Shown one piece after another: positions 1-44,953 of a stretch of 44,953 bases of DNA. The position numbers were made by a program, and so were the translations under genes. Source of the DNA: Saprospiraceae bacterium (GTDB lineage: Bacteria; Bacteroidota; Bacteroidia; Chitinophagales; Saprospiraceae); assembly GCA_022844265.1 (NCBI GenBank), contig JALHMA010000006.1, positions 1-44,953 of the forward strand, in the 5' to 3' direction. The notes beneath the pieces are model-generated. The model saw nothing but the letters and a program-made list of their open reading frames with translations, ran no database searches and was not told the origin of the DNA. Each line of letters begins with the position of its first letter. Position 1 is the first letter of the stretch.

Positions 1-1860
1 GAGCGTAAACCAGCGTACGGGCGCCACAGCAGGTTCCGACGACACCAGTAGTTCCGGGAGCAGGTAATCGAGTGCCAGCCGCAAAAAGGACTGTTCTTCC
101 TCTTCTCCAAAAATATGCGCTCCCAACAAGCAAGCATGGGTAAAACGGATCACCGACAAACGCATGTCGGTGAACGGGCGCCTGCGCTTTTCATCTTCCG
201 CTATTTGCGCAGCCAGGAATTGTCTCTTGGCTAAAAGGCTTAAAAACAAATCTTCGCGCAGCAAGGCCTGCGTTTTGACAATTTTCCCGGGGTCGTCTGC
301 TTCCATTTCCTGTAGCATCACCAGCAATTCCTGGATTTCCCCCAACAGATCGAAGTGGCCGTCGGGGACGAACTGATAATGACCACCCACAATTTCCACC
401 TTTCGTATCCAGGCGCATTTGCCGCCGCCGCAACATTCGATCACAGCGGCCTCCAGCAGTTCTTCCGATGGGTACACCAAACGGCATACTTTCAGGGTAT
501 CATCCAGAATGATGCGCAGGGGAATGCGGTTGTCTGGCACCGATTCGGTGTGTTTGCCGGTGTGCAGGATCGGGTCGTTCGGGAAACGGTGGTACACCCG
601 CAGGGCGGCATCCGAGATGGCCTCCGAAGCAATGGCCAGGTTGTGGCGGGTGGTGGTTGAGATACATTTACCTGCGCGCTGGTAATCGCGGAGCCGGCTG
701 GAAAACATCAAAACATATTGTAACAACCTGTCGTTCCCCGTCATGGCCTCCTGAATTACCCGCATGGCCGTTTCTTTTTGAAGAAACGTAATCAGCAGAT
801 ATTCAAATAGTTGTGCGGATTGTGGGTCAATTTTTGTGCGCACATGGTCGCAATGCGCATAAGCCTGGGCGTAGTTTTTGACGGCCATGGCGTCTTTGGC
901 CAGCAAAAGGCTGCGGCGAAAATCGTTCTTTTGTTCCGATGACAAAAGTCCTGTACGTTCCGCAGGTTCCTGTTCTCCCGGCGCGGCGGGCAGTTGAAAA
1001 GTTTCGGGAATTTCTATGTCATCGATGGGGACAAAAAACGGCGGAACGGTGGTTTCATCCCGGCTGTCGCTGACAAAGTGAAAGTAATCGCGGATAAAAA
1101 GGTTGCGCCAGTTTCGCACCAGGTCGCTCTCCTGCAAAAACTGTATGGCGTGTTGCAGGTCGATCTGGATGGGCCGTGTTTTTTCATCCAGTTCGCTGAT
1201 ACTGATCTGGGAAAGCCGGGTTTTTTCGCGCAAATGCCGGAAGGCATCTTCAATGTCGAGGATGACCCTTTTTACTTTTACATTTTCAATAATATGCTTC
1301 AGTAATGCCAGTAAAGGAGCGTGGTTGATTCGATCCGTCTGCGCCAGCAACCTTGCACGAACGCCCTCGATATCGAGCGGCAAATCCACTTGTACGCCGG
1401 GCATGGCATTGCTGCGCGGTGCTGCCGATAAGACAGCCAGAACAGCCTGTCCCGCCCTGAATAGTTGGCGATCGCGTACAATGCCTTGATTTTCAATTGT
1501 TTCTCCCGGAGGGAGCGCTGCAGGGTAGGGGAGTAAAATGGCCGGAATAGCCGCCTCCCGCGCCTGAATGTGTACGATCTGTAAAGCAGGGTGCAGGCGC
1601 TGCGTTGCAACGGCTTGTGTGGCTTCCCAAAATACATCGGGTGTGTCCGGGTAGTTCATGGAAAGCACCGCCACAAACAGATGGGCCTGTTCGAGGAATG
1701 CCGCTGCCTGCTTGCGAAAAGACTCGGTTGGAACGGTTTTTCTGTCCCAAAAAACAATTTCCTTCGGCTGGGCAAGCAGCGCTAACTGGCGTTGTACGTC
1801 ACGCGCAGTACCGCTATCGGCAGCATCGTAAGAAAGGAAAATGCGGACAGGTTTGCTCAT
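1..1860 (-). CDS. TIR-domain protein, C-terminus cut by window edge
   Basis: The frame is open for 620 codons and leaves the window without a stop. Residues 3-80 resemble a TIR domain: IFLSYDAAD as first strand, VFWDRKTVP at 36-44, and SMNYPDTPDVFWEA at 67-80, whose Trp-Glu sits where TIR NADases carry the catalytic Glu. TIR domains cleave NAD or scaffold signalling; which applies here is not shown. The remainder matches no family I recognise. Around residues 305-345 it looks like helical repeats of TPR type, and a cysteine-rich patch IECCGGGKCAW lies near 473-483. A long unknown C-terminal region behind a TIR domain is common in bacterial immune effectors, but no partner defence gene is visible and the left flank is missing. 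The start follows a TATATTTG promoter box by only eight bases, so the leader is very short. Sure of the gene, fairly sure of TIR, unsure of role. Confidence 0.8.
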   Translation of the reverse strand, partial: MSKPVRIFLSYDAADSGTARDVQRQLALLAQPKEIVFWDRKTVPTESFRKQAAAFLEQAHLFVAVLSMNYPDTPDVFWEATQAVATQRLHPALQIVHIQAREAAIPAILLPYPAALPPGETIENQGIVRDRQLFRAGQAVLAVLSAAPRSNAMPGVQVDLPLDIEGVRARLLAQTDRINHAPLLALLKHIIENVKVKRVILDIEDAFRHLREKTRLSQISISELDEKTRPIQIDLQHAIQFLQESDLVRNWRNLFIRDYFHFVSDSRDETTVPPFFVPIDDIEIPETFQLPAAPGEQEPAERTGLLSSEQKNDFRRSLLLAKDAMAVKNYAQAYAHCDHVRTKIDPQSAQLFEYLLITFLQKETAMRVIQEAMTGNDRLLQYVLMFSSRLRDYQRAGKCISTTTRHNLAIASEAISDAALRVYHRFPNDPILHTGKHTESVPDNRIPLRIILDDTLKVCRLVYPSEELLEAAVIECCGGGKCAWIRKVEIVGGHYQFVPDGHFDLLGEIQELLVMLQEMEADDPGKIVKTQALLREDLFLSLLAKRQFLAAQIAEDEKRRRPFTDMRLSVIRFTHACLLGAHIFGEEEEQSFLRLALDYLLPELLVSSEPAVAPVRWFTL

Positions 1861-1868
1861 GTAGGGCA

Positions 1869-1876
1869 CAAATATA
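1869..1876 (-). promoter_or_regulatory. Bacteroidota -7 box for TIR gene
   Basis: Read on the minus strand this is TATATTTG, an exact match to the Bacteroidota -7 consensus TAnnTTTG. It lies eight bases before the ATG at 1860 and borders the inverted repeat 1874-2087, so any -33 element must lie within the repeat arm. The transcript would be nearly leaderless. Confidence 0.45.
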
Positions 1877-2087
1877 GTGTTTCGTGTTTGGTGTTTCGTG
1901 TTTGGGGGGCTTCGCTTTTGGGCCGTGTGTGGTGTATAGTGTTTCGTGTTTGGAGAGCTTCGCCTTCGGCACCGTGAGTAGCTTAGAACGAAGCTTCCCA
2001 AACACGAAACACTATACACCACACACGGCCCAAGGGCGAAGCACCCCCAAACACGAAACACCAAACACCAAATACGAAACACTCACC
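1874..2087. repeat. Intergenic inverted repeat, GTGTTTSG heptads (IR1)
   Basis: Left arm 1874-1958 and right arm 1993-2083 are near-perfect inverted copies. Each is built of GTGTTTCG/GTGTTTGG heptad-like units interrupted by a GGCTTCGC-TTGGGCCG core and GTGTGTGGTGTATAGTG. The right arm starts at the stop codon of the DUF4199 gene (TGA at 2083-2085, read TGAGTGTTTCG). The flanking genes are co-directional, so this is not only a convergent-gene terminator. Arms differ mainly in unit copy number. Confidence 0.9.
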
Positions 2088-2604
2088 TGGAGCGCAGTAC
2101 ACCCGCAATACCGGCTGCCAGTCCGAATCCACCCAGGGCGCCCATAAACATACGGGTAATGATCGGCCCCAGTGGTTGAACAATCGGACCTTGTATGGTT
2201 TTCTCCAATTCCTGGATGCGTTCGCGGAACCTGTTGGCCTGCTCCGGGTCTCCCAGGCCGGCAGTCAATTGCGCTTTTAAGCCAGTCAGTTCCATATCCA
2301 TTTCCATCCGGATCAGACCGGGGTCGGCCAGATGCAGCCCGTAGTAAAACAGCCAGTAACCGAGGTTAATAAGTAAAAAAACGGTGAAAGGTGTGCGAAT
2401 GATTTCCCTGAAATCGCGGTCGGTACCCTTTTCCGCACAATCTTCCTGTGCAGCCTTGTACATAAAAAACAGATACATGGCCATGCTGCCCCATTGCAAG
2501 AGTGGACTGAGAAAATTTTCCTTTTTTGAAAAATAAAGCAATGCAAAATAGAAAATGATCACCACAGCGCCGAGCAGGCCGTATTTCAAAGCGGAATTTT
2601 TCAT
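2083..2604 (-). CDS. DUF4199-family membrane protein
   Basis: 173 residues. Hydrophobic segments at about 8-27, 36-50, 73-92 and 148-168 predict a small four-helix inner-membrane protein. The stretch EIIRTPFTVFLLINLGYWLF and the charged helical linker (about 105-140) before the last helix fit DUF4199, a Bacteroidota family without known function. The next gene upstream, ending at 2755, looks like a paralogue. The two are separated by an inverted repeat, and the stop codon here begins the GTGTTTCG array of IR1. No catalytic residues are evident. Function unknown. Confidence 0.75.
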   Translation of the reverse strand: MKNSALKYGLLGAVVIIFYFALLYFSKKENFLSPLLQWGSMAMYLFFMYKAAQEDCAEKGTDRDFREIIRTPFTVFLLINLGYWLFYYGLHLADPGLIRMEMDMELTGLKAQLTAGLGDPEQANRFRERIQELEKTIQGPIVQPLGPIITRMFMGALGGFGLAAGIAGVLRSR

Positions 2605-2615
2605 GCAGGGAAATT

Positions 2616-2748
2616 GGGATGAGGAATGAAGGATAAGGAATGAAGGATGAGGAATGAGGGATGAGGAATGAAGGATGAGGAGGATTGAGTGGCAATATCA
2701 TTCCTCATTCCTCATTCCTAATCCTTCATTCCTCATCCCTCATTCCTT
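2616..2748. repeat. Intergenic inverted repeat, GGATGAG/GAATGAA heptads (IR2)
   Basis: Left arm 2616-2680 alternates GGATGAG and GAATGAA heptads, each with an in-phase TGA on the plus strand. Right arm 2700-2748 is the inverse (CATTCCT/CATCCCT). The loop is about 19 nt. It fills the gap between two co-directional DUF4199 genes and stops seven bases short of the upstream gene's stop codon. Confidence 0.9.
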
Positions 2749-2754
2749 TTCAAC

Positions 2755-3327
2755 TTAACGTGCCGGTAACGACTCGCGTTTCATAAATAAACCGGCAATG
2801 AGACCGATAATAACCCCTACTACCGCGCCGCCGAATACCTGCGAAATAGCAACAAAAGTGGGGCTGATAAATGCACCGGCCATACTGAGCGCCATTTCAA
2901 TTTGCTCTTCACTCATGCCCTGGGCCTCATATTGGGCCATCATGGCTTCCCTCATTTGGTCTTCAAAACCGGTATTGATGACATTCAGGTACAACATCAT
3001 AAAAACAGCGCCTACTACGCCGGCTACGAGGCCGGTCAGCGCGCCGATACCTACACAGCGGCCCAGGCCGATAAATCCACCCAACTGCTCGTCACGGTCG
3101 ATACGTATGGCCGCCATTACGGCCCAGATGGCAACAGCGAATCCAACCAGCATATACACCCATTTGATTGCGCCGGTAGTTGGCAGGGATGGGTCGGTAT
3201 CGGTCAGATAAGCGACCAAAGTTGTCAGGATAGTAGTTCCACCCCAAATAGCGCCATAACGCAGCGCAAGGTGTTTAAAGGGTACAGTTGAGGGGTCTGT
3301 TGCAGATGGTCTGTCAAGTACGTCCAT
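2755..3327 (-). CDS. DUF4199-family membrane protein
   Basis: 190 residues with four hydrophobic segments (about 28-45, 56-74, 92-118, 155-182), glycine-rich in the second half (GLVAGVVGAVFMMLYLNV; GGAVVGVIIGLIAGLFM). The loop between helices 3 and 4 carries the EDQMREAMMAQYEAQGMSEE acidic helix typical of DUF4199 proteins. Likely paralogue of the gene at 2083. Its role is unknown; the family is usually annotated only as a membrane protein. A TACATTCG at 3364-3371 (minus strand) is one base off the -7 consensus and could be its promoter, shared across the divergent gap with the ABC exporter. Confidence 0.75.
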   Translation of the reverse strand: MDVLDRPSATDPSTVPFKHLALRYGAIWGGTTILTTLVAYLTDTDPSLPTTGAIKWVYMLVGFAVAIWAVMAAIRIDRDEQLGGFIGLGRCVGIGALTGLVAGVVGAVFMMLYLNVINTGFEDQMREAMMAQYEAQGMSEEQIEMALSMAGAFISPTFVAISQVFGGAVVGVIIGLIAGLFMKRESLPAR

Positions 3328-3535
3328 TTCGTTTGAGTTTTAATGAAAGATTGATTTAGGGTCGAATGTAGGTGGAAACTTGTTGCTCCCCACTTTTTTG
3401 AACGACTATTTTCATGTTTTTGCCGACCAAATTCGCGCATCGACAGATTATGCCGAACTTTGCCGGGAAATTATGGTTGATAGGTCGCCGGTTTTTCTCC
3501 TGCGCCTTGCCTTGCATTTACTTTTCCTCCTGTCT

Positions 3536-5314
3536 ATGTCTGATACCTCTGCTACACCTCAGAAATTTAATTATTCGCTTTTCCGTCGCGTGATGTCGAT
3601 GGTGAAGCCTTATAAAACGACTTTTTATTTTGTCACGCTGCTGAGTTTGGTGATGGCGCCTATGGCGGTACTTCGACCCAAACTTCTGCAAACAATGGTA
3701 GACGACTACGTCTTTACCGGCGATTTCAGGGGTATGACACTGCTGGCCTGCATCGTACTGGGTGTGCTGATACTGGAAGTTATTTTGCGTTACTTTTTTC
3801 TGTATTACGCTGAATGGCTCGGACAAGCCACGATCCGCGACTTGCGGGTAAGGGTGTTTAACCATGTCACCAACCTGAATCTCAATTACTTTGATAAAAC
3901 GCCCATTGGGCAAAGCACCACCCGTACGATCAGCGATATCGAGGCCATCAATACGATTTTCAGCGAAGGCAGCGTCACGATCCTGGCTGACCTGACCACT
4001 ATTGTTTTTGTGCTGATCGTCATGTTTATGACCTCTGCGAAACTGACTTTGGTGGTGCTGGCTGTTTTTCCGCTCCTGATTTACGGGAGTATCAAATTCA
4101 AGGAAAGTGTTCGGGTAAGTTATGAGAAGGTGCGCAACCATATTTCTACCATGAATTCCTTTTTGCAGGAAAGGATCGGCGGTATGCGTATCGTGCAGAT
4201 TTTTAATGCGGAAGAGCGCGAGGCGCAAAAATTTCGGCAAATCAACCGCGACTACACGGCTGCCAACTTAAAAGCAATCAACGCTTACGCCATTTTTTTT
4301 CCGGTGGTCGACATTATTTCTGCCTTGTCGCTGGGATTGATGGTGTGGTACGGCGCCGGGGGTGTGCTTTCCGAAGAGGTGACAATCGGTACGATGGTGG
4401 CATTTCCCCTGTATATTACCATGTTGTATCGCCCGATTCGTATGCTGGCTGATAAATTCAATACCCTGCAAATGGGCCTGATCGCTGCTGAACGGGTATT
4501 CAAACTGCTGGAAAACAACGATATGGTGCAAAATACGGGCACACTTGCCCCGCAACGCCTGAAAGGCAGCGTTTCGTTTGACAAAGTATGGTTTTCCTAT
4601 AGCGGTGATATTGAAAACGACGTAGTGCTGAAAGGCGTTTCCTTCGACATTCCGCCCGGAAAAACGCTCGCTATTGTCGGCAGTACGGGCAGCGGAAAAA
4701 CTACGATCATCAGTTTATTAGGCCGGTTTTATGAAATTCAGTCCGGGAGCATTCGTATAGATGGGCATGACCTGCACGAGTACGACGTTTTTGCGTTGCG
4801 CCGCCGTATTGCCGTTGTGTTGCAGGATGTGTTCCTGTTTTCCGGTACCGTCATGGAAAATATTACGCTGCGCGATCCGGCGATTTCGGAAGCGCAAGTG
4901 ATCACCGCAGCGAAAATGATCGGCGCGCATGCGTTTATCGAGAAACTGCCGGGCGGCTATCAATACCAGGTGATGGAACGCGGCGCCACGCTTTCTATGG
5001 GGCAACGCCAGTTGATTTCCTTTGTACGGGCGCTGGTATTCAACCCCGATATCCTGATCCTCGACGAAGCGACTTCCTCCATCGACCCCGAAACGGAATC
5101 GGTGATACAGTTTGCGATTGAAAAATTGATCGCGCGCAGAACGAGTATTATTATCGCGCATCGCCTGAGCACCATTCGCCACGCCAATAATATTCTGGTG
5201 CTCGATAAAGGAGAGGTTAAAGAGTTCGGGCCGCACGATGCCCTGCTGGAAATTGAAGGCGGGAAGTACCGGGAGTTGTATGAAAAGCAGTTTTTGAAAG
5301 CGGAAACGTATTGA
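3536..5314 (+). CDS. ABC exporter, fused permease-ATPase (MsbA/LmrA type)
   Basis: 592 residues from the chosen ATG. The first ~320 residues hold six membrane helices of the type-1 exporter fold; the nucleotide-binding domain follows. Walker A GSTGSGKTT is at ~381, Walker B ILILDEATSSID at ~506 and the H-loop IIAHRLST at ~539. The signature reads LSMGQ instead of LSGGQ, a tolerated variant. Such half-transporters work as homodimers that flip lipids or export drugs or peptides; the substrate cannot be told here. An in-frame ATG at 3380 would add 52 residues (MLLPTFLND...), but homologues normally start close to the KFNYSLFRRVM segment, so 3536 is preferred. The stop codon runs straight into IR3. 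Confidence 0.9.
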   Translation: MSDTSATPQKFNYSLFRRVMSMVKPYKTTFYFVTLLSLVMAPMAVLRPKLLQTMVDDYVFTGDFRGMTLLACIVLGVLILEVILRYFFLYYAEWLGQATIRDLRVRVFNHVTNLNLNYFDKTPIGQSTTRTISDIEAINTIFSEGSVTILADLTTIVFVLIVMFMTSAKLTLVVLAVFPLLIYGSIKFKESVRVSYEKVRNHISTMNSFLQERIGGMRIVQIFNAEEREAQKFRQINRDYTAANLKAINAYAIFFPVVDIISALSLGLMVWYGAGGVLSEEVTIGTMVAFPLYITMLYRPIRMLADKFNTLQMGLIAAERVFKLLENNDMVQNTGTLAPQRLKGSVSFDKVWFSYSGDIENDVVLKGVSFDIPPGKTLAIVGSTGSGKTTIISLLGRFYEIQSGSIRIDGHDLHEYDVFALRRRIAVVLQDVFLFSGTVMENITLRDPAISEAQVITAAKMIGAHAFIEKLPGGYQYQVMERGATLSMGQRQLISFVRALVFNPDILILDEATSSIDPETESVIQFAIEKLIARRTSIIIAHRLSTIRHANNILVLDKGEVKEFGPHDALLEIEGGKYRELYEKQFLKAETY

Positions 5315-5530
5315 GGTGTTTGGTGTTTCGTTTTTGGTGTTTGGGGGCTTCGCTCTTGGGGTTTGATTTGTCAGGGGCATATTGTCTGAACCATATTACA
5401 AAAAAATATCCCGTTTTTTTCGTAAAGAAAAAAACGGGATAAATCAAGTGGTTATTTGAAGCACTGCTCTATCTTCTACAAAACCCAAGAGCAAAGCGCC
5501 CCAAACACCAAAAACGAAACACCAAACACT
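5312..5530. repeat. Intergenic inverted repeat around a terminator (IR3)
   Basis: Arms 5312-5366 and 5482-5530 are inverted copies: GTGTTTGGTGTTTCG heptads plus a GGGGCTTCGCTCTTGGG core. The left arm begins at the TGA of the ABC exporter. The right arm ends at the TAG of the DUF2911 gene (read TAGTGTTTGG). The ~115-nt loop is unrelated sequence containing a compact hairpin terminator. Confidence 0.9.
5400..5440 (-). terminator. Intrinsic terminator of DUF2911 gene
   Basis: Perfect 13-bp stem 5408-5420/5428-5440 (ATCCCGTTTTTTT) with a seven-base loop. On the minus strand it is followed by a run of seven T (5406-5400), the form expected of a rho-independent terminator for the gene ending at 5529. 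The plus-strand side has no T-run, so it looks one-directional. It lies inside the loop of IR3. Confidence 0.7.
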
Positions 5531-6383
5531 ATTTTTTCATTTTCCACTCCTCAATGCTCTTGGCATTCATGCGCTGGTAGTCGGCGTTGCCTTCTTTCTT
5601 GGCCAGTTCGCTGCTTTTTTCAGCCGTTGCGATCGCATCTTTGTACATGCCCAGACCAGCCTGGATGTTGGCTTTCAGGCGCAGAATCCAGAATTTGTCG
5701 CCACCTTTTGCGAGTGATTGATCCACCCACGCCAGCGCTTGTTTCAGGTCTTTATTCTCCTCGAAGTAGTAGCGGGCAGCAGAGTAGTACGTGTTGGCAG
5801 AAGGGCCTTCCATTTGCGTTTTGATGTCGGCCATTACCTTGGAGTCGGTATCAACCGTGAATGGCACGGCCACTTTGGTGTTTTCCCAGCTGATTTCCAG
5901 GTCGGCGCCATTGTTTTTCAGGTTGCCGATAGCAATGGTCAAACTTTCCACGGCATCTTTCAAAGCAATAACAGGAACCGTCACTTTTGCGGCGATATCA
6001 TCCATTTTGTACTCTGCCGGCTCCGGCGTTCCCCAGTAAGTTGTATTCTTGTACAGAACAACTTCCCACTGGCGTTCGCCCGGGGTGGTATACAGCGCAT
6101 AAGTACCTTTTGGAACACTGGTTCCACCTACTTTGACATCTTCACCAAATGTGATTTTAGAACTGGCATTTGCGCCCGTGCGCCACAGTTCGCCGAATGG
6201 AACCAGGTCGCCAAAAATTTTACGGCCTTTGGTACTTGGACGCGAGTATTCCAGATCAACTTTAGAGAGTCCAACTTCTTGACTTACTTTTGCTGTTGGG
6301 CTGGGTTGCGGGGTTTTGATTTGAGCGGATGCAAGGGTGACCAACATGGCGAGGCAGGCGGTCAAAATGATTGATTTTTTCAT
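5529..6383 (-). CDS. Secreted DUF2911 protein with TPR-like tail
   Basis: 284 residues with a clear signal peptide (MKKSIILTACLAMLVTLASA, cleavage near 20). Residues ~22-165 match DUF2911: the SPTAKVSQEVGLSKVDLEYS start, the GKLWRTGANASS-like GELWRTGANASSKITF box and the PKGTYALYTTPG turn. The C-terminal ~195-280 is helical with paired repeats (AARYYFEENKDLKQALAWVD; LRLKANIQAGLGMYKDAIAT) like tetratricopeptides. DUF2911 proteins are frequent periplasmic or exported proteins of Bacteroidota with no known reaction. A good promoter box lies at 6450-6457, giving a leader of roughly 55 nt. Its 3' end has its own hairpin terminator. Confidence 0.88.
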   Translation of the reverse strand: MKKSIILTACLAMLVTLASAQIKTPQPSPTAKVSQEVGLSKVDLEYSRPSTKGRKIFGDLVPFGELWRTGANASSKITFGEDVKVGGTSVPKGTYALYTTPGERQWEVVLYKNTTYWGTPEPAEYKMDDIAAKVTVPVIALKDAVESLTIAIGNLKNNGADLEISWENTKVAVPFTVDTDSKVMADIKTQMEGPSANTYYSAARYYFEENKDLKQALAWVDQSLAKGGDKFWILRLKANIQAGLGMYKDAIATAEKSSELAKKEGNADYQRMNAKSIEEWKMKK

Positions 6384-6449
6384 GTTAAAAATTGAAAATT
6401 AGGTTTTAAAAATGTTGGTGTAAGAACACCAGTTCGGTAAAATGGTTGA

Positions 6450-6457
6450 CAAATGTA
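6450..6457 (-). promoter_or_regulatory. Bacteroidota -7 box for DUF2911 gene
   Basis: Minus-strand TACATTTG matches TAnnTTTG exactly. A TTG lies 16 bases further upstream as a possible -33 element, inside the ATAAC heptad array 6468-6499. Confidence 0.55.
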
Positions 6458-6467
6458 CGGTAACAGT

Positions 6468-6499
6468 GATAACCAATAACTAATAACGGATAACTACTT
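6468..6499. repeat. ATAAC heptad array before elaA-like gene
   Basis: Units GATAACC, AATAACT, AATAACG, GATAACT follow at 7-bp spacing and run into TACTTA and the ATG at 6501. Related arrays occur at 10100-10133, 17463-17485, 23565-23590 and 37778-37814. Each unit has a TAA on the plus strand. Confidence 0.8.
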
Positions 6500-6500
6500 A

Positions 6501-6956
6501 ATGATTTCCTTTTCCTGTCTTTCCTTCGACCAACTCCGCCCCGCTGAACTCTATGAAATTCTGGCCCTGCGCCAGGAAGTATTCGTAGTGGAACAAAACT
6601 GCCCGTATCTCGACTGTGATGGAAAAGACCTGCAAAGCTGGCACCTGATGGGCCGCGACGAAACAGGCAAACTGATTTGTTACACCCGTCTCTTACCCGA
6701 AGGGTTGTCCTACGAGGGTTACACTTCCATCGGACGCGTCGTCAGTGCTCCACAGGCCCGCGGTACCGGTGCGGGCAAAATACTCATGGAGCGCAGCATC
6801 GATATGTGTTACCATTTGTTTGGGCGCCAACCTATCAAAATCGGCGCACAGACTTACCTGCTGAAATTTTATGAAGGTTTCGGTTTTCAGTCTACCGGCG
6901 AAGCATATCTGGAAGACGGGATACCGCATACCAAGATGATTAGAAGTGAGAAGTAA
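6501..6956 (+). CDS. elaA: ElaA-type GNAT acetyltransferase
   Basis: 151 residues, the usual ElaA length. Family hallmarks are ILALRQEVFVVEQNCPYLD near residue 19, the acetyl-CoA site GRVVSAPQARGTGAGKILM at about 77-95 and the FYEGFGFQSTGEAYLEDGIP tail near 126-145. GNAT enzymes move acetyl from acetyl-CoA to an amine; the ElaA substrate is not established. The ATG directly follows an ATAAC heptad array. The last codons (RSEK then TAA) are written in the same AGAAGTGAGAAGTAA sequence that forms the left arm of IR4, so the repeat reaches into the coding sequence. Confidence 0.9.
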   Translation: MISFSCLSFDQLRPAELYEILALRQEVFVVEQNCPYLDCDGKDLQSWHLMGRDETGKLICYTRLLPEGLSYEGYTSIGRVVSAPQARGTGAGKILMERSIDMCYHLFGRQPIKIGAQTYLLKFYEGFGFQSTGEAYLEDGIPHTKMIRSEK

Positions 6957-7097
6957 ACAGTCCGAAGTCATCAGTACGAAGTGCGAAGTCCGTAGAGTGC
7001 GCCGTTTCATACTTGGGTTTCCAAGACATAATCGGTGTACTCTACGGACTTCGCACTGATGACTTCGCACTTCGGACTGTTTACCTCTCACTTCTGT
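6942..7097. repeat. Intergenic inverted repeat, GAAGTSN units (IR4)
   Basis: Left arm 6943-6999 and right arm 7036-7096 pair almost throughout: AGAAGTGAGARGTAAACAG, then CGAAGTC/CGAAGTGCGAAGTC units, then CGTAGAGTGC. Loop ~36 nt with an inner CTTGG/CCAAG stem. The internal units CATCAGT and GCGAAGT are permuted between the arms, a sign of unit shuffling. The arms include the last three or four codons and stop of both convergent genes. Confidence 0.92.
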
Positions 7098-8527
7098 ATC
7101 ACCACCCTTTCCGTCCGCACCACCTTGCCCGTCCTGAATTTGGCTAAATAAACGCCGCTGGGTAAGTGTTGAACGGGAACAGATGCATCGCCTGCCTGTA
7201 AGGAAGTAGAAATATGTGTTTTACCTTGATAATCAATGATTTCCAGTTTTCCTGCTGCCGGTAAATTTTTCAGCACCAGCACATCATGCGCCGGATTAGG
7301 CGATATCTGCAGTCTGTTTTGCTCTGTCGGGTCATCTGTGCTGACCGTTCCGATTTGCTGGAAACCCAGGAAAAACAACAGCGTATTGGTCATGGCCGGA
7401 TCGAAACAATCGCCGTGGTCGGCGGTGGAGTCCACATCGGCGGCCTGAAAATCCATGGCGCCGGCGGCCAGCAGGGAATCGCGGGCGACAATGCTGTTCA
7501 TAAAGGGCACCTGGTCGTCAGCCTTGCAATAGAAAAGGCGCATAGGGGCCTGGGGCGTCCAGTTATTATAGGTGTCATTCGCCCTTAATGCGAGGTTGAT
7601 CGGGTGGTTAGGGTTGTTTTCAACGCCTGCTACCACACTGTCCTGCAGCATTTTAAACGGACGGCAGGCGCCCTCGTTGCTGGTCAGCGCGGCGATCAAC
7701 TGGCTGTTCAGTACAGATAAAGTTTTAGTTCCGTTGTAAAACGGCGTAATCAGGGCGGCGTATTCAGGTTTGAATATATCCGTCATCTGGTCAAAAATAT
7801 TGCCGTAAACGGTCTCATAGGAAAGGGCTGTGTTGGGGATATAAGCCGGATAATAGTATACGGCATCGGTCAGGATCAGGTCGCGCATAATCCCTGAAAT
7901 GCTGTAGGGGCCGGAGAGCGGCGCCGCAGCGGTTACCGTAAATTCGTCGCTCAATTCCTGCTCGATGCTGCGGTGCAATGCCATGGCTGCGTGGCCGCCC
8001 TGCGAATAACCGGTAATAAACAACTGATCGTTGGTAAACACCGGATTCTGCGCTTCAAATTCCTTTTCCGCCCGCAACATATCCACAGCAACAGAGGCCT
8101 CGCTGGCAGCATGCACGTAAGGATGGAACCCATCCGAAACGCCGAGACCCAGATAGTCCGGCATCAGCGCTACATAACCCATTCCACCGAACAGCAGGCC
8201 CAGTTGACCTTCTCCGTTGTTAACGGTGTAGGACGGAACATCTAATTTAGACCCCGAAGTGCCATGTTGATAGACCAGCCGGGGGAAAATCTTATTTGGA
8301 TTGTTGGGAACCACCAGCAAGCCCGATACCGTGTCCAGCGCATTTTGTGTATTGGTCGTGGTGTATGTGATGCGGTAATATTTCACGCCGTATTGGATGA
8401 AAGGAATCCCGAATTGCGACAACAACTGCGATTGCGTTTTGGTGCCGAGCAGGGTAGTGGTGACGATGTTTTGAGCCGATAAAGCGGTGGTGATAAAGAG
8501 GGCAAAGAAGAGGGCAGTTTTTTTCAT
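7088..8527 (-). CDS. Secreted lipase-like alpha/beta hydrolase with T9SS tail
   Basis: 479 residues. A signal peptide (MKKTALFFALFITTALSAQ) is followed by an alpha/beta hydrolase. The nucleophile elbow GYSQGG lies near residue 174 and further acids include YCKADDQVP and a C-terminal STADHGDCF histidine region. The layout resembles secretory lipases that cleave esters outside the cell. Residues ~405-479 form a type IX secretion sorting domain: the LQISPNPAHDVLVL start, an IIDYQGK strand and the LPSGVYLAKF motif before a basic end. It should therefore be exported through the Por system and released or anchored at the surface. Exact substrate unknown. Its stop codon forms part of IR4. Seven bases separate it from the upstream thioredoxin-fold gene, so the two likely share a transcript. 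Confidence 0.88.
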   Translation of the reverse strand: MKKTALFFALFITTALSAQNIVTTTLLGTKTQSQLLSQFGIPFIQYGVKYYRITYTTTNTQNALDTVSGLLVVPNNPNKIFPRLVYQHGTSGSKLDVPSYTVNNGEGQLGLLFGGMGYVALMPDYLGLGVSDGFHPYVHAASEASVAVDMLRAEKEFEAQNPVFTNDQLFITGYSQGGHAAMALHRSIEQELSDEFTVTAAAPLSGPYSISGIMRDLILTDAVYYYPAYIPNTALSYETVYGNIFDQMTDIFKPEYAALITPFYNGTKTLSVLNSQLIAALTSNEGACRPFKMLQDSVVAGVENNPNHPINLALRANDTYNNWTPQAPMRLFYCKADDQVPFMNSIVARDSLLAAGAMDFQAADVDSTADHGDCFDPAMTNTLLFFLGFQQIGTVSTDDPTEQNRLQISPNPAHDVLVLKNLPAAGKLEIIDYQGKTHISTSLQAGDASVPVQHLPSGVYLAKFRTGKVVRTERVVIQK

Positions 8528-8533
8528 GTGTAT

Positions 8534-9943
8534 TTATTTCAGATAAATTTTTAAAACATCCCGCAGCGCTTCGGGTTTGATTCGTTTGCGCAAAATTCGT
8601 TTGTTTTTATTCAGCAGATAAATAACGGGCAGGTTGTTGGTCAGGTATTGTTTTTCAAAAGTATTTTCTCCCTTTGGATCGGCGACGTCGTACCATGCCC
8701 AGTTTTGCTGGCGGATAAATTGTTGCCAGTTCCGGTATTGGTTATCGGTGGAAACGGCTACCGCCTGTAATCCGAAAACGCGCGCATCCAGCCAGGTCTG
8801 GTAAATATCAGGCATTACTTCCATACAATGGGTACACAATGGGCTGTAAAATATCAGCATCGTCAGCGGCGCTGAAATAGTGTCGAGTAGGATGCCCCGG
8901 CCAGTTTCGTCCGGGAGTGTCAGTGTCGGCGCGACTTTCCCGGTAAGTACAGGCCGAAAAGCATTGGCTTTGTATTCCAGCCTGGAAAGTGTGGCGATGT
9001 CCAGCCAGGGTGTTTCATTGATTTTCAGGTAGTTATCCGCCAAATGGACAAAAATAATATCCGCGCCGGGCGCATCGCTGAGTTCAAAATTCTGCATAAA
9101 ACGAAGCACCGCAAAGCGGTAAAACGCCCCGTTTTTTGGCATCTTTGTTAATACCTCATCGAGTGCTGCTGTAATGGAATCGGGTCTTGGCGCCACGAAA
9201 CGATCAAAATAATTGTCAAAAAAAACGGGCCAGAAGGGGTTGTTCAGCAGGCTTTCCTCCCGGAAATCGGTATAATCCCAATAGTGGCTGCGCATCCAGC
9301 GCTGGTAAACAGGATTTACCTTCCCATTCAGGACGGATTTGATGTTATTGGGTGGGGTGGGTGGACGTACAGATTGCAGCATCCTGGCGTAGAGATGTCC
9401 GGGGTTTTGCCGGATAAATGCCCGCGCCATGGAATCTATACTGCTGTAATAAGCGTCAATTTCTTTTTCGATCGGCTCCATCACCTTCGGGTCATTGTTG
9501 GTAGCCTGGCTCACCATTTTATACATGGACTGCCGGGCGATGATTTTTGCTTCGATGGACTGTCTTTGCCTTTCAAATCTGAAATATGCCTCGTTTTCGG
9601 GTGATTTTTCCACTTTCAGTGTTGTCAAATCAGACAAGTCGCCGCTGATTGAAAAAGAATCTGCCGGGCTGGTAATAATAAAATCGAACAGGCGGTTCCG
9701 GTTGGCCGCGATAAAATACACGCCCGCTTGCAGGTTGCTTTTGGTAAAAGAAAAGGCTCGGGTGCTCGTATCCACCGCCAGGGAATCAATAGGATTGGTA
9801 GTGCCGGCGCTGTACAGCCCGATTTGGACGCTGGACGCCTGTAAACCGCCCAACTGAAAATCCACCCTGGCTGTTTGCTGGCCGAACAGAAGTCCGTTAC
9901 CGCAAAACAAAACCAGTAGACACCATAAGGGTAAGTTGCGCAT
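8534..9943 (-). CDS. Exported thioredoxin-fold protein (TlpA/DUF5106-like)
   Basis: 469 residues with a signal peptide (first 21 residues, ending LLFGQ). The N-terminal part (~25-110) is beta-rich like DUF4369, the middle is helical like DUF5106, and the last ~130 residues form an AhpC/TlpA-type thioredoxin fold with the redox motif CTHC near 368-371 (FYSPLCTHCMEVMPDIY). Proteins of this layout act in the periplasm as disulfide reductases or are fused to cell-surface stress functions; the substrate is unknown. A cis-proline-type LPVIYLLN follows the active site as expected. It is probably the first gene of a two-gene unit with the lipase-like gene. The upstream gap is repeat-filled. Confidence 0.82.
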   Translation of the reverse strand: MRNLPLWCLLVLFCGNGLLFGQQTARVDFQLGGLQASSVQIGLYSAGTTNPIDSLAVDTSTRAFSFTKSNLQAGVYFIAANRNRLFDFIITSPADSFSISGDLSDLTTLKVEKSPENEAYFRFERQRQSIEAKIIARQSMYKMVSQATNNDPKVMEPIEKEIDAYYSSIDSMARAFIRQNPGHLYARMLQSVRPPTPPNNIKSVLNGKVNPVYQRWMRSHYWDYTDFREESLLNNPFWPVFFDNYFDRFVAPRPDSITAALDEVLTKMPKNGAFYRFAVLRFMQNFELSDAPGADIIFVHLADNYLKINETPWLDIATLSRLEYKANAFRPVLTGKVAPTLTLPDETGRGILLDTISAPLTMLIFYSPLCTHCMEVMPDIYQTWLDARVFGLQAVAVSTDNQYRNWQQFIRQQNWAWYDVADPKGENTFEKQYLTNNLPVIYLLNKNKRILRKRIKPEALRDVLKIYLK

Positions 9944-9945
9944 TA

Positions 9946-10180
9946 TTTTGTGTTTGGTATATGGTTTATGGTGTTTGGTGTTTAGTGTTTGGTGTTTAGG
10001 GCGCTTCGCGTTTGGCAGCAGTTAATATTATGGTCAAATTTCGTTGTCAAGGTGGTAATGCTGGGCTACACGACGCACTAAAGCCCAGCATTACCACCCT
10101 GATAACGAATAACGGATAACTAATAACTAAATCCCGGCCTGAAAAACGCATTCCAAAACCATAAACCCTGCCAAGCGGGA
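9946..10180. repeat. Mosaic intergenic repeat with a 17-bp hairpin (IR5)
   Basis: This is the 337-bp gap between two minus-strand genes. It starts with GTGTTTGGTGTTTAG heptads and a GGGCGCTTCGCGTTTGGCAG core (9951-10020), followed by AATATTATGGTCAAATTT, a decayed copy of the loop seen in IR6 and IR7. The matching second arm is missing. In its place stands an unrelated perfect 17-bp stem, 10051-10067/10082-10098, then ATAAC heptads (10100-10133), then GGCCTGAAAAAC...CCAAGCGGGATG (10134-10180), which matches the right half of IR7. It reads as a patchwork of modules. Confidence 0.8.
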
Positions 10181-10183
10181 TGC

Positions 10184-10289
10184 TCTCACCCTCTCACCCT
10201 CTCACCCTCTCACCCTCTCACCCTCTCACCCTCTCACCCTCTCACCCTCTCACCCTCTCACCCTCTCACTCTCTCACCTCTCACCCTCT
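10184..10289. repeat. TCTCACCC octamer tandem repeat at proA 3' end
   Basis: Ten perfect copies of TCTCACCC (10184-10263) followed by three or four degenerate copies. On the proA strand the unit is GGGTGAGA and carries a TGA. The proA stop codon itself (10281-10283) lies within a unit (GAGGGTGA), so the array starts inside the coding sequence. Likely prone to copy-number change. Confidence 0.95.
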
Positions 10290-11531
10290 AATCTGTCCCT
10301 TTCCCCACGCCATCCATTTTTCCGTCACCAGTTTTTCCAAAGCAAAAGGGCCGCGTGCATGCAGTTTCTGGGTAGAAATGCCGATTTCAGCGCCCAGTCC
10401 GAATTCCCCGCCGTCCGTAAAACGGGTAGATGCGTTGGCGTACACGGCTGCTGCGTCCACGGTTTCCATAAAATACTGACAGGCGGCGTCCTCTTCCGAA
10501 ACGATGGCTTCCGAGTGCCGCGAAGAGTGTTGGCGAATATGTTCGAGCGCCTCTTCCAGATTGGCCACAACCCGGACGGAACATTTATAATCCAGAAATT
10601 CGCGCCCAAAATCTTCCGGTTGGGCAGCTTGCAGGCGGGAATAACCGGCCTGTTGCAAAATGGCGAGGGAAGGCGCATCCGCAAAAACCTCCACTTGCCA
10701 GCGTTCAAAATCGGGCAGCAGCATCGGTAAAAACCGCGCTGCTATGTCCTGATCCAACAATATGGTATCCAATGCATTACACACAGATGGGCGCGATACT
10801 TTGGCATTTACGACGATGTCGCGGGCCTTTTCAAGATCAGCCGACCGGTGTACGTAGGTGTGGCAAACGCCGGCGCCGGTTTCAATGGTGGGCACCAGCG
10901 AATGTTGCCGTACGAACCGAATCAGCGATTCCGAGCCGCGCGGGATAATCATATCTACATACCGCGTGGCCGTGAGCAGTTCCTGCACCAGCGCACGATC
11001 CGTCGGGAGCAGGGTGACCGCGGCTACCGGCACATCAAAGGCAACCAGCGCCTGGTGGATCAGGTGCACCAGCGCCTGATTGCTGTGCCAGGCATCCGTA
11101 CTTCCGCGCAGCGCAACGGCATTGCCGGAACGCAGACACAGAGCGCTCACATCGAGCGTCACGTTGGGCCGCGACTCGTAAATGATACCGACCACGCCCA
11201 GCGGAACGGCTATTTTGCGCAGCAGGATACCATTCGGTAAGGTACGCTCACTCAAAACCTGTCCTGCCGGGCAGGGCAGTGCCGCAATGTCCCGGATACT
11301 TGCCGCAATGGCTTCGAGCCGGACGGGATTCAACAGCAGCCGGTCTTTTTTAGGGTCGGCATCGTCCATACGATCCAGGTCGATCTGGTTAGCCTGTAAA
11401 ACTGCGGCTTGATGTTCCACGATTAAATCGGCCAGATGAAGCAGGAGCGCTTGTTTGGATGCGTCGCTCAGGCGGCGGACCGCATCAGCGGCGAGATGTG
11501 TTTGTTCCAGAAGGGGAAGTATACTTGTCAT
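10281..11531 (-). CDS. proA: Glutamate-5-semialdehyde dehydrogenase
   Basis: 416 residues, the normal ProA length. It reduces gamma-glutamyl phosphate to glutamate semialdehyde with NADPH, the second step of proline synthesis in the cytoplasm. The catalytic Cys is in SRPSVCNALDT near residue 250. Other family landmarks are PLGVVGIIYESRPNVT near 117 and RGSTDAWHSN. Start and upstream proB stop overlap in an ATGA, so the two genes are translationally coupled. The last residues GQIRG and the stop are encoded at the beginning of the octamer repeat. No proC is in the window. Confidence 0.96.
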   Translation of the reverse strand: MTSILPLLEQTHLAADAVRRLSDASKQALLLHLADLIVEHQAAVLQANQIDLDRMDDADPKKDRLLLNPVRLEAIAASIRDIAALPCPAGQVLSERTLPNGILLRKIAVPLGVVGIIYESRPNVTLDVSALCLRSGNAVALRGSTDAWHSNQALVHLIHQALVAFDVPVAAVTLLPTDRALVQELLTATRYVDMIIPRGSESLIRFVRQHSLVPTIETGAGVCHTYVHRSADLEKARDIVVNAKVSRPSVCNALDTILLDQDIAARFLPMLLPDFERWQVEVFADAPSLAILQQAGYSRLQAAQPEDFGREFLDYKCSVRVVANLEEALEHIRQHSSRHSEAIVSEEDAACQYFMETVDAAAVYANASTRFTDGGEFGLGAEIGISTQKLHARGPFALEKLVTEKWMAWGKGQIRG

Positions 11532-12568
11532 ATTAACACAATATCGTCGGCGTGAGCAATTTCAAAGTTTTGGGTCAGCAGGTTTTGGCGGATGGATTCG
11601 GCAGGGTGTTTCACACGCGCCAAGGCGATTACATTCGATTGATAATCAGATAGTTCGATGACATCGCCTTTTTCAAAATCGCCCTTCACTTTTCGTACGC
11701 CCACGGCCAGCAAACTTTTGCGCTGTTGTATGGCCTGCAAGGCGCCGGGATCGAGTGTGAGCCGGCCCGCGATAATGCTGCCGCTGCCCAGCCATTTGCG
11801 GCGCGCATTCAGGCTGCTGCCCTGCTGCGGCTGGAACACGGTGCCGGTTTCAGATTGCAATGCCTTCAGGATACCATCGGGCGTGCGCACATCGAAAAAC
11901 ACGGTGCGGATGCCCATTCGGGTGGCCAGCCGGGTATAGGTTAGTTTGGAAAGCATGCCGCCGAGGCCGAGGGCTGATTTTTCATCACTGACCAGGCTGA
12001 AAACCGAGTTGTCGACAGAAAGTACTTCCGGGATGATATGACCTGCACGGTCGAGCAGTCCGCCGACAGAAGTGCTGATCAGCAGGTCGGTTGCGCCGAA
12101 ACCGGCGGCCATGAGGGTGGCCAGTTCGTCGTTGTCTGAAAATTTCAGTTCGAGGTTGCTGACCACGTCATTTTCATTGGCAATGGGGATAATACCGTTT
12201 TCCCAAAGCGTCTCGTAAGTTTCCTTGAGTTGCAAAAATTGCCGCCTGTGCGCAAAATGATGTCGTTCGCAAAGGCTCTGGGCAATGGTGATGCCAAAAG
12301 GTTCGAAGTGGCGTGCATACATCAGCAGCAACAATGGATTGCCCACCGCAGCGGCTGCTTTGCGCTCGGTCAGGGTGCCCCGGTACTGTTGCAGGCGGCG
12401 TTTGCCTGCGCCGACAGCCCCGGATGATACCAGGATAATGCGAAAACGGTCGCGTAGGCTTGCTACCTGCCGGGCTATTTCCCGAATCACGGCTTCTTCC
12501 GGCTCGCCGTCCGGCAGGGTAATGGAACCGGTTCCAAACTTAATAACTATAACGGGTAAAACGGACAT
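11528..12568 (-). CDS. proB: Glutamate 5-kinase
   Basis: 346 residues: an amino-acid kinase domain (IKFGTGSITLPDG at the start, ILVSSGAVGAGKRRLQ near 47, NENDVVSNLELKFSDND near 132) followed by a C-terminal PUA-like domain (~265-345, VGVRKVKGDFEKGDVIELSD). It phosphorylates glutamate to gamma-glutamyl phosphate, the committed and usually proline-inhibited step. It is followed by proA with a 4-bp overlap. CATCTTTG at 12611-12618 (minus strand) is one base from the -7 consensus and a candidate promoter. Upstream lies IR16. Confidence 0.95.
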   Translation of the reverse strand: MSVLPVIVIKFGTGSITLPDGEPEEAVIREIARQVASLRDRFRIILVSSGAVGAGKRRLQQYRGTLTERKAAAAVGNPLLLLMYARHFEPFGITIAQSLCERHHFAHRRQFLQLKETYETLWENGIIPIANENDVVSNLELKFSDNDELATLMAAGFGATDLLISTSVGGLLDRAGHIIPEVLSVDNSVFSLVSDEKSALGLGGMLSKLTYTRLATRMGIRTVFFDVRTPDGILKALQSETGTVFQPQQGSSLNARRKWLGSGSIIAGRLTLDPGALQAIQQRKSLLAVGVRKVKGDFEKGDVIELSDYQSNVIALARVKHPAESIRQNLLTQNFEIAHADDIVLI

Positions 12569-12655
12569 CGCACTGGGTTTGCTTGAATCACATATGGGAT
12601 TTCAGTGCGCAAAGATGGGCTTTTGGGATTAAATGGAACACGGATTGAACGGATT

Positions 12656-12786
12656 GGACACGGATTTTTTCTTTTACCACATCGTTCACATAGAATTTCC
12701 ACATAGATCACATAGTTGTTGTTTCATTTATGCTATGTGATCTATGTGGAAATTCTATGTGAACGATGTGGTAAAAAAAACGTGTC
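12656..12786. repeat. Intergenic inverted repeat, CACATAG family (IR16)
   Basis: A perfect 44-bp inverted repeat, 12672-12715/12733-12776, with a 17-nt loop. Its arms read TTTTACCACATCGTTCACATAG then AATTTCCACATAGATCACATAG. A second short match, GGACACG/CGTGTCC, lies outside (12656-12662/12780-12786). Copies of the same family occur at 22648-22740 and 29345-29447, and half a copy at 35841-35884. It fills the gap between co-directional genes. Confidence 0.95.
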
Positions 12787-12789
12787 CTT

Positions 12790-13902
12790 TTACCCTATCA
12801 CCTCATCCAGATCAGGCAAACGTCCAAAACGGCGAAGCATAGCAAAATGGGAGCGCAGGGCATGGAAAAAACTTTTGTGCTCCAGGTAAGGGACATTAAA
12901 TTCCCTGGCAGTGCTTTGTACAATTTCTGCAATGTGCGGATAATGCGTGTGGCATATTTTTGGGAAAAGGTGGTGTTCCACCTGAAAATTCAACCCGCCG
13001 ACATACCAGGACAAGAGCCGGTTGTGGCGCGAAAAGTTGACAGTTGTCTGCATCTGGTGGATCGCCCATTCATTTTCGATGGTACCCTGGTCATTCGGGC
13101 GTGGAAAAATGGTTTCTTCCACGGTATGTGCCAGTTGGAATACCACCGTCAGGATAATACCGCCAACCAGGTGCATTACGAGAAAACCGGTCAGTACTTG
13201 CCAGAACGGAACACCGAATGCGACGGGCAGGCCAATAAACAATGAAAAATAGAGTATTTTAATCCCGACGATTTTGGCAAATTCCACCCTGTTCTGGCGG
13301 GCGTTGTTTTTATTGACGCCATTGCGCGTATAGCGGGCAAATTGCATAAAATCCTTGGCAGTAACCCAATAAAGGCTGACAATACTATACACCATGAGGG
13401 CATAAGCCCATTGAAAGCGGTGCATGTTTTTTACCTCCGTGTGCGGAGAAAGCCGCAGGATGGCTTTATCGTCGATGTCCTCGTCGTAATGAACGATATT
13501 GGTAAATGTATGGTGCAGGTTGTTGTGTTGCAGTTTCCAGTTAAAAGCGGATCCGCCCAGTAACATCAGCGACCATTCACCCATAATATTATTCACACGC
13601 GGGTTGGAAGAAAAGGCGCCGTGGTTGGCATCGTGCATAATGCTCATGCCCACACCAGCCATGGCCACGCCCATCACAATCCACATCAGCAATGCCCAGC
13701 CAAAGGGCGGCTGGAGGAAGCTGATCAGGAAAAAGGGTAACAGATAAGTAGTTAATAAAATAATCGTTTTTATCACCACGCCCATACTGGCGTGTTTGGA
13801 TACCCCACTTTTTTGAAAATATGCATCGACGCGTGCGGAAAGCGTCTGATAAAATTGTGATTTATCCTTGCTAATAAATCGAATAGGCGCATGAACTGCC
13901 AT
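12790..13902 (-). CDS. Membrane fatty acid desaturase (acyl-CoA/acyl-lipid type)
   Basis: 370 residues with the three histidine boxes of di-iron membrane desaturases: HDANHG near 88, HNNLHH near 123 and QVEHHLFP near 307. Hydrophobic pairs lie between them (LTTYLLPFFLISFL; WALLMWIVMGVAMAGVGMSI; ILYFSLFIGLPVAFGVPFW). It inserts a double bond into a fatty acyl chain using O2 and an electron donor. It lacks a cytochrome b5 domain, as usual for bacterial enzymes. The position of the double bond cannot be told. No clear promoter box was found in the ~290 bp divergent gap upstream. Confidence 0.93.
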   Translation of the reverse strand: MAVHAPIRFISKDKSQFYQTLSARVDAYFQKSGVSKHASMGVVIKTIILLTTYLLPFFLISFLQPPFGWALLMWIVMGVAMAGVGMSIMHDANHGAFSSNPRVNNIMGEWSLMLLGGSAFNWKLQHNNLHHTFTNIVHYDEDIDDKAILRLSPHTEVKNMHRFQWAYALMVYSIVSLYWVTAKDFMQFARYTRNGVNKNNARQNRVEFAKIVGIKILYFSLFIGLPVAFGVPFWQVLTGFLVMHLVGGIILTVVFQLAHTVEETIFPRPNDQGTIENEWAIHQMQTTVNFSRHNRLLSWYVGGLNFQVEHHLFPKICHTHYPHIAEIVQSTAREFNVPYLEHKSFFHALRSHFAMLRRFGRLPDLDEVIG

Positions 13903-14115
13903 TGGAGAAGAAGTTTGATAGAAAAGTGACTAATCAGAGAAAACAATTTCAGTGCAGTCGTTTTAACATCATTTACGATGGCTCCTTCAATTTGGTGGGT
14001 ATAATAAGTTATAAGAGCACTGCTGTATTACAAAAAAAGCGATGCAAGTTACAATGAATATCTGGAAGTATGTTAAAAAAGTGTGGATTTTGCAAGAGCT
14101 ATGAGCAGAATTAAT

Positions 14116-14166
14116 CAGTGTTGGTAATCAAGCATTTGAAAAGATTTTAGTTTAAACTAATTTTGC
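14116..14166 (+). promoter_or_regulatory. Repeated promoter module before GNAT gene
   Basis: TTTG at 14135-14138 and TAATTTTG at 14158-14165 are spaced by 19 bases, the geometry expected of a Bacteroidota -33/-7 promoter. The same longer module (GTGTTGRTAATCAAGCATTTG, then AAACTAATTTTGC) recurs before the histidine kinase at 41313-41363 and, on the minus strand, at 37735-37785. Confidence 0.65.
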
Positions 14167-14193
14167 AAACCTGCTTAAACAAATAAGAACGTT

Positions 14194-14700
14194 ATGAAAA
14201 TGATCGACAAAACAGGTGCAAATAGCCTGGACAAAGATATATCTGTTGAAATCAGAAACTGGGAACCGGCTTTTAAAGAAGCCTTTTTCCAGTTGAACAA
14301 GGCATGGATCGAAGTGGATTATCCTTTGGAACCGCTCGATATTGCCGTGCTGAGTAACCCCGAAGGTCATATCCTGGACAAAGGTGGGGCTATTGTGGCG
14401 GCATTGATCGGAACGGAAGTTGTCGGCGTGGTGGCCTTGCGCCCTTTTGGCGAAGACAGTATGGAACTCACCAAAATGGCGGTCGACCAACGCTGGCGGG
14501 GTCGCGGCATCGGCGAAAAACTGATGTATGCGATGCTCCGGGTGGCACAGGAAAAAGGTGTTCCCCGGGTAGTGCTTTTTTCCAATTCCAACACCTCCGC
14601 TGCTGCGGTTAAACTGTATTTCAAAGTGGGTTTTAAAGAAATCTCCCTGGAAGCAGGGGTTTATGACAGAGCGAATATTAAAATGGAATTCATATTGTGA
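14194..14700 (+). CDS. GNAT N-acetyltransferase
   Basis: 168 residues. The acetyl-CoA pocket is ELTKMAVDQRWRGRGIGEKL at about 90-109, with the NSNTSAAAVKLYFKVGFKEI helix-strand near 130-149, both standard GNAT features. An opening EIRNWEPAFKEAFFQLNKAW resembles MarR-associated or aminoalkylphosphonate-type acetyltransferases, but the acceptor is unknown. It has its own well-spaced promoter. The stop codon (TGA, 14698-14700) leads directly into a GTGAGTAGTGAGTTGTGAG array. Confidence 0.87.
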   Translation: MKMIDKTGANSLDKDISVEIRNWEPAFKEAFFQLNKAWIEVDYPLEPLDIAVLSNPEGHILDKGGAIVAALIGTEVVGVVALRPFGEDSMELTKMAVDQRWRGRGIGEKLMYAMLRVAQEKGVPRVVLFSNSNTSAAAVKLYFKVGFKEISLEAGVYDRANIKMEFIL

Positions 14701-15037
14701 ATAGTGAGTAGTGAGTTGTGAGAGGCATCCCCTTTGGCATTTGGTGGTATTTTGGCATGGGTTTTTCAGGCCTGTAATTGAGAATCGTGTTTGGTGTGTG
14801 GTGTTTAGTGTTTAGGTCGCTTCGCGTTTGGCAGTAGTTGATATTTTGGTCGAAGTTCCACAAATGCCAAAGGCGGAGCGACCTAAACACTAAACACCAC
14901 ACACCAAACACGATTCTCGATTACAGGCCTGAAAAACCCATGCCAAAATACCACCAAATGCCAAAGGGGATGCCTCTCACCTCTCACCTCTCACCTCTCA
15001 CCTCTCACCTCTCTCACCTCTCTCACCTCTCACCTCT
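14696..15037. repeat. Composite inverted repeat plus TCTCACC heptads (IR6)
   Basis: Two 115-bp arms, 14718-14832 and 14866-14980, differ at only about three positions. Modules from outside in: GTGAGAGG, GGCATCCCCTTTGGC, TTTTTCAGGCCTGTAAT, GTGTTTGGTGTGTGGTG, TCGCTTCGCGTTTGGC. The 33-nt loop (14833-14865) contains ATATTTTGGTCGAA and TTCCACAAAT, also found in IR7. Left of the arms are GTGAGTAG heptads starting at the stop of the upstream GNAT. Right of them TCTCACC heptads (14974-15035) run up to the ATG at 15038. The whole 337-bp gap is repeat. Confidence 0.95.
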
Positions 15038-15457
15038 ATGACCATACATCTCGCCAAAACCCCCGAAGACATTGCCAAATGCACCCGAGCCATGCTCGAA
15101 CTGCGCCAGCATGTGGCTGCGGAATCGTTCGTCCCTTTGGTGCAGCAAATGATGCAGGAAGGTTACCAACTTGCATTTATTGAAGAAAACGGCGAGGCTG
15201 TAGCCGTTATCGGTTTTCGGTACCTCCAGTTCCTGTTTTGCGGTAAACATTTTTACATCGACGACCTGAGCACCCTGCCGGAAGCAAGGGGTAAAGGTTA
15301 TGGAGGTATGTTGCTCGATTATGTAGCCGATCTTGCCCGCGCTGCCGGTTACGATGTCATCACGCTTGATTCGGGGCATCACCGGCATACGGCGCATCGC
15401 CTGTACCTGAACAAAGGATTTTCTATTTCCAGCCATCATTTTACCAAAAAAATGTGA
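15038..15457 (+). CDS. GNAT N-acetyltransferase
   Basis: 139 residues, compact GNAT fold. DDLSTLPEARGKGYGGMLLD at about 72-91 is the acetyl-CoA loop, followed by a helix and the GHHRHTAHRLYLNKGFSI segment that typically closes the fold. Acceptor unknown. There is no room for an ordinary promoter immediately upstream because the start codon abuts a TCTCACC heptad array, so transcription probably enters from the upstream GNAT gene across IR6, or from within the repeat. The stop (TGA) forms the first unit of IR8. Confidence 0.85.
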   Translation: MTIHLAKTPEDIAKCTRAMLELRQHVAAESFVPLVQQMMQEGYQLAFIEENGEAVAVIGFRYLQFLFCGKHFYIDDLSTLPEARGKGYGGMLLDYVADLARAAGYDVITLDSGHHRHTAHRLYLNKGFSISSHHFTKKM

Positions 15458-15577
15458 GTGGTGAGTAGTGAGTCGTGAGTGGCATTCGTTTAGGGGAACG
15501 AACTCATGTTCTTCTGAACGAATTCCACTCACCACTCACTACTCACCACTCACGACTCACGACTCACCACTCACGCT
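15453..15577. repeat. Intergenic inverted repeat, TGAGTNG heptads (IR8)
   Basis: Left arm 15453-15482: TGAGTGG TGAGTAG TGAGTCG TGAGTGG, beginning exactly with the stop codon of the GNAT gene. Right arm 15525-15575: the inverse CCACTCA/CTACTCA/CGACTCA units, more copies, ending two bases before the ATG at 15578. In between, ATTCGTT...AACGAAC and GTTC/GAAC pairs give an inner stem. The third base of the unit varies freely between A, G and C. Confidence 0.95.
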
Positions 15578-16372
15578 ATGAAACTACCCATCTATCAGGT
15601 CGACGCCTTCACCGACCACCTGTTTGGCGGAAACCCTGCCGCAGTTGTACCCCTTCAAACCTGGCTGTCCGATGAAACCATGCAATTGATTGCCCGGGAA
15701 AACAACCTGGCCGAAACGGCTTTTTTTGTGCCGCTCGAAGGCCCCGATCAGTTTCATATTCGATGGTTCACACCCACGATCGAAGTGCAGTTGTGCGGAC
15801 ATGCGACGCTTGCTACGGCATACGTGGTGATCAATTGCCTGAAAATCAACCAGTCAGATCAGATTTCTTTTCAAAGTAAAAGTGGTTGGTTGCATGTAAG
15901 CCGCAAAGAAGATATGCTGACACTCGACTTTCCAGTCGACCATCCTAAATCGGCCGTACTGCCGGAAGCCGCGCGGGAAGGGTTCAATATTTTGCCGGAA
16001 GCAGTTTGGATGGGCCGGGAAGATTACCTGCTGCTCTATCGCAGTGAAGCGGAAGTGCTGGCACTGCGGCCCGATTTTCGCATGTTGGCTACGGAACCTG
16101 TGCGCGGGTTTATTGCCACCGCGCCCGGCGATCATTCCGATTTTGTATCGCGTTGTTTTTTTCCCGCTTCCGGTATCGACGAAGACCCTGCGACCGGTTC
16201 GGCACATACCACACTCACGCCGTTTTGGGCGGGAAAAACGGGCAAAACCAGTTTCTCCGCCATCCAGGTCTCCGAGCGACGCGGTTATCTGCAATGCAGC
16301 CTGGAAGGAGATCGGGTACTGATTGCAGGCAAAGGGAAGTTGTACCTGGAAGGATACTTTTGGGAGAAGTGA
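15578..16372 (+). CDS. PhzF-family isomerase
   Basis: 264 residues. The PhzF/diaminopimelate-epimerase-like fold is shown by the start YQVDAFTDHLFGGNPAAVVP, the catalytic-Glu segment NNLAETAFFVP near 44-54, LCGHATLATAYV near 72-83, and DPATGSAHTTL near 202-212. PhzF relatives catalyse isomerisations of small acids; phenazine synthesis itself needs partners not present here, so the substrate is unknown. Slightly short of the usual 260-300 residues but complete. The last codons GAGAAG and stop TGA are in phase with the GAGAAGT heptads of IR7. Confidence 0.9.
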   Translation: MKLPIYQVDAFTDHLFGGNPAAVVPLQTWLSDETMQLIARENNLAETAFFVPLEGPDQFHIRWFTPTIEVQLCGHATLATAYVVINCLKINQSDQISFQSKSGWLHVSRKEDMLTLDFPVDHPKSAVLPEAAREGFNILPEAVWMGREDYLLLYRSEAEVLALRPDFRMLATEPVRGFIATAPGDHSDFVSRCFFPASGIDEDPATGSAHTTLTPFWAGKTGKTSFSAIQVSERRGYLQCSLEGDRVLIAGKGKLYLEGYFWEK

Positions 16373-16656
16373 GAAGTGAGAGGCATCCCCTTTGGCTGCT
16401 CTATTGGTTTTGCATTGGTTTTTCAGGCCTGTAATCGTGAATCGTATTTAGTGTGTGGTGTTTAGTGTTTCGGGGGCTTCGCGTTTGGCTACAGTAAATA
16501 TTTTGGTCGAATTTCCACAAATGCCAAACGCGAAGCCCCCGAAACACTAAACACCACACACTAAATACGATTCACGATTACAGGCCTGAAAAACCAATCC
16601 AAAGCCAATAGAACCGCCAAGCGGGATGATTCTCACTTCTCACTTCTCACTTCTCA
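16362..16656. repeat. Composite inverted repeat between convergent genes (IR7)
   Basis: Inner arms 16414-16489 and 16523-16598 are a perfect 76-bp inverted repeat around a 33-nt loop (TATTTTGGTCGAATTTCCAC inside). Module order matches IR6: TTTTTCAGGCCTG, GTGTGTGGTGTTTAGTG, GGGGGCTTCGCGTTTGGC. The outer parts (GGCATCCC block) pair imperfectly, and the ends are GAGAAGTGAGAAGTGAG heptads that overlap the stop codons of both neighbours (16370-16372 and 16654-16656). Confidence 0.95.
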
Positions 16657-17457
16657 CATCCTCGCCACCTCAATCATCCTATCTTCCACCCTCCGGACAA
16701 TTTCATTGAATTGTGCGCTGTGTTTTACTTCCATATTGCGGTTGAAGGGCAGGTCGACGGATATATGGTGTACAAAACGGCCCGGATTAGCAGCCATGAT
16801 GTAAATATCGTCGGCTAGATAAACTGCTTCTTCGATGTCGTGGGTAACAAAAACGATGGTGGGCTGGAATTTCAGCCAGATATCTTCCAGCAAATCCTGC
16901 ATTTGCAGGCGGGTATTGATGTCGAGTGCGCCGAAAGGTTCGTCCATCAGCAGGATATCGGGACTGGCAATGATGCTGCGTGCGATTGCGATCCGTTGCA
17001 GTTGTCCGCCCGACAGGGTAGGGTAGACGGCATATTTGTTTTCATGCCCGGCAAGGCCCACCATTTCAATCATTTCCTGGGCGCGGCGGCGGCGTTCTTT
17101 CGCATCCACCTGCTGAAAACTCAGTCCCAGTTCCACATTTTCGAGTACGGTCATCCAGGGCAGCGAGGAGTATTGCTGGAATACCATGCCCGCCCGGATA
17201 CCCGATTCCTGGACGGGTTTTTCGCGCAGCAGCACTTGTCCGGAAGTTGGGTTTTGCAAACCGGCGATATAACGCAGCAGCGTACTTTTTCCACAACCAG
17301 AAGCGCCCAGAATCACGACAAACTGGCCCTGACCTGGTTTGTCTTCAATCAAAAAGTCCAGGTCTTTGATAATGAAGTCTTTACCATTGCTATAGGTCTG
17401 GCTGATGTTTTTCAGTTCAATGATATTGGGAAGATCAGTGTCTTTAATTGCAAGCAT
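16654..17457 (-). CDS. ABC importer ATPase, nitrate/sulfonate/taurine type
   Basis: 267 residues. Walker A GASGCGKST is near 52-60, signature LSGGQLQRIA near 148, Walker B ILLMDEPFGALD near 168 and switch His in FVTHDIEEAVYLADD near 203. The closest type is the SsuB/TauB/NrtD branch, which powers uptake of sulfonates, nitrate, bicarbonate or thiamine precursors. The permease lies upstream on the same strand, but no substrate-binding lipoprotein is nearby, so the substrate cannot be named. A repeat-filled 163-bp gap (IR9) separates the two subunits. The start is followed upstream by an ATAAC heptad stretch. Confidence 0.92.
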   Translation of the reverse strand: MLAIKDTDLPNIIELKNISQTYSNGKDFIIKDLDFLIEDKPGQGQFVVILGASGCGKSTLLRYIAGLQNPTSGQVLLREKPVQESGIRAGMVFQQYSSLPWMTVLENVELGLSFQQVDAKERRRRAQEMIEMVGLAGHENKYAVYPTLSGGQLQRIAIARSIIASPDILLMDEPFGALDINTRLQMQDLLEDIWLKFQPTIVFVTHDIEEAVYLADDIYIMAANPGRFVHHISVDLPFNRNMEVKHSAQFNEIVRRVEDRMIEVARM

Positions 17458-17460
17458 GGT

Positions 17461-17625
17461 GGTAAGTAGTTATCCGTTATTAGTACTGTGTCATCTAAAT
17501 TTTTGAATATTCGAGGATGTGAGTATTTGAGTATAAATGATTCGTTATCAGTCAGATACTCGAATACTCAAATCTTCGGACACTCAAAAAAAGTAGGCGA
17601 CTATGTATCAGTGTTGATAATCAAG
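17461..17625. repeat. Imperfect inverted repeat and heptads inside ABC operon (IR9)
   Basis: 17499-17533 and 17558-17591 form an imperfect inverted repeat of GAGTATTTGAGTAT-type units. Outside it, 17463-17485 reads AAGTAGTTATCCGTTATTAG and 17606-17625 GTGTTGATAATCAAGC, the two ends of the promoter-bearing module seen at 37735-37814. They are pushed apart as though the GAGTATT repeat had been inserted between them. The permease stop TGA (17621-17623) is part of the TTGATTATCAACAC sequence. Confidence 0.7.
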
Positions 17626-18718
17626 CAACGGCCTGTAGTCCGTTCCACAGTTTCATTTCACCCATCAGGATCAATCCGATAGCAGCCAGAATGACCAGCC
17701 CGGCGCCTTGCAGCAGCAGTGTGGCGGACAAGGATACAAATACAGGCAGCAACACCGCCAGGGCAAAGGTTCCCAGCACGATATAAATACCGGTTTGAAC
17801 TTCTTTCAGTCCATCTACCTTGGTTTTATAATGTTTGTGCGGGAAGAGGCGTTTATCCAAGTAGACAAACAACCTGTCCTGTAGAATGCCGATGACAATG
17901 ATGAGCAGCAGCACGGCAAATACCTTATCCGTCTTGTCGCGGCGGGCAAGCCAGTAAATCAGGGAGCCGAGTCCTCCCGTATTATTCAGGATTTCGGCAA
18001 TGATAATATAGGTCCAGGAAATAGCCGTGAGCACGCGCAGGTCTTCCATAAATTTGGAAATGACCGAGGGCAGGTAAACGGAAATCAGGGTCTGCCAATT
18101 GCCGGCGCCAAGGGTATACACGGTGGTAAGGTGAACGCTTTCCACTTCATTGATGCGTTGCACAATCACGGGAATCATGTAGACGAAGATACCGAACGCC
18201 AGAAATGCCACTTTCATATTGTCGCCCAGGCCAAACCAGAGCATAAACAAACCAGTGAGCGCCGAAATGGGCAGGTAACGCATGGCATCGACCGGTCGGG
18301 AAAAAAGTCCCCGGAACAAGGGGATAAATCCGATCAGTCCTCCGACGAAAAACGACACCAGGATGGCCCAGAAATATCCTTTAAAGTTCAGCCAGATGGA
18401 ATGGATGGTGTGCACAGGCAGGTTATCTTCTTCCAGTAATTTGGGATAAGCCTGAATCACATGAAGCGGAGTAGGCAGAATTTTGTAGATTTTGCCTACT
18501 GTTTTGGCATTTGCAAACTGAATGCTGTCTGCACGAAGCAGGGAATCGCGGTTCAGGTTTTGCAAGGAAGGATCATCCAGGCGAGGCGCCTGATAATCGA
18601 GGGCAGGTATGGCAAGCATTTCGGCGAGTAACCACCAAAAGCCAATTAACATGAATGCCCCCAGAATGCCGAGTGTGATATTTTGAATTTTGGAAAGACT
18701 TCCGCGCAGTTCAAACAT
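17621..18718 (-). CDS. ABC importer permease, nitrate/sulfonate/taurine type
   Basis: 365 residues from the ATG at 18718; an in-frame ATG at 18763 adds 15. Helix near 16-35, then a ~75-residue polar insertion (residues DYQAPRLDDPSLQN onward), then the BPD-type core with several helices (YFWAILVSFFVGGLIGFIPL; LTGLFMLWFGLGDNMKVAFL) and the coupling EAA-like region TLGAGNWQTLISVYLPSVIS near 195-214. Two extra helices at the C-terminus (GIYIVLGTFALAVLLPVFVS; LLLQGAGLVILAAIGLILMG) are unusual for SsuC/TauC proteins of ~260 residues. Works with the ATPase at 16654. The substrate-binding protein is not in the window. Confidence 0.88.
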   Translation of the reverse strand: MFELRGSLSKIQNITLGILGAFMLIGFWWLLAEMLAIPALDYQAPRLDDPSLQNLNRDSLLRADSIQFANAKTVGKIYKILPTPLHVIQAYPKLLEEDNLPVHTIHSIWLNFKGYFWAILVSFFVGGLIGFIPLFRGLFSRPVDAMRYLPISALTGLFMLWFGLGDNMKVAFLAFGIFVYMIPVIVQRINEVESVHLTTVYTLGAGNWQTLISVYLPSVISKFMEDLRVLTAISWTYIIIAEILNNTGGLGSLIYWLARRDKTDKVFAVLLLIIVIGILQDRLFVYLDKRLFPHKHYKTKVDGLKEVQTGIYIVLGTFALAVLLPVFVSLSATLLLQGAGLVILAAIGLILMGEMKLWNGLQAVA

Positions 18719-18804
18719 GGGTTTTAGAGCGATTGCTGAATTTTGGAGTAAAAATACATGCACTCCAACAAAGTTCTGCGTTTTTTATGTGGCTGTATTT
18801 TCTG

Positions 18805-18812
18805 TATGTTTG
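18805..18812 (+). promoter_or_regulatory. Bacteroidota -7 box for REC-AraC gene
   Basis: TATGTTTG matches TAnnTTTG. With transcription starting a few bases downstream, the ATG at 18825 would have almost no leader, while the ATG at 18879 has about 60 nt. Confidence 0.5.
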
Positions 18813-18878
18813 CCCTAAGTAACGATGAAACCTTTTAAACCCATATTGGGGTTATCCAACGTATTTTCTCCGACTCCC

Positions 18879-20447
18879 ATGCGCCGTTTAATTCGTCTTT
18901 TTATTTATGTAATGCTCTTTTGGGGGGCTGGCGGGCTTTCAGCCCAGAGCACTGCTGTGCTGGATACCCTGACCAATCGGCTTACCCTGCTTGTTCAATT
19001 GTCGCAATCGGGCAGTTACGAACAGGCCCAGGTGGAAGCAGAGACGTTCAGGGCGTTTTTAAAACAGCATCAACTACCGATTACACCAATATCTCTGACA
19101 CTGTTGTCGGGCATTTACCGGGCCAATCAGGATGACAGGAGCGCTACCCGTTTGCTGGCAGACGCCGAATTGAGCGCCCGTAAAGACCCCAACCCTGTCA
19201 ATAAAGCCGCTTTGCTGAAGGTTATCGTCGAGGAATGCAGGAAATGGGATTTGCCCGACCAGGCACTCACCTGTCAGCAATTGCTTGCAGTAGCACAGGA
19301 TTCTATAGAAGCCCGTGAAAGCCGTCGATCCACATCGGACATGCGCCGGCAACTGGATTCCCTGACGGCCCTGCGCCGACTGGATGCGGGAGCGGAGCGC
19401 AATTATGTCCGTATAGACAAAGAACGCCTGTGGCTGCTGGTCGGCGCTGCGGGATTGATCTTTATTGCATTGTTGTACGCTAATTTTCGCACCAATGAAC
19501 GCTGGCGCAAATTACTGGAAAAGAAAGAGTTGGAATGGGATATCATGCGCAGCAACCTGCAATATGAAGCGGAAATGAAGCGCAATGCAGATTTCGTTGA
19601 AACCACGTCTGTCGCTGCTCCCCTGAGTGCCGTAACGCTCACTTCCCCGGATCCGTATACCATGTACCACGGCCCCAAACCGGAGGCAATTGCCCTGCTG
19701 ATCGAGCCGAACCGACAGGTAGTGTTGTATTTAAAATCGCTGTTGTCCGATCGTTTTCAGATTGAAACAGCCAATACTTTTACCGAAGGGCTGCAATTGG
19801 CCAATGATCTGATGCCCGATCTCGTAGTTTGCGACGCCCTGTTAAATGGAAAATCGGGTATCGAGGTGGCGCGCCAGATTAAACTTTCGGAACGCACCAA
19901 CCACATTCCGGTCGTGCTGCTGACGGATAAATTCGGGAATGAAGGCAAACTGGATGCCTTGCGCGCCGGCGCTGATGCCTGGTTTACCCGCCCGGTGATC
20001 GACGATGAATTTGACGCCTCCGTACAGCGCCTGCTGGACGCCCGCAAGGTAAAACACGAGCAGTTCAACCGTTATATGCACCTGTATTTTACGGAAAACC
20101 GCATCACCATCGAGGAACCTTTCCTTTCCAATACCATGCAAATGATCGAGCATAATCTGGCTGATCCCGATTTTATGGCCGATGATATTGCCCGCAAAAT
20201 GCAGTTGACCAAAACGCACTATGTCAAAAAGTTGAAGGTGCTGACAGGCAAGGAGCCTGTGCAACTGATCCGCGAAATGCGGCTGGAAAAAGCCAAAGTA
20301 CTGCTTGAAAAACGCGCCGGCACGCCGCAGGCCATCAGTGAACTGGTGGGATTCAGCAGTCCGGGTACGTTTGCGCTGGCCTTCAAAGAGTATTTTGGTG
20401 AAAACACCCTGCTTTTATACGCGCAGACGCCGAATAGGTTGATTTAA
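18879..20447 (+). CDS. Membrane-anchored receiver-AraC transcription factor
   Basis: 522 residues from the ATG chosen because it starts a proper signal peptide (MRRLIRLFIYVMLFWGAG, ending LSAQ); an ATG at 18825 adds 18. Layout: periplasmic helical segment (~25-160), membrane helix ~183-203 (LWLLVGAAGLIFIALLYANF), coiled linker, receiver-like domain ~270-387 and an AraC DNA-binding domain ~410-522 (NLADPDFMADDIARKMQLTK; then AISELVGFSSPGTFALAFKE). In the receiver the phospho-acceptor Asp is kept (VVCDALLNGKSG, ~318), but the acidic pair reads LLIEPN and the conserved Lys is Arg (WFTRPV). No kinase domain. It resembles a hybrid two-component system that has lost its kinase. Targets unknown. Confidence 0.85.
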   Translation: MRRLIRLFIYVMLFWGAGGLSAQSTAVLDTLTNRLTLLVQLSQSGSYEQAQVEAETFRAFLKQHQLPITPISLTLLSGIYRANQDDRSATRLLADAELSARKDPNPVNKAALLKVIVEECRKWDLPDQALTCQQLLAVAQDSIEARESRRSTSDMRRQLDSLTALRRLDAGAERNYVRIDKERLWLLVGAAGLIFIALLYANFRTNERWRKLLEKKELEWDIMRSNLQYEAEMKRNADFVETTSVAAPLSAVTLTSPDPYTMYHGPKPEAIALLIEPNRQVVLYLKSLLSDRFQIETANTFTEGLQLANDLMPDLVVCDALLNGKSGIEVARQIKLSERTNHIPVVLLTDKFGNEGKLDALRAGADAWFTRPVIDDEFDASVQRLLDARKVKHEQFNRYMHLYFTENRITIEEPFLSNTMQMIEHNLADPDFMADDIARKMQLTKTHYVKKLKVLTGKEPVQLIREMRLEKAKVLLEKRAGTPQAISELVGFSSPGTFALAFKEYFGENTLLLYAQTPNRLI

Positions 20448-20597
20448 AGTAAGGTTGATGAGGTTGATAAGGGTTGATAAAGGTTGATAAAGGTTGATAA
20501 AGGTTGATAATACATCCGCTCAAAAAAAGTTAAATTGCTCCATTTTCGAGCGAATGTATTATCAACCTCATCAACCTCATCAACCTTTATCAACCCT
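20436..20597. repeat. Intergenic inverted repeat, AGGTTGATAA decamers (IR10)
   Basis: Left arm: five AGGTTGATAA-type decamers at 20461-20510 preceded by AGGTTGATG. Right arm 20558-20596: ATCAACCTC and ATCAACCTTT units. The inner stem TACATYCGCTC/GAGCGAATGTA flanks a ~20-nt A-rich loop. The last codons and stop of the upstream gene (AGGTTGATTTAA, 20436-20447) are one or two changes from the repeat unit, as if the unit had been copied from the gene's own end. Confidence 0.93.
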
Positions 20598-20602
20598 ATG
20601 AC

Positions 20603-21253
20603 TCATTGCCAATGCACTTCCGTTTCCCACTGCCCCTTTGGCAACTGATATAACCGCCAAAATTCTTCGGCTATTAAATCCGGGTCAAACCGGGTACCTG
20701 CCTTGACCATGCCGCTGATGGTCACCGTAGCCGCTTTGATGCCCAAGGGCGCGCCTTCCTGGGCAACGGAGAAAACCAGGTTGCGCATGGCCGCTTTACC
20801 CATTCCGAGCGAAGCCAGCATGGCCGGCGCCTGGTAAGCAGTGCCGCCTCCTGTGAAGAACATGGCGCCGTGTTCCCTTTCTTTCATTTGTGGAAAAACG
20901 GCCTTCGCAGCCAATAAGGCGCCTACTACGTTGATATTCAGGTCGTTCAGGAAAACGGACAGGGATATCTGGGAAGGCGTGGCCGGGTTGTAGGAACTGG
21001 CGTTGTAATGCAGGATTTCAATATCCTTATGTTCGTCAACGATGTGTTCGAGCAAACGGACAAAAGTGTCGGAATCGGCAATGTCTGCCGGATATGCCTG
21101 AGATTTGATACCTGCCTGCGCCAATTCTGCTACATAAGATTTCAATTTTTCTTCATTGCGTGCGACCATCAGTATTTCAAAGCCCTCGCGGCCAAATCGT
21201 TTGGCGATGGAAATGCCGTTACCCGGCCCCATCCCAATCAGTAGTAATTTCAT
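20603..21253 (-). CDS. Atypical SDR-family protein
   Basis: 216 residues with a Rossmann start MKLLLIGMGPGNGISIAKRF, whose glycine motif is GMGPGNG rather than TGxxxGxG, and later YNASSYNPATPSQ and FTGGGTAYQAPAML. At the place of the catalytic Tyr-x3-Lys the sequence is SLGMGKAAMRNL: the Lys stays but the Tyr is Leu, and the catalytic Ser position is in FTGGGTA. So it belongs to short-chain dehydrogenase-like proteins but probably uses another mechanism or only binds NAD(P). Function unknown. It is last in a minus-strand run DUF4249-panB-mltG-SDR with repeat-filled gaps. Confidence 0.82.
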   Translation of the reverse strand: MKLLLIGMGPGNGISIAKRFGREGFEILMVARNEEKLKSYVAELAQAGIKSQAYPADIADSDTFVRLLEHIVDEHKDIEILHYNASSYNPATPSQISLSVFLNDLNINVVGALLAAKAVFPQMKEREHGAMFFTGGGTAYQAPAMLASLGMGKAAMRNLVFSVAQEGAPLGIKAATVTISGMVKAGTRFDPDLIAEEFWRLYQLPKGQWETEVHWQ

Positions 21254-21304
21254 AGAAAGTTTGTTGAATGCAGCCTCCTAAACAGTCTGGGGTTGGAAAG
21301 GTTT

Positions 21305-21473
21305 ATTGTGAGTTATGAGTTATGAGTTATAAGTTATGAGTTATTGGAGTTTCAGGCTGGGATAGGGAAATGAAGTTTGCATTCTTTCTCCATTCCAGCC
21401 TGAAACTCCAATAACTCATAACTCATAACTCATAACTCATAACTCATCCCTCATCCCTCATAACTCATAATCA
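21305..21473. repeat. Intergenic inverted repeat, TGAGTTA heptads (IR11)
   Basis: Arms 21307-21362 and 21392-21470: TGAGTTA heptads outside and GGAGTTTCAGGCTGGGAT inside. The right arm begins at the mltG stop (read TGATTATGAGTTATGAG) and includes two variant GGGATGA units. The inner TTTCAGGCTG block and the AGGGAAATG loop edge are shared with IR13 although the flanking genes are unrelated. Confidence 0.94.
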
Positions 21474-22577
21474 AATCCCCTTCGTCCGCACCCAGTTCTG
21501 AAACCGCTCCGCGTTTACCTTGTGTGCGGCAAAAGTTTCTGCAAAGGCATGTGTTCCCGTTTCGTCGGGTTTGGCGCAGAAATACAGGTATTTGTGTTGT
21601 TCGGGATTGAGTGTTGCGTCGATAGTGGGAATAGCGGCCATGCTGATCGGGCCTGGCGGCAGTCCTTTATACATATAAGTATTGTAAGGAGAATCGAACA
21701 AGGTGTGGTACTCGGTGACACGCCGGGTGGCAAAATCGCGGGTGGCGAACACAGAAGTAGGGTCGGCCTGTAATTTCATGCCGATTTTCAGGCGGTTGAG
21801 GTACACCCCGGCAATAGTCGCTTTTTCCGGGTTGTAGTTGGTTTCGCGCTCCACAATAGAGGCGAGGATATACACTTCCGTTTCCGTCAGGCCGAGCGCC
21901 TTTGCTTTGGCGCGCCGGTTGTTTTTGTCCCAAAACGCAGTATGCTCTTTTTTCATACGTTTCAGAAAACTGGCGGCATCCGTATTCCAGTACATTTCAT
22001 ACGTATTCGGAATAAAACCGGTGACGAGGGTTTCCGGCGTAAATCCCAGTTCGGAAAGCAGGACGGGATTGCGGAATGCAGCGATCAGCGATGCGGAATC
22101 CGCTTCAATAAACCGGGCGACCAGGCCCGCAATTTCTTCCGGCAACCGTTCATTGTTCAGGATCACCCGCACCGGCGCTTGTTCGCCATTGCGCAGGTGC
22201 TGGATCAGTTCGCGGTTGTTCCAGCCCGGTTTGATCTGGAACCGGCCTGCCCGCATTTTATCTTTTTTATAATTCATCTGGCCGGCCAGCCAGCGGAATC
22301 CGGCTTCATCCTTGACGACGCCGGATTTTTTCAAGATGGATACGACCTGTTCAAAATTGGCTCCCGTAGGGATGCAGACGAAAGGATCTGCAAGTTCTTC
22401 CGGTACGCCTGAAAAATAAATTGCTTTTAGGGGTTGCCATCCAAACCAGAGCGCGAGCGCCAGCACGGCAATAACGGCCCCGGCAATAAGGGTACGCTTA
22501 CCTGTTTTTTGTTGTTGCATGTTGTTGAAATGTAGTTGCCCGCCGGGTTGGAGCAACGCATGGTGATTGTTATCCAT
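21471..22577 (-). CDS. mltG: Endolytic transglycosylase MltG (YceG)
   Basis: 368 residues from the ATG at 22577, which follows a TACCTTTG promoter box by about 20 bases. An ATG at 22520 (MQQQKTGKRTL) is an equally normal family start, and one at 22664 would lie inside IR12 and is rejected. One membrane helix (AGAVIAVLALALWFGWQPL) anchors the protein. The YceG domain has the catalytic Glu in ILASIVERETNY and the family motif YKGLPPGPISM near the end. It cuts nascent peptidoglycan strands in the periplasm and limits glycan length. Stop codon begins the IR11 array. Confidence 0.93.
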   Translation of the reverse strand: MDNNHHALLQPGGQLHFNNMQQQKTGKRTLIAGAVIAVLALALWFGWQPLKAIYFSGVPEELADPFVCIPTGANFEQVVSILKKSGVVKDEAGFRWLAGQMNYKKDKMRAGRFQIKPGWNNRELIQHLRNGEQAPVRVILNNERLPEEIAGLVARFIEADSASLIAAFRNPVLLSELGFTPETLVTGFIPNTYEMYWNTDAASFLKRMKKEHTAFWDKNNRRAKAKALGLTETEVYILASIVERETNYNPEKATIAGVYLNRLKIGMKLQADPTSVFATRDFATRRVTEYHTLFDSPYNTYMYKGLPPGPISMAAIPTIDATLNPEQHKYLYFCAKPDETGTHAFAETFAAHKVNAERFQNWVRTKGI

Positions 22578-22599
22578 AGGTAATTTCCAAAAATTCGCG

Positions 22600-22607
22600 C
22601 AAAGGTA
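22600..22607 (-). promoter_or_regulatory. Bacteroidota -7 box for mltG
   Basis: Minus-strand TACCTTTG matches TAnnTTTG and lies 22 bases before the ATG at 22577. It argues against the upstream start at 22664. Confidence 0.5.
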
Positions 22608-22647
22608 ATGGCTCAAATGCGGAATTGAAACCTGGAAAAATGTGTTT

Positions 22648-22740
22648 TTTACCACATAGTTCACAATAGGTTACCACATAGATCACATAATGACATACTA
22701 TATGATCTATGTGGTAACCTATTGCGAACTATGTGGTAAA
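22648..22740. repeat. Intergenic inverted repeat, CACATAG family (IR12)
   Basis: Arms 22648-22689 and 22701-22740 (TTTACCACATAGTTCRCAAT then AGGTTACCACATAGATCA) pair with one substitution and one 2-bp indel; the loop is 11 nt. Starts one base after the panB stop (TAG, 22742-22744). Same family as IR16 and IR15. Confidence 0.94.
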
Positions 22741-22741
22741 A

Positions 22742-23560
22742 CTAGTATTGTTCCGAATCATTTGGAAACTCCCGCTTTTTAACATCGGACACATACTGTT
22801 TGGTGGCGTTCCCGATGGTTTCAAACAGTTCGAGGTAGCGGCGTAAAAAACGCGGTTTAAAATCCTTGGTAATGCCCAGCATATCATGTGTGACCAACAC
22901 CTGGCCGTCGGCATGTTTGCCCGCTCCGATGCCGATGGTGGGAATTTCAATACTTTCCGACACCGTTTTGGTCAGGGTGGCGGGAATTTTTTCCAGTACG
23001 ATGGCAAAACACCCGATTGCCTGGAGCAATTTGGCGTCTTCCCGAAGTTTTTGGGCTTCTTCTTCTTCTTTGGCGCGTACGGTGTAGGTGCCGAATTTAT
23101 AAATACTTTGCGGCGTCAAACCCAGGTGCCCCATCACCGGGATGCCGGCCATCAGGATTCGTTTGATGGAATCCTCTACTTCCGAACCGCCTTCTAATTT
23201 GACGGCATGCGCGCCCGATTCTTTCATAATGCGGATGGCGCTGGAAAGGGCGATTTCCGAATTGGCCTGATAACTGCCAAAAGGTAAATCCACTACTACC
23301 ATAGCCCTGCTGACAGCCCGCACCACAGACTGCGCGTGGTAGATCATTTGATCGAGGGTAATCGGAAGGGTCGTTTCATGTCCGGCCATGACGTTGGAGG
23401 CGGAGTCGCCCACCAAAAGGATATCGATGCCTGCCTCGTCGAGCATTCTGGCCATTGAAAAGTCGTAGGCCGTGAGCATGGCAATTTTTTCACCACGTGT
23501 TTTCATCGCCTGGATGACGTGGGTGGTGACGCGTTTAATTTCTCCGGTAGTTGCGGACAT
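22742..23560 (-). CDS. panB: 3-methyl-2-oxobutanoate hydroxymethyltransferase
   Basis: 272 residues, full PanB length. It transfers a hydroxymethyl group from methylene-tetrahydrofolate to 2-oxoisovalerate, giving ketopantoate for pantothenate and CoA. Metal and substrate motifs: [19 protein letters not shown] near 28, [17 protein letters not shown] near 48-64 (metal-binding Asp), VKLEGG near 118, GHLGLTPQS near 141, and the catalytic Glu in [10 protein letters not shown] near 186. IGIGAG follows. No panC or panD is nearby. 30 bp separate it from the DUF4249 lipoprotein upstream, the one gap in this run with no large inverted repeat, holding only ATAAC-type heptads. Confidence 0.96.
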
Positions 23561-23590
23561 TCTTGGTTATTAGTTATTGGTTAAGACTAC

Positions 23591-24628
23591 TTATCCTTTA
23601 AAATTGAGGTTGCGGCGTACCGGATCAAGATTCAGGGAGTCAACAGATTTGCTTTCCAGTTCAAAATTCGGGAAAGGCCAAACTTTTCTGGCGGTAAAAA
23701 TACCGAAGCCTTCGGAAAGGTTGGTATACGATGTGGTGACTTCGGCGCCCGTCAAACCTGAATTGACGGCCTCGCTTTCCTGGTATGCTGCAATTTCGGG
23801 GCCGGCGCCTTCCACTTCTACGTCGATGCCGTTAAAATAGCGTTGCACCGTAGTCGAGGGTTCGATATTTTGTAATAGCGCATTGTAAAAATCACTTGCC
23901 AGAAAGGTTGATCGGCCCCTGTAGAAGCTGCCGCCGATGACCGTATTTTCCCGGAGCACATTTTTGGCAGCCTTCCAGCGAAGACTTTTTGTAGCCAGTA
24001 CGGTACCATCCATGGCCACTTCCCGGTAGCGGATATTGAGGTAAACATCAAAAATAACCGCATTTGCGCGACAACGCCATTCTACAACAACCGGAACACT
24101 ACCGGCAATATTGATTCTCCTTGGTGTAAAAACAGAGGGTTCCGGCCGGATGAGTAACATCGTATCCGGGATGGTAGTTTCTCCTGTAATGGCCGGTTTG
24201 CCGTCTGCGCGTTCTATAATGAGTCTGTATGTTGCGCCGCCGACCAGTCCGCCACCGAGTTGCTCGTCTTTGATTTTGTACAACCAGTTGGGCGACTGGG
24301 CAAAAGTGCCGTCTTCGCGCACGTAACCCTCCAGGTTGCCATCGACACGGGTCAATGGATACCTTTGGGCGTTTCCTACGCGTTGCAGAAACACGGAAAT
24401 CGCATTTTCGGGATAATAGAGAGAGTCTGCAATTTTTGCCACAACATAAGCGCTGGCGTCGGGATCGATAAAAGCCCGCTCTATTCGAATGTAGTGGGCA
24501 GAGTCATCAGGGGAAATAATACCATAAACGACAGGAATTTCCTTGAAAGGAGCGGCAATGTCAAATTCATTGGAACATGCACTCCACAAAAGCCCGAGTA
24601 CCGGGCATAACAGCAATAATTTTTTCAT
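23591..24628 (-). CDS. DUF4249 lipoprotein
   Basis: 345 residues from the ATG at 24628; the ATG at 24658 falls within the promoter box and is rejected. A lipoprotein signal (MKKLLLLCPVLGLLWSACSN, Cys near 18) is followed by beta-rich sequence. AAPFKEIPVVYGIISPDDSA near 25-44 and IRIERAFIDPDA are the typical opening of DUF4249, a Bacteroidota family often found beside TonB-dependent receptors. No receptor gene adjoins it here. The role is unknown; membrane-anchored and probably facing the periplasm or surface. Ends with LDPVRRNLNFKG. Confidence 0.88.
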   Translation of the reverse strand: MKKLLLLCPVLGLLWSACSNEFDIAAPFKEIPVVYGIISPDDSAHYIRIERAFIDPDASAYVVAKIADSLYYPENAISVFLQRVGNAQRYPLTRVDGNLEGYVREDGTFAQSPNWLYKIKDEQLGGGLVGGATYRLIIERADGKPAITGETTIPDTMLLIRPEPSVFTPRRINIAGSVPVVVEWRCRANAVIFDVYLNIRYREVAMDGTVLATKSLRWKAAKNVLRENTVIGGSFYRGRSTFLASDFYNALLQNIEPSTTVQRYFNGIDVEVEGAGPEIAAYQESEAVNSGLTGAEVTTSYTNLSEGFGIFTARKVWPFPNFELESKSVDSLNLDPVRRNLNFKG

Positions 24629-24655
24629 TATCGGGTGGTTAAACACTTGATGCGG

Positions 24656-24663
24656 CAAAAGTA
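24656..24663 (-). promoter_or_regulatory. Bacteroidota -7 box for DUF4249 gene
   Basis: Minus-strand TACTTTTG matches TAnnTTTG, 27 bases before the ATG at 24628. A likely start of the DUF4249-panB unit. Confidence 0.55.
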
Positions 24664-24839
24664 CGGTTTTCGGTTGGTGGAAAAATAAAAAGCCTTGCTA
24701 ACATGAGCCGTTCCGCGTTTTTCAGGCTAGAACCGGGTGCTTGTTAAAACATTAAGATTTATTTAAGGGTGCATCGGGGAAACTTATTTCCTGTTTTGGA
24801 GTCAAAGATTCATTACTAACTAAAAAAGAATATTTCATT

Positions 24840-25274
24840 ATGAAATTGAATAAGTCAATCAAGTCTCTTTCCGTTTTGTTGTTCGCCTTGTTTTTTGCAG
24901 CAGCAACCGCACAAGCTCAAAGAGAAACCGCTCCCGCGAAAAAAGACAGGACCACCGGCGCTGAAATGAAATCCAAAAAGAAAGCGGAATCCATGGAAGA
25001 CGAACTGAAACTCACGCCGGAGCAAAAGGCAAAGTTCAAAAAGGCAGACGATGAATATAAGGCAAAGTCAAAAGCTGCCAAATCTGCCAGAAAAGAAGAT
25101 ATGGCACAAATGCGCGAAGAAAGAAAACGCGCGCACAAAGCCGCTTTAAATGCTGACCAGGCTGCCAGATATGACGAAATTATGGCGCGTAAAGAGGCAA
25201 AGGAAGCCCAGAAGCAGTACAAAAAGAGCTCGAAAAAAGGACCTAAAGCAAAAAAAGAGCAGCGGGGAGAATAG
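24840..25274 (+). CDS. Small basic secreted protein (Spy/CpxP-like helix)
   Basis: 144 residues. A signal peptide (first ~27 residues, ending TAQAQ) is followed by a very Lys/Ala/Glu-rich helical protein. LKLTPEQKAKFKKADDEYKA at about 56-75 and LNADQAARYDEIMARKEAKE near 102-121 resemble the LTxxQ elements of Spy/CpxP periplasmic chaperones, though the length and the highly basic tail (KKSSKKGPKAKKEQ) differ. Function unknown; a periplasmic nucleic-acid- or protein-binding helix is possible. The stop TAG begins the repeat region IR13. The 211-bp upstream gap holds a GTTTTTCAGGCTAGAACC relic of the repeat core near 24716. Confidence 0.75.
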   Translation: MKLNKSIKSLSVLLFALFFAAATAQAQRETAPAKKDRTTGAEMKSKKKAESMEDELKLTPEQKAKFKKADDEYKAKSKAAKSARKEDMAQMREERKRAHKAALNADQAARYDEIMARKEAKEAQKQYKKSSKKGPKAKKEQRGE

Positions 25275-25417
25275 AGATCAGGGATGAGTTATGAGTTATG
25301 AGTTATGAGTTATTGGTGTTTCAGGCTGAAATAGGGAAATGTTGTGTCCTAATATTTTCCCATTTCAGCCTGAAACACCAATAACTCATAACTCATAACT
25401 CATAACTCATAACTCTA
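25271..25417. repeat. Intergenic inverted repeat, TGAGTTA heptads (IR13)
   Basis: Arms 25284-25340 and 25355-25417. TGAGTTA heptads outside, TTGGTGTTTCAGGCTGAAAT inside, AGGGAAAT/ATTTTCCC at the loop. The stop codons of both convergent genes are TAG and sit at the outer ends as ATAGAG. Apart from flank-specific ends it is a sister of IR11. Confidence 0.95.
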
Positions 25418-26362
25418 TTTCGTGATTCTGAAACACTTGTGAATCCGCTCGTTCCTGAAATCCAGCGGGATCGTTTGTTTGGTGATATCCTGCACCTGAG
25501 TCGCCCGGATGGATTCCGTTTCCATCTTGAAACGGCGGTAATTGGTAGAAAAATAGACCGTTCCGCCCGGTTTGCACAAGCGTAAAACAGCATCCAGCAG
25601 CGCCACGTGGTCGCGCTGCACATCCAGAGTGCCATACATTCGTTTGCTGTTGGAAAAAGTCGGCGGATCGAGCACAATCAGGTCAAACCGCTCTCCGGTA
25701 GGCTGTCGCAGCCATTGCAGCACATCTGCCTGCAAAAAACGGTGTTCCTGCCCCGTAAAACCATTCAGTCCCATATTTCGGTCGGCCCATTGCAGGTAAG
25801 TATTGCTCATATCCACTGTGAGCGTCTCTTTAGCGCCACCTGCGGCAGCGTACACGCTGAAAGAACCCGTGTAGGCAAACAGGTTGAGTACTTGTTTACC
25901 TGCCGATTCTTCCTGCACCATTTTACGGGTGTTGCGGTGGTCGAGAAACAAGCCGACGTCTAAGTAATCAGCGGGTTTGATGGCAAAACGCAGCCCGTTT
26001 TCCCGAACAATAAATTCCGCATTCGTGCGGGCAAATCGTTTATATTGTTGCAGCCCCGTCTGACGCTGCCGAAATTTCAGGTAAATTAAATCCAGGGAAA
26101 CATCCAGTACCTCGCTGATAACGGCCAGACAGCCGTCTAACCAGGCCGAGTGCTCGTCGGGTTCCATGCCATGCGGGCGGGCGTATTCGGCTACGTGTAC
26201 GATCTCTTCATACCTGTCGATGGCCAAGGGGAAATCCGGCATATCGTCGTCGTACACCCTGAAACAGGTGATTTCCTGTTTTTTCGCCCATTTGCCAATG
26301 TGTTTGTACACTTTGGTGAGGCGGTTGCGAAAAGGTTCAAATTTGGCGCTGTCCGGCATCAA
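25415..26362 (-). CDS. RlmK-like rRNA (guanine-N7) methyltransferase
   Basis: 315 residues. A short PUA/THUMP-less N-terminal part is followed by a class I SAM methyltransferase. KQVLNLFAYTGSFSVYAAAG near 158-177 is the SAM motif, and LIVLDPPTFSNSKRM near 231-245 is the motif of the RlmK half of RlmKL, which makes m7G2069 in E. coli 23S rRNA. FRVYDDDMPDFPLAIDRYEE near 34-53 is also RlmK-like. Unlike the E. coli fused RlmKL, this is the K-half alone. The neighbours do not help. Its TAG stop is part of IR13. Confidence 0.88.
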   Translation of the reverse strand: MMPDSAKFEPFRNRLTKVYKHIGKWAKKQEITCFRVYDDDMPDFPLAIDRYEEIVHVAEYARPHGMEPDEHSAWLDGCLAVISEVLDVSLDLIYLKFRQRQTGLQQYKRFARTNAEFIVRENGLRFAIKPADYLDVGLFLDHRNTRKMVQEESAGKQVLNLFAYTGSFSVYAAAGGAKETLTVDMSNTYLQWADRNMGLNGFTGQEHRFLQADVLQWLRQPTGERFDLIVLDPPTFSNSKRMYGTLDVQRDHVALLDAVLRLCKPGGTVYFSTNYRRFKMETESIRATQVQDITKQTIPLDFRNERIHKCFRITK

Positions 26363-26492
26363 GGTTCTTTATCTTTGGAAGTGGCTGGTTGAAAATCGGC
26401 TAAAAGTAGGGCTAAATAAATTATCATCATTCCAAAGACGGCCGAAATGCAGCTTAGATCATCCGTTACTGTACTCTTTGCTGTAATGATGT

Positions 26493-26500
26493 TACTTTTG
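26493..26500 (+). promoter_or_regulatory. Bacteroidota -7 box for CcmF/CcsA-like gene
   Basis: TACTTTTG matches TAnnTTTG, 31 bases before the ATG at 26532. Confidence 0.5.
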
Positions 26501-26531
26501 CAATCCCGTTTCCAACATCTAACATTTTTGC

Positions 26532-29333
26532 ATGGAATATATAGGCGAACATTTATTTCCCGGCCAGTTGGGCCACCTTTGTGCAGTACTCTCCTTTGTA
26601 GCGGTTTTAATGTCTTCCGTTGCGTATTTTTTTGCTACAAAACAAAGAGAAACAGCAACTTATGAGGGATGGCGCAATCTGGGCCGACTCGGTTTTTTAC
26701 TACATGGACTGGCGGTGCTGGGCGTTATCGGCAGCCTGTTTTACATTTTGACAGGTAAAATGTACGAATACCAATATGCCTGGGCAAATGTGTCGGACGA
26801 CCTGCCGAACCAGTATATTTTTTCAGCCTTCTGGAAAGAACAGCAAGGCAGTTTCCTGCTCTGGAGTTTCTGGCATATCGTATTAGGCATAGTGCTGATA
26901 CTGCGTTCGGGAAAATGGGAGGCCCCCGTACTGGCGGTCGTGGCACTGGCCGAATTGTTTATTGCCAGCATGATACTCGGACTTTGGTTCGGCGATTTCC
27001 GGCTCGGGGCAAGCGCTTTTGACCTGCTGCGCGATACGATGGATGCGCCAATTTTTAACCAGACCGATTATTTGAGTAAAATAAAAGGCAACGGATTGAA
27101 TCCGCTGTTGCAGAATTACTGGATGACCATCCACCCGCCCACCTTGTTCCTGGGTTTTGCGAGTACTTTGATTCCTTTTGCCTTTGCAATAGCCGGCCTT
27201 TGGCTGCGCGAGCACAGAGAATGGTTGCGCCCTGCCCTGCAATGGTCGCTTTTTTCAGGCGCTATTCTCGGAACCGGCATCCTGATGGGCGGCGCCTGGG
27301 CCTACGAGGCGCTTTCTTTTGCGGGTTACTGGGCCTGGGACCCCGTGGAAAACACTTCCCTCGTGCCCTGGATTACACTGGTAGCGGGTATTCATACCAA
27401 CCTTGTGGCGCGTTCGACCGGATTTTCCATCCGCAGCACCTATTCGTTTTACCTGATGACCTTTGTGCTCATCCTGTATTCCACCTACCTGACGCGGAGC
27501 GGCATCCTGGGCGATACTTCCGCCCATGCTTTTACGGAAATGGGCCTGGGTTTCCAGTTGGTGTTGTTTATGGCGGTATTTTCCCTGCTGGGATTGGGAC
27601 TTTGGTTCTGGCGCTACAAGGAAGTGCCCGACATGAAAGGCGAAGAGAGCACTACCAGCCGCGAATTCTGGATGTTTATCGGATCGCTGGTGCTGCTGTT
27701 TTCAGCCATATTGATTACCGGCGCCACTTCTTTGCCGGTGTGGAATAAAATAGTGCAATTTTTCAACCCCGACTATATCGGCGCGGCGCTGAAAGACCCG
27801 ATCGAGCACCACAACCGCTACCAACTGTGGATAGCGGTGTTTATCGGCATGCTCAGCGGTATCGGACAATTTATGCGCTACAACGAGCGCAACTGGAAAA
27901 TGGTAGCCCGCAAATTTGCGATCCACATGGCCATTGCTACAGCGGGCGCTATCGTGCTGACGGTGCTGAATGCGCAATGGATCAATGTGCGCGCCTGGCA
28001 ATTGTACGCTTTCCTTTTTGCCGGTATGTTTACCGTCGTTGCCAATGTCGATTACCTGTTTTCCGTTGCAAAAGGCAATTTGAAAATAGCCAGTTCCGCT
28101 GTGTCGCATTTCGGTTTCGGCGTGTTGCTGCTGGGTATTTTGAGCACGGGCCTGGGTAAAGAGTGGATTTCGTCCAATTCTTTTGCCATGGAGGGCCTCA
28201 TCGAAGGCGCCGATTCGGATGAATTGAGTAAAAACGTTTTGCTGCTGAAACAGGCGCCCATGCCGATTAAAAATTTTACGGCGGCATACCTGAAAGATAC
28301 CATCGAACGGCAGACGCGCACGTTTGAAGTGCAGTTTAACCGCCGCGACGCCAACGGCAACCCGACCGGAGAACAATTTGTGCTGCGGCCCAATGTGATG
28401 TATGACCGCCAGTTTACCAAAGTGGTGGCCAGCAACCCGTCCACGCAGCACTACTGGAATTACGATATTTTCACCCACGTATCTTCTCTGCCGAAAGCCG
28501 AACTCGATCCCGAATTTGCCAAACAACAGGAAGACAGCCTGCGCTGGGAGAAATACGAAGCCGTCATCGGCGACACGATTTTTACCAAACAACACTTTGT
28601 GGTGGTAGAGGAACTGACGAAATCGCCCAGCCACCCCGAATATAAAGCCGAGAAGGGCGACCTGTCGTTCGGCCTGAAACTGCGCGTTCGTTCGCTCGAA
28701 GACCCGAATGCCTATACTGCCGAACCGATGCTGTACCTGCGCATCGGCCAGGGCGGCTTTACGCTGCCTGCCACGGTCGGGCAATTACAAATGAAAATCC
28801 GGCTTACGGAGGCTTCCATGGAAAAAATCTTCCAGGCCGAAGACCAGTTGAAATACACCAATTTCGGATTGAAAGAAGGCGGTTCTTTTGAATTTGAAGA
28901 GTATAAAATCAAATTCACCGGAGCCGAAAGAGAGGTGAAACACCCGGCTTATGTGCCGGAAGCAGGCGATATCGCCGTCGGAGCAGGACTGGAAATAACA
29001 GCGCCCGATGGCAGAACGGCTACGGCCACACCTGTTTACCTCATCCGTGAGAACCGGCCTTTCAGCCTGAAAGATGAGGCAGCGCAATTCGGGCTGCATT
29101 TCCGTTTTGATAATATCGACCCCAAAGCAGGCGTACTGACCATCAGTGCGGCGCTGATGGATGAGGAAGCACGCAAAATTCCGGTGGAAATAGCCGAAAA
29201 TGCCCCGCGATCTGATTATATCGTGCTGGAAGCCATCATTTTCCCGGGCATCAATTTGGTATGGATAGGTTGTATTTCTATGCTTTTAGGTATGGCAATA
29301 TCCTTTTGGAGGCGGATGGGGAGCAAGGCGTGA
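26532..29333 (+). CDS. Cytochrome c haem lyase, CcmF/CcsA type
   Basis: 933 residues, longer than E. coli CcmF (~650). Residues ~1-560 hold about a dozen or more membrane helices. The haem-handling WWD segment is AGYWAWDPVENTSLVPW near 262-278, preceded by NPLLQNYWMTIHPPTLFLGF, the classic CcmF/CcsA signature. It ligates haem to CXXCH apocytochromes at the outer face of the inner membrane. A ~330-residue soluble region (~570-900) rich in beta strands follows and a last membrane helix ends the protein, as in the long CcsA proteins of Bacteroidota. No ccmA-E genes are adjacent. Gap to the convergent neighbour is IR15. Confidence 0.92.
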   Translation: MEYIGEHLFPGQLGHLCAVLSFVAVLMSSVAYFFATKQRETATYEGWRNLGRLGFLLHGLAVLGVIGSLFYILTGKMYEYQYAWANVSDDLPNQYIFSAFWKEQQGSFLLWSFWHIVLGIVLILRSGKWEAPVLAVVALAELFIASMILGLWFGDFRLGASAFDLLRDTMDAPIFNQTDYLSKIKGNGLNPLLQNYWMTIHPPTLFLGFASTLIPFAFAIAGLWLREHREWLRPALQWSLFSGAILGTGILMGGAWAYEALSFAGYWAWDPVENTSLVPWITLVAGIHTNLVARSTGFSIRSTYSFYLMTFVLILYSTYLTRSGILGDTSAHAFTEMGLGFQLVLFMAVFSLLGLGLWFWRYKEVPDMKGEESTTSREFWMFIGSLVLLFSAILITGATSLPVWNKIVQFFNPDYIGAALKDPIEHHNRYQLWIAVFIGMLSGIGQFMRYNERNWKMVARKFAIHMAIATAGAIVLTVLNAQWINVRAWQLYAFLFAGMFTVVANVDYLFSVAKGNLKIASSAVSHFGFGVLLLGILSTGLGKEWISSNSFAMEGLIEGADSDELSKNVLLLKQAPMPIKNFTAAYLKDTIERQTRTFEVQFNRRDANGNPTGEQFVLRPNVMYDRQFTKVVASNPSTQHYWNYDIFTHVSSLPKAELDPEFAKQQEDSLRWEKYEAVIGDTIFTKQHFVVVEELTKSPSHPEYKAEKGDLSFGLKLRVRSLEDPNAYTAEPMLYLRIGQGGFTLPATVGQLQMKIRLTEASMEKIFQAEDQLKYTNFGLKEGGSFEFEEYKIKFTGAEREVKHPAYVPEAGDIAVGAGLEITAPDGRTATATPVYLIRENRPFSLKDEAAQFGLHFRFDNIDPKAGVLTISAALMDEEARKIPVEIAENAPRSDYIVLEAIIFPGINLVWIGCISMLLGMAISFWRRMGSKA

Positions 29334-29344
29334 ATGATTTTTTC

Positions 29345-29447
29345 TTTTACCACATAGGCACATAGTTTTCCCACATAGAACACATAGCGTAGAGTACTCT
29401 AAAAACTATGTGCTCTATGTGGGAAAACTATGTGCCTATGTGGTAAA
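29345..29447. repeat. Intergenic inverted repeat, CACATAG family (IR15)
   Basis: Arms 29346-29387 and 29405-29447 (TTTACCACATAGGCACATAG, then TTTTCCCACATAGARCACAT) pair with one mismatch; the loop is ~17 nt with TAGAGTACTCTA, itself palindromic. Lies between convergent genes. Same family as IR12 and IR16. Confidence 0.95.
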
Positions 29448-29450
29448 TAA

Positions 29451-30251
29451 CTACGCCTTCACCGCTTTAATCGAATACACCATCGGAATAATTCCCTCCA
29501 ATCCCTGAATGCGGTAGTTGCCATCAGTTCCCCGTACGGTTTTATCAAAACAGTCGTACGGGGAGTAATCGTATTCATTCAGACATTCGATGCGCAATCC
29601 ATGCCGGATCAGGCTGTTGATGATTTCCGACAGGCTGTGGTTCCATCCGTACTCTTTGTATTCGATGCTGGCATAACGGTCGGCATACGTGCCCGTTTGT
29701 TCCGTTTCGATTACTGCACCGCCGTGGTACGGATATTTGAGGTATTCCATCTTATCGTCCAGCATCCACACAACGGGATGAAAATCAGCGATATAGAATA
29801 CGCCGCCCGGTCGCAGAAAGTGGGCGATCACAGCGGCCCATCGATCCAGGTCGGGCAACCAGCCGATAGTTCCGTAAGAGGTAAAAACAATATCGAATTG
29901 TCCGTCCAAATGTTCCGGCAGGTCGTAGAGGTTGCAGCGGACGAACTGCGCCGGAATATTCAATTCGGCGGCTAACTCCCGTGCAAATTCAACGGCATTA
30001 TCTGACAGGTCGCAGCCGGTCACTTCCGCGCCCAGTCGCGCCCAGGAAAGCGTATCCTGTCCGAAATGACATTGCAGGTGCAGCAGTTTTTTGCCCTGCA
30101 CGTCGCCGACTTCGCGTAATTCAATGGGTGTGAGGCTGTTGCCTTCATTTTTCCAGCGTTCTACCTGATAGAATTCACTGTTTTTATGCACTTCTGTGCG
30201 CAGGTTCCAACCTTCGCGGTTGGCTTCGAAGTATTGATCCCAGGTGTTCAT
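29451..30251 (-). CDS. Class I SAM-dependent methyltransferase
   Basis: 266 residues from the ATG at 30251 (MNTWDQYFEANREGWNLR, the usual family opening); an ATG at 30326 would add 25 residues of unlikely sequence. LLHLQCHFGQDTLSWARLGA near 60-79 is SAM motif I, with the acidic loop VTGCDLSDNAVEFA after it, then FDIVFTSYGTIGWLPDLDRW near 120-139 and LRPGGVFYIADFHPV. Related to UbiE/Methyltransf_25 proteins; the acceptor is unknown. The start lies beside a GGTAG/CTACC mini-hairpin (30277-30305). Confidence 0.87.
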   Translation of the reverse strand: MNTWDQYFEANREGWNLRTEVHKNSEFYQVERWKNEGNSLTPIELREVGDVQGKKLLHLQCHFGQDTLSWARLGAEVTGCDLSDNAVEFARELAAELNIPAQFVRCNLYDLPEHLDGQFDIVFTSYGTIGWLPDLDRWAAVIAHFLRPGGVFYIADFHPVVWMLDDKMEYLKYPYHGGAVIETEQTGTYADRYASIEYKEYGWNHSLSEIINSLIRHGLRIECLNEYDYSPYDCFDKTVRGTDGNYRIQGLEGIIPMVYSIKAVKA

Positions 30252-30322
30252 TTTTACTATATTGAAGATGCTGTAAACGGTAGTATGGCCTGAAGACCGT
30301 GCTACCACTAACCCTGCGCTCT

Positions 30323-31633
30323 TCAATAAAGTTCCTCCCGTCCCGTATAACCACCCTTGGCTTGCCAGAGCGGATCCGAGTTTTGCAGGCGTTTTTGAAC
30401 AACGGCCTCGTAGCCGTTCAGGCGGTGGTAGTTTTCTGCCCGCGTACGAACGAGGTCGCCAAATTGATACTGGGCCAGGGGCGGAAAGGACTGGCCGATT
30501 TCTTTCGGCACATCGGGCAGCCTATTGACGATAATGGTTCCGTTTTTAGGTTTGGTCACAACCTCCCAGGTGATATTAATCGGCGCCCCGGCATAACTTC
30601 TGGTAAACGACAACAGGTCGAAGTCGCCGATACACCGGACGGCTACGTTGCGATTGTCGGAAAGGAAAGTCGGTTCGAGGTCGAAATCGGGCGCCGGAAG
30701 TTGCGCGGGCAGGTTTTGATAAAAGTCATCCGTGAAAAAATTGTACGCGTCCGCTGCATCGCTGGTGCCGTTCATGCGCAAACGGAAGCTGCTATAAGGT
30801 TTGGGTTCCGGCATAAAATCCTCGTTTGCGACCGGTTCAAACACATCCAGCAAACTAATGACCTGTTCGGGCCCGCCCGGTACGCGGCGCAAATCGCCCA
30901 ATTGGACAAATTGCAGGGTGGCTGTATCGATCACGCCGTCTACCTTGTATTTCCAGGTGGTGGTAAAAGGCAGGTTAATTCTGGCGGGGTGGGCCAAATT
31001 CATGGTCATTAAATTGACATCTATTTCATTCAGATTTATGTCGCCGGAAACGTTATCAAAATAAAGATACCGCCAGAACATTTCGCCATTGACTAATACC
31101 CGAAACCAGACCCGTCCGGTATGCTCGATTCGGAATTGACCGTAATAGTTGTTGCCTGGCTGTGGACGGGAAATGGGCAGTCCGTCGGCTACGATAATGG
31201 AATCCAGTGTATTAACCCCAGTCAGTGTAAAACTCAGGTCGCTCGTTTGGATATATGTCAGGTTTCGGAGGTTGACCGTTTCTCCGTTTGCACAAGCGGT
31301 ATACGTAGTCAGGGTAATGGTGGTGTCGCGGACGCCGGAACCGGGCATTTCAAATGGGAAAACCCGAGCAATAGTACAGTCGAACACTTCATTTTCTTTG
31401 CTGTCCGGCACTTCCACATGGGCTGTGTCGGAGCCTGGAATCCAGCGAAAAGCCCTGATGGTGCCCTCTTCATCGCTAATCCAGACGGCATAACGACCTT
31501 GTAATTCATTCAACTCATTGTTAATGACCACCTTGTAAAATGGATCAGGTGTGAGTGGCGGGGCAGGGTTTTCCTTGTTGCAGGCGCTTAAGGCCCCGAT
31601 TAATACGAGTAAGTAGCAAATGTGAATCTTCAT
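30323..31633 (-). CDS. Lipoprotein of unknown function
   Basis: 436 residues from the ATG at 31633, chosen because it starts a lipoprotein signal (MKIHICYLLVLIGALSACNK, Cys at 18) and has a promoter box ~60 bases upstream; the ATG at 31735 is rejected. After the Cys comes a Pro-rich stretch (ENPAPPLTPDP) and beta-rich sequence, with possible domain boundaries near 130 and 240. I do not recognise the family. Some features (VVINNELNELQGRYAVWISD, GNVEVPDS-like pieces) suggest a surface or periplasmic beta-sandwich. Likely inserted in the inner leaflet of the outer membrane. Alone in its transcript. Confidence 0.8.
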   Translation of the reverse strand: MKIHICYLLVLIGALSACNKENPAPPLTPDPFYKVVINNELNELQGRYAVWISDEEGTIRAFRWIPGSDTAHVEVPDSKENEVFDCTIARVFPFEMPGSGVRDTTITLTTYTACANGETVNLRNLTYIQTSDLSFTLTGVNTLDSIIVADGLPISRPQPGNNYYGQFRIEHTGRVWFRVLVNGEMFWRYLYFDNVSGDINLNEIDVNLMTMNLAHPARINLPFTTTWKYKVDGVIDTATLQFVQLGDLRRVPGGPEQVISLLDVFEPVANEDFMPEPKPYSSFRLRMNGTSDAADAYNFFTDDFYQNLPAQLPAPDFDLEPTFLSDNRNVAVRCIGDFDLLSFTRSYAGAPINITWEVVTKPKNGTIIVNRLPDVPKEIGQSFPPLAQYQFGDLVRTRAENYHRLNGYEAVVQKRLQNSDPLWQAKGGYTGREELY

Positions 31634-31693
31634 GGGTATCGGTTGGATAAGATTAGAATGATGAAGGTTTGATGGTTTGGATCGTTCAGGCCG

Positions 31694-31701
31694 CAAAATT
31701 A
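31694..31701 (-). promoter_or_regulatory. Bacteroidota -7 box for lipoprotein gene
   Basis: Minus-strand TAATTTTG matches TAnnTTTG. It lies inside the frame extension upstream of 31633 and so supports the inner start. Confidence 0.5.
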
Positions 31702-31750
31702 AAGGAAATATGGGGCGTGGGGGATGATGCATCAAATTTTAAGCCCATTT

Positions 31751-32812
31751 TTACAAAACCCCCAATCCCTCTTCCCGAACTGCGCCATCCACTTCCATAA
31801 TCAGATCGGCGCCATAGGCCATAGCGGGCGTCTGGAAACCTTTGGGGGCATTTCCTGCCAATACCTTTTGTACGATCAGCAGGCTGGTGAGGGCGGTCAG
31901 GGTGTAGCCTTCCGGCAAAGTGAGCCGAACGGATGCTTTTGCACCTGCTGCATTGCTCGCTTCGCCCCAGACGATGCTTTTGGCTTTTGCTCTCCGTTTG
32001 GCGGAGGGGCCTGCGTGTCGGGCATGGATACGGCTGCGGAGGCGATTTTTCATAAATTCGGTACGCAGCAACCAGTTGAACAGGAATTGAAATTTCAGCA
32101 TCCGGTGTGAGCGCGGATTGGTCTGTGTAAATGTGATGATGTTGGGAATCCCAGTGCTGTACCAGGCAGTAGATACATCGCCCCAGGGAATAGACATCGT
32201 GAAGACGGTTCGATCGTCTGCCGGAAGTGTCCAGGTGTGTTTGCCGAGGCGGACAGCCACAATGCGCCCGTTGCGGCGTTCGGCGCCCGGTTGCCCCAAA
32301 CCTTCCGCCATCGTCAGTGCCGTGCCATGGGATAGTCCGCCGCCGATGGAGGCGAAAGCCAGGCGCAGGTGGGTGGCGTCGGGCAATTTGTTTTTCAGGT
32401 ATAAAGCCGCACAATCGGTTGGAACCACGTCGAACCCTGCACCGCTCATCAGCAGAATACCGGCTTCACGCGCCGCTGTGTCGAAGCTGTGTGCCATTTC
32501 AAATACGTCGATTTCGCCCGTAATATCCAGGTAATGCACCCGGTTGCGCAGGCAGGCCTCCATCATCGGGCGGGCGGTATGGATAAACGGTCCTGCAGTA
32601 TGGAGCGCCACGGATATGCCTTCCAGACCTTTATCAACGGCGGCAGGGTCATGCAGGTCAAAAATCCGGTATTGAAAACCGTATTGTTCGGCCAAAGCCT
32701 TGATTTTTTCTTCATTGCGTCCGGCCAATATGGGTGTTAAGCCCGATGCGGCAGACATTTCTGCGATAAGTTGGCCAGTGTAGCCGTTGGCGCCGTAGAG
32801 GAGGAAAGACAT
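31751..32812 (-). CDS. Saccharopine-dehydrogenase-like NAD(P)-binding protein
   Basis: 353 residues from the ATG at 32812 (MSFLLYGANGYTGQLIAEMS); an upstream ATG at 32893 adds 27 residues coded by repeat sequence (TTTHDSPLTTHE) and is rejected. The N-terminal Rossmann domain has GANGYTG near 8-14, LAGRNEEKIKALA, LHTAGPF near 74 and VHYLDITGEIDVF near 95. The middle (GGGLSHGTALTMAEG) and the SKRRAKAKSIVWGE-like SAKRRAKAKSIVWGEASN near 272 fit the trans-acting enoyl-reductase/saccharopine-reductase-like group, not true lysine-pathway enzymes. Substrate unknown. The gene borders a TGAGTSG heptad array. Confidence 0.87.
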   Translation of the reverse strand: MSFLLYGANGYTGQLIAEMSAASGLTPILAGRNEEKIKALAEQYGFQYRIFDLHDPAAVDKGLEGISVALHTAGPFIHTARPMMEACLRNRVHYLDITGEIDVFEMAHSFDTAAREAGILLMSGAGFDVVPTDCAALYLKNKLPDATHLRLAFASIGGGLSHGTALTMAEGLGQPGAERRNGRIVAVRLGKHTWTLPADDRTVFTMSIPWGDVSTAWYSTGIPNIITFTQTNPRSHRMLKFQFLFNWLLRTEFMKNRLRSRIHARHAGPSAKRRAKAKSIVWGEASNAAGAKASVRLTLPEGYTLTALTSLLIVQKVLAGNAPKGFQTPAMAYGADLIMEVDGAVREEGLGVL

Positions 32813-33048
32813 TTCGTGAGTCGTGAGTGGTGAGTCGTGAGTGGTGGTAGTTTCAGGAATTTTGAATGAATCAATCGTAAGACTGAAATTCATGCGAAGG
32901 TCTATTCGGATGTAATTTAGTTTAGATACACAATACAGGGTTGATTTTGCACGAAATTTATCATTTTCTTGTCAGATATTGGCGCCAAATTACAAAATGA
33001 TCTGAGAATGCTTCCTCACTACTCACTACTCACTACTCACCACTCACA
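32813..33048. repeat. TGAGTSG heptads at both sides of a divergent gap (IR17)
   Basis: Left array 32817-32846 (GTGAGTCGTGAGTGGTGAG) and right array 33016-33047 (ACTCACTACTCACTACTCAC) are inverted relatives. Each begins within a few bases of a start codon (32812, minus; 33049, plus). Here the genes diverge, so the arrays lie at 5' ends. The ~170 bp in between show no other repeat and no exact TAnnTTTG box. Confidence 0.88.
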
Positions 33049-33615
33049 ATGACTTCAGTAGCAGTTTTTTGCGGTGCCAACAAAGGTTCCTTTCCCTGGT
33101 TTGAAGAAGCCGCTTTTGAATTGGGTAAAACGCTGGCGCAGCGCAATATCCGGGTATTGTTTGGCGGCGGCAGCGTGGGCCTTATGGGCGTACTGGCTGA
33201 TGCTGTGCTGGCGTATCATGGCCCGATTACGGGCGTGATTACCCACCAGCTCGACGGCCTGGAACTCGGTCATCCCGGCGTAAAAGAAATGATCAAAGTA
33301 GAAAGTATGTCCGAACGGCGCGTATTGCTCCTGCACAATACAGACGGTGTGATTACCATGCCGGGCGGTTACGGATCTATGGACGAACACTTTGAGGCGC
33401 TGACGCTGGCTCAGTTGCACCAATACAAAAAGCCGATCGGGCTACTCAATGTAAAGGGTTATTACGATCCCTTGATCGATATGATGGACGCCATGGTGCA
33501 CAATGGTTTTCTCAAAGCCAACAACCGCCACTTGTGTATCGACGCTGCTACGGTGCCGGAATTGCTCGATAAAATGACCGCTTATGAGTACAATGCCCTG
33601 CCCAAGTGGCACTGA
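33049..33615 (+). CDS. LOG-family nucleotide phosphoribohydrolase
   Basis: 188 residues. The lysine-decarboxylase-like/LOG fold is shown by VAVFCGANKGSFPWFEEAAF at the start, LFGGGSVGLMGVLADAVL near 39-56, ERRVLLLHNTDGVITMPGGY near 88-107 and the catalytic PGGYGSMDEHFE near 104-115. Such enzymes release the base from nucleoside 5'-monophosphates, including cytokinin precursors; the physiological substrate in bacteria is often unclear. Complete length. The ATG lies directly behind a heptad array. Confidence 0.92.
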   Translation: MTSVAVFCGANKGSFPWFEEAAFELGKTLAQRNIRVLFGGGSVGLMGVLADAVLAYHGPITGVITHQLDGLELGHPGVKEMIKVESMSERRVLLLHNTDGVITMPGGYGSMDEHFEALTLAQLHQYKKPIGLLNVKGYYDPLIDMMDAMVHNGFLKANNRHLCIDAATVPELLDKMTAYEYNALPKWH

Positions 33616-33694
33616 TCGTTATGGGGGGGTTAAAGTTCTTTTAAATAAGGGCCGTTGGAAGTGACATTCGTTGCTTTTTCAGTTTTAGGAATGG

Positions 33695-33702
33695 TACTTT
33701 TG
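33695..33702 (+). promoter_or_regulatory. Bacteroidota -7 box for thioredoxin-like gene
   Basis: TACTTTTG matches TAnnTTTG, with TTG 21 bases upstream (33671-33673). It lies 37 bases before the ATG at 33739 and inside the frame extension to 33655, supporting the inner start. Confidence 0.55.
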
Positions 33703-33738
33703 TTCAAAGAAATCAGACACCGAACTGTAGAGACGACT

Positions 33739-34599
33739 ATGTATAAATTTCTCATTGCTTTTTTAATCACATTCACGGCTGTCATGCTCACGGCCCAGAC
33801 CACGCCGCGCTCCGGAGCTACCCAGTCTGTCAACACAGGAAAAACCTCCCTGGCTCCTGCACAGACTCGCCCGGCCAAACCTGCTCAGGGCAGTGGCAGC
33901 GATGCCAAAACGCAACAAACAACCGAGCGCACTGCGGCTCCTGCGACCACAAACACCACCGAACGCAGCGGAACAAAAACAACCGATGCGACCCTGACAG
34001 CAAAAGGCAAATCCGCTACTACAAGCACGCCGCGCCGCTCGAGCACCCGCCCCGCCTATACGTCGCCTTCACAAAACCGCAATGCATCCCGCACTTCTGC
34101 CACCGCTCAGAAAAAAGCCAATGTCAAACCCGAGGAACGGGTGACCATCAACTGGCTGACCCTGGAACAGGCCATCGAAAAAAGTAAAACCGAAAAACGC
34201 AAAATTTTTGTGGACGTGTACACTTCCTGGTGCGGCTGGTGCAAACACATGGATTCCACCACTTTTGTAAGTGGCGCCGTAGCCAAATACCTGAATGAAC
34301 ATTACTACCCGGTCAAGTTCAATGCAGAGCAACAGGGCGATATTGTTTTTAAAGACAAAACGTATAAGTTCAAAAAAAGCGGCAACCGGGGCCACCACGA
34401 ACTGGCTGCCGAATGGCTCAATAATCGCCTGACGTTCCCGACCATCGTGTTCCTGGATGAAAATATGAACCTTATCCAGCCGCTGGCAGGGTACCAGGAC
34501 GCTGTCAAAATGGAAGCGATTATTAATTATTTCGCTACCGATAGCCATAAAAAAACACCCTGGGAGTCGTACGAAAAGAAATTTGTGCCGGGACAGTAG
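33739..34599 (+). CDS. Exported thioredoxin-like protein with Thr/Pro/Ala-rich linker
   Basis: 286 residues from the ATG behind the promoter box. Signal peptide MYKFLIAFLITFTAVMLTAQ, then ~110 residues of low complexity rich in Thr, Ala, Ser, Pro, Gln and Arg (for example SATTSTPRRSSTRPAYTSPS), then a thioredoxin_7-like domain from ~130. The redox motif is SWCGWCKHMD with cysteines near 164 and 167, and RLTFPTIVFLDENMNLIQPL holds the cis-Pro near 235. It is probably a periplasmic or secreted disulfide oxidoreductase on a flexible linker. The partner is unknown. The linker could also be a glycosylation target, which is a guess. Confidence 0.86.
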   Translation: MYKFLIAFLITFTAVMLTAQTTPRSGATQSVNTGKTSLAPAQTRPAKPAQGSGSDAKTQQTTERTAAPATTNTTERSGTKTTDATLTAKGKSATTSTPRRSSTRPAYTSPSQNRNASRTSATAQKKANVKPEERVTINWLTLEQAIEKSKTEKRKIFVDVYTSWCGWCKHMDSTTFVSGAVAKYLNEHYYPVKFNAEQQGDIVFKDKTYKFKKSGNRGHHELAAEWLNNRLTFPTIVFLDENMNLIQPLAGYQDAVKMEAIINYFATDSHKKTPWESYEKKFVPGQ

Positions 34600-34669
34600 T
34601 ATGCAATGACCCATTATTTTAAAAAATGTGCGTCTTTTGCATTCCAAGTCTATTTACCATATCTCGATT

Positions 34670-35758
34670 TTGAATACATACGGCACACTTTTTCGGGTCA
34701 CCACTTTCGGCGAATCGCACGGCGCGGCCATCGGCTGCATTGTCGACGGTTGCCCGGCAGGTCTGGCTTTCGACCTTGACTTTATACAACACGAACTCGA
34801 CCGCCGCCGCCCCGGACAAAGCGCGATTGTGACCCAGCGCAAGGAAAGCGACATGGTGCAGGTGCTGAGCGGCGTTTTTGAGGGCATAACCACCGGTACG
34901 CCCATCGCTTTTGTGATTCCCAATGAAGACCAGCGCAGCCGCGATTACGATCATATCGCCACGGCGTTCCGGCCCAGCCACGCAGACTACACCTGGCAGA
35001 ACAAGTTCGGGCACCGCGATTTTCGGGGCGGCGGACGCAGCAGCGCCCGCGAAACAGCAGCCCGCGTTGCGGCAGGCGCACTGGCAAAATTATTTCTGAA
35101 AACACAAGGCGTTGATATTCAGGCTTATGTAAGCCAGGTAGGCGCCCTTGCTTTGGAAAAATCTTACGCCGAAATTGACCTGTCACTGACAGAAACAAAT
35201 GACGTGCGTTGCCCGGACACCGTGCTGGCCGAACAAATGATCGACCTCATCAAGCAGGTGCGCAAAGCGGGCGATACCATCGGTGGCGTGGTGTCGGCGG
35301 TGGTGCGCGGATGCCCGCCGGGCCTGGGTGCACCCGTTTTTGATAAACTGCACGCCGAACTCGGCAAAGCCATGCTGAGCATCAATGCCGCTAAAGGTTT
35401 TGAATACGGTTCCGGTTTTGAAGGCGTAAAAATGCTGGGTTCGCAACACAACGACCAATTCAATACGCCTGCTGATACAACTTCCAGGCTTACCCGAACC
35501 AATTTTTCCGGCGGCATACAGGGCGGCATTTCCAACGGTATGGATATTTATTTCCGGGTAGCCTTCAAGCCTGTGGCGACCATCATGCGCGACCAGGAGT
35601 CGTTCAACGCTGCCGGCGAACCGGTAACGGTGAGTGGTAAAGGCCGCCACGATCCCTGCGTGGTACCCCGCGCCGTACCTATCGTGGAAGCGATGGCGGC
35701 GCTGGTGCTTGCGGATCATTTGCTGCGGGCGAGAGCGAATAAGGTGTTTAGTGTTTAG
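34670..35758 (+). CDS. aroC: Chorismate synthase
   Basis: 362 residues from a TTG start, chosen because the next residues [20 protein letters not shown] are the almost invariant beginning of chorismate synthases. A GTG at 34628 would add 14 unlikely residues. The enzyme converts 5-enolpyruvylshikimate 3-phosphate to chorismate with reduced FMN. Active-site blocks are seen: [23 protein letters not shown] near 42, [20 protein letters not shown] near 107-126, [28 protein letters not shown] near 285, [20 protein letters not shown] near 328. The C-terminal KVFSV and the TAG stop are spelled by GTGTTTAG units of IR18. Confidence 0.95.
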
Positions 35759-35996
35759 TGTTTGGTGTTTAGGGCGCTCCGCCCTTGGGCCGTGTTTGGT
35801 GTTTAGGGCGCTTCGCCTTTGGCATCCGAGCGCAGTTCAGGCTATGTGATTTATGTGTTTTTTACTATGTGTCTTATGTGGTAAAAAGCATTGCCGAACA
35901 CCAAACACGCGCCAAGGGCGAAGCACCCTAAACACCAAACACGGGCCAAGGGCGAAGCGCCCTAAACACTAAACACCACACACTAAACACTCAAAA
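35742..35996. repeat. Intergenic inverted repeat with nested CACATAG half (IR18)
   Basis: Arms 35743-35823 and 35911-35991. Each has GTGTTTAG/GTGTTTGG heptads and two GGGCGCTTCGCCCTTGGGC cores (able to fold as GGGCG-CTT-CGCCC mini-hairpins). The left arm starts inside the aroC reading frame and supplies its stop. The right arm ends six bases before the ATG at 35998. In the loop, 35841-35884 is one half of a CACATAG-family repeat (read CTATGTGATTTATGTG...TGGTAAA), a repeat within a repeat. Confidence 0.93.
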
Positions 35997-35997
35997 A

Positions 35998-36960
35998 ATG
36001 TCTACCCTCCGTCGCCTCCGCGCCCTCTGGCACCCCGATGAATACCACGGCTGGGGCCGTACGCAGCGCTATTTTGAAGGCTGGTATTTCAAAATCGTGA
36101 GCCGGGACGAACGCCATGCCATGGCCTTCATTCCGGGTATTTCCATGGGCGAAAAAGGTGTGGCGCACTCCTTCGTGCAGGTGATGTACGGCTCGGAATG
36201 CCGTTCCGCCTACCACCGGTTTGAGGCTGCCGATTTCAAACCCGCTGAACGAAGTTTCCATGTTTCGGTTGGTAATAATCATTTTTCTGCCGAAAAAATG
36301 GCCATCGACCTGCCCGGCATCCGGGGAACGATCCGGTTTCAAAATACCCAGCCCTGGCCGAAAATGCTGGGCGCTCCGGGCATTATGGGCTGGTATTCCT
36401 TTGCGCCGTTTATGGAATGCAACCACGGCGTGGTGAGCCTGCACCACGAACTGGAAGGCACGCTTCATATCGATGGGGTAGGGGTCGACTTCAGCGGCGG
36501 CAAAGGATACATAGAAAAAGACTGGGGCGTTTCGTTTCCCCGGGCATATGTCTGGATGCAAAGCAACCACTTCGATACACACGACCGGGTGTCGCTGCTG
36601 GCTTCTGTGGCACATATTCCGTGGATGCGCAGCCATTTTATCGGATTTATCAGCGGGTTCTGGTTAGACGGGCGGCTGTTTAAATTCGCTACCTACACCG
36701 GTGCGCGCAAGTCTCTGAAAATCAATGATCAGGAAGTAGAACTTTCTTTTCAAAATGCCAAAACCACGCTTCGGATTCTGGCCCGGCAAGCACCCGGCAC
36801 AGCCCTGGTATCGCCCCTTTCGGGTGAAATGACGGGCAAAATCAGCGAAAGCCTGCTGGCAACCATGCAAGTGGAATTGCTGGAAAACGGTCAGCGGATT
36901 TTTGAGGGTACGGGGCGGTGTGCGGGGCTGGAAGTAGCGGGGGAAGTGGAAGTGTTGTGA
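35998..36960 (+). CDS. Tocopherol-cyclase-like protein
   Basis: 320 residues. WHPDEYHGWGRTQRYFEGWY at about 11-30 and GKGYIEKDWGVSFPRAYVWM near 166-185 are hallmarks of the tocopherol cyclase-like family (plant VTE1 relatives). Its bacterial members occur in organisms that make no tocopherol, so the substrate here is unknown; a lipocalin-like beta barrel binding a lipid or quinone is plausible. No signal peptide is evident. The last ~70 bp overlap the 3' end of the convergent DUF481 gene, one of the few gene pairs here without a repeat between them. Confidence 0.88.
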   Translation: MSTLRRLRALWHPDEYHGWGRTQRYFEGWYFKIVSRDERHAMAFIPGISMGEKGVAHSFVQVMYGSECRSAYHRFEAADFKPAERSFHVSVGNNHFSAEKMAIDLPGIRGTIRFQNTQPWPKMLGAPGIMGWYSFAPFMECNHGVVSLHHELEGTLHIDGVGVDFSGGKGYIEKDWGVSFPRAYVWMQSNHFDTHDRVSLLASVAHIPWMRSHFIGFISGFWLDGRLFKFATYTGARKSLKINDQEVELSFQNAKTTLRILARQAPGTALVSPLSGEMTGKISESLLATMQVELLENGQRIFEGTGRCAGLEVAGEVEVL

Positions 36961-37739
36961 CGTTTTATCTGGTAAGCCAATCCGAATGTAAGTATACGGT
37001 CATCTTTCCTGATTTTCTCCACTACAACATTTTCGTGCATGAATGTGTACAACACGTTGAAAGATAAACCTTTCCATACCGGAAAGTCCGCGCCGATATC
37101 GAACTGACTGCGGTAGTTACGCTGGTTGTTAAAAGCCGGCTGCCAATAGGCGTCATAATATAAGCGCAGGCGCCTGCCGAACAAATAACTCCAGCCTCCG
37201 AGATATGCGGTACCTCTCCAGAGTGCAATTTTGTCGGCTCCGTTGTATTCGGAAAAATTATAAACGGTGCTATTAAACCTGGTCGCTTCATACACGGCGG
37301 CGGCAGAAACTTTGAACACGTGAGCCGGGGTATTCCATATTTGCCAGGTGGCGCCGGCGCCGGCAAAATACCTTAACTCGATTTTTCTTCGAAAGTTAGC
37401 GGAAACGTATGCGATCGCAAACGGGTAAATTTTGTTGCGCGGCTGGAAGTACAGGTAATTCCTGCTGAAAACATCATTGTCCGCTTTGTTGCCATAAAAT
37501 GCCTGGTACAAGCTGACGTTTTGTGATTTGAAAACAATGTTTTGAACAGGCGCGTACAACATATCCGCTTTGCTGCGGATGGTCGCCACTTCCACGTTCC
37601 CGTTTTGATAATTACCCGCCACGCTGATCCGCATTTGAAACCGGGCTGTGTCGCTTTCATTGATTTGGGCAATAGCGCTGCCCCCGGCCAGGAGCAGCGC
37701 TATTGCTATAACGCATCGTTTTATTAGTATATCAGGCAA
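36891..37739 (-). CDS. DUF481-like outer-membrane barrel protein
   Basis: 282 residues in the longest frame. Signal peptide KRCVIAIALLLAGGSAIAQ, then alternating beta-strand sequence of a small barrel (AGNYQNGNVEVATIRSKADM; RRKIELRYFAGAGATWQIWN; GADFPVWKGLSFNVLYTFMH). This fits the DUF481/YdiY family of outer-membrane proteins with unknown role. The strand LTFGLAYQIKR near 255-265 looks like the natural barrel end, and the ~20 residues after it (NTSTSPATSSPAHRPVPSK) are read from the strand opposite the tocopherol-cyclase-like gene. No ATG precedes the signal peptide in frame: the only standard start is TTG at 37737-37739, which overlaps the promoter-like box. The 5' end is uncertain. Confidence 0.8.
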   Translation of the reverse strand: MPDILIKRCVIAIALLLAGGSAIAQINESDTARFQMRISVAGNYQNGNVEVATIRSKADMLYAPVQNIVFKSQNVSLYQAFYGNKADNDVFSRNYLYFQPRNKIYPFAIAYVSANFRRKIELRYFAGAGATWQIWNTPAHVFKVSAAAVYEATRFNSTVYNFSEYNGADKIALWRGTAYLGGWSYLFGRRLRLYYDAYWQPAFNNQRNYRSQFDIGADFPVWKGLSFNVLYTFMHENVVVEKIRKDDRILTFGLAYQIKRHNTSTSPATSSPAHRPVPSKIR

Positions 37740-37814
37740 AATAGTTTAGATTGAATTATTTGCAAATGCTTGATTATCAACACTAATAACCAATAACGGA
37801 TAACGGATAACTAC
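37735..37814 (-). promoter_or_regulatory. Repeated promoter module with ATAAC heptads
   Basis: On the minus strand: AAGTAGTTAT, heptads CCGTTAT CCGTTAT TGGTTAT, TAGTGTTGATAATCAAGCAT, TTGCAAATAATT, then AAACTATTTTGCC. It aligns with the modules at 14116-14166 and 41304-41363 but has one base fewer in the -7 box (TATTTTG, not TAnnTTTG). The box overlaps the TTG start of the DUF481-like gene. The array's outer end abuts the stop region of the DJ-1 fusion gene (TA at 37815 onward). Confidence 0.5.
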
Positions 37815-37821
37815 TTTCCGT

Positions 37822-39336
37822 TCATTGAATACTACTTAGAATTTCCAGAAATTTTTCAGGTTGCACGACGAATGGCAGGTGCGATGTTTGCATTTCGTAC
37901 ACCTTTTTTAGCGTTCCGTTGTTTTTGATCATCTGTTGTTGCAGTGCATAAGGGACGGCGTAGTCGTTTGTGGTGGAGATATAGTATTTGGGAACCCGGT
38001 CAAATTTGGTAGTCAGCGTCACATTATCATTCAAGCCTTTCACAGGTTCGGCACGGTGGTATTTCACCAAGGTTTCTTTCATTTCCGCCGAACAATCGGC
38101 GCATACAACCGTAGGAATTGCATCCTTTTTAATACTTACCAGCGTATAATCCTGGTTGAATTCGAAGGCTTCAATGGGCTGGTTATTTAAAAACTTGTTG
38201 GTGATACCCGACACATTTTCGCCCGACTTCGGCAGGTAAGCGGCTACATAGATCAGTTTGTCAATCTTGTTCGGGATGTTTTCAGCGACCTGTGAGATAA
38301 TAGCGCCGGCCATGCTGTGTCCGACCAGGATCACTTTCCCGGCGTGCCGGTTGACGGCTTTTGTAACGACCTTCACATAATCGTTCAGTCCGACGCCCAC
38401 ACCGTAGGTATTGTCCGCACCGTGGGCCGGCAGGTTAACGACCTCCACATTGGCATGAACCGCCAACTGATTTCGGACAAACCCCCAGGCGCTCTCATCC
38501 GCCCAGGCGCCATGCACCAAAATGTACGTAGGATAACGTTTTTTATCTTCCTGAAGGGTTTTTACCACCAGTTCCGCAGCAGCGCCGCCACTGTTTTGCT
38601 GTTGTCCGGTAATCAGGTTTCCATCCCGGACGGCATAAGACGAAAACATCGGCCCGGTTTCAAACCTGGATAGCGGCATTTTACGGGCTTCATCTTCGAT
38701 GCGGAAAGGTTGGATTTTTTTGCCGACATAAGCGTCGGCGTAGTTCTCTTCACTGCTGGCAAAACCCGTCCATCGTTTGCCTTCCACCAGAAACTTTCCA
38801 TCGGGCATTTTACACTTCAACAAAATGCAGGTGCCGTGGCAAATGGCCGCCGCAGGTTTGCCCGTTCGGTAAAAATCGACAAAGAATTTGTGCAGTTCGG
38901 CGTTGTCGATAAAGGTGTACATGGGTCCCTGGCCGCCGCAGATAAAAATAGCCTTGTAATCGTCGGGATTTATTGTGGACAGTTTGAGCGTGTTTTTGGT
39001 AAGGGCCATTTTGACGGGATCTTTTTTGAAGCCCAGAGAAATATAATCGAAAGCGGCATACCTGCTTTGGTCTTCAGGATCGCTAAAGCCGTCGAACTGT
39101 ATCTCACCGCCGTCGGGAGATGCGATATCCACGGTGTAGCCTGCTTCGCTGAATACCCAGTAAGGGTGGGTTAGTTCGGCATACCAAACGCCGATAGGCC
39201 AGCCGGTCGTGGAAGAAACAGCGGGATTGGAAGCGATCATCAGTAACTTGCCGCTGTTGCCCGCGTTGTGTTGCGCCTGCGTTTTGAAGGCGTTTCCTGC
39301 TAGTGCGGCTACTAAAAAGAAGATAATTTTTTTCAT
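37822..39336 (-). CDS. Exported DJ-1/PfpI-like domain fused to alpha/beta hydrolase
   Basis: 504 residues with signal peptide MKKIIFFLVAALAGNAFKTQ. Residues ~30-260 are a DJ-1/PfpI domain: the TGWPIGVWYAELTHPYWVFS opening of Hsp31/glyoxalase III-type proteins and the nucleophile elbow AAAICHGTC with Cys near 162. Residues ~268-504 are an alpha/beta hydrolase: TYILVHGAWADESAWGFVRN, nucleophile GHSMAG with Ser near 341, and MQTSHLPFVVQPEKFLE with the His near 488, as in salicylate-binding/methylesterase-like enzymes. Both active sites look intact. Possible roles are detoxifying reactive carbonyls plus ester hydrolysis; that is inference. Divergent from an HxlR regulator that may control it. Confidence 0.87.
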   Translation of the reverse strand: MKKIIFFLVAALAGNAFKTQAQHNAGNSGKLLMIASNPAVSSTTGWPIGVWYAELTHPYWVFSEAGYTVDIASPDGGEIQFDGFSDPEDQSRYAAFDYISLGFKKDPVKMALTKNTLKLSTINPDDYKAIFICGGQGPMYTFIDNAELHKFFVDFYRTGKPAAAICHGTCILLKCKMPDGKFLVEGKRWTGFASSEENYADAYVGKKIQPFRIEDEARKMPLSRFETGPMFSSYAVRDGNLITGQQQNSGGAAAELVVKTLQEDKKRYPTYILVHGAWADESAWGFVRNQLAVHANVEVVNLPAHGADNTYGVGVGLNDYVKVVTKAVNRHAGKVILVGHSMAGAIISQVAENIPNKIDKLIYVAAYLPKSGENVSGITNKFLNNQPIEAFEFNQDYTLVSIKKDAIPTVVCADCSAEMKETLVKYHRAEPVKGLNDNVTLTTKFDRVPKYYISTTNDYAVPYALQQQMIKNNGTLKKVYEMQTSHLPFVVQPEKFLEILSSIQ

Positions 39337-39400
39337 TTTACAACTTCGTTAAATTGATTTGAGGCAGCAAAAATGCAGGCAGAACCGGGCACCCTGCCCA

Positions 39401-39432
39401 ATACTACTTTTTAAGTGTGATACTATCTTTTA
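39401..39432. promoter_or_regulatory. Direct repeat, candidate HxlR operator
   Basis: ATACTACTTTTTA (39401-39413) and ATACTATCTTTTA (39420-39432) are direct copies 19 bp apart, just upstream of the hxlR-like promoter box and between the divergent genes. Direct-repeat operators are known for B. subtilis HxlR. Candidate only. Confidence 0.4.
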
Positions 39433-39465
39433 GGAAAGAAATAGCCGGTCAGGGCTAATTAAGAA

Positions 39466-39473
39466 TACATTTG
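39466..39473 (+). promoter_or_regulatory. Bacteroidota -7 box for HxlR gene
   Basis: TACATTTG matches TAnnTTTG, 21 bases before the ATG at 39495. Confidence 0.5.
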
Positions 39474-39494
39474 TTTTGTAAAAACATTTAAACC

Positions 39495-39857
39495 ATGCCT
39501 GATTTTATCTACGAACACAAAGTGTATTATAATCCGGTAGAGTTTGCGCTGCTGTTTATAGGGGGCACCTGGAAGATGCCGATCCTCTGGCGGCTGAATC
39601 AGTCGACCATGCGATATGGCGAGTTGAAAAAAAATTTGCCGCATATCACCCACAAAATGTTGTCCGCGCAACTTAGAGAACTGGAAAAACATGAATTAGT
39701 TACCCGCACCGTATACGCACAGGTGCCACCAAAAGTGGAGTATGCACTTACAGAAAAAGGAAGACAAGTAATGCCGCTCATCATTGCTATCCGTGATTTC
39801 GGATTGGCCCAAATGAGAGAAAAAGGCATTCAGGCGGACAGACAGGTAAAAGAGTAA
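39495..39857 (+). CDS. HxlR-family transcriptional regulator
   Basis: 120 residues, typical length. The winged-helix core is IGGTWKMPILWRLNQSTMRY near 22-41, then the recognition helix ITHKMLSAQLRELEKHELVT near 51-70 and the wing RTVYAQVPPKVEYALTEKGR near 71-90. HxlR proteins sense electrophiles, aldehydes or redox change and often repress the neighbouring gene. This one contains no cysteine at all, so a cysteine-based switch such as in HypR or YodB is excluded. Divergent to the DJ-1/hydrolase fusion with a direct repeat between. Confidence 0.9.
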   Translation: MPDFIYEHKVYYNPVEFALLFIGGTWKMPILWRLNQSTMRYGELKKNLPHITHKMLSAQLRELEKHELVTRTVYAQVPPKVEYALTEKGRQVMPLIIAIRDFGLAQMREKGIQADRQVKE

Positions 39858-39913
39858 AATTGCAATATTTACAACAGCGTTCTTATCTTTCCCCCTGACA
39901 AAAACCTGTTTTT

Positions 39914-41308
39914 ATGGAAATGATACCGTTTATTGCGATATCCATCCCGGTCGTGCACATGATTCGCAAAACATTGGAGACTTCCAAATGGGTGCCGGAA
40001 TGGGATAAAGTGCTGTCCCGAATTTGGATGGTAGCCATCGTTTTTTTTGCCTTTGCGCAGATTTCCGTATTCAGGTTTGTCGCCGACTTGTATGGGCCGC
40101 TGATTTTTCTGGTGATCCTTATAACAGTCTATCTGCTACAGGAGCACCGATCCGCCCGCTTGCTGGCGTTGGCAATTGTGCCGTTTGTTGCCGTGTATCT
40201 GGTCAGTCGTTTTGCACGTTTTGTAGCACCATCTTTCTTTGATTCGTTCCACGAATACTTTGTGTTAGCCGAGACTTTCAGTGCCTTATGGCTGCTGGGA
40301 TTTGGCATTTATGCTTCCGTCCAGAATAACAAGGGACTCAAGCAAAGGCTAAAAGAGGAAGAACAACTCCGGCAGGCAGAAGCACGGAAAGCCGAGTTGG
40401 AGCACCTGGTTGTAGAACGCACGACAGAATTATTGAGCCAAAAAGAAACCCTCGAAAAAGCGCTTGCCGAGCTCAAAGCCACCCAGGTGCAGCTCGTTCA
40501 CGCTGAAAAAATGGCTTCCCTCGGCGAGCTCACCGCAGGCATCGCCCACGAAATCCAGAATCCCCTGAATTTTGTCAACAACTTCTCCGAACTCAGTGTG
40601 GAACTGGCCCATGAACTGCTCGAAGAGATCAAAAAGCCTGATTTGGACAAAACCCTGGTGCAGGATCTGGTAGCCGACCTGACCCAAAACCAGCAAAAAA
40701 TCAACCACCACGGCAAACGGGCAGCCAGCATCGTAACTGGTATGTTGCAGCATGCCCGCACCAGCACCGGTGCGAAAGAACCCATTGAACTCAACGCTTT
40801 GGCGGATGAATATATGCGCCTGAGTTATCATGGTCTACGGGCGAAAGACTCGACTTTTAACGCCAAAATGGTCACCGATTTCGACCCGGCCATCGGCAAA
40901 GTAGCGCTGATTCCGCAAGATATGGGGCGGGTATTATTGAATCTGATCAACAACGCATTTTATGCGGTGCAGCAACGGAAAAGCGCAGGGGCTGCCCAAA
41001 CTGCGGGCGATCAACAAACGGAGTCGCCCAATAAGGGGCGACCTTACGAACCAACGGTCACCATTTCCACAAAAAAAACGGACAATCATATCGTTATAAA
41101 AGTGAAAGACAACGGCATCGGCATCCCTGAAAGTGTCAAAGCCAAAATTTTCCAACCGTTTTTTACCACCAAGCCAACGGGCCAAGGCACCGGACTGGGG
41201 CTTTCGCTGGCGTATGATATTGTGACGAAAGGGCATGGGGGGAAAATGGAAGTGCAAAGCAAAGAAGGCGAGGGGACAGAGTTCACGGTAAAACTTCCTG
41301 TTAAGTAG
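39914..41308 (+). CDS. Membrane sensor histidine kinase
   Basis: 464 residues. Four or five membrane helices in the first ~140 (for example IWMVAIVFFAFAQISVFRFV; LALAIVPFVAVYLVSRFARF), no large sensor domain, then a coiled coil (~145-200) and the HisKA segment GELTAGIAHEIQNPLNFVNN with phospho-His near 211. The ATPase domain has the N-box MGRVLLNLINNAFYAVQQR, then an insertion at ~355-378, then VKDNGIGIPESVKAKIFQPF and GTGLGLSLAYDIV. No response regulator is adjacent. The catalytic half is nearly the same as in the next gene, a clear paralogue. The final codons AAG TAG are the first bases of the following promoter module. Confidence 0.92.
   Translation: MEMIPFIAISIPVVHMIRKTLETSKWVPEWDKVLSRIWMVAIVFFAFAQISVFRFVADLYGPLIFLVILITVYLLQEHRSARLLALAIVPFVAVYLVSRFARFVAPSFFDSFHEYFVLAETFSALWLLGFGIYASVQNNKGLKQRLKEEEQLRQAEARKAELEHLVVERTTELLSQKETLEKALAELKATQVQLVHAEKMASLGELTAGIAHEIQNPLNFVNNFSELSVELAHELLEEIKKPDLDKTLVQDLVADLTQNQQKINHHGKRAASIVTGMLQHARTSTGAKEPIELNALADEYMRLSYHGLRAKDSTFNAKMVTDFDPAIGKVALIPQDMGRVLLNLINNAFYAVQQRKSAGAAQTAGDQQTESPNKGRPYEPTVTISTKKTDNHIVIKVKDNGIGIPESVKAKIFQPFFTTKPTGQGTGLGLSLAYDIVTKGHGGKMEVQSKEGEGTEFTVKLPVK
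40981..41050. repeat. In-frame palindromic insertion in kinase ATPase domain (decayed)
   Basis: The segment between the N-box and the next beta strand contains GGGCGA/TCGCCC (41005-41010/41024-41029) and the imperfect palindrome TAAGGGGCGACCTTA (41032-41046). It ends in codons for GRPYEP. It occupies the same place as the much better-preserved palindrome in the next kinase, whose product ends GRPYQP. Confidence 0.6.
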
Positions 41309-41363
41309 TTATTCGTGTTGATAATCAATTACTTGCAAATAATTTAGCCAAAACTAATTTTGC
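41304..41363 (+). promoter_or_regulatory. Repeated promoter module before second kinase
   Basis: AAGTAGTTAT starts within the stop codon of the first kinase, then TCGTGTTGATAATCAATTAC, TTGCAAATAATTT and AAAACTAATTTTGC. TTG at 41333-41335 and TAATTTTG at 41355-41362 are 19 bases apart, a good -33/-7 pair. It has no extra heptads, while the copy at 37735-37814 has three. Confidence 0.65.
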
Positions 41364-41453
41364 TTGATTGCTCAAATAAAATTATCCGATATTTTTGAAA
41401 ATAAAATCAAAAATATCATGCTATTGGGTTCACAAACAGGCAATTTACTGATC

Positions 41454-44400
41454 ATGAAAACATTCACATCAACCATTCTGGTCAGACTTTCCTGGAAAAT
41501 AGCCATTGCCTTATTTTTGGTATCGCCGGCTCATGCCCAGCAAAATGCAGAAACCTTCAACCCGCGTTTTGAGGAATTTAAATTGCCCGGCGGCGTACAC
41601 GGCAACAGTGTGCAGGGCATTGTGCAGGACAGCGCCGGTTTCCTCTGGTTTGCCTCCCAGGAGGGATTGCATCGCTACAATGGGCAGACCCCATTTACCT
41701 ACCGCTACGACCCGCTCAATACCAATTCGCTCTCCAGCGATTACATCGAGTATATTTTCCTGGATAGCAGGGGCGTACTCTGGCTGGCGCATTGGAACGG
41801 AAACGGCCTGACCGCTTTCGACCCCGCGACGGAAACTTTTACCCGCTACCGCCACGATCCCGATAATCCCGAAACCTTGAGCGGCAACACCATTAGCATC
41901 ATAGCAGAAGACCGCCAGGGCTATATCTGGGTGGGCGGGTATTCGGGACTGGATCGGCTCGATCTGAAAACAGGCAAGTTCAAACGTTTTCACCACGACC
42001 CTGCCGATCCGCGCAGCTTGTCTTACAATCATGTCAGGGGACTTTACGTAGATAGAAGTGGTACGCTCTGGGTTGGCACGGGTTTCACCTGGGACGACGC
42101 TGACCCGCAACAAAAACGCGGCGGGCTAAATCGCTACGATCCTAAAACCGAAACCTTTACGCGCTATCTCCACGACCCCAACGACCCTAAAAGTATCGCC
42201 CACAACCATGTGCGGGCAATGCTTGAAGACAGCCGGGGTAATTTCTGGGTAGGCACAGGTGGCGACGGGCTGCACCTGATGGATCGTACAACAGGTACCT
42301 TTACCCGCCTGGAACACGACCCGGCAAATCCTGCCAAATTGAACCGCCCCTGGCTCCGGGAAATACCCCTGGAGTACCAACCCTCGGAAAGTCATGTATC
42401 TTCCATTTTTGAAGACAAGAATGGACGTATCTGGATAACCGCCGTCATGGGCGGACTCAATGTCTTTGACCCCGCCGCAGGGATTGTTCGGCATTTTGAA
42501 ACGGAGCCGGGGGAGGGCAACATGACCACCAATTTCCTGTGGCATGCTTTCCAATCCGCCGATGGCGTGATCTGGATAGCAACCGGCAATGGCGGCGGAA
42601 CGGTTTTTAAAATAAAAAAAGAAGGGAAACGCTTTCCTTTCTTTGCTCCCGACTTCTCTAACCCCGCTACAGTGGTGAGTGAGGTGGTAAAAGACAAAGA
42701 TGGCAATGTCTGGATCGGCTATTTGAACAACCCGGATTATCCACTGATTCGATTTGACCGGAAATCCGGCAGTACTTTTCCAGCCTCTGCCGGGTTGAAC
42801 GCCCGGCGGGTCAACGCCCTGCTGGCCGACCCGGCAGGTTTTTTGTGGGTTGGAACGGAACAGGGCTTATTTCGCCTTGATATACAAACCGGCATTTTCC
42901 GGCATTTTCCCAATACATTATCAGCATCCCCCTGGGTTGGAAACTTGCTTCAGGATCGCAGCGGCTACATCTGGGTTTTTGAAAAGCAAGATGGATTGGG
43001 CCGCCTCGATCCCAAAACCGGCAAGTACACCCAGTTCCTGCCAAATCCGGCAGAGCCAGGCAGCATCGGCGGAATGTGTGTTTCGGGGTTATTAGAGGAT
43101 GCACAGGGAAACTTCTGGATAGGTGGCGGCAGTTCAAACGGTATCTCTTCCCCGTTCTTTCTCGACCGCTACAACCCCGGCGACGAGCACGCCAGATTCA
43201 CCCATTTTGTCAAAGAACCTGAAGTGGGTGTCGCAGAAGACATCATTCAGGACGACCGGGGCAATATCTGGTTTCTCGCCTACGGCGGTATCCAGAAATT
43301 TAACCCCTCCAATGGCGTCCGGCAAAAGTTCAATTCCACCAACAGCAACCTGCTCACGCCTAACCTCACGGGTATGGCAAAAGCGAAAAACGGTAAAATA
43401 TGGATCAATTCCAAAAGTGCCGTCGTTTATGAACTCGATCCTGAAACGGCACAGTTTCATGCTTTCGGCAAGCAGTACGGTGTTTCGATTGCCTCGGAGG
43501 AGGTGAGTGATGTACATATCGCCGCTGACGGAGAGGTGTTGATCGGCAGAGGCGGCGGCTTCATTGCTTTTTACCCCGACAGCCTTATTCGCGAAAAAAA
43601 CAGCCGCCCGCCCGATGTGCGCATCACTGATTTCCGCCTGCTCGAAGAGCGCATTACGCCCGACGGAAGTTCTATGTTGAAAAAACCCATTTGGCAAACG
43701 TCTGACCTGCGGCTGGCGCACGACCAGAACGTGTTTTCCTTCTCGGTGGCCTGTTTCGATTTCCACGACCCGGCCTCCAATCAACTCCAGTTTATGCTGG
43801 AAGGTTATGACAAAGGCTGGCGCAAAGACCTCCGCGACGGCGAGACGCCCTCTTACGTCAATGTGCCGCCAGGCAAGTACACTTTCCGGGTACGGGGCGC
43901 CAACAGCTTCGGCGTCTGGAACAAAGAGGGCGCCAGTATGCGCATCACGATCTCTCCGCCCTGGTGGAAAACGGGTTGGGCTTACGCATTTTACGGGATT
44001 TCCTTAATTGCCGGGCTGTATTTTATAAACCGTTTTCTACGGAAAAGAATAGCAGAGAAGGAACGTGCAAAATCGAGGGAACGTGAACTGGCGCAGGCGC
44101 AGGAAATTGAAAAGGCATACCACGAACTGAAAGCCACCCAGGCCCAACTCATCCAATCCGAAAAACTCGCCTCGCTGGGCGAACTCACCGCAGGTATCGC
44201 CCACGAAATCCAGAATCCCCTGAATTTTGTCAATAACTTCTCTGAACTGAGCGTGGACCTGGCGGAGGAGTTGAAACTGGAAATTGAGAAACTGGAAATT
44301 GATGATAAGGACAAAATCTACATCGATGAAATCCTTGGCGACCTCACCCAAAACCAGCAAAAAATAAACCACCACGGCAAGCGGGCAGCCAGTATTGTGA

Positions 44401-44953
44401 CGGGCATGCTCCAACACGCCCGCACCAGCACAGGCATCAAAGAACCCACCGACCTCAATGCTCTGGCGGATGAATATTTGCGCTTGAGTTATCATGGTCT
44501 ACGTGCAAAAAACTCGGCGTTCAACGCCAAAATGGTCACCGATTTTGACCCGGCAGTTGGAAAAGTAGAGGTGGTGCCGCAGGATATGGGGCGGGTGTTG
44601 TTGAATCTGATCAACAATGCTTTTTACGCGGTGCAGCAGCGGGAACTCGTAGGGGCGCCCCTCGTGGGCGCCCAACCTGCGGGATCCCAACATCCGAACG
44701 CCCAACACGCAGAGGGCGTCCACGAGGGGCGCCCCTACCAACCCACCCTCACCATTTCCACCCAAAAAGCAGATAATCAAATCATTATAAAAATAAAAGA
44801 CAACGGCACGGGTATCACTGACAGCGTGAAGGAAAAAATATTCCAGCCGTTTTTCACCACTAAACCGACTGGGAAGGGTACAGGACTGGGGCTGAGTTTG
44901 GCGTACGATATTGTGACGAAGGGGCATGGGGGGACGTTGGAGGTGGAGAGTGT
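41454..44953 (+). CDS. Two-propeller sensor histidine kinase, cut by window edge
   Basis: 1166 codons in the window, open at the right. A signal peptide (ending SPAHAQ, ~29) is followed by about 14 Reg_prop blades (~45-720; FLWFASQEGLHRYNG, YIWVGGYSGLDRLD, FLWVGTEQGLFRLD), enough for two seven-bladed propellers, a Y_Y_Y domain (~775-840, LEGYDKGWRKDLRDGE), one membrane helix (~843-862), a coiled coil and HisKA with phospho-His near 916. The ATPase domain follows with an insertion at ~1065-1095. This is the layout of Bacteroidota carbohydrate-sensing hybrid kinases, but no polysaccharide locus is visible here, and any receiver/AraC part would lie beyond the edge. An ATG at 41418 is not in this frame. 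Confidence 0.92.
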   Translation, partial: MKTFTSTILVRLSWKIAIALFLVSPAHAQQNAETFNPRFEEFKLPGGVHGNSVQGIVQDSAGFLWFASQEGLHRYNGQTPFTYRYDPLNTNSLSSDYIEYIFLDSRGVLWLAHWNGNGLTAFDPATETFTRYRHDPDNPETLSGNTISIIAEDRQGYIWVGGYSGLDRLDLKTGKFKRFHHDPADPRSLSYNHVRGLYVDRSGTLWVGTGFTWDDADPQQKRGGLNRYDPKTETFTRYLHDPNDPKSIAHNHVRAMLEDSRGNFWVGTGGDGLHLMDRTTGTFTRLEHDPANPAKLNRPWLREIPLEYQPSESHVSSIFEDKNGRIWITAVMGGLNVFDPAAGIVRHFETEPGEGNMTTNFLWHAFQSADGVIWIATGNGGGTVFKIKKEGKRFPFFAPDFSNPATVVSEVVKDKDGNVWIGYLNNPDYPLIRFDRKSGSTFPASAGLNARRVNALLADPAGFLWVGTEQGLFRLDIQTGIFRHFPNTLSASPWVGNLLQDRSGYIWVFEKQDGLGRLDPKTGKYTQFLPNPAEPGSIGGMCVSGLLEDAQGNFWIGGGSSNGISSPFFLDRYNPGDEHARFTHFVKEPEVGVAEDIIQDDRGNIWFLAYGGIQKFNPSNGVRQKFNSTNSNLLTPNLTGMAKAKNGKIWINSKSAVVYELDPETAQFHAFGKQYGVSIASEEVSDVHIAADGEVLIGRGGGFIAFYPDSLIREKNSRPPDVRITDFRLLEERITPDGSSMLKKPIWQTSDLRLAHDQNVFSFSVACFDFHDPASNQLQFMLEGYDKGWRKDLRDGETPSYVNVPPGKYTFRVRGANSFGVWNKEGASMRITISPPWWKTGWAYAFYGISLIAGLYFINRFLRKRIAEKERAKSRERELAQAQEIEKAYHELKATQAQLIQSEKLASLGELTAGIAHEIQNPLNFVNNFSELSVDLAEELKLEIEKLEIDDKDKIYIDEILGDLTQNQQKINHHGKRAASIVTGMLQHARTSTGIKEPTDLNALADEYLRLSYHGLRAKNSAFNAKMVTDFDPAVGKVEVVPQDMGRVLLNLINNAFYAVQQRELVGAPLVGAQPAGSQHPNAQHAEGVHEGRPYQPTLTISTQKADNQIIIKIKDNGTGITDSVKEKIFQPFFTTKPTGKGTGLGLSLAYDIVTKGHGGTLEVES
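44649..44738. repeat. In-frame palindromic element inside kinase gene
   Basis: 25-bp arms 44649-44673 and 44714-44738 are inverted copies (GTAGGGGCGCCCCTCGTGGG...) with one mismatch. Each arm has an inner perfect palindrome AGGGGCGCCCCT. The 40-bp middle encodes QPAGSQHPNAQHAE. The reading frame stays open, adding ~30 residues between the N-box and the next strand of the ATPase domain. It is more GC-rich than its surroundings. Confidence 0.9.

Follow-up and report, generated by a model that had tools for sequence, protein, structure and literature searches.

The window studied here, positions 1 to 44,953 of contig JALHMA010000006.1 from a Saprospiraceae bacterium, contains two long palindromes, each of which takes up nearly all of the gap between two open reading frames (ORFs). 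IR6 lies between the ORFs at 14194-14700 and 15038-15457, with arms of 130 nt at 14704-14833 and 14865-14994 that have 7 mismatches, and IR7 lies between the ORFs at 15578-16372 and 16654-17457, with arms of 126 nt at 16364-16489 and 16523-16648 that have 8. A preliminary description of this DNA had given IR7 perfect inner arms of 76 bp, and in the alignment the 76 innermost pairs are indeed without mismatch; the arms of 115 bp that it gave for IR6 are a matter of the chosen arm end. A neighbouring palindrome of GTGAGTN heptads (15454-15553, no strand assigned) sits between the ORFs at 15038-15457 and 15578-16372 and is of the F5 family, the names F5, F8 and F9 being labels coined in the present analysis.

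Both IR6 and IR7 consist of an outer module, F9, and an inner module, F8. F9 is made of GTGAGAN heptads, TCCC(G/C)YTTGGC (TTTTTCAGGCCTG), a variable stretch and TTTTTCAGGCCTGTAATCGTGA, and F8 of GTGTTTN heptads, GCTTCGCSTTTGGC and the loop. Reading through IR6, the left arm of F9 (14704-14786, with GTGAGTN/GTGAGAN heptads, GCATCCCCTTTGGC and TTTTTCAGGCCTGTAAT) is followed by the left GTGTTTN heptads of F8 (14787-14818), the left core stem of F8 (GCTTCGCGTTTGGC, 14819-14832), the 33-nt loop on the plus strand (14833-14865), the right core stem with its heptads (14866-14911) and the right arm of F9 (14912-14994). IR7 has F9 at 16364-16443, where its first bases overlap the 3' part of the ORF at 15578-16372, then F8 heptads at 16444-16475, the core stem at 16476-16489, a 33-nt loop at 16490-16522, again on the plus strand, the right core stem and heptads at 16523-16568 and the right arm of F9 at 16569-16648; the arm modules carry no strand assignment in either palindrome. 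That the two share a module order (TTTTTCAGGCCTG, GTGT.. heptads, GCTTCGCGTTTGGC, loop) and a 33-nt loop had been noticed beforehand and is borne out by the arm and loop coordinates. Each of the two is a copy of one composite interspersed palindrome, F9 around F8.

It is apparent that these are not the only copies. A 25-nt loop pattern has two matches in the window and a mean of 0.00 in 100 shuffles, and the search of the genome that the preliminary description had proposed gave, for the 6.05-Mb draft genome, 30 places that match the loop pattern at up to 3 mismatches and none that match the reversed control pattern. F9 flanks the loop on both sides in 10 of these 30, on the single uncut side in 8 where a contig end cuts off the other, on one side only in 4 and on neither side in 7, with 1 unclear. 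Nine copies lie between convergent genes and, among those in tandem gaps, 4 are sense and 2 antisense, with 12 of the 30 having no called gene on one side. There are 21 copies with at least 110 nt on each side, and 9 whose distance to a contig end is at most 60 nt, some of which are possibly one copy viewed from both sides. This closeness to contig ends is what would be expected if the palindromes were an assembly artefact, that is fold-back chimeras of a draft genome, and the locus L254 of a sister species (G030:C601, from position 3299), a near-perfect inverted repeat with a score of 8351 and arms of about 8.35 kb, resembles such a chimera and probably is one. However, in several genomes there are palindromes away from contig ends, with ordinary genes to either side; their modules are specific to the family and their flanks are conserved, and an artefact is a most improbable explanation for them.

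The loop varies between elements. F8 is also found without F9 and with different loops, and a loop typing of 62 stem matches, which is crude, may count both strands of an element and shows only that the loop is variable, placed 9 of them in the exact IR6/IR7 type. Within the window a decayed half copy on the plus strand at 10003-10061 has the left stem of F8 and the 5' half of the loop and then runs into unrelated sequence (a weak match in a cmsearch of 297 kb, at 19.3 bits and E 0.043); if this is the decayed loop that had been ascribed to IR5, the left arm and the 5' loop half stand and the remainder is other sequence. The dispersed-repeat signal nearby at 10183-10290 is a GTGAGAG heptad array only. 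Elsewhere in the genome an F8 element (L026 and L027, G000:C437:3554-3668) is partly duplicated in tandem, with two loops 68 nt apart, and at L061:13495 the arms hold a mirrored 5' half of the normally unpaired F8 loop, a single case of loop sequence mirrored in the arms. Of the two refuting results named in the preliminary description, the lack of further copies is not borne out, and the other is, in that the loops elsewhere differ and it is the stem and heptads that are kept.

The preliminary description had regarded the conserved loop as the mark of a structured RNA, a protein-binding hairpin or the end of a mobile element, on the ground that neutral palindromes rarely keep the loop. A structured RNA was rejected as the cause of loop conservation on several lines of evidence. 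The loop pattern at up to 3 mismatches is restricted to one of the 60 genomes searched, the present one, a scan of Rfam gave no match at the gathering score, and on either strand the loop folds no better than its shuffles, of which 101 to 152 of 200 fold at least equally well. Mismatches in the arms, read on the plus strand, comprise 170 G-T and 178 A-C, and when oriented to the sense of tandem genes 106 G-T and 86 A-C (p 0.17, no significant G.U bias). Neither the one-strand G.U preference nor the loop shared across species that a structured non-coding RNA would have was found. A copy in the sister species G030 (GTGTGCATTTTGGCCAAATTACCCAC / GCTTCGCCTTTGGCAGCTGTGTGCATTTTGGCCAAATTACCCACAGACGCTAAAGGCGAAGC) is nearly palindromic right through its centre, which suggests that the loop of IR6 and IR7 is the centre of this palindrome in a decayed form, and the loop appears to have become fixed within a single, recently spread subfamily. 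The conserved loop looks like the trace of recent copying within a single species and not like a functional RNA, and of the three options offered the mobile element fares best, the palindromes being copies of a dispersed element family.

In about a fifth of the genome (1.244 Mb) there are 241 inverted repeats with a score of at least 25, and 20 block-shuffled stretches gave none with a score of at least 20. About a dozen recurring families can be told apart by eye, most with tandem 7-nt units in their arms, and F9 is found around F5 too (L052:9199, L070:10050, L042) and around a GCCCCAGCGGGG element at L076:11372. Assignment by regular expression left 151 of 285 palindromes without a family and marked IR7 as F8 with F9, yet not IR6, so that family counts are lower bounds. 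GTGTTTN heptad arrays as such occur in many phyla, with at least 113 stretches that are often without a palindrome, the phyla including Planctomycetota, Verrucomicrobia and Desulfobacterota among the matches listed.

The palindromes are located at the 3' ends of genes. Tandem gaps hold 109 of the 241, convergent gaps 75 and divergent gaps 22, out of 339, 116 and 112 available gaps of at least 80 nt, with the remainder centred inside a called ORF (25, ORF starts being crude) or at the ends of stretches (10). The median distance from the edge of a palindrome to the adjoining gene is 8 nt for a 3' end (n=259) and 41 nt for a 5' end (n=153). Such placement would be expected of hairpins selected at transcript ends, as terminators, possibly bidirectional, or as stabilisers of the 3' end of mRNA, the pairing of the arms then being kept by selection; equally, it may reflect the tolerance of insertions at operon ends. 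Termination hairpins need far shorter arms than the 126-130 nt found here, which exceed the needs of termination by far, and a scan for intrinsic terminators, covering loops of 3-8 nt only, had no entry inside IR6 or IR7.

The arms differ between copies and match within them. For the 21 complete copies selected by their loop alone, a selection in which the arms played no part, the own partner arm is a better fit than partners reassigned by permutation (0 of 20,000), with the own partner best or tied in just 8 of the 21. Local alignment was used for this comparison in place of an ungapped one anchored on TTGGC, as heptad numbers vary. Across 11 families the median arm identity is higher within copies than between them in all 11, and the own partner beats or ties every other arm in 79 of 127 copies, a test biased by the detection of the copies through arm identity. 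The F8 stem covaries, 13 cells having both sides changed, with a shuffled mean of 2.8. Arm perfection is uneven, with perfect copies alongside decayed ones, and this could be read to mean that arms are perfect where a copy is new, having been inserted through snap-back (hairpin) DNA or cDNA, and decay as the copy ages.

Orthologous loci in two sister species, G034 and G027, which have a mean nucleotide identity of about 85% over 187.5 kb aligned, bear on all of these explanations. Of 66 palindromes in G034, 28 could not be mapped to G027, 3 fell at breakpoints and 35 were mapped, with the same family present at 16 of the 35 places, a different family in the same gap at 13, and 6 scored as absent. 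The 13 are an upper bound, in that C27:35915 is of one family in both species, with an insertion added in G027, and the heptads at C27:27284 and C27:34442 are alike; the 6 absences become 5 by eye, C25:7220 retaining a related repeat left unscored by the finder. A palindrome can thus be present in one species and absent from the other at the same locus, and one element can lie inside another, as in a G027 element whose right arm has a second palindrome inserted that G034 is without. No target-site duplication was found, the junctions falling in heptads or diverged DNA. The genes flanking IR7 (16364-16648) mark a synteny break, being on separate contigs, and well inside them, both in G034 (C27 and C35) and in G027 (C188 and C30).

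Where the family is the same, differences between the species are often mirrored in the two arms. The 16 pairs, which were picked by arm similarity, have 67 mirrored differences, of which 38 are transversions and 29 transitions, and 48 that are one-sided (25 and 23), together with 4 shared asymmetries and 17 others. Three loose pairs (C43:32112, C51:32241 and C35:72075) account for 29 of the 67 and are possibly not homologous throughout, and removing them leaves 38 mirrored and 39 one-sided; the 8 safest pairs, in which one alignment spans the palindrome, have 27 of each, with 19 transversions and 8 transitions in both classes. Single pairs range from G034:C35:82243 / G027:C30:10168, the cleanest, with 5 mirrored differences (4 transversions) and none one-sided in 44 arm columns, to C27:24812, with 1 mirrored and 10 one-sided. 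Even equal counts would be far from what is expected if the arms changed independently, which is very few mirrored differences. There is no excess of transitions among the mirrored differences (Fisher p 0.70 for the 16 pairs, 0.64 and 1.0 for the subsets). Of 16 loci whose spacers are of sufficient length, 5 were readable, and 2 of these have the spacer inverted and 3 do not, the inversions having p 0.012 and 0.004 against shuffles, uncorrected for 16 loci; at one, G034:C35:33505, the spacer is flipped between flanks that, like a shared arm asymmetry, are oriented alike in both species.

These observations weigh against both pairing kept by selection and insertion of ready-made hairpins. Were the arms kept paired in RNA, wobble intermediates would be expected to leave mirrored changes poorer in transversions than one-sided ones, but the two are equally rich in them, and G.U is not in excess over A.C in the arms; selection for transcript-end hairpins is therefore unlikely to account for the palindromes, though it is compatible with arm copying. 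Insertion by snap-back is in keeping with presence and absence between sister species, with nested insertion, with perfect copies beside decayed ones and with the turnover of families at one site, yet it does not predict mirrored differences in orthologous palindromes of one family whose flanks align through, nor the inversion of a spacer inside kept flanks, and we consider it doubtful to much the same degree. Mirrored differences without a transition bias, taken with inverted spacers, are the footprint of DNA template switching and not of RNA pairing. Mirrored change with spacer inversion, as in a template-switch repeat, and presence or absence at a locus, as in a MITE-like element, were both found.

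The arms of a copy most likely match because one half has been copied onto the other during DNA replication. In the mechanism proposed, DNA polymerase would switch template repeatedly between the arms of a hairpin, or between strands, overwriting one arm with a copy of its partner and inverting the spacer now and then, a footprint of arm homogenisation and spacer inversion that is described in the available part of PMC8604942. The arms would evolve as a single unit, and the uncopied loop would retain the sequence of the last founder element. It need not hold, then, that neutral palindromes rarely keep the loop, as arm copying rewrites the arms and spares the spacer, so that a subfamily of recent spread can retain its loop while its arms diverge. 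The elements themselves may spread by a mobilising system and land in or beside existing palindromes, with the result that families would succeed each other at the same gene ends. No mobilising enzyme was found in the analysis and transposition itself was not seen among the loci compared. The homogenisation of arms is incomplete, given the copies whose own partner is best (8 of 21 and 79 of 127) and the one-sided differences that are as many as the mirrored in the safest pairs, and mirrored differences would likewise arise if a related copy took the place of an entire element. Overall, the palindromes are probably a composite family at gene ends with arms co-copied by template switching, and the loop probably reflects a recent burst in one species.

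The families extend to some sister species of this bacterium. In a survey of 20 stretches from 12 sister genomes (9.6-20 kb each, palindrome score of at least 22) the numbers per stretch were 6 and 0 in G015, 2, 3 and 6 in G030, 3 and 1 in G061, 4 and 3 in G027, 7 and 4 in G034, 2 in G021, 0 and 1 in G006, 0 and 0 in G008, and 1 apiece in G031, G032, G009 and G007. A covariance model of the F8 core has 116 matches in the present genome, both strands counted, 31 in G027, 25 in G034, 8 in G030 and 1 in G033; under strict filters the remaining 37 of the 42 genomes have no match at E <= 0.001. The same stem module is found on the public metagenome-assembled contig L147 (Saprospiraceae) and a diverged version on L116 (Bacteroidota), and collections of plasmids and phages gave no match to IR7. 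The repeat period varies between sister species, the arm unit being 7 nt (GTTATTN, GTGTTTN) in the present genome and 8 nt (GTTATTNN, GTGTTTTN) at L261:16899 (G034:C27) and G034:C35:47789.

Dispersed palindromes of this kind call to mind the REP, BIME and REPIN elements, which, in the parts of PMC3733652 and PMC8266576 that were available, are likewise extragenic, of several families per genome and non-autonomous in appearance. REP elements are described there as stem-loops of 20-50 nt with a stem of 5-13 bp and a GTAG or CGTC tag at one end, whereas the arms here, at 126-130 nt, are about ten times longer and the ends of IR6 and IR7 have neither tag. They might be moved by a REP-associated tyrosine transposase recognising the loop or a GTAG tag, given that GTAG lies inside many loops and that there are three Y1_Tnp (PF01797) matches in this genome. 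However, the IR7 loop has TACAGTAA and no GTAG, and the inverted repeats listed around the three Y1_Tnp loci, over about 1.5 kb or less where a contig ends, include neither F8 nor F9. Y1_Tnp is also present in 34 of 42 congeners, including those poor in palindromes or free of them in the stretches read, and is absent from G061 although that genome has palindromes, so that no linked RAYT transposase was found at the three loci and no link is evident across the 42 genomes. Movement by such a transposase is thus improbable.

Other systems share some of these features. Template-switched quasi-palindromes, in the portions of PMC8604942 and PMC8794818 available, are alike in their identical arms, mirrored multi-base changes, spacer inversion and copying of loop to stem, but have short arms of about 10-16 bp in yeast genes and of a few bp in rRNA; the two palindromes studied here have arms of 126-130 nt with tandem heptads and are members of dispersed families, with the process seemingly active at many gene ends of one clade. 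The mitochondrial palindromes of Nematomorpha have perfect arms of up to 142 bp and concerted evolution, with template switching proposed, and are coding, the available part of PMC6649704 making no mention of modular heptads, nesting or dispersed families. Multicopy intergenic sequences of Geobacter metallireducens, which are putatively regulatory, also fall into many families, some palindromic and some with four tandem heptanucleotides, and the available part of PMC2700814 has no account of mirrored heptad arms, nesting or turnover. No paper on the present families or their turnover was found among the matches listed from the open-access literature. What we did not find described is the scale of these template-switch-homogenised dispersed palindromes and their modular, nested and site-persistent organisation.

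The persistence of the sites is apparent from the gaps themselves. In 27 of 133 orthologous gaps both species have a palindrome, with 9.5 expected when gap orientation is kept (0/20,000), and this holds even where the family differs, a different family being in the same gene gap at up to 13 of the 35 orthologous places. At 20448-20602 in the window four families are found across five species. Co-occupied gaps fit the succession of families by insertion into old palindromes, and fit equally a need for a hairpin at gene ends, which is a point in favour of selected transcript-end hairpins. A tentative further step would be that the gene end outlasts the repeat, operon ends keeping a palindrome while its arms are overwritten by template switching and its family is replaced by insertion. 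If so, what is inherited would be the form of the hairpin, with its sequence exchanged over time. This would make it a mode of non-coding evolution in its own right, and a long palindrome may be a required structure at the 3' end.

Compensatory change in a hairpin is usually read as selection on RNA, yet here, in a bacterial clade with many long natural hairpins, mirrored change appears to stem from the copying process, with transversions and spacer inversions as its markers. The clade provides a dense natural setting in which to test template switching and a case of hairpin sites that outlast the repeats occupying them, and it is a warning for the discovery of RNAs from covariation.
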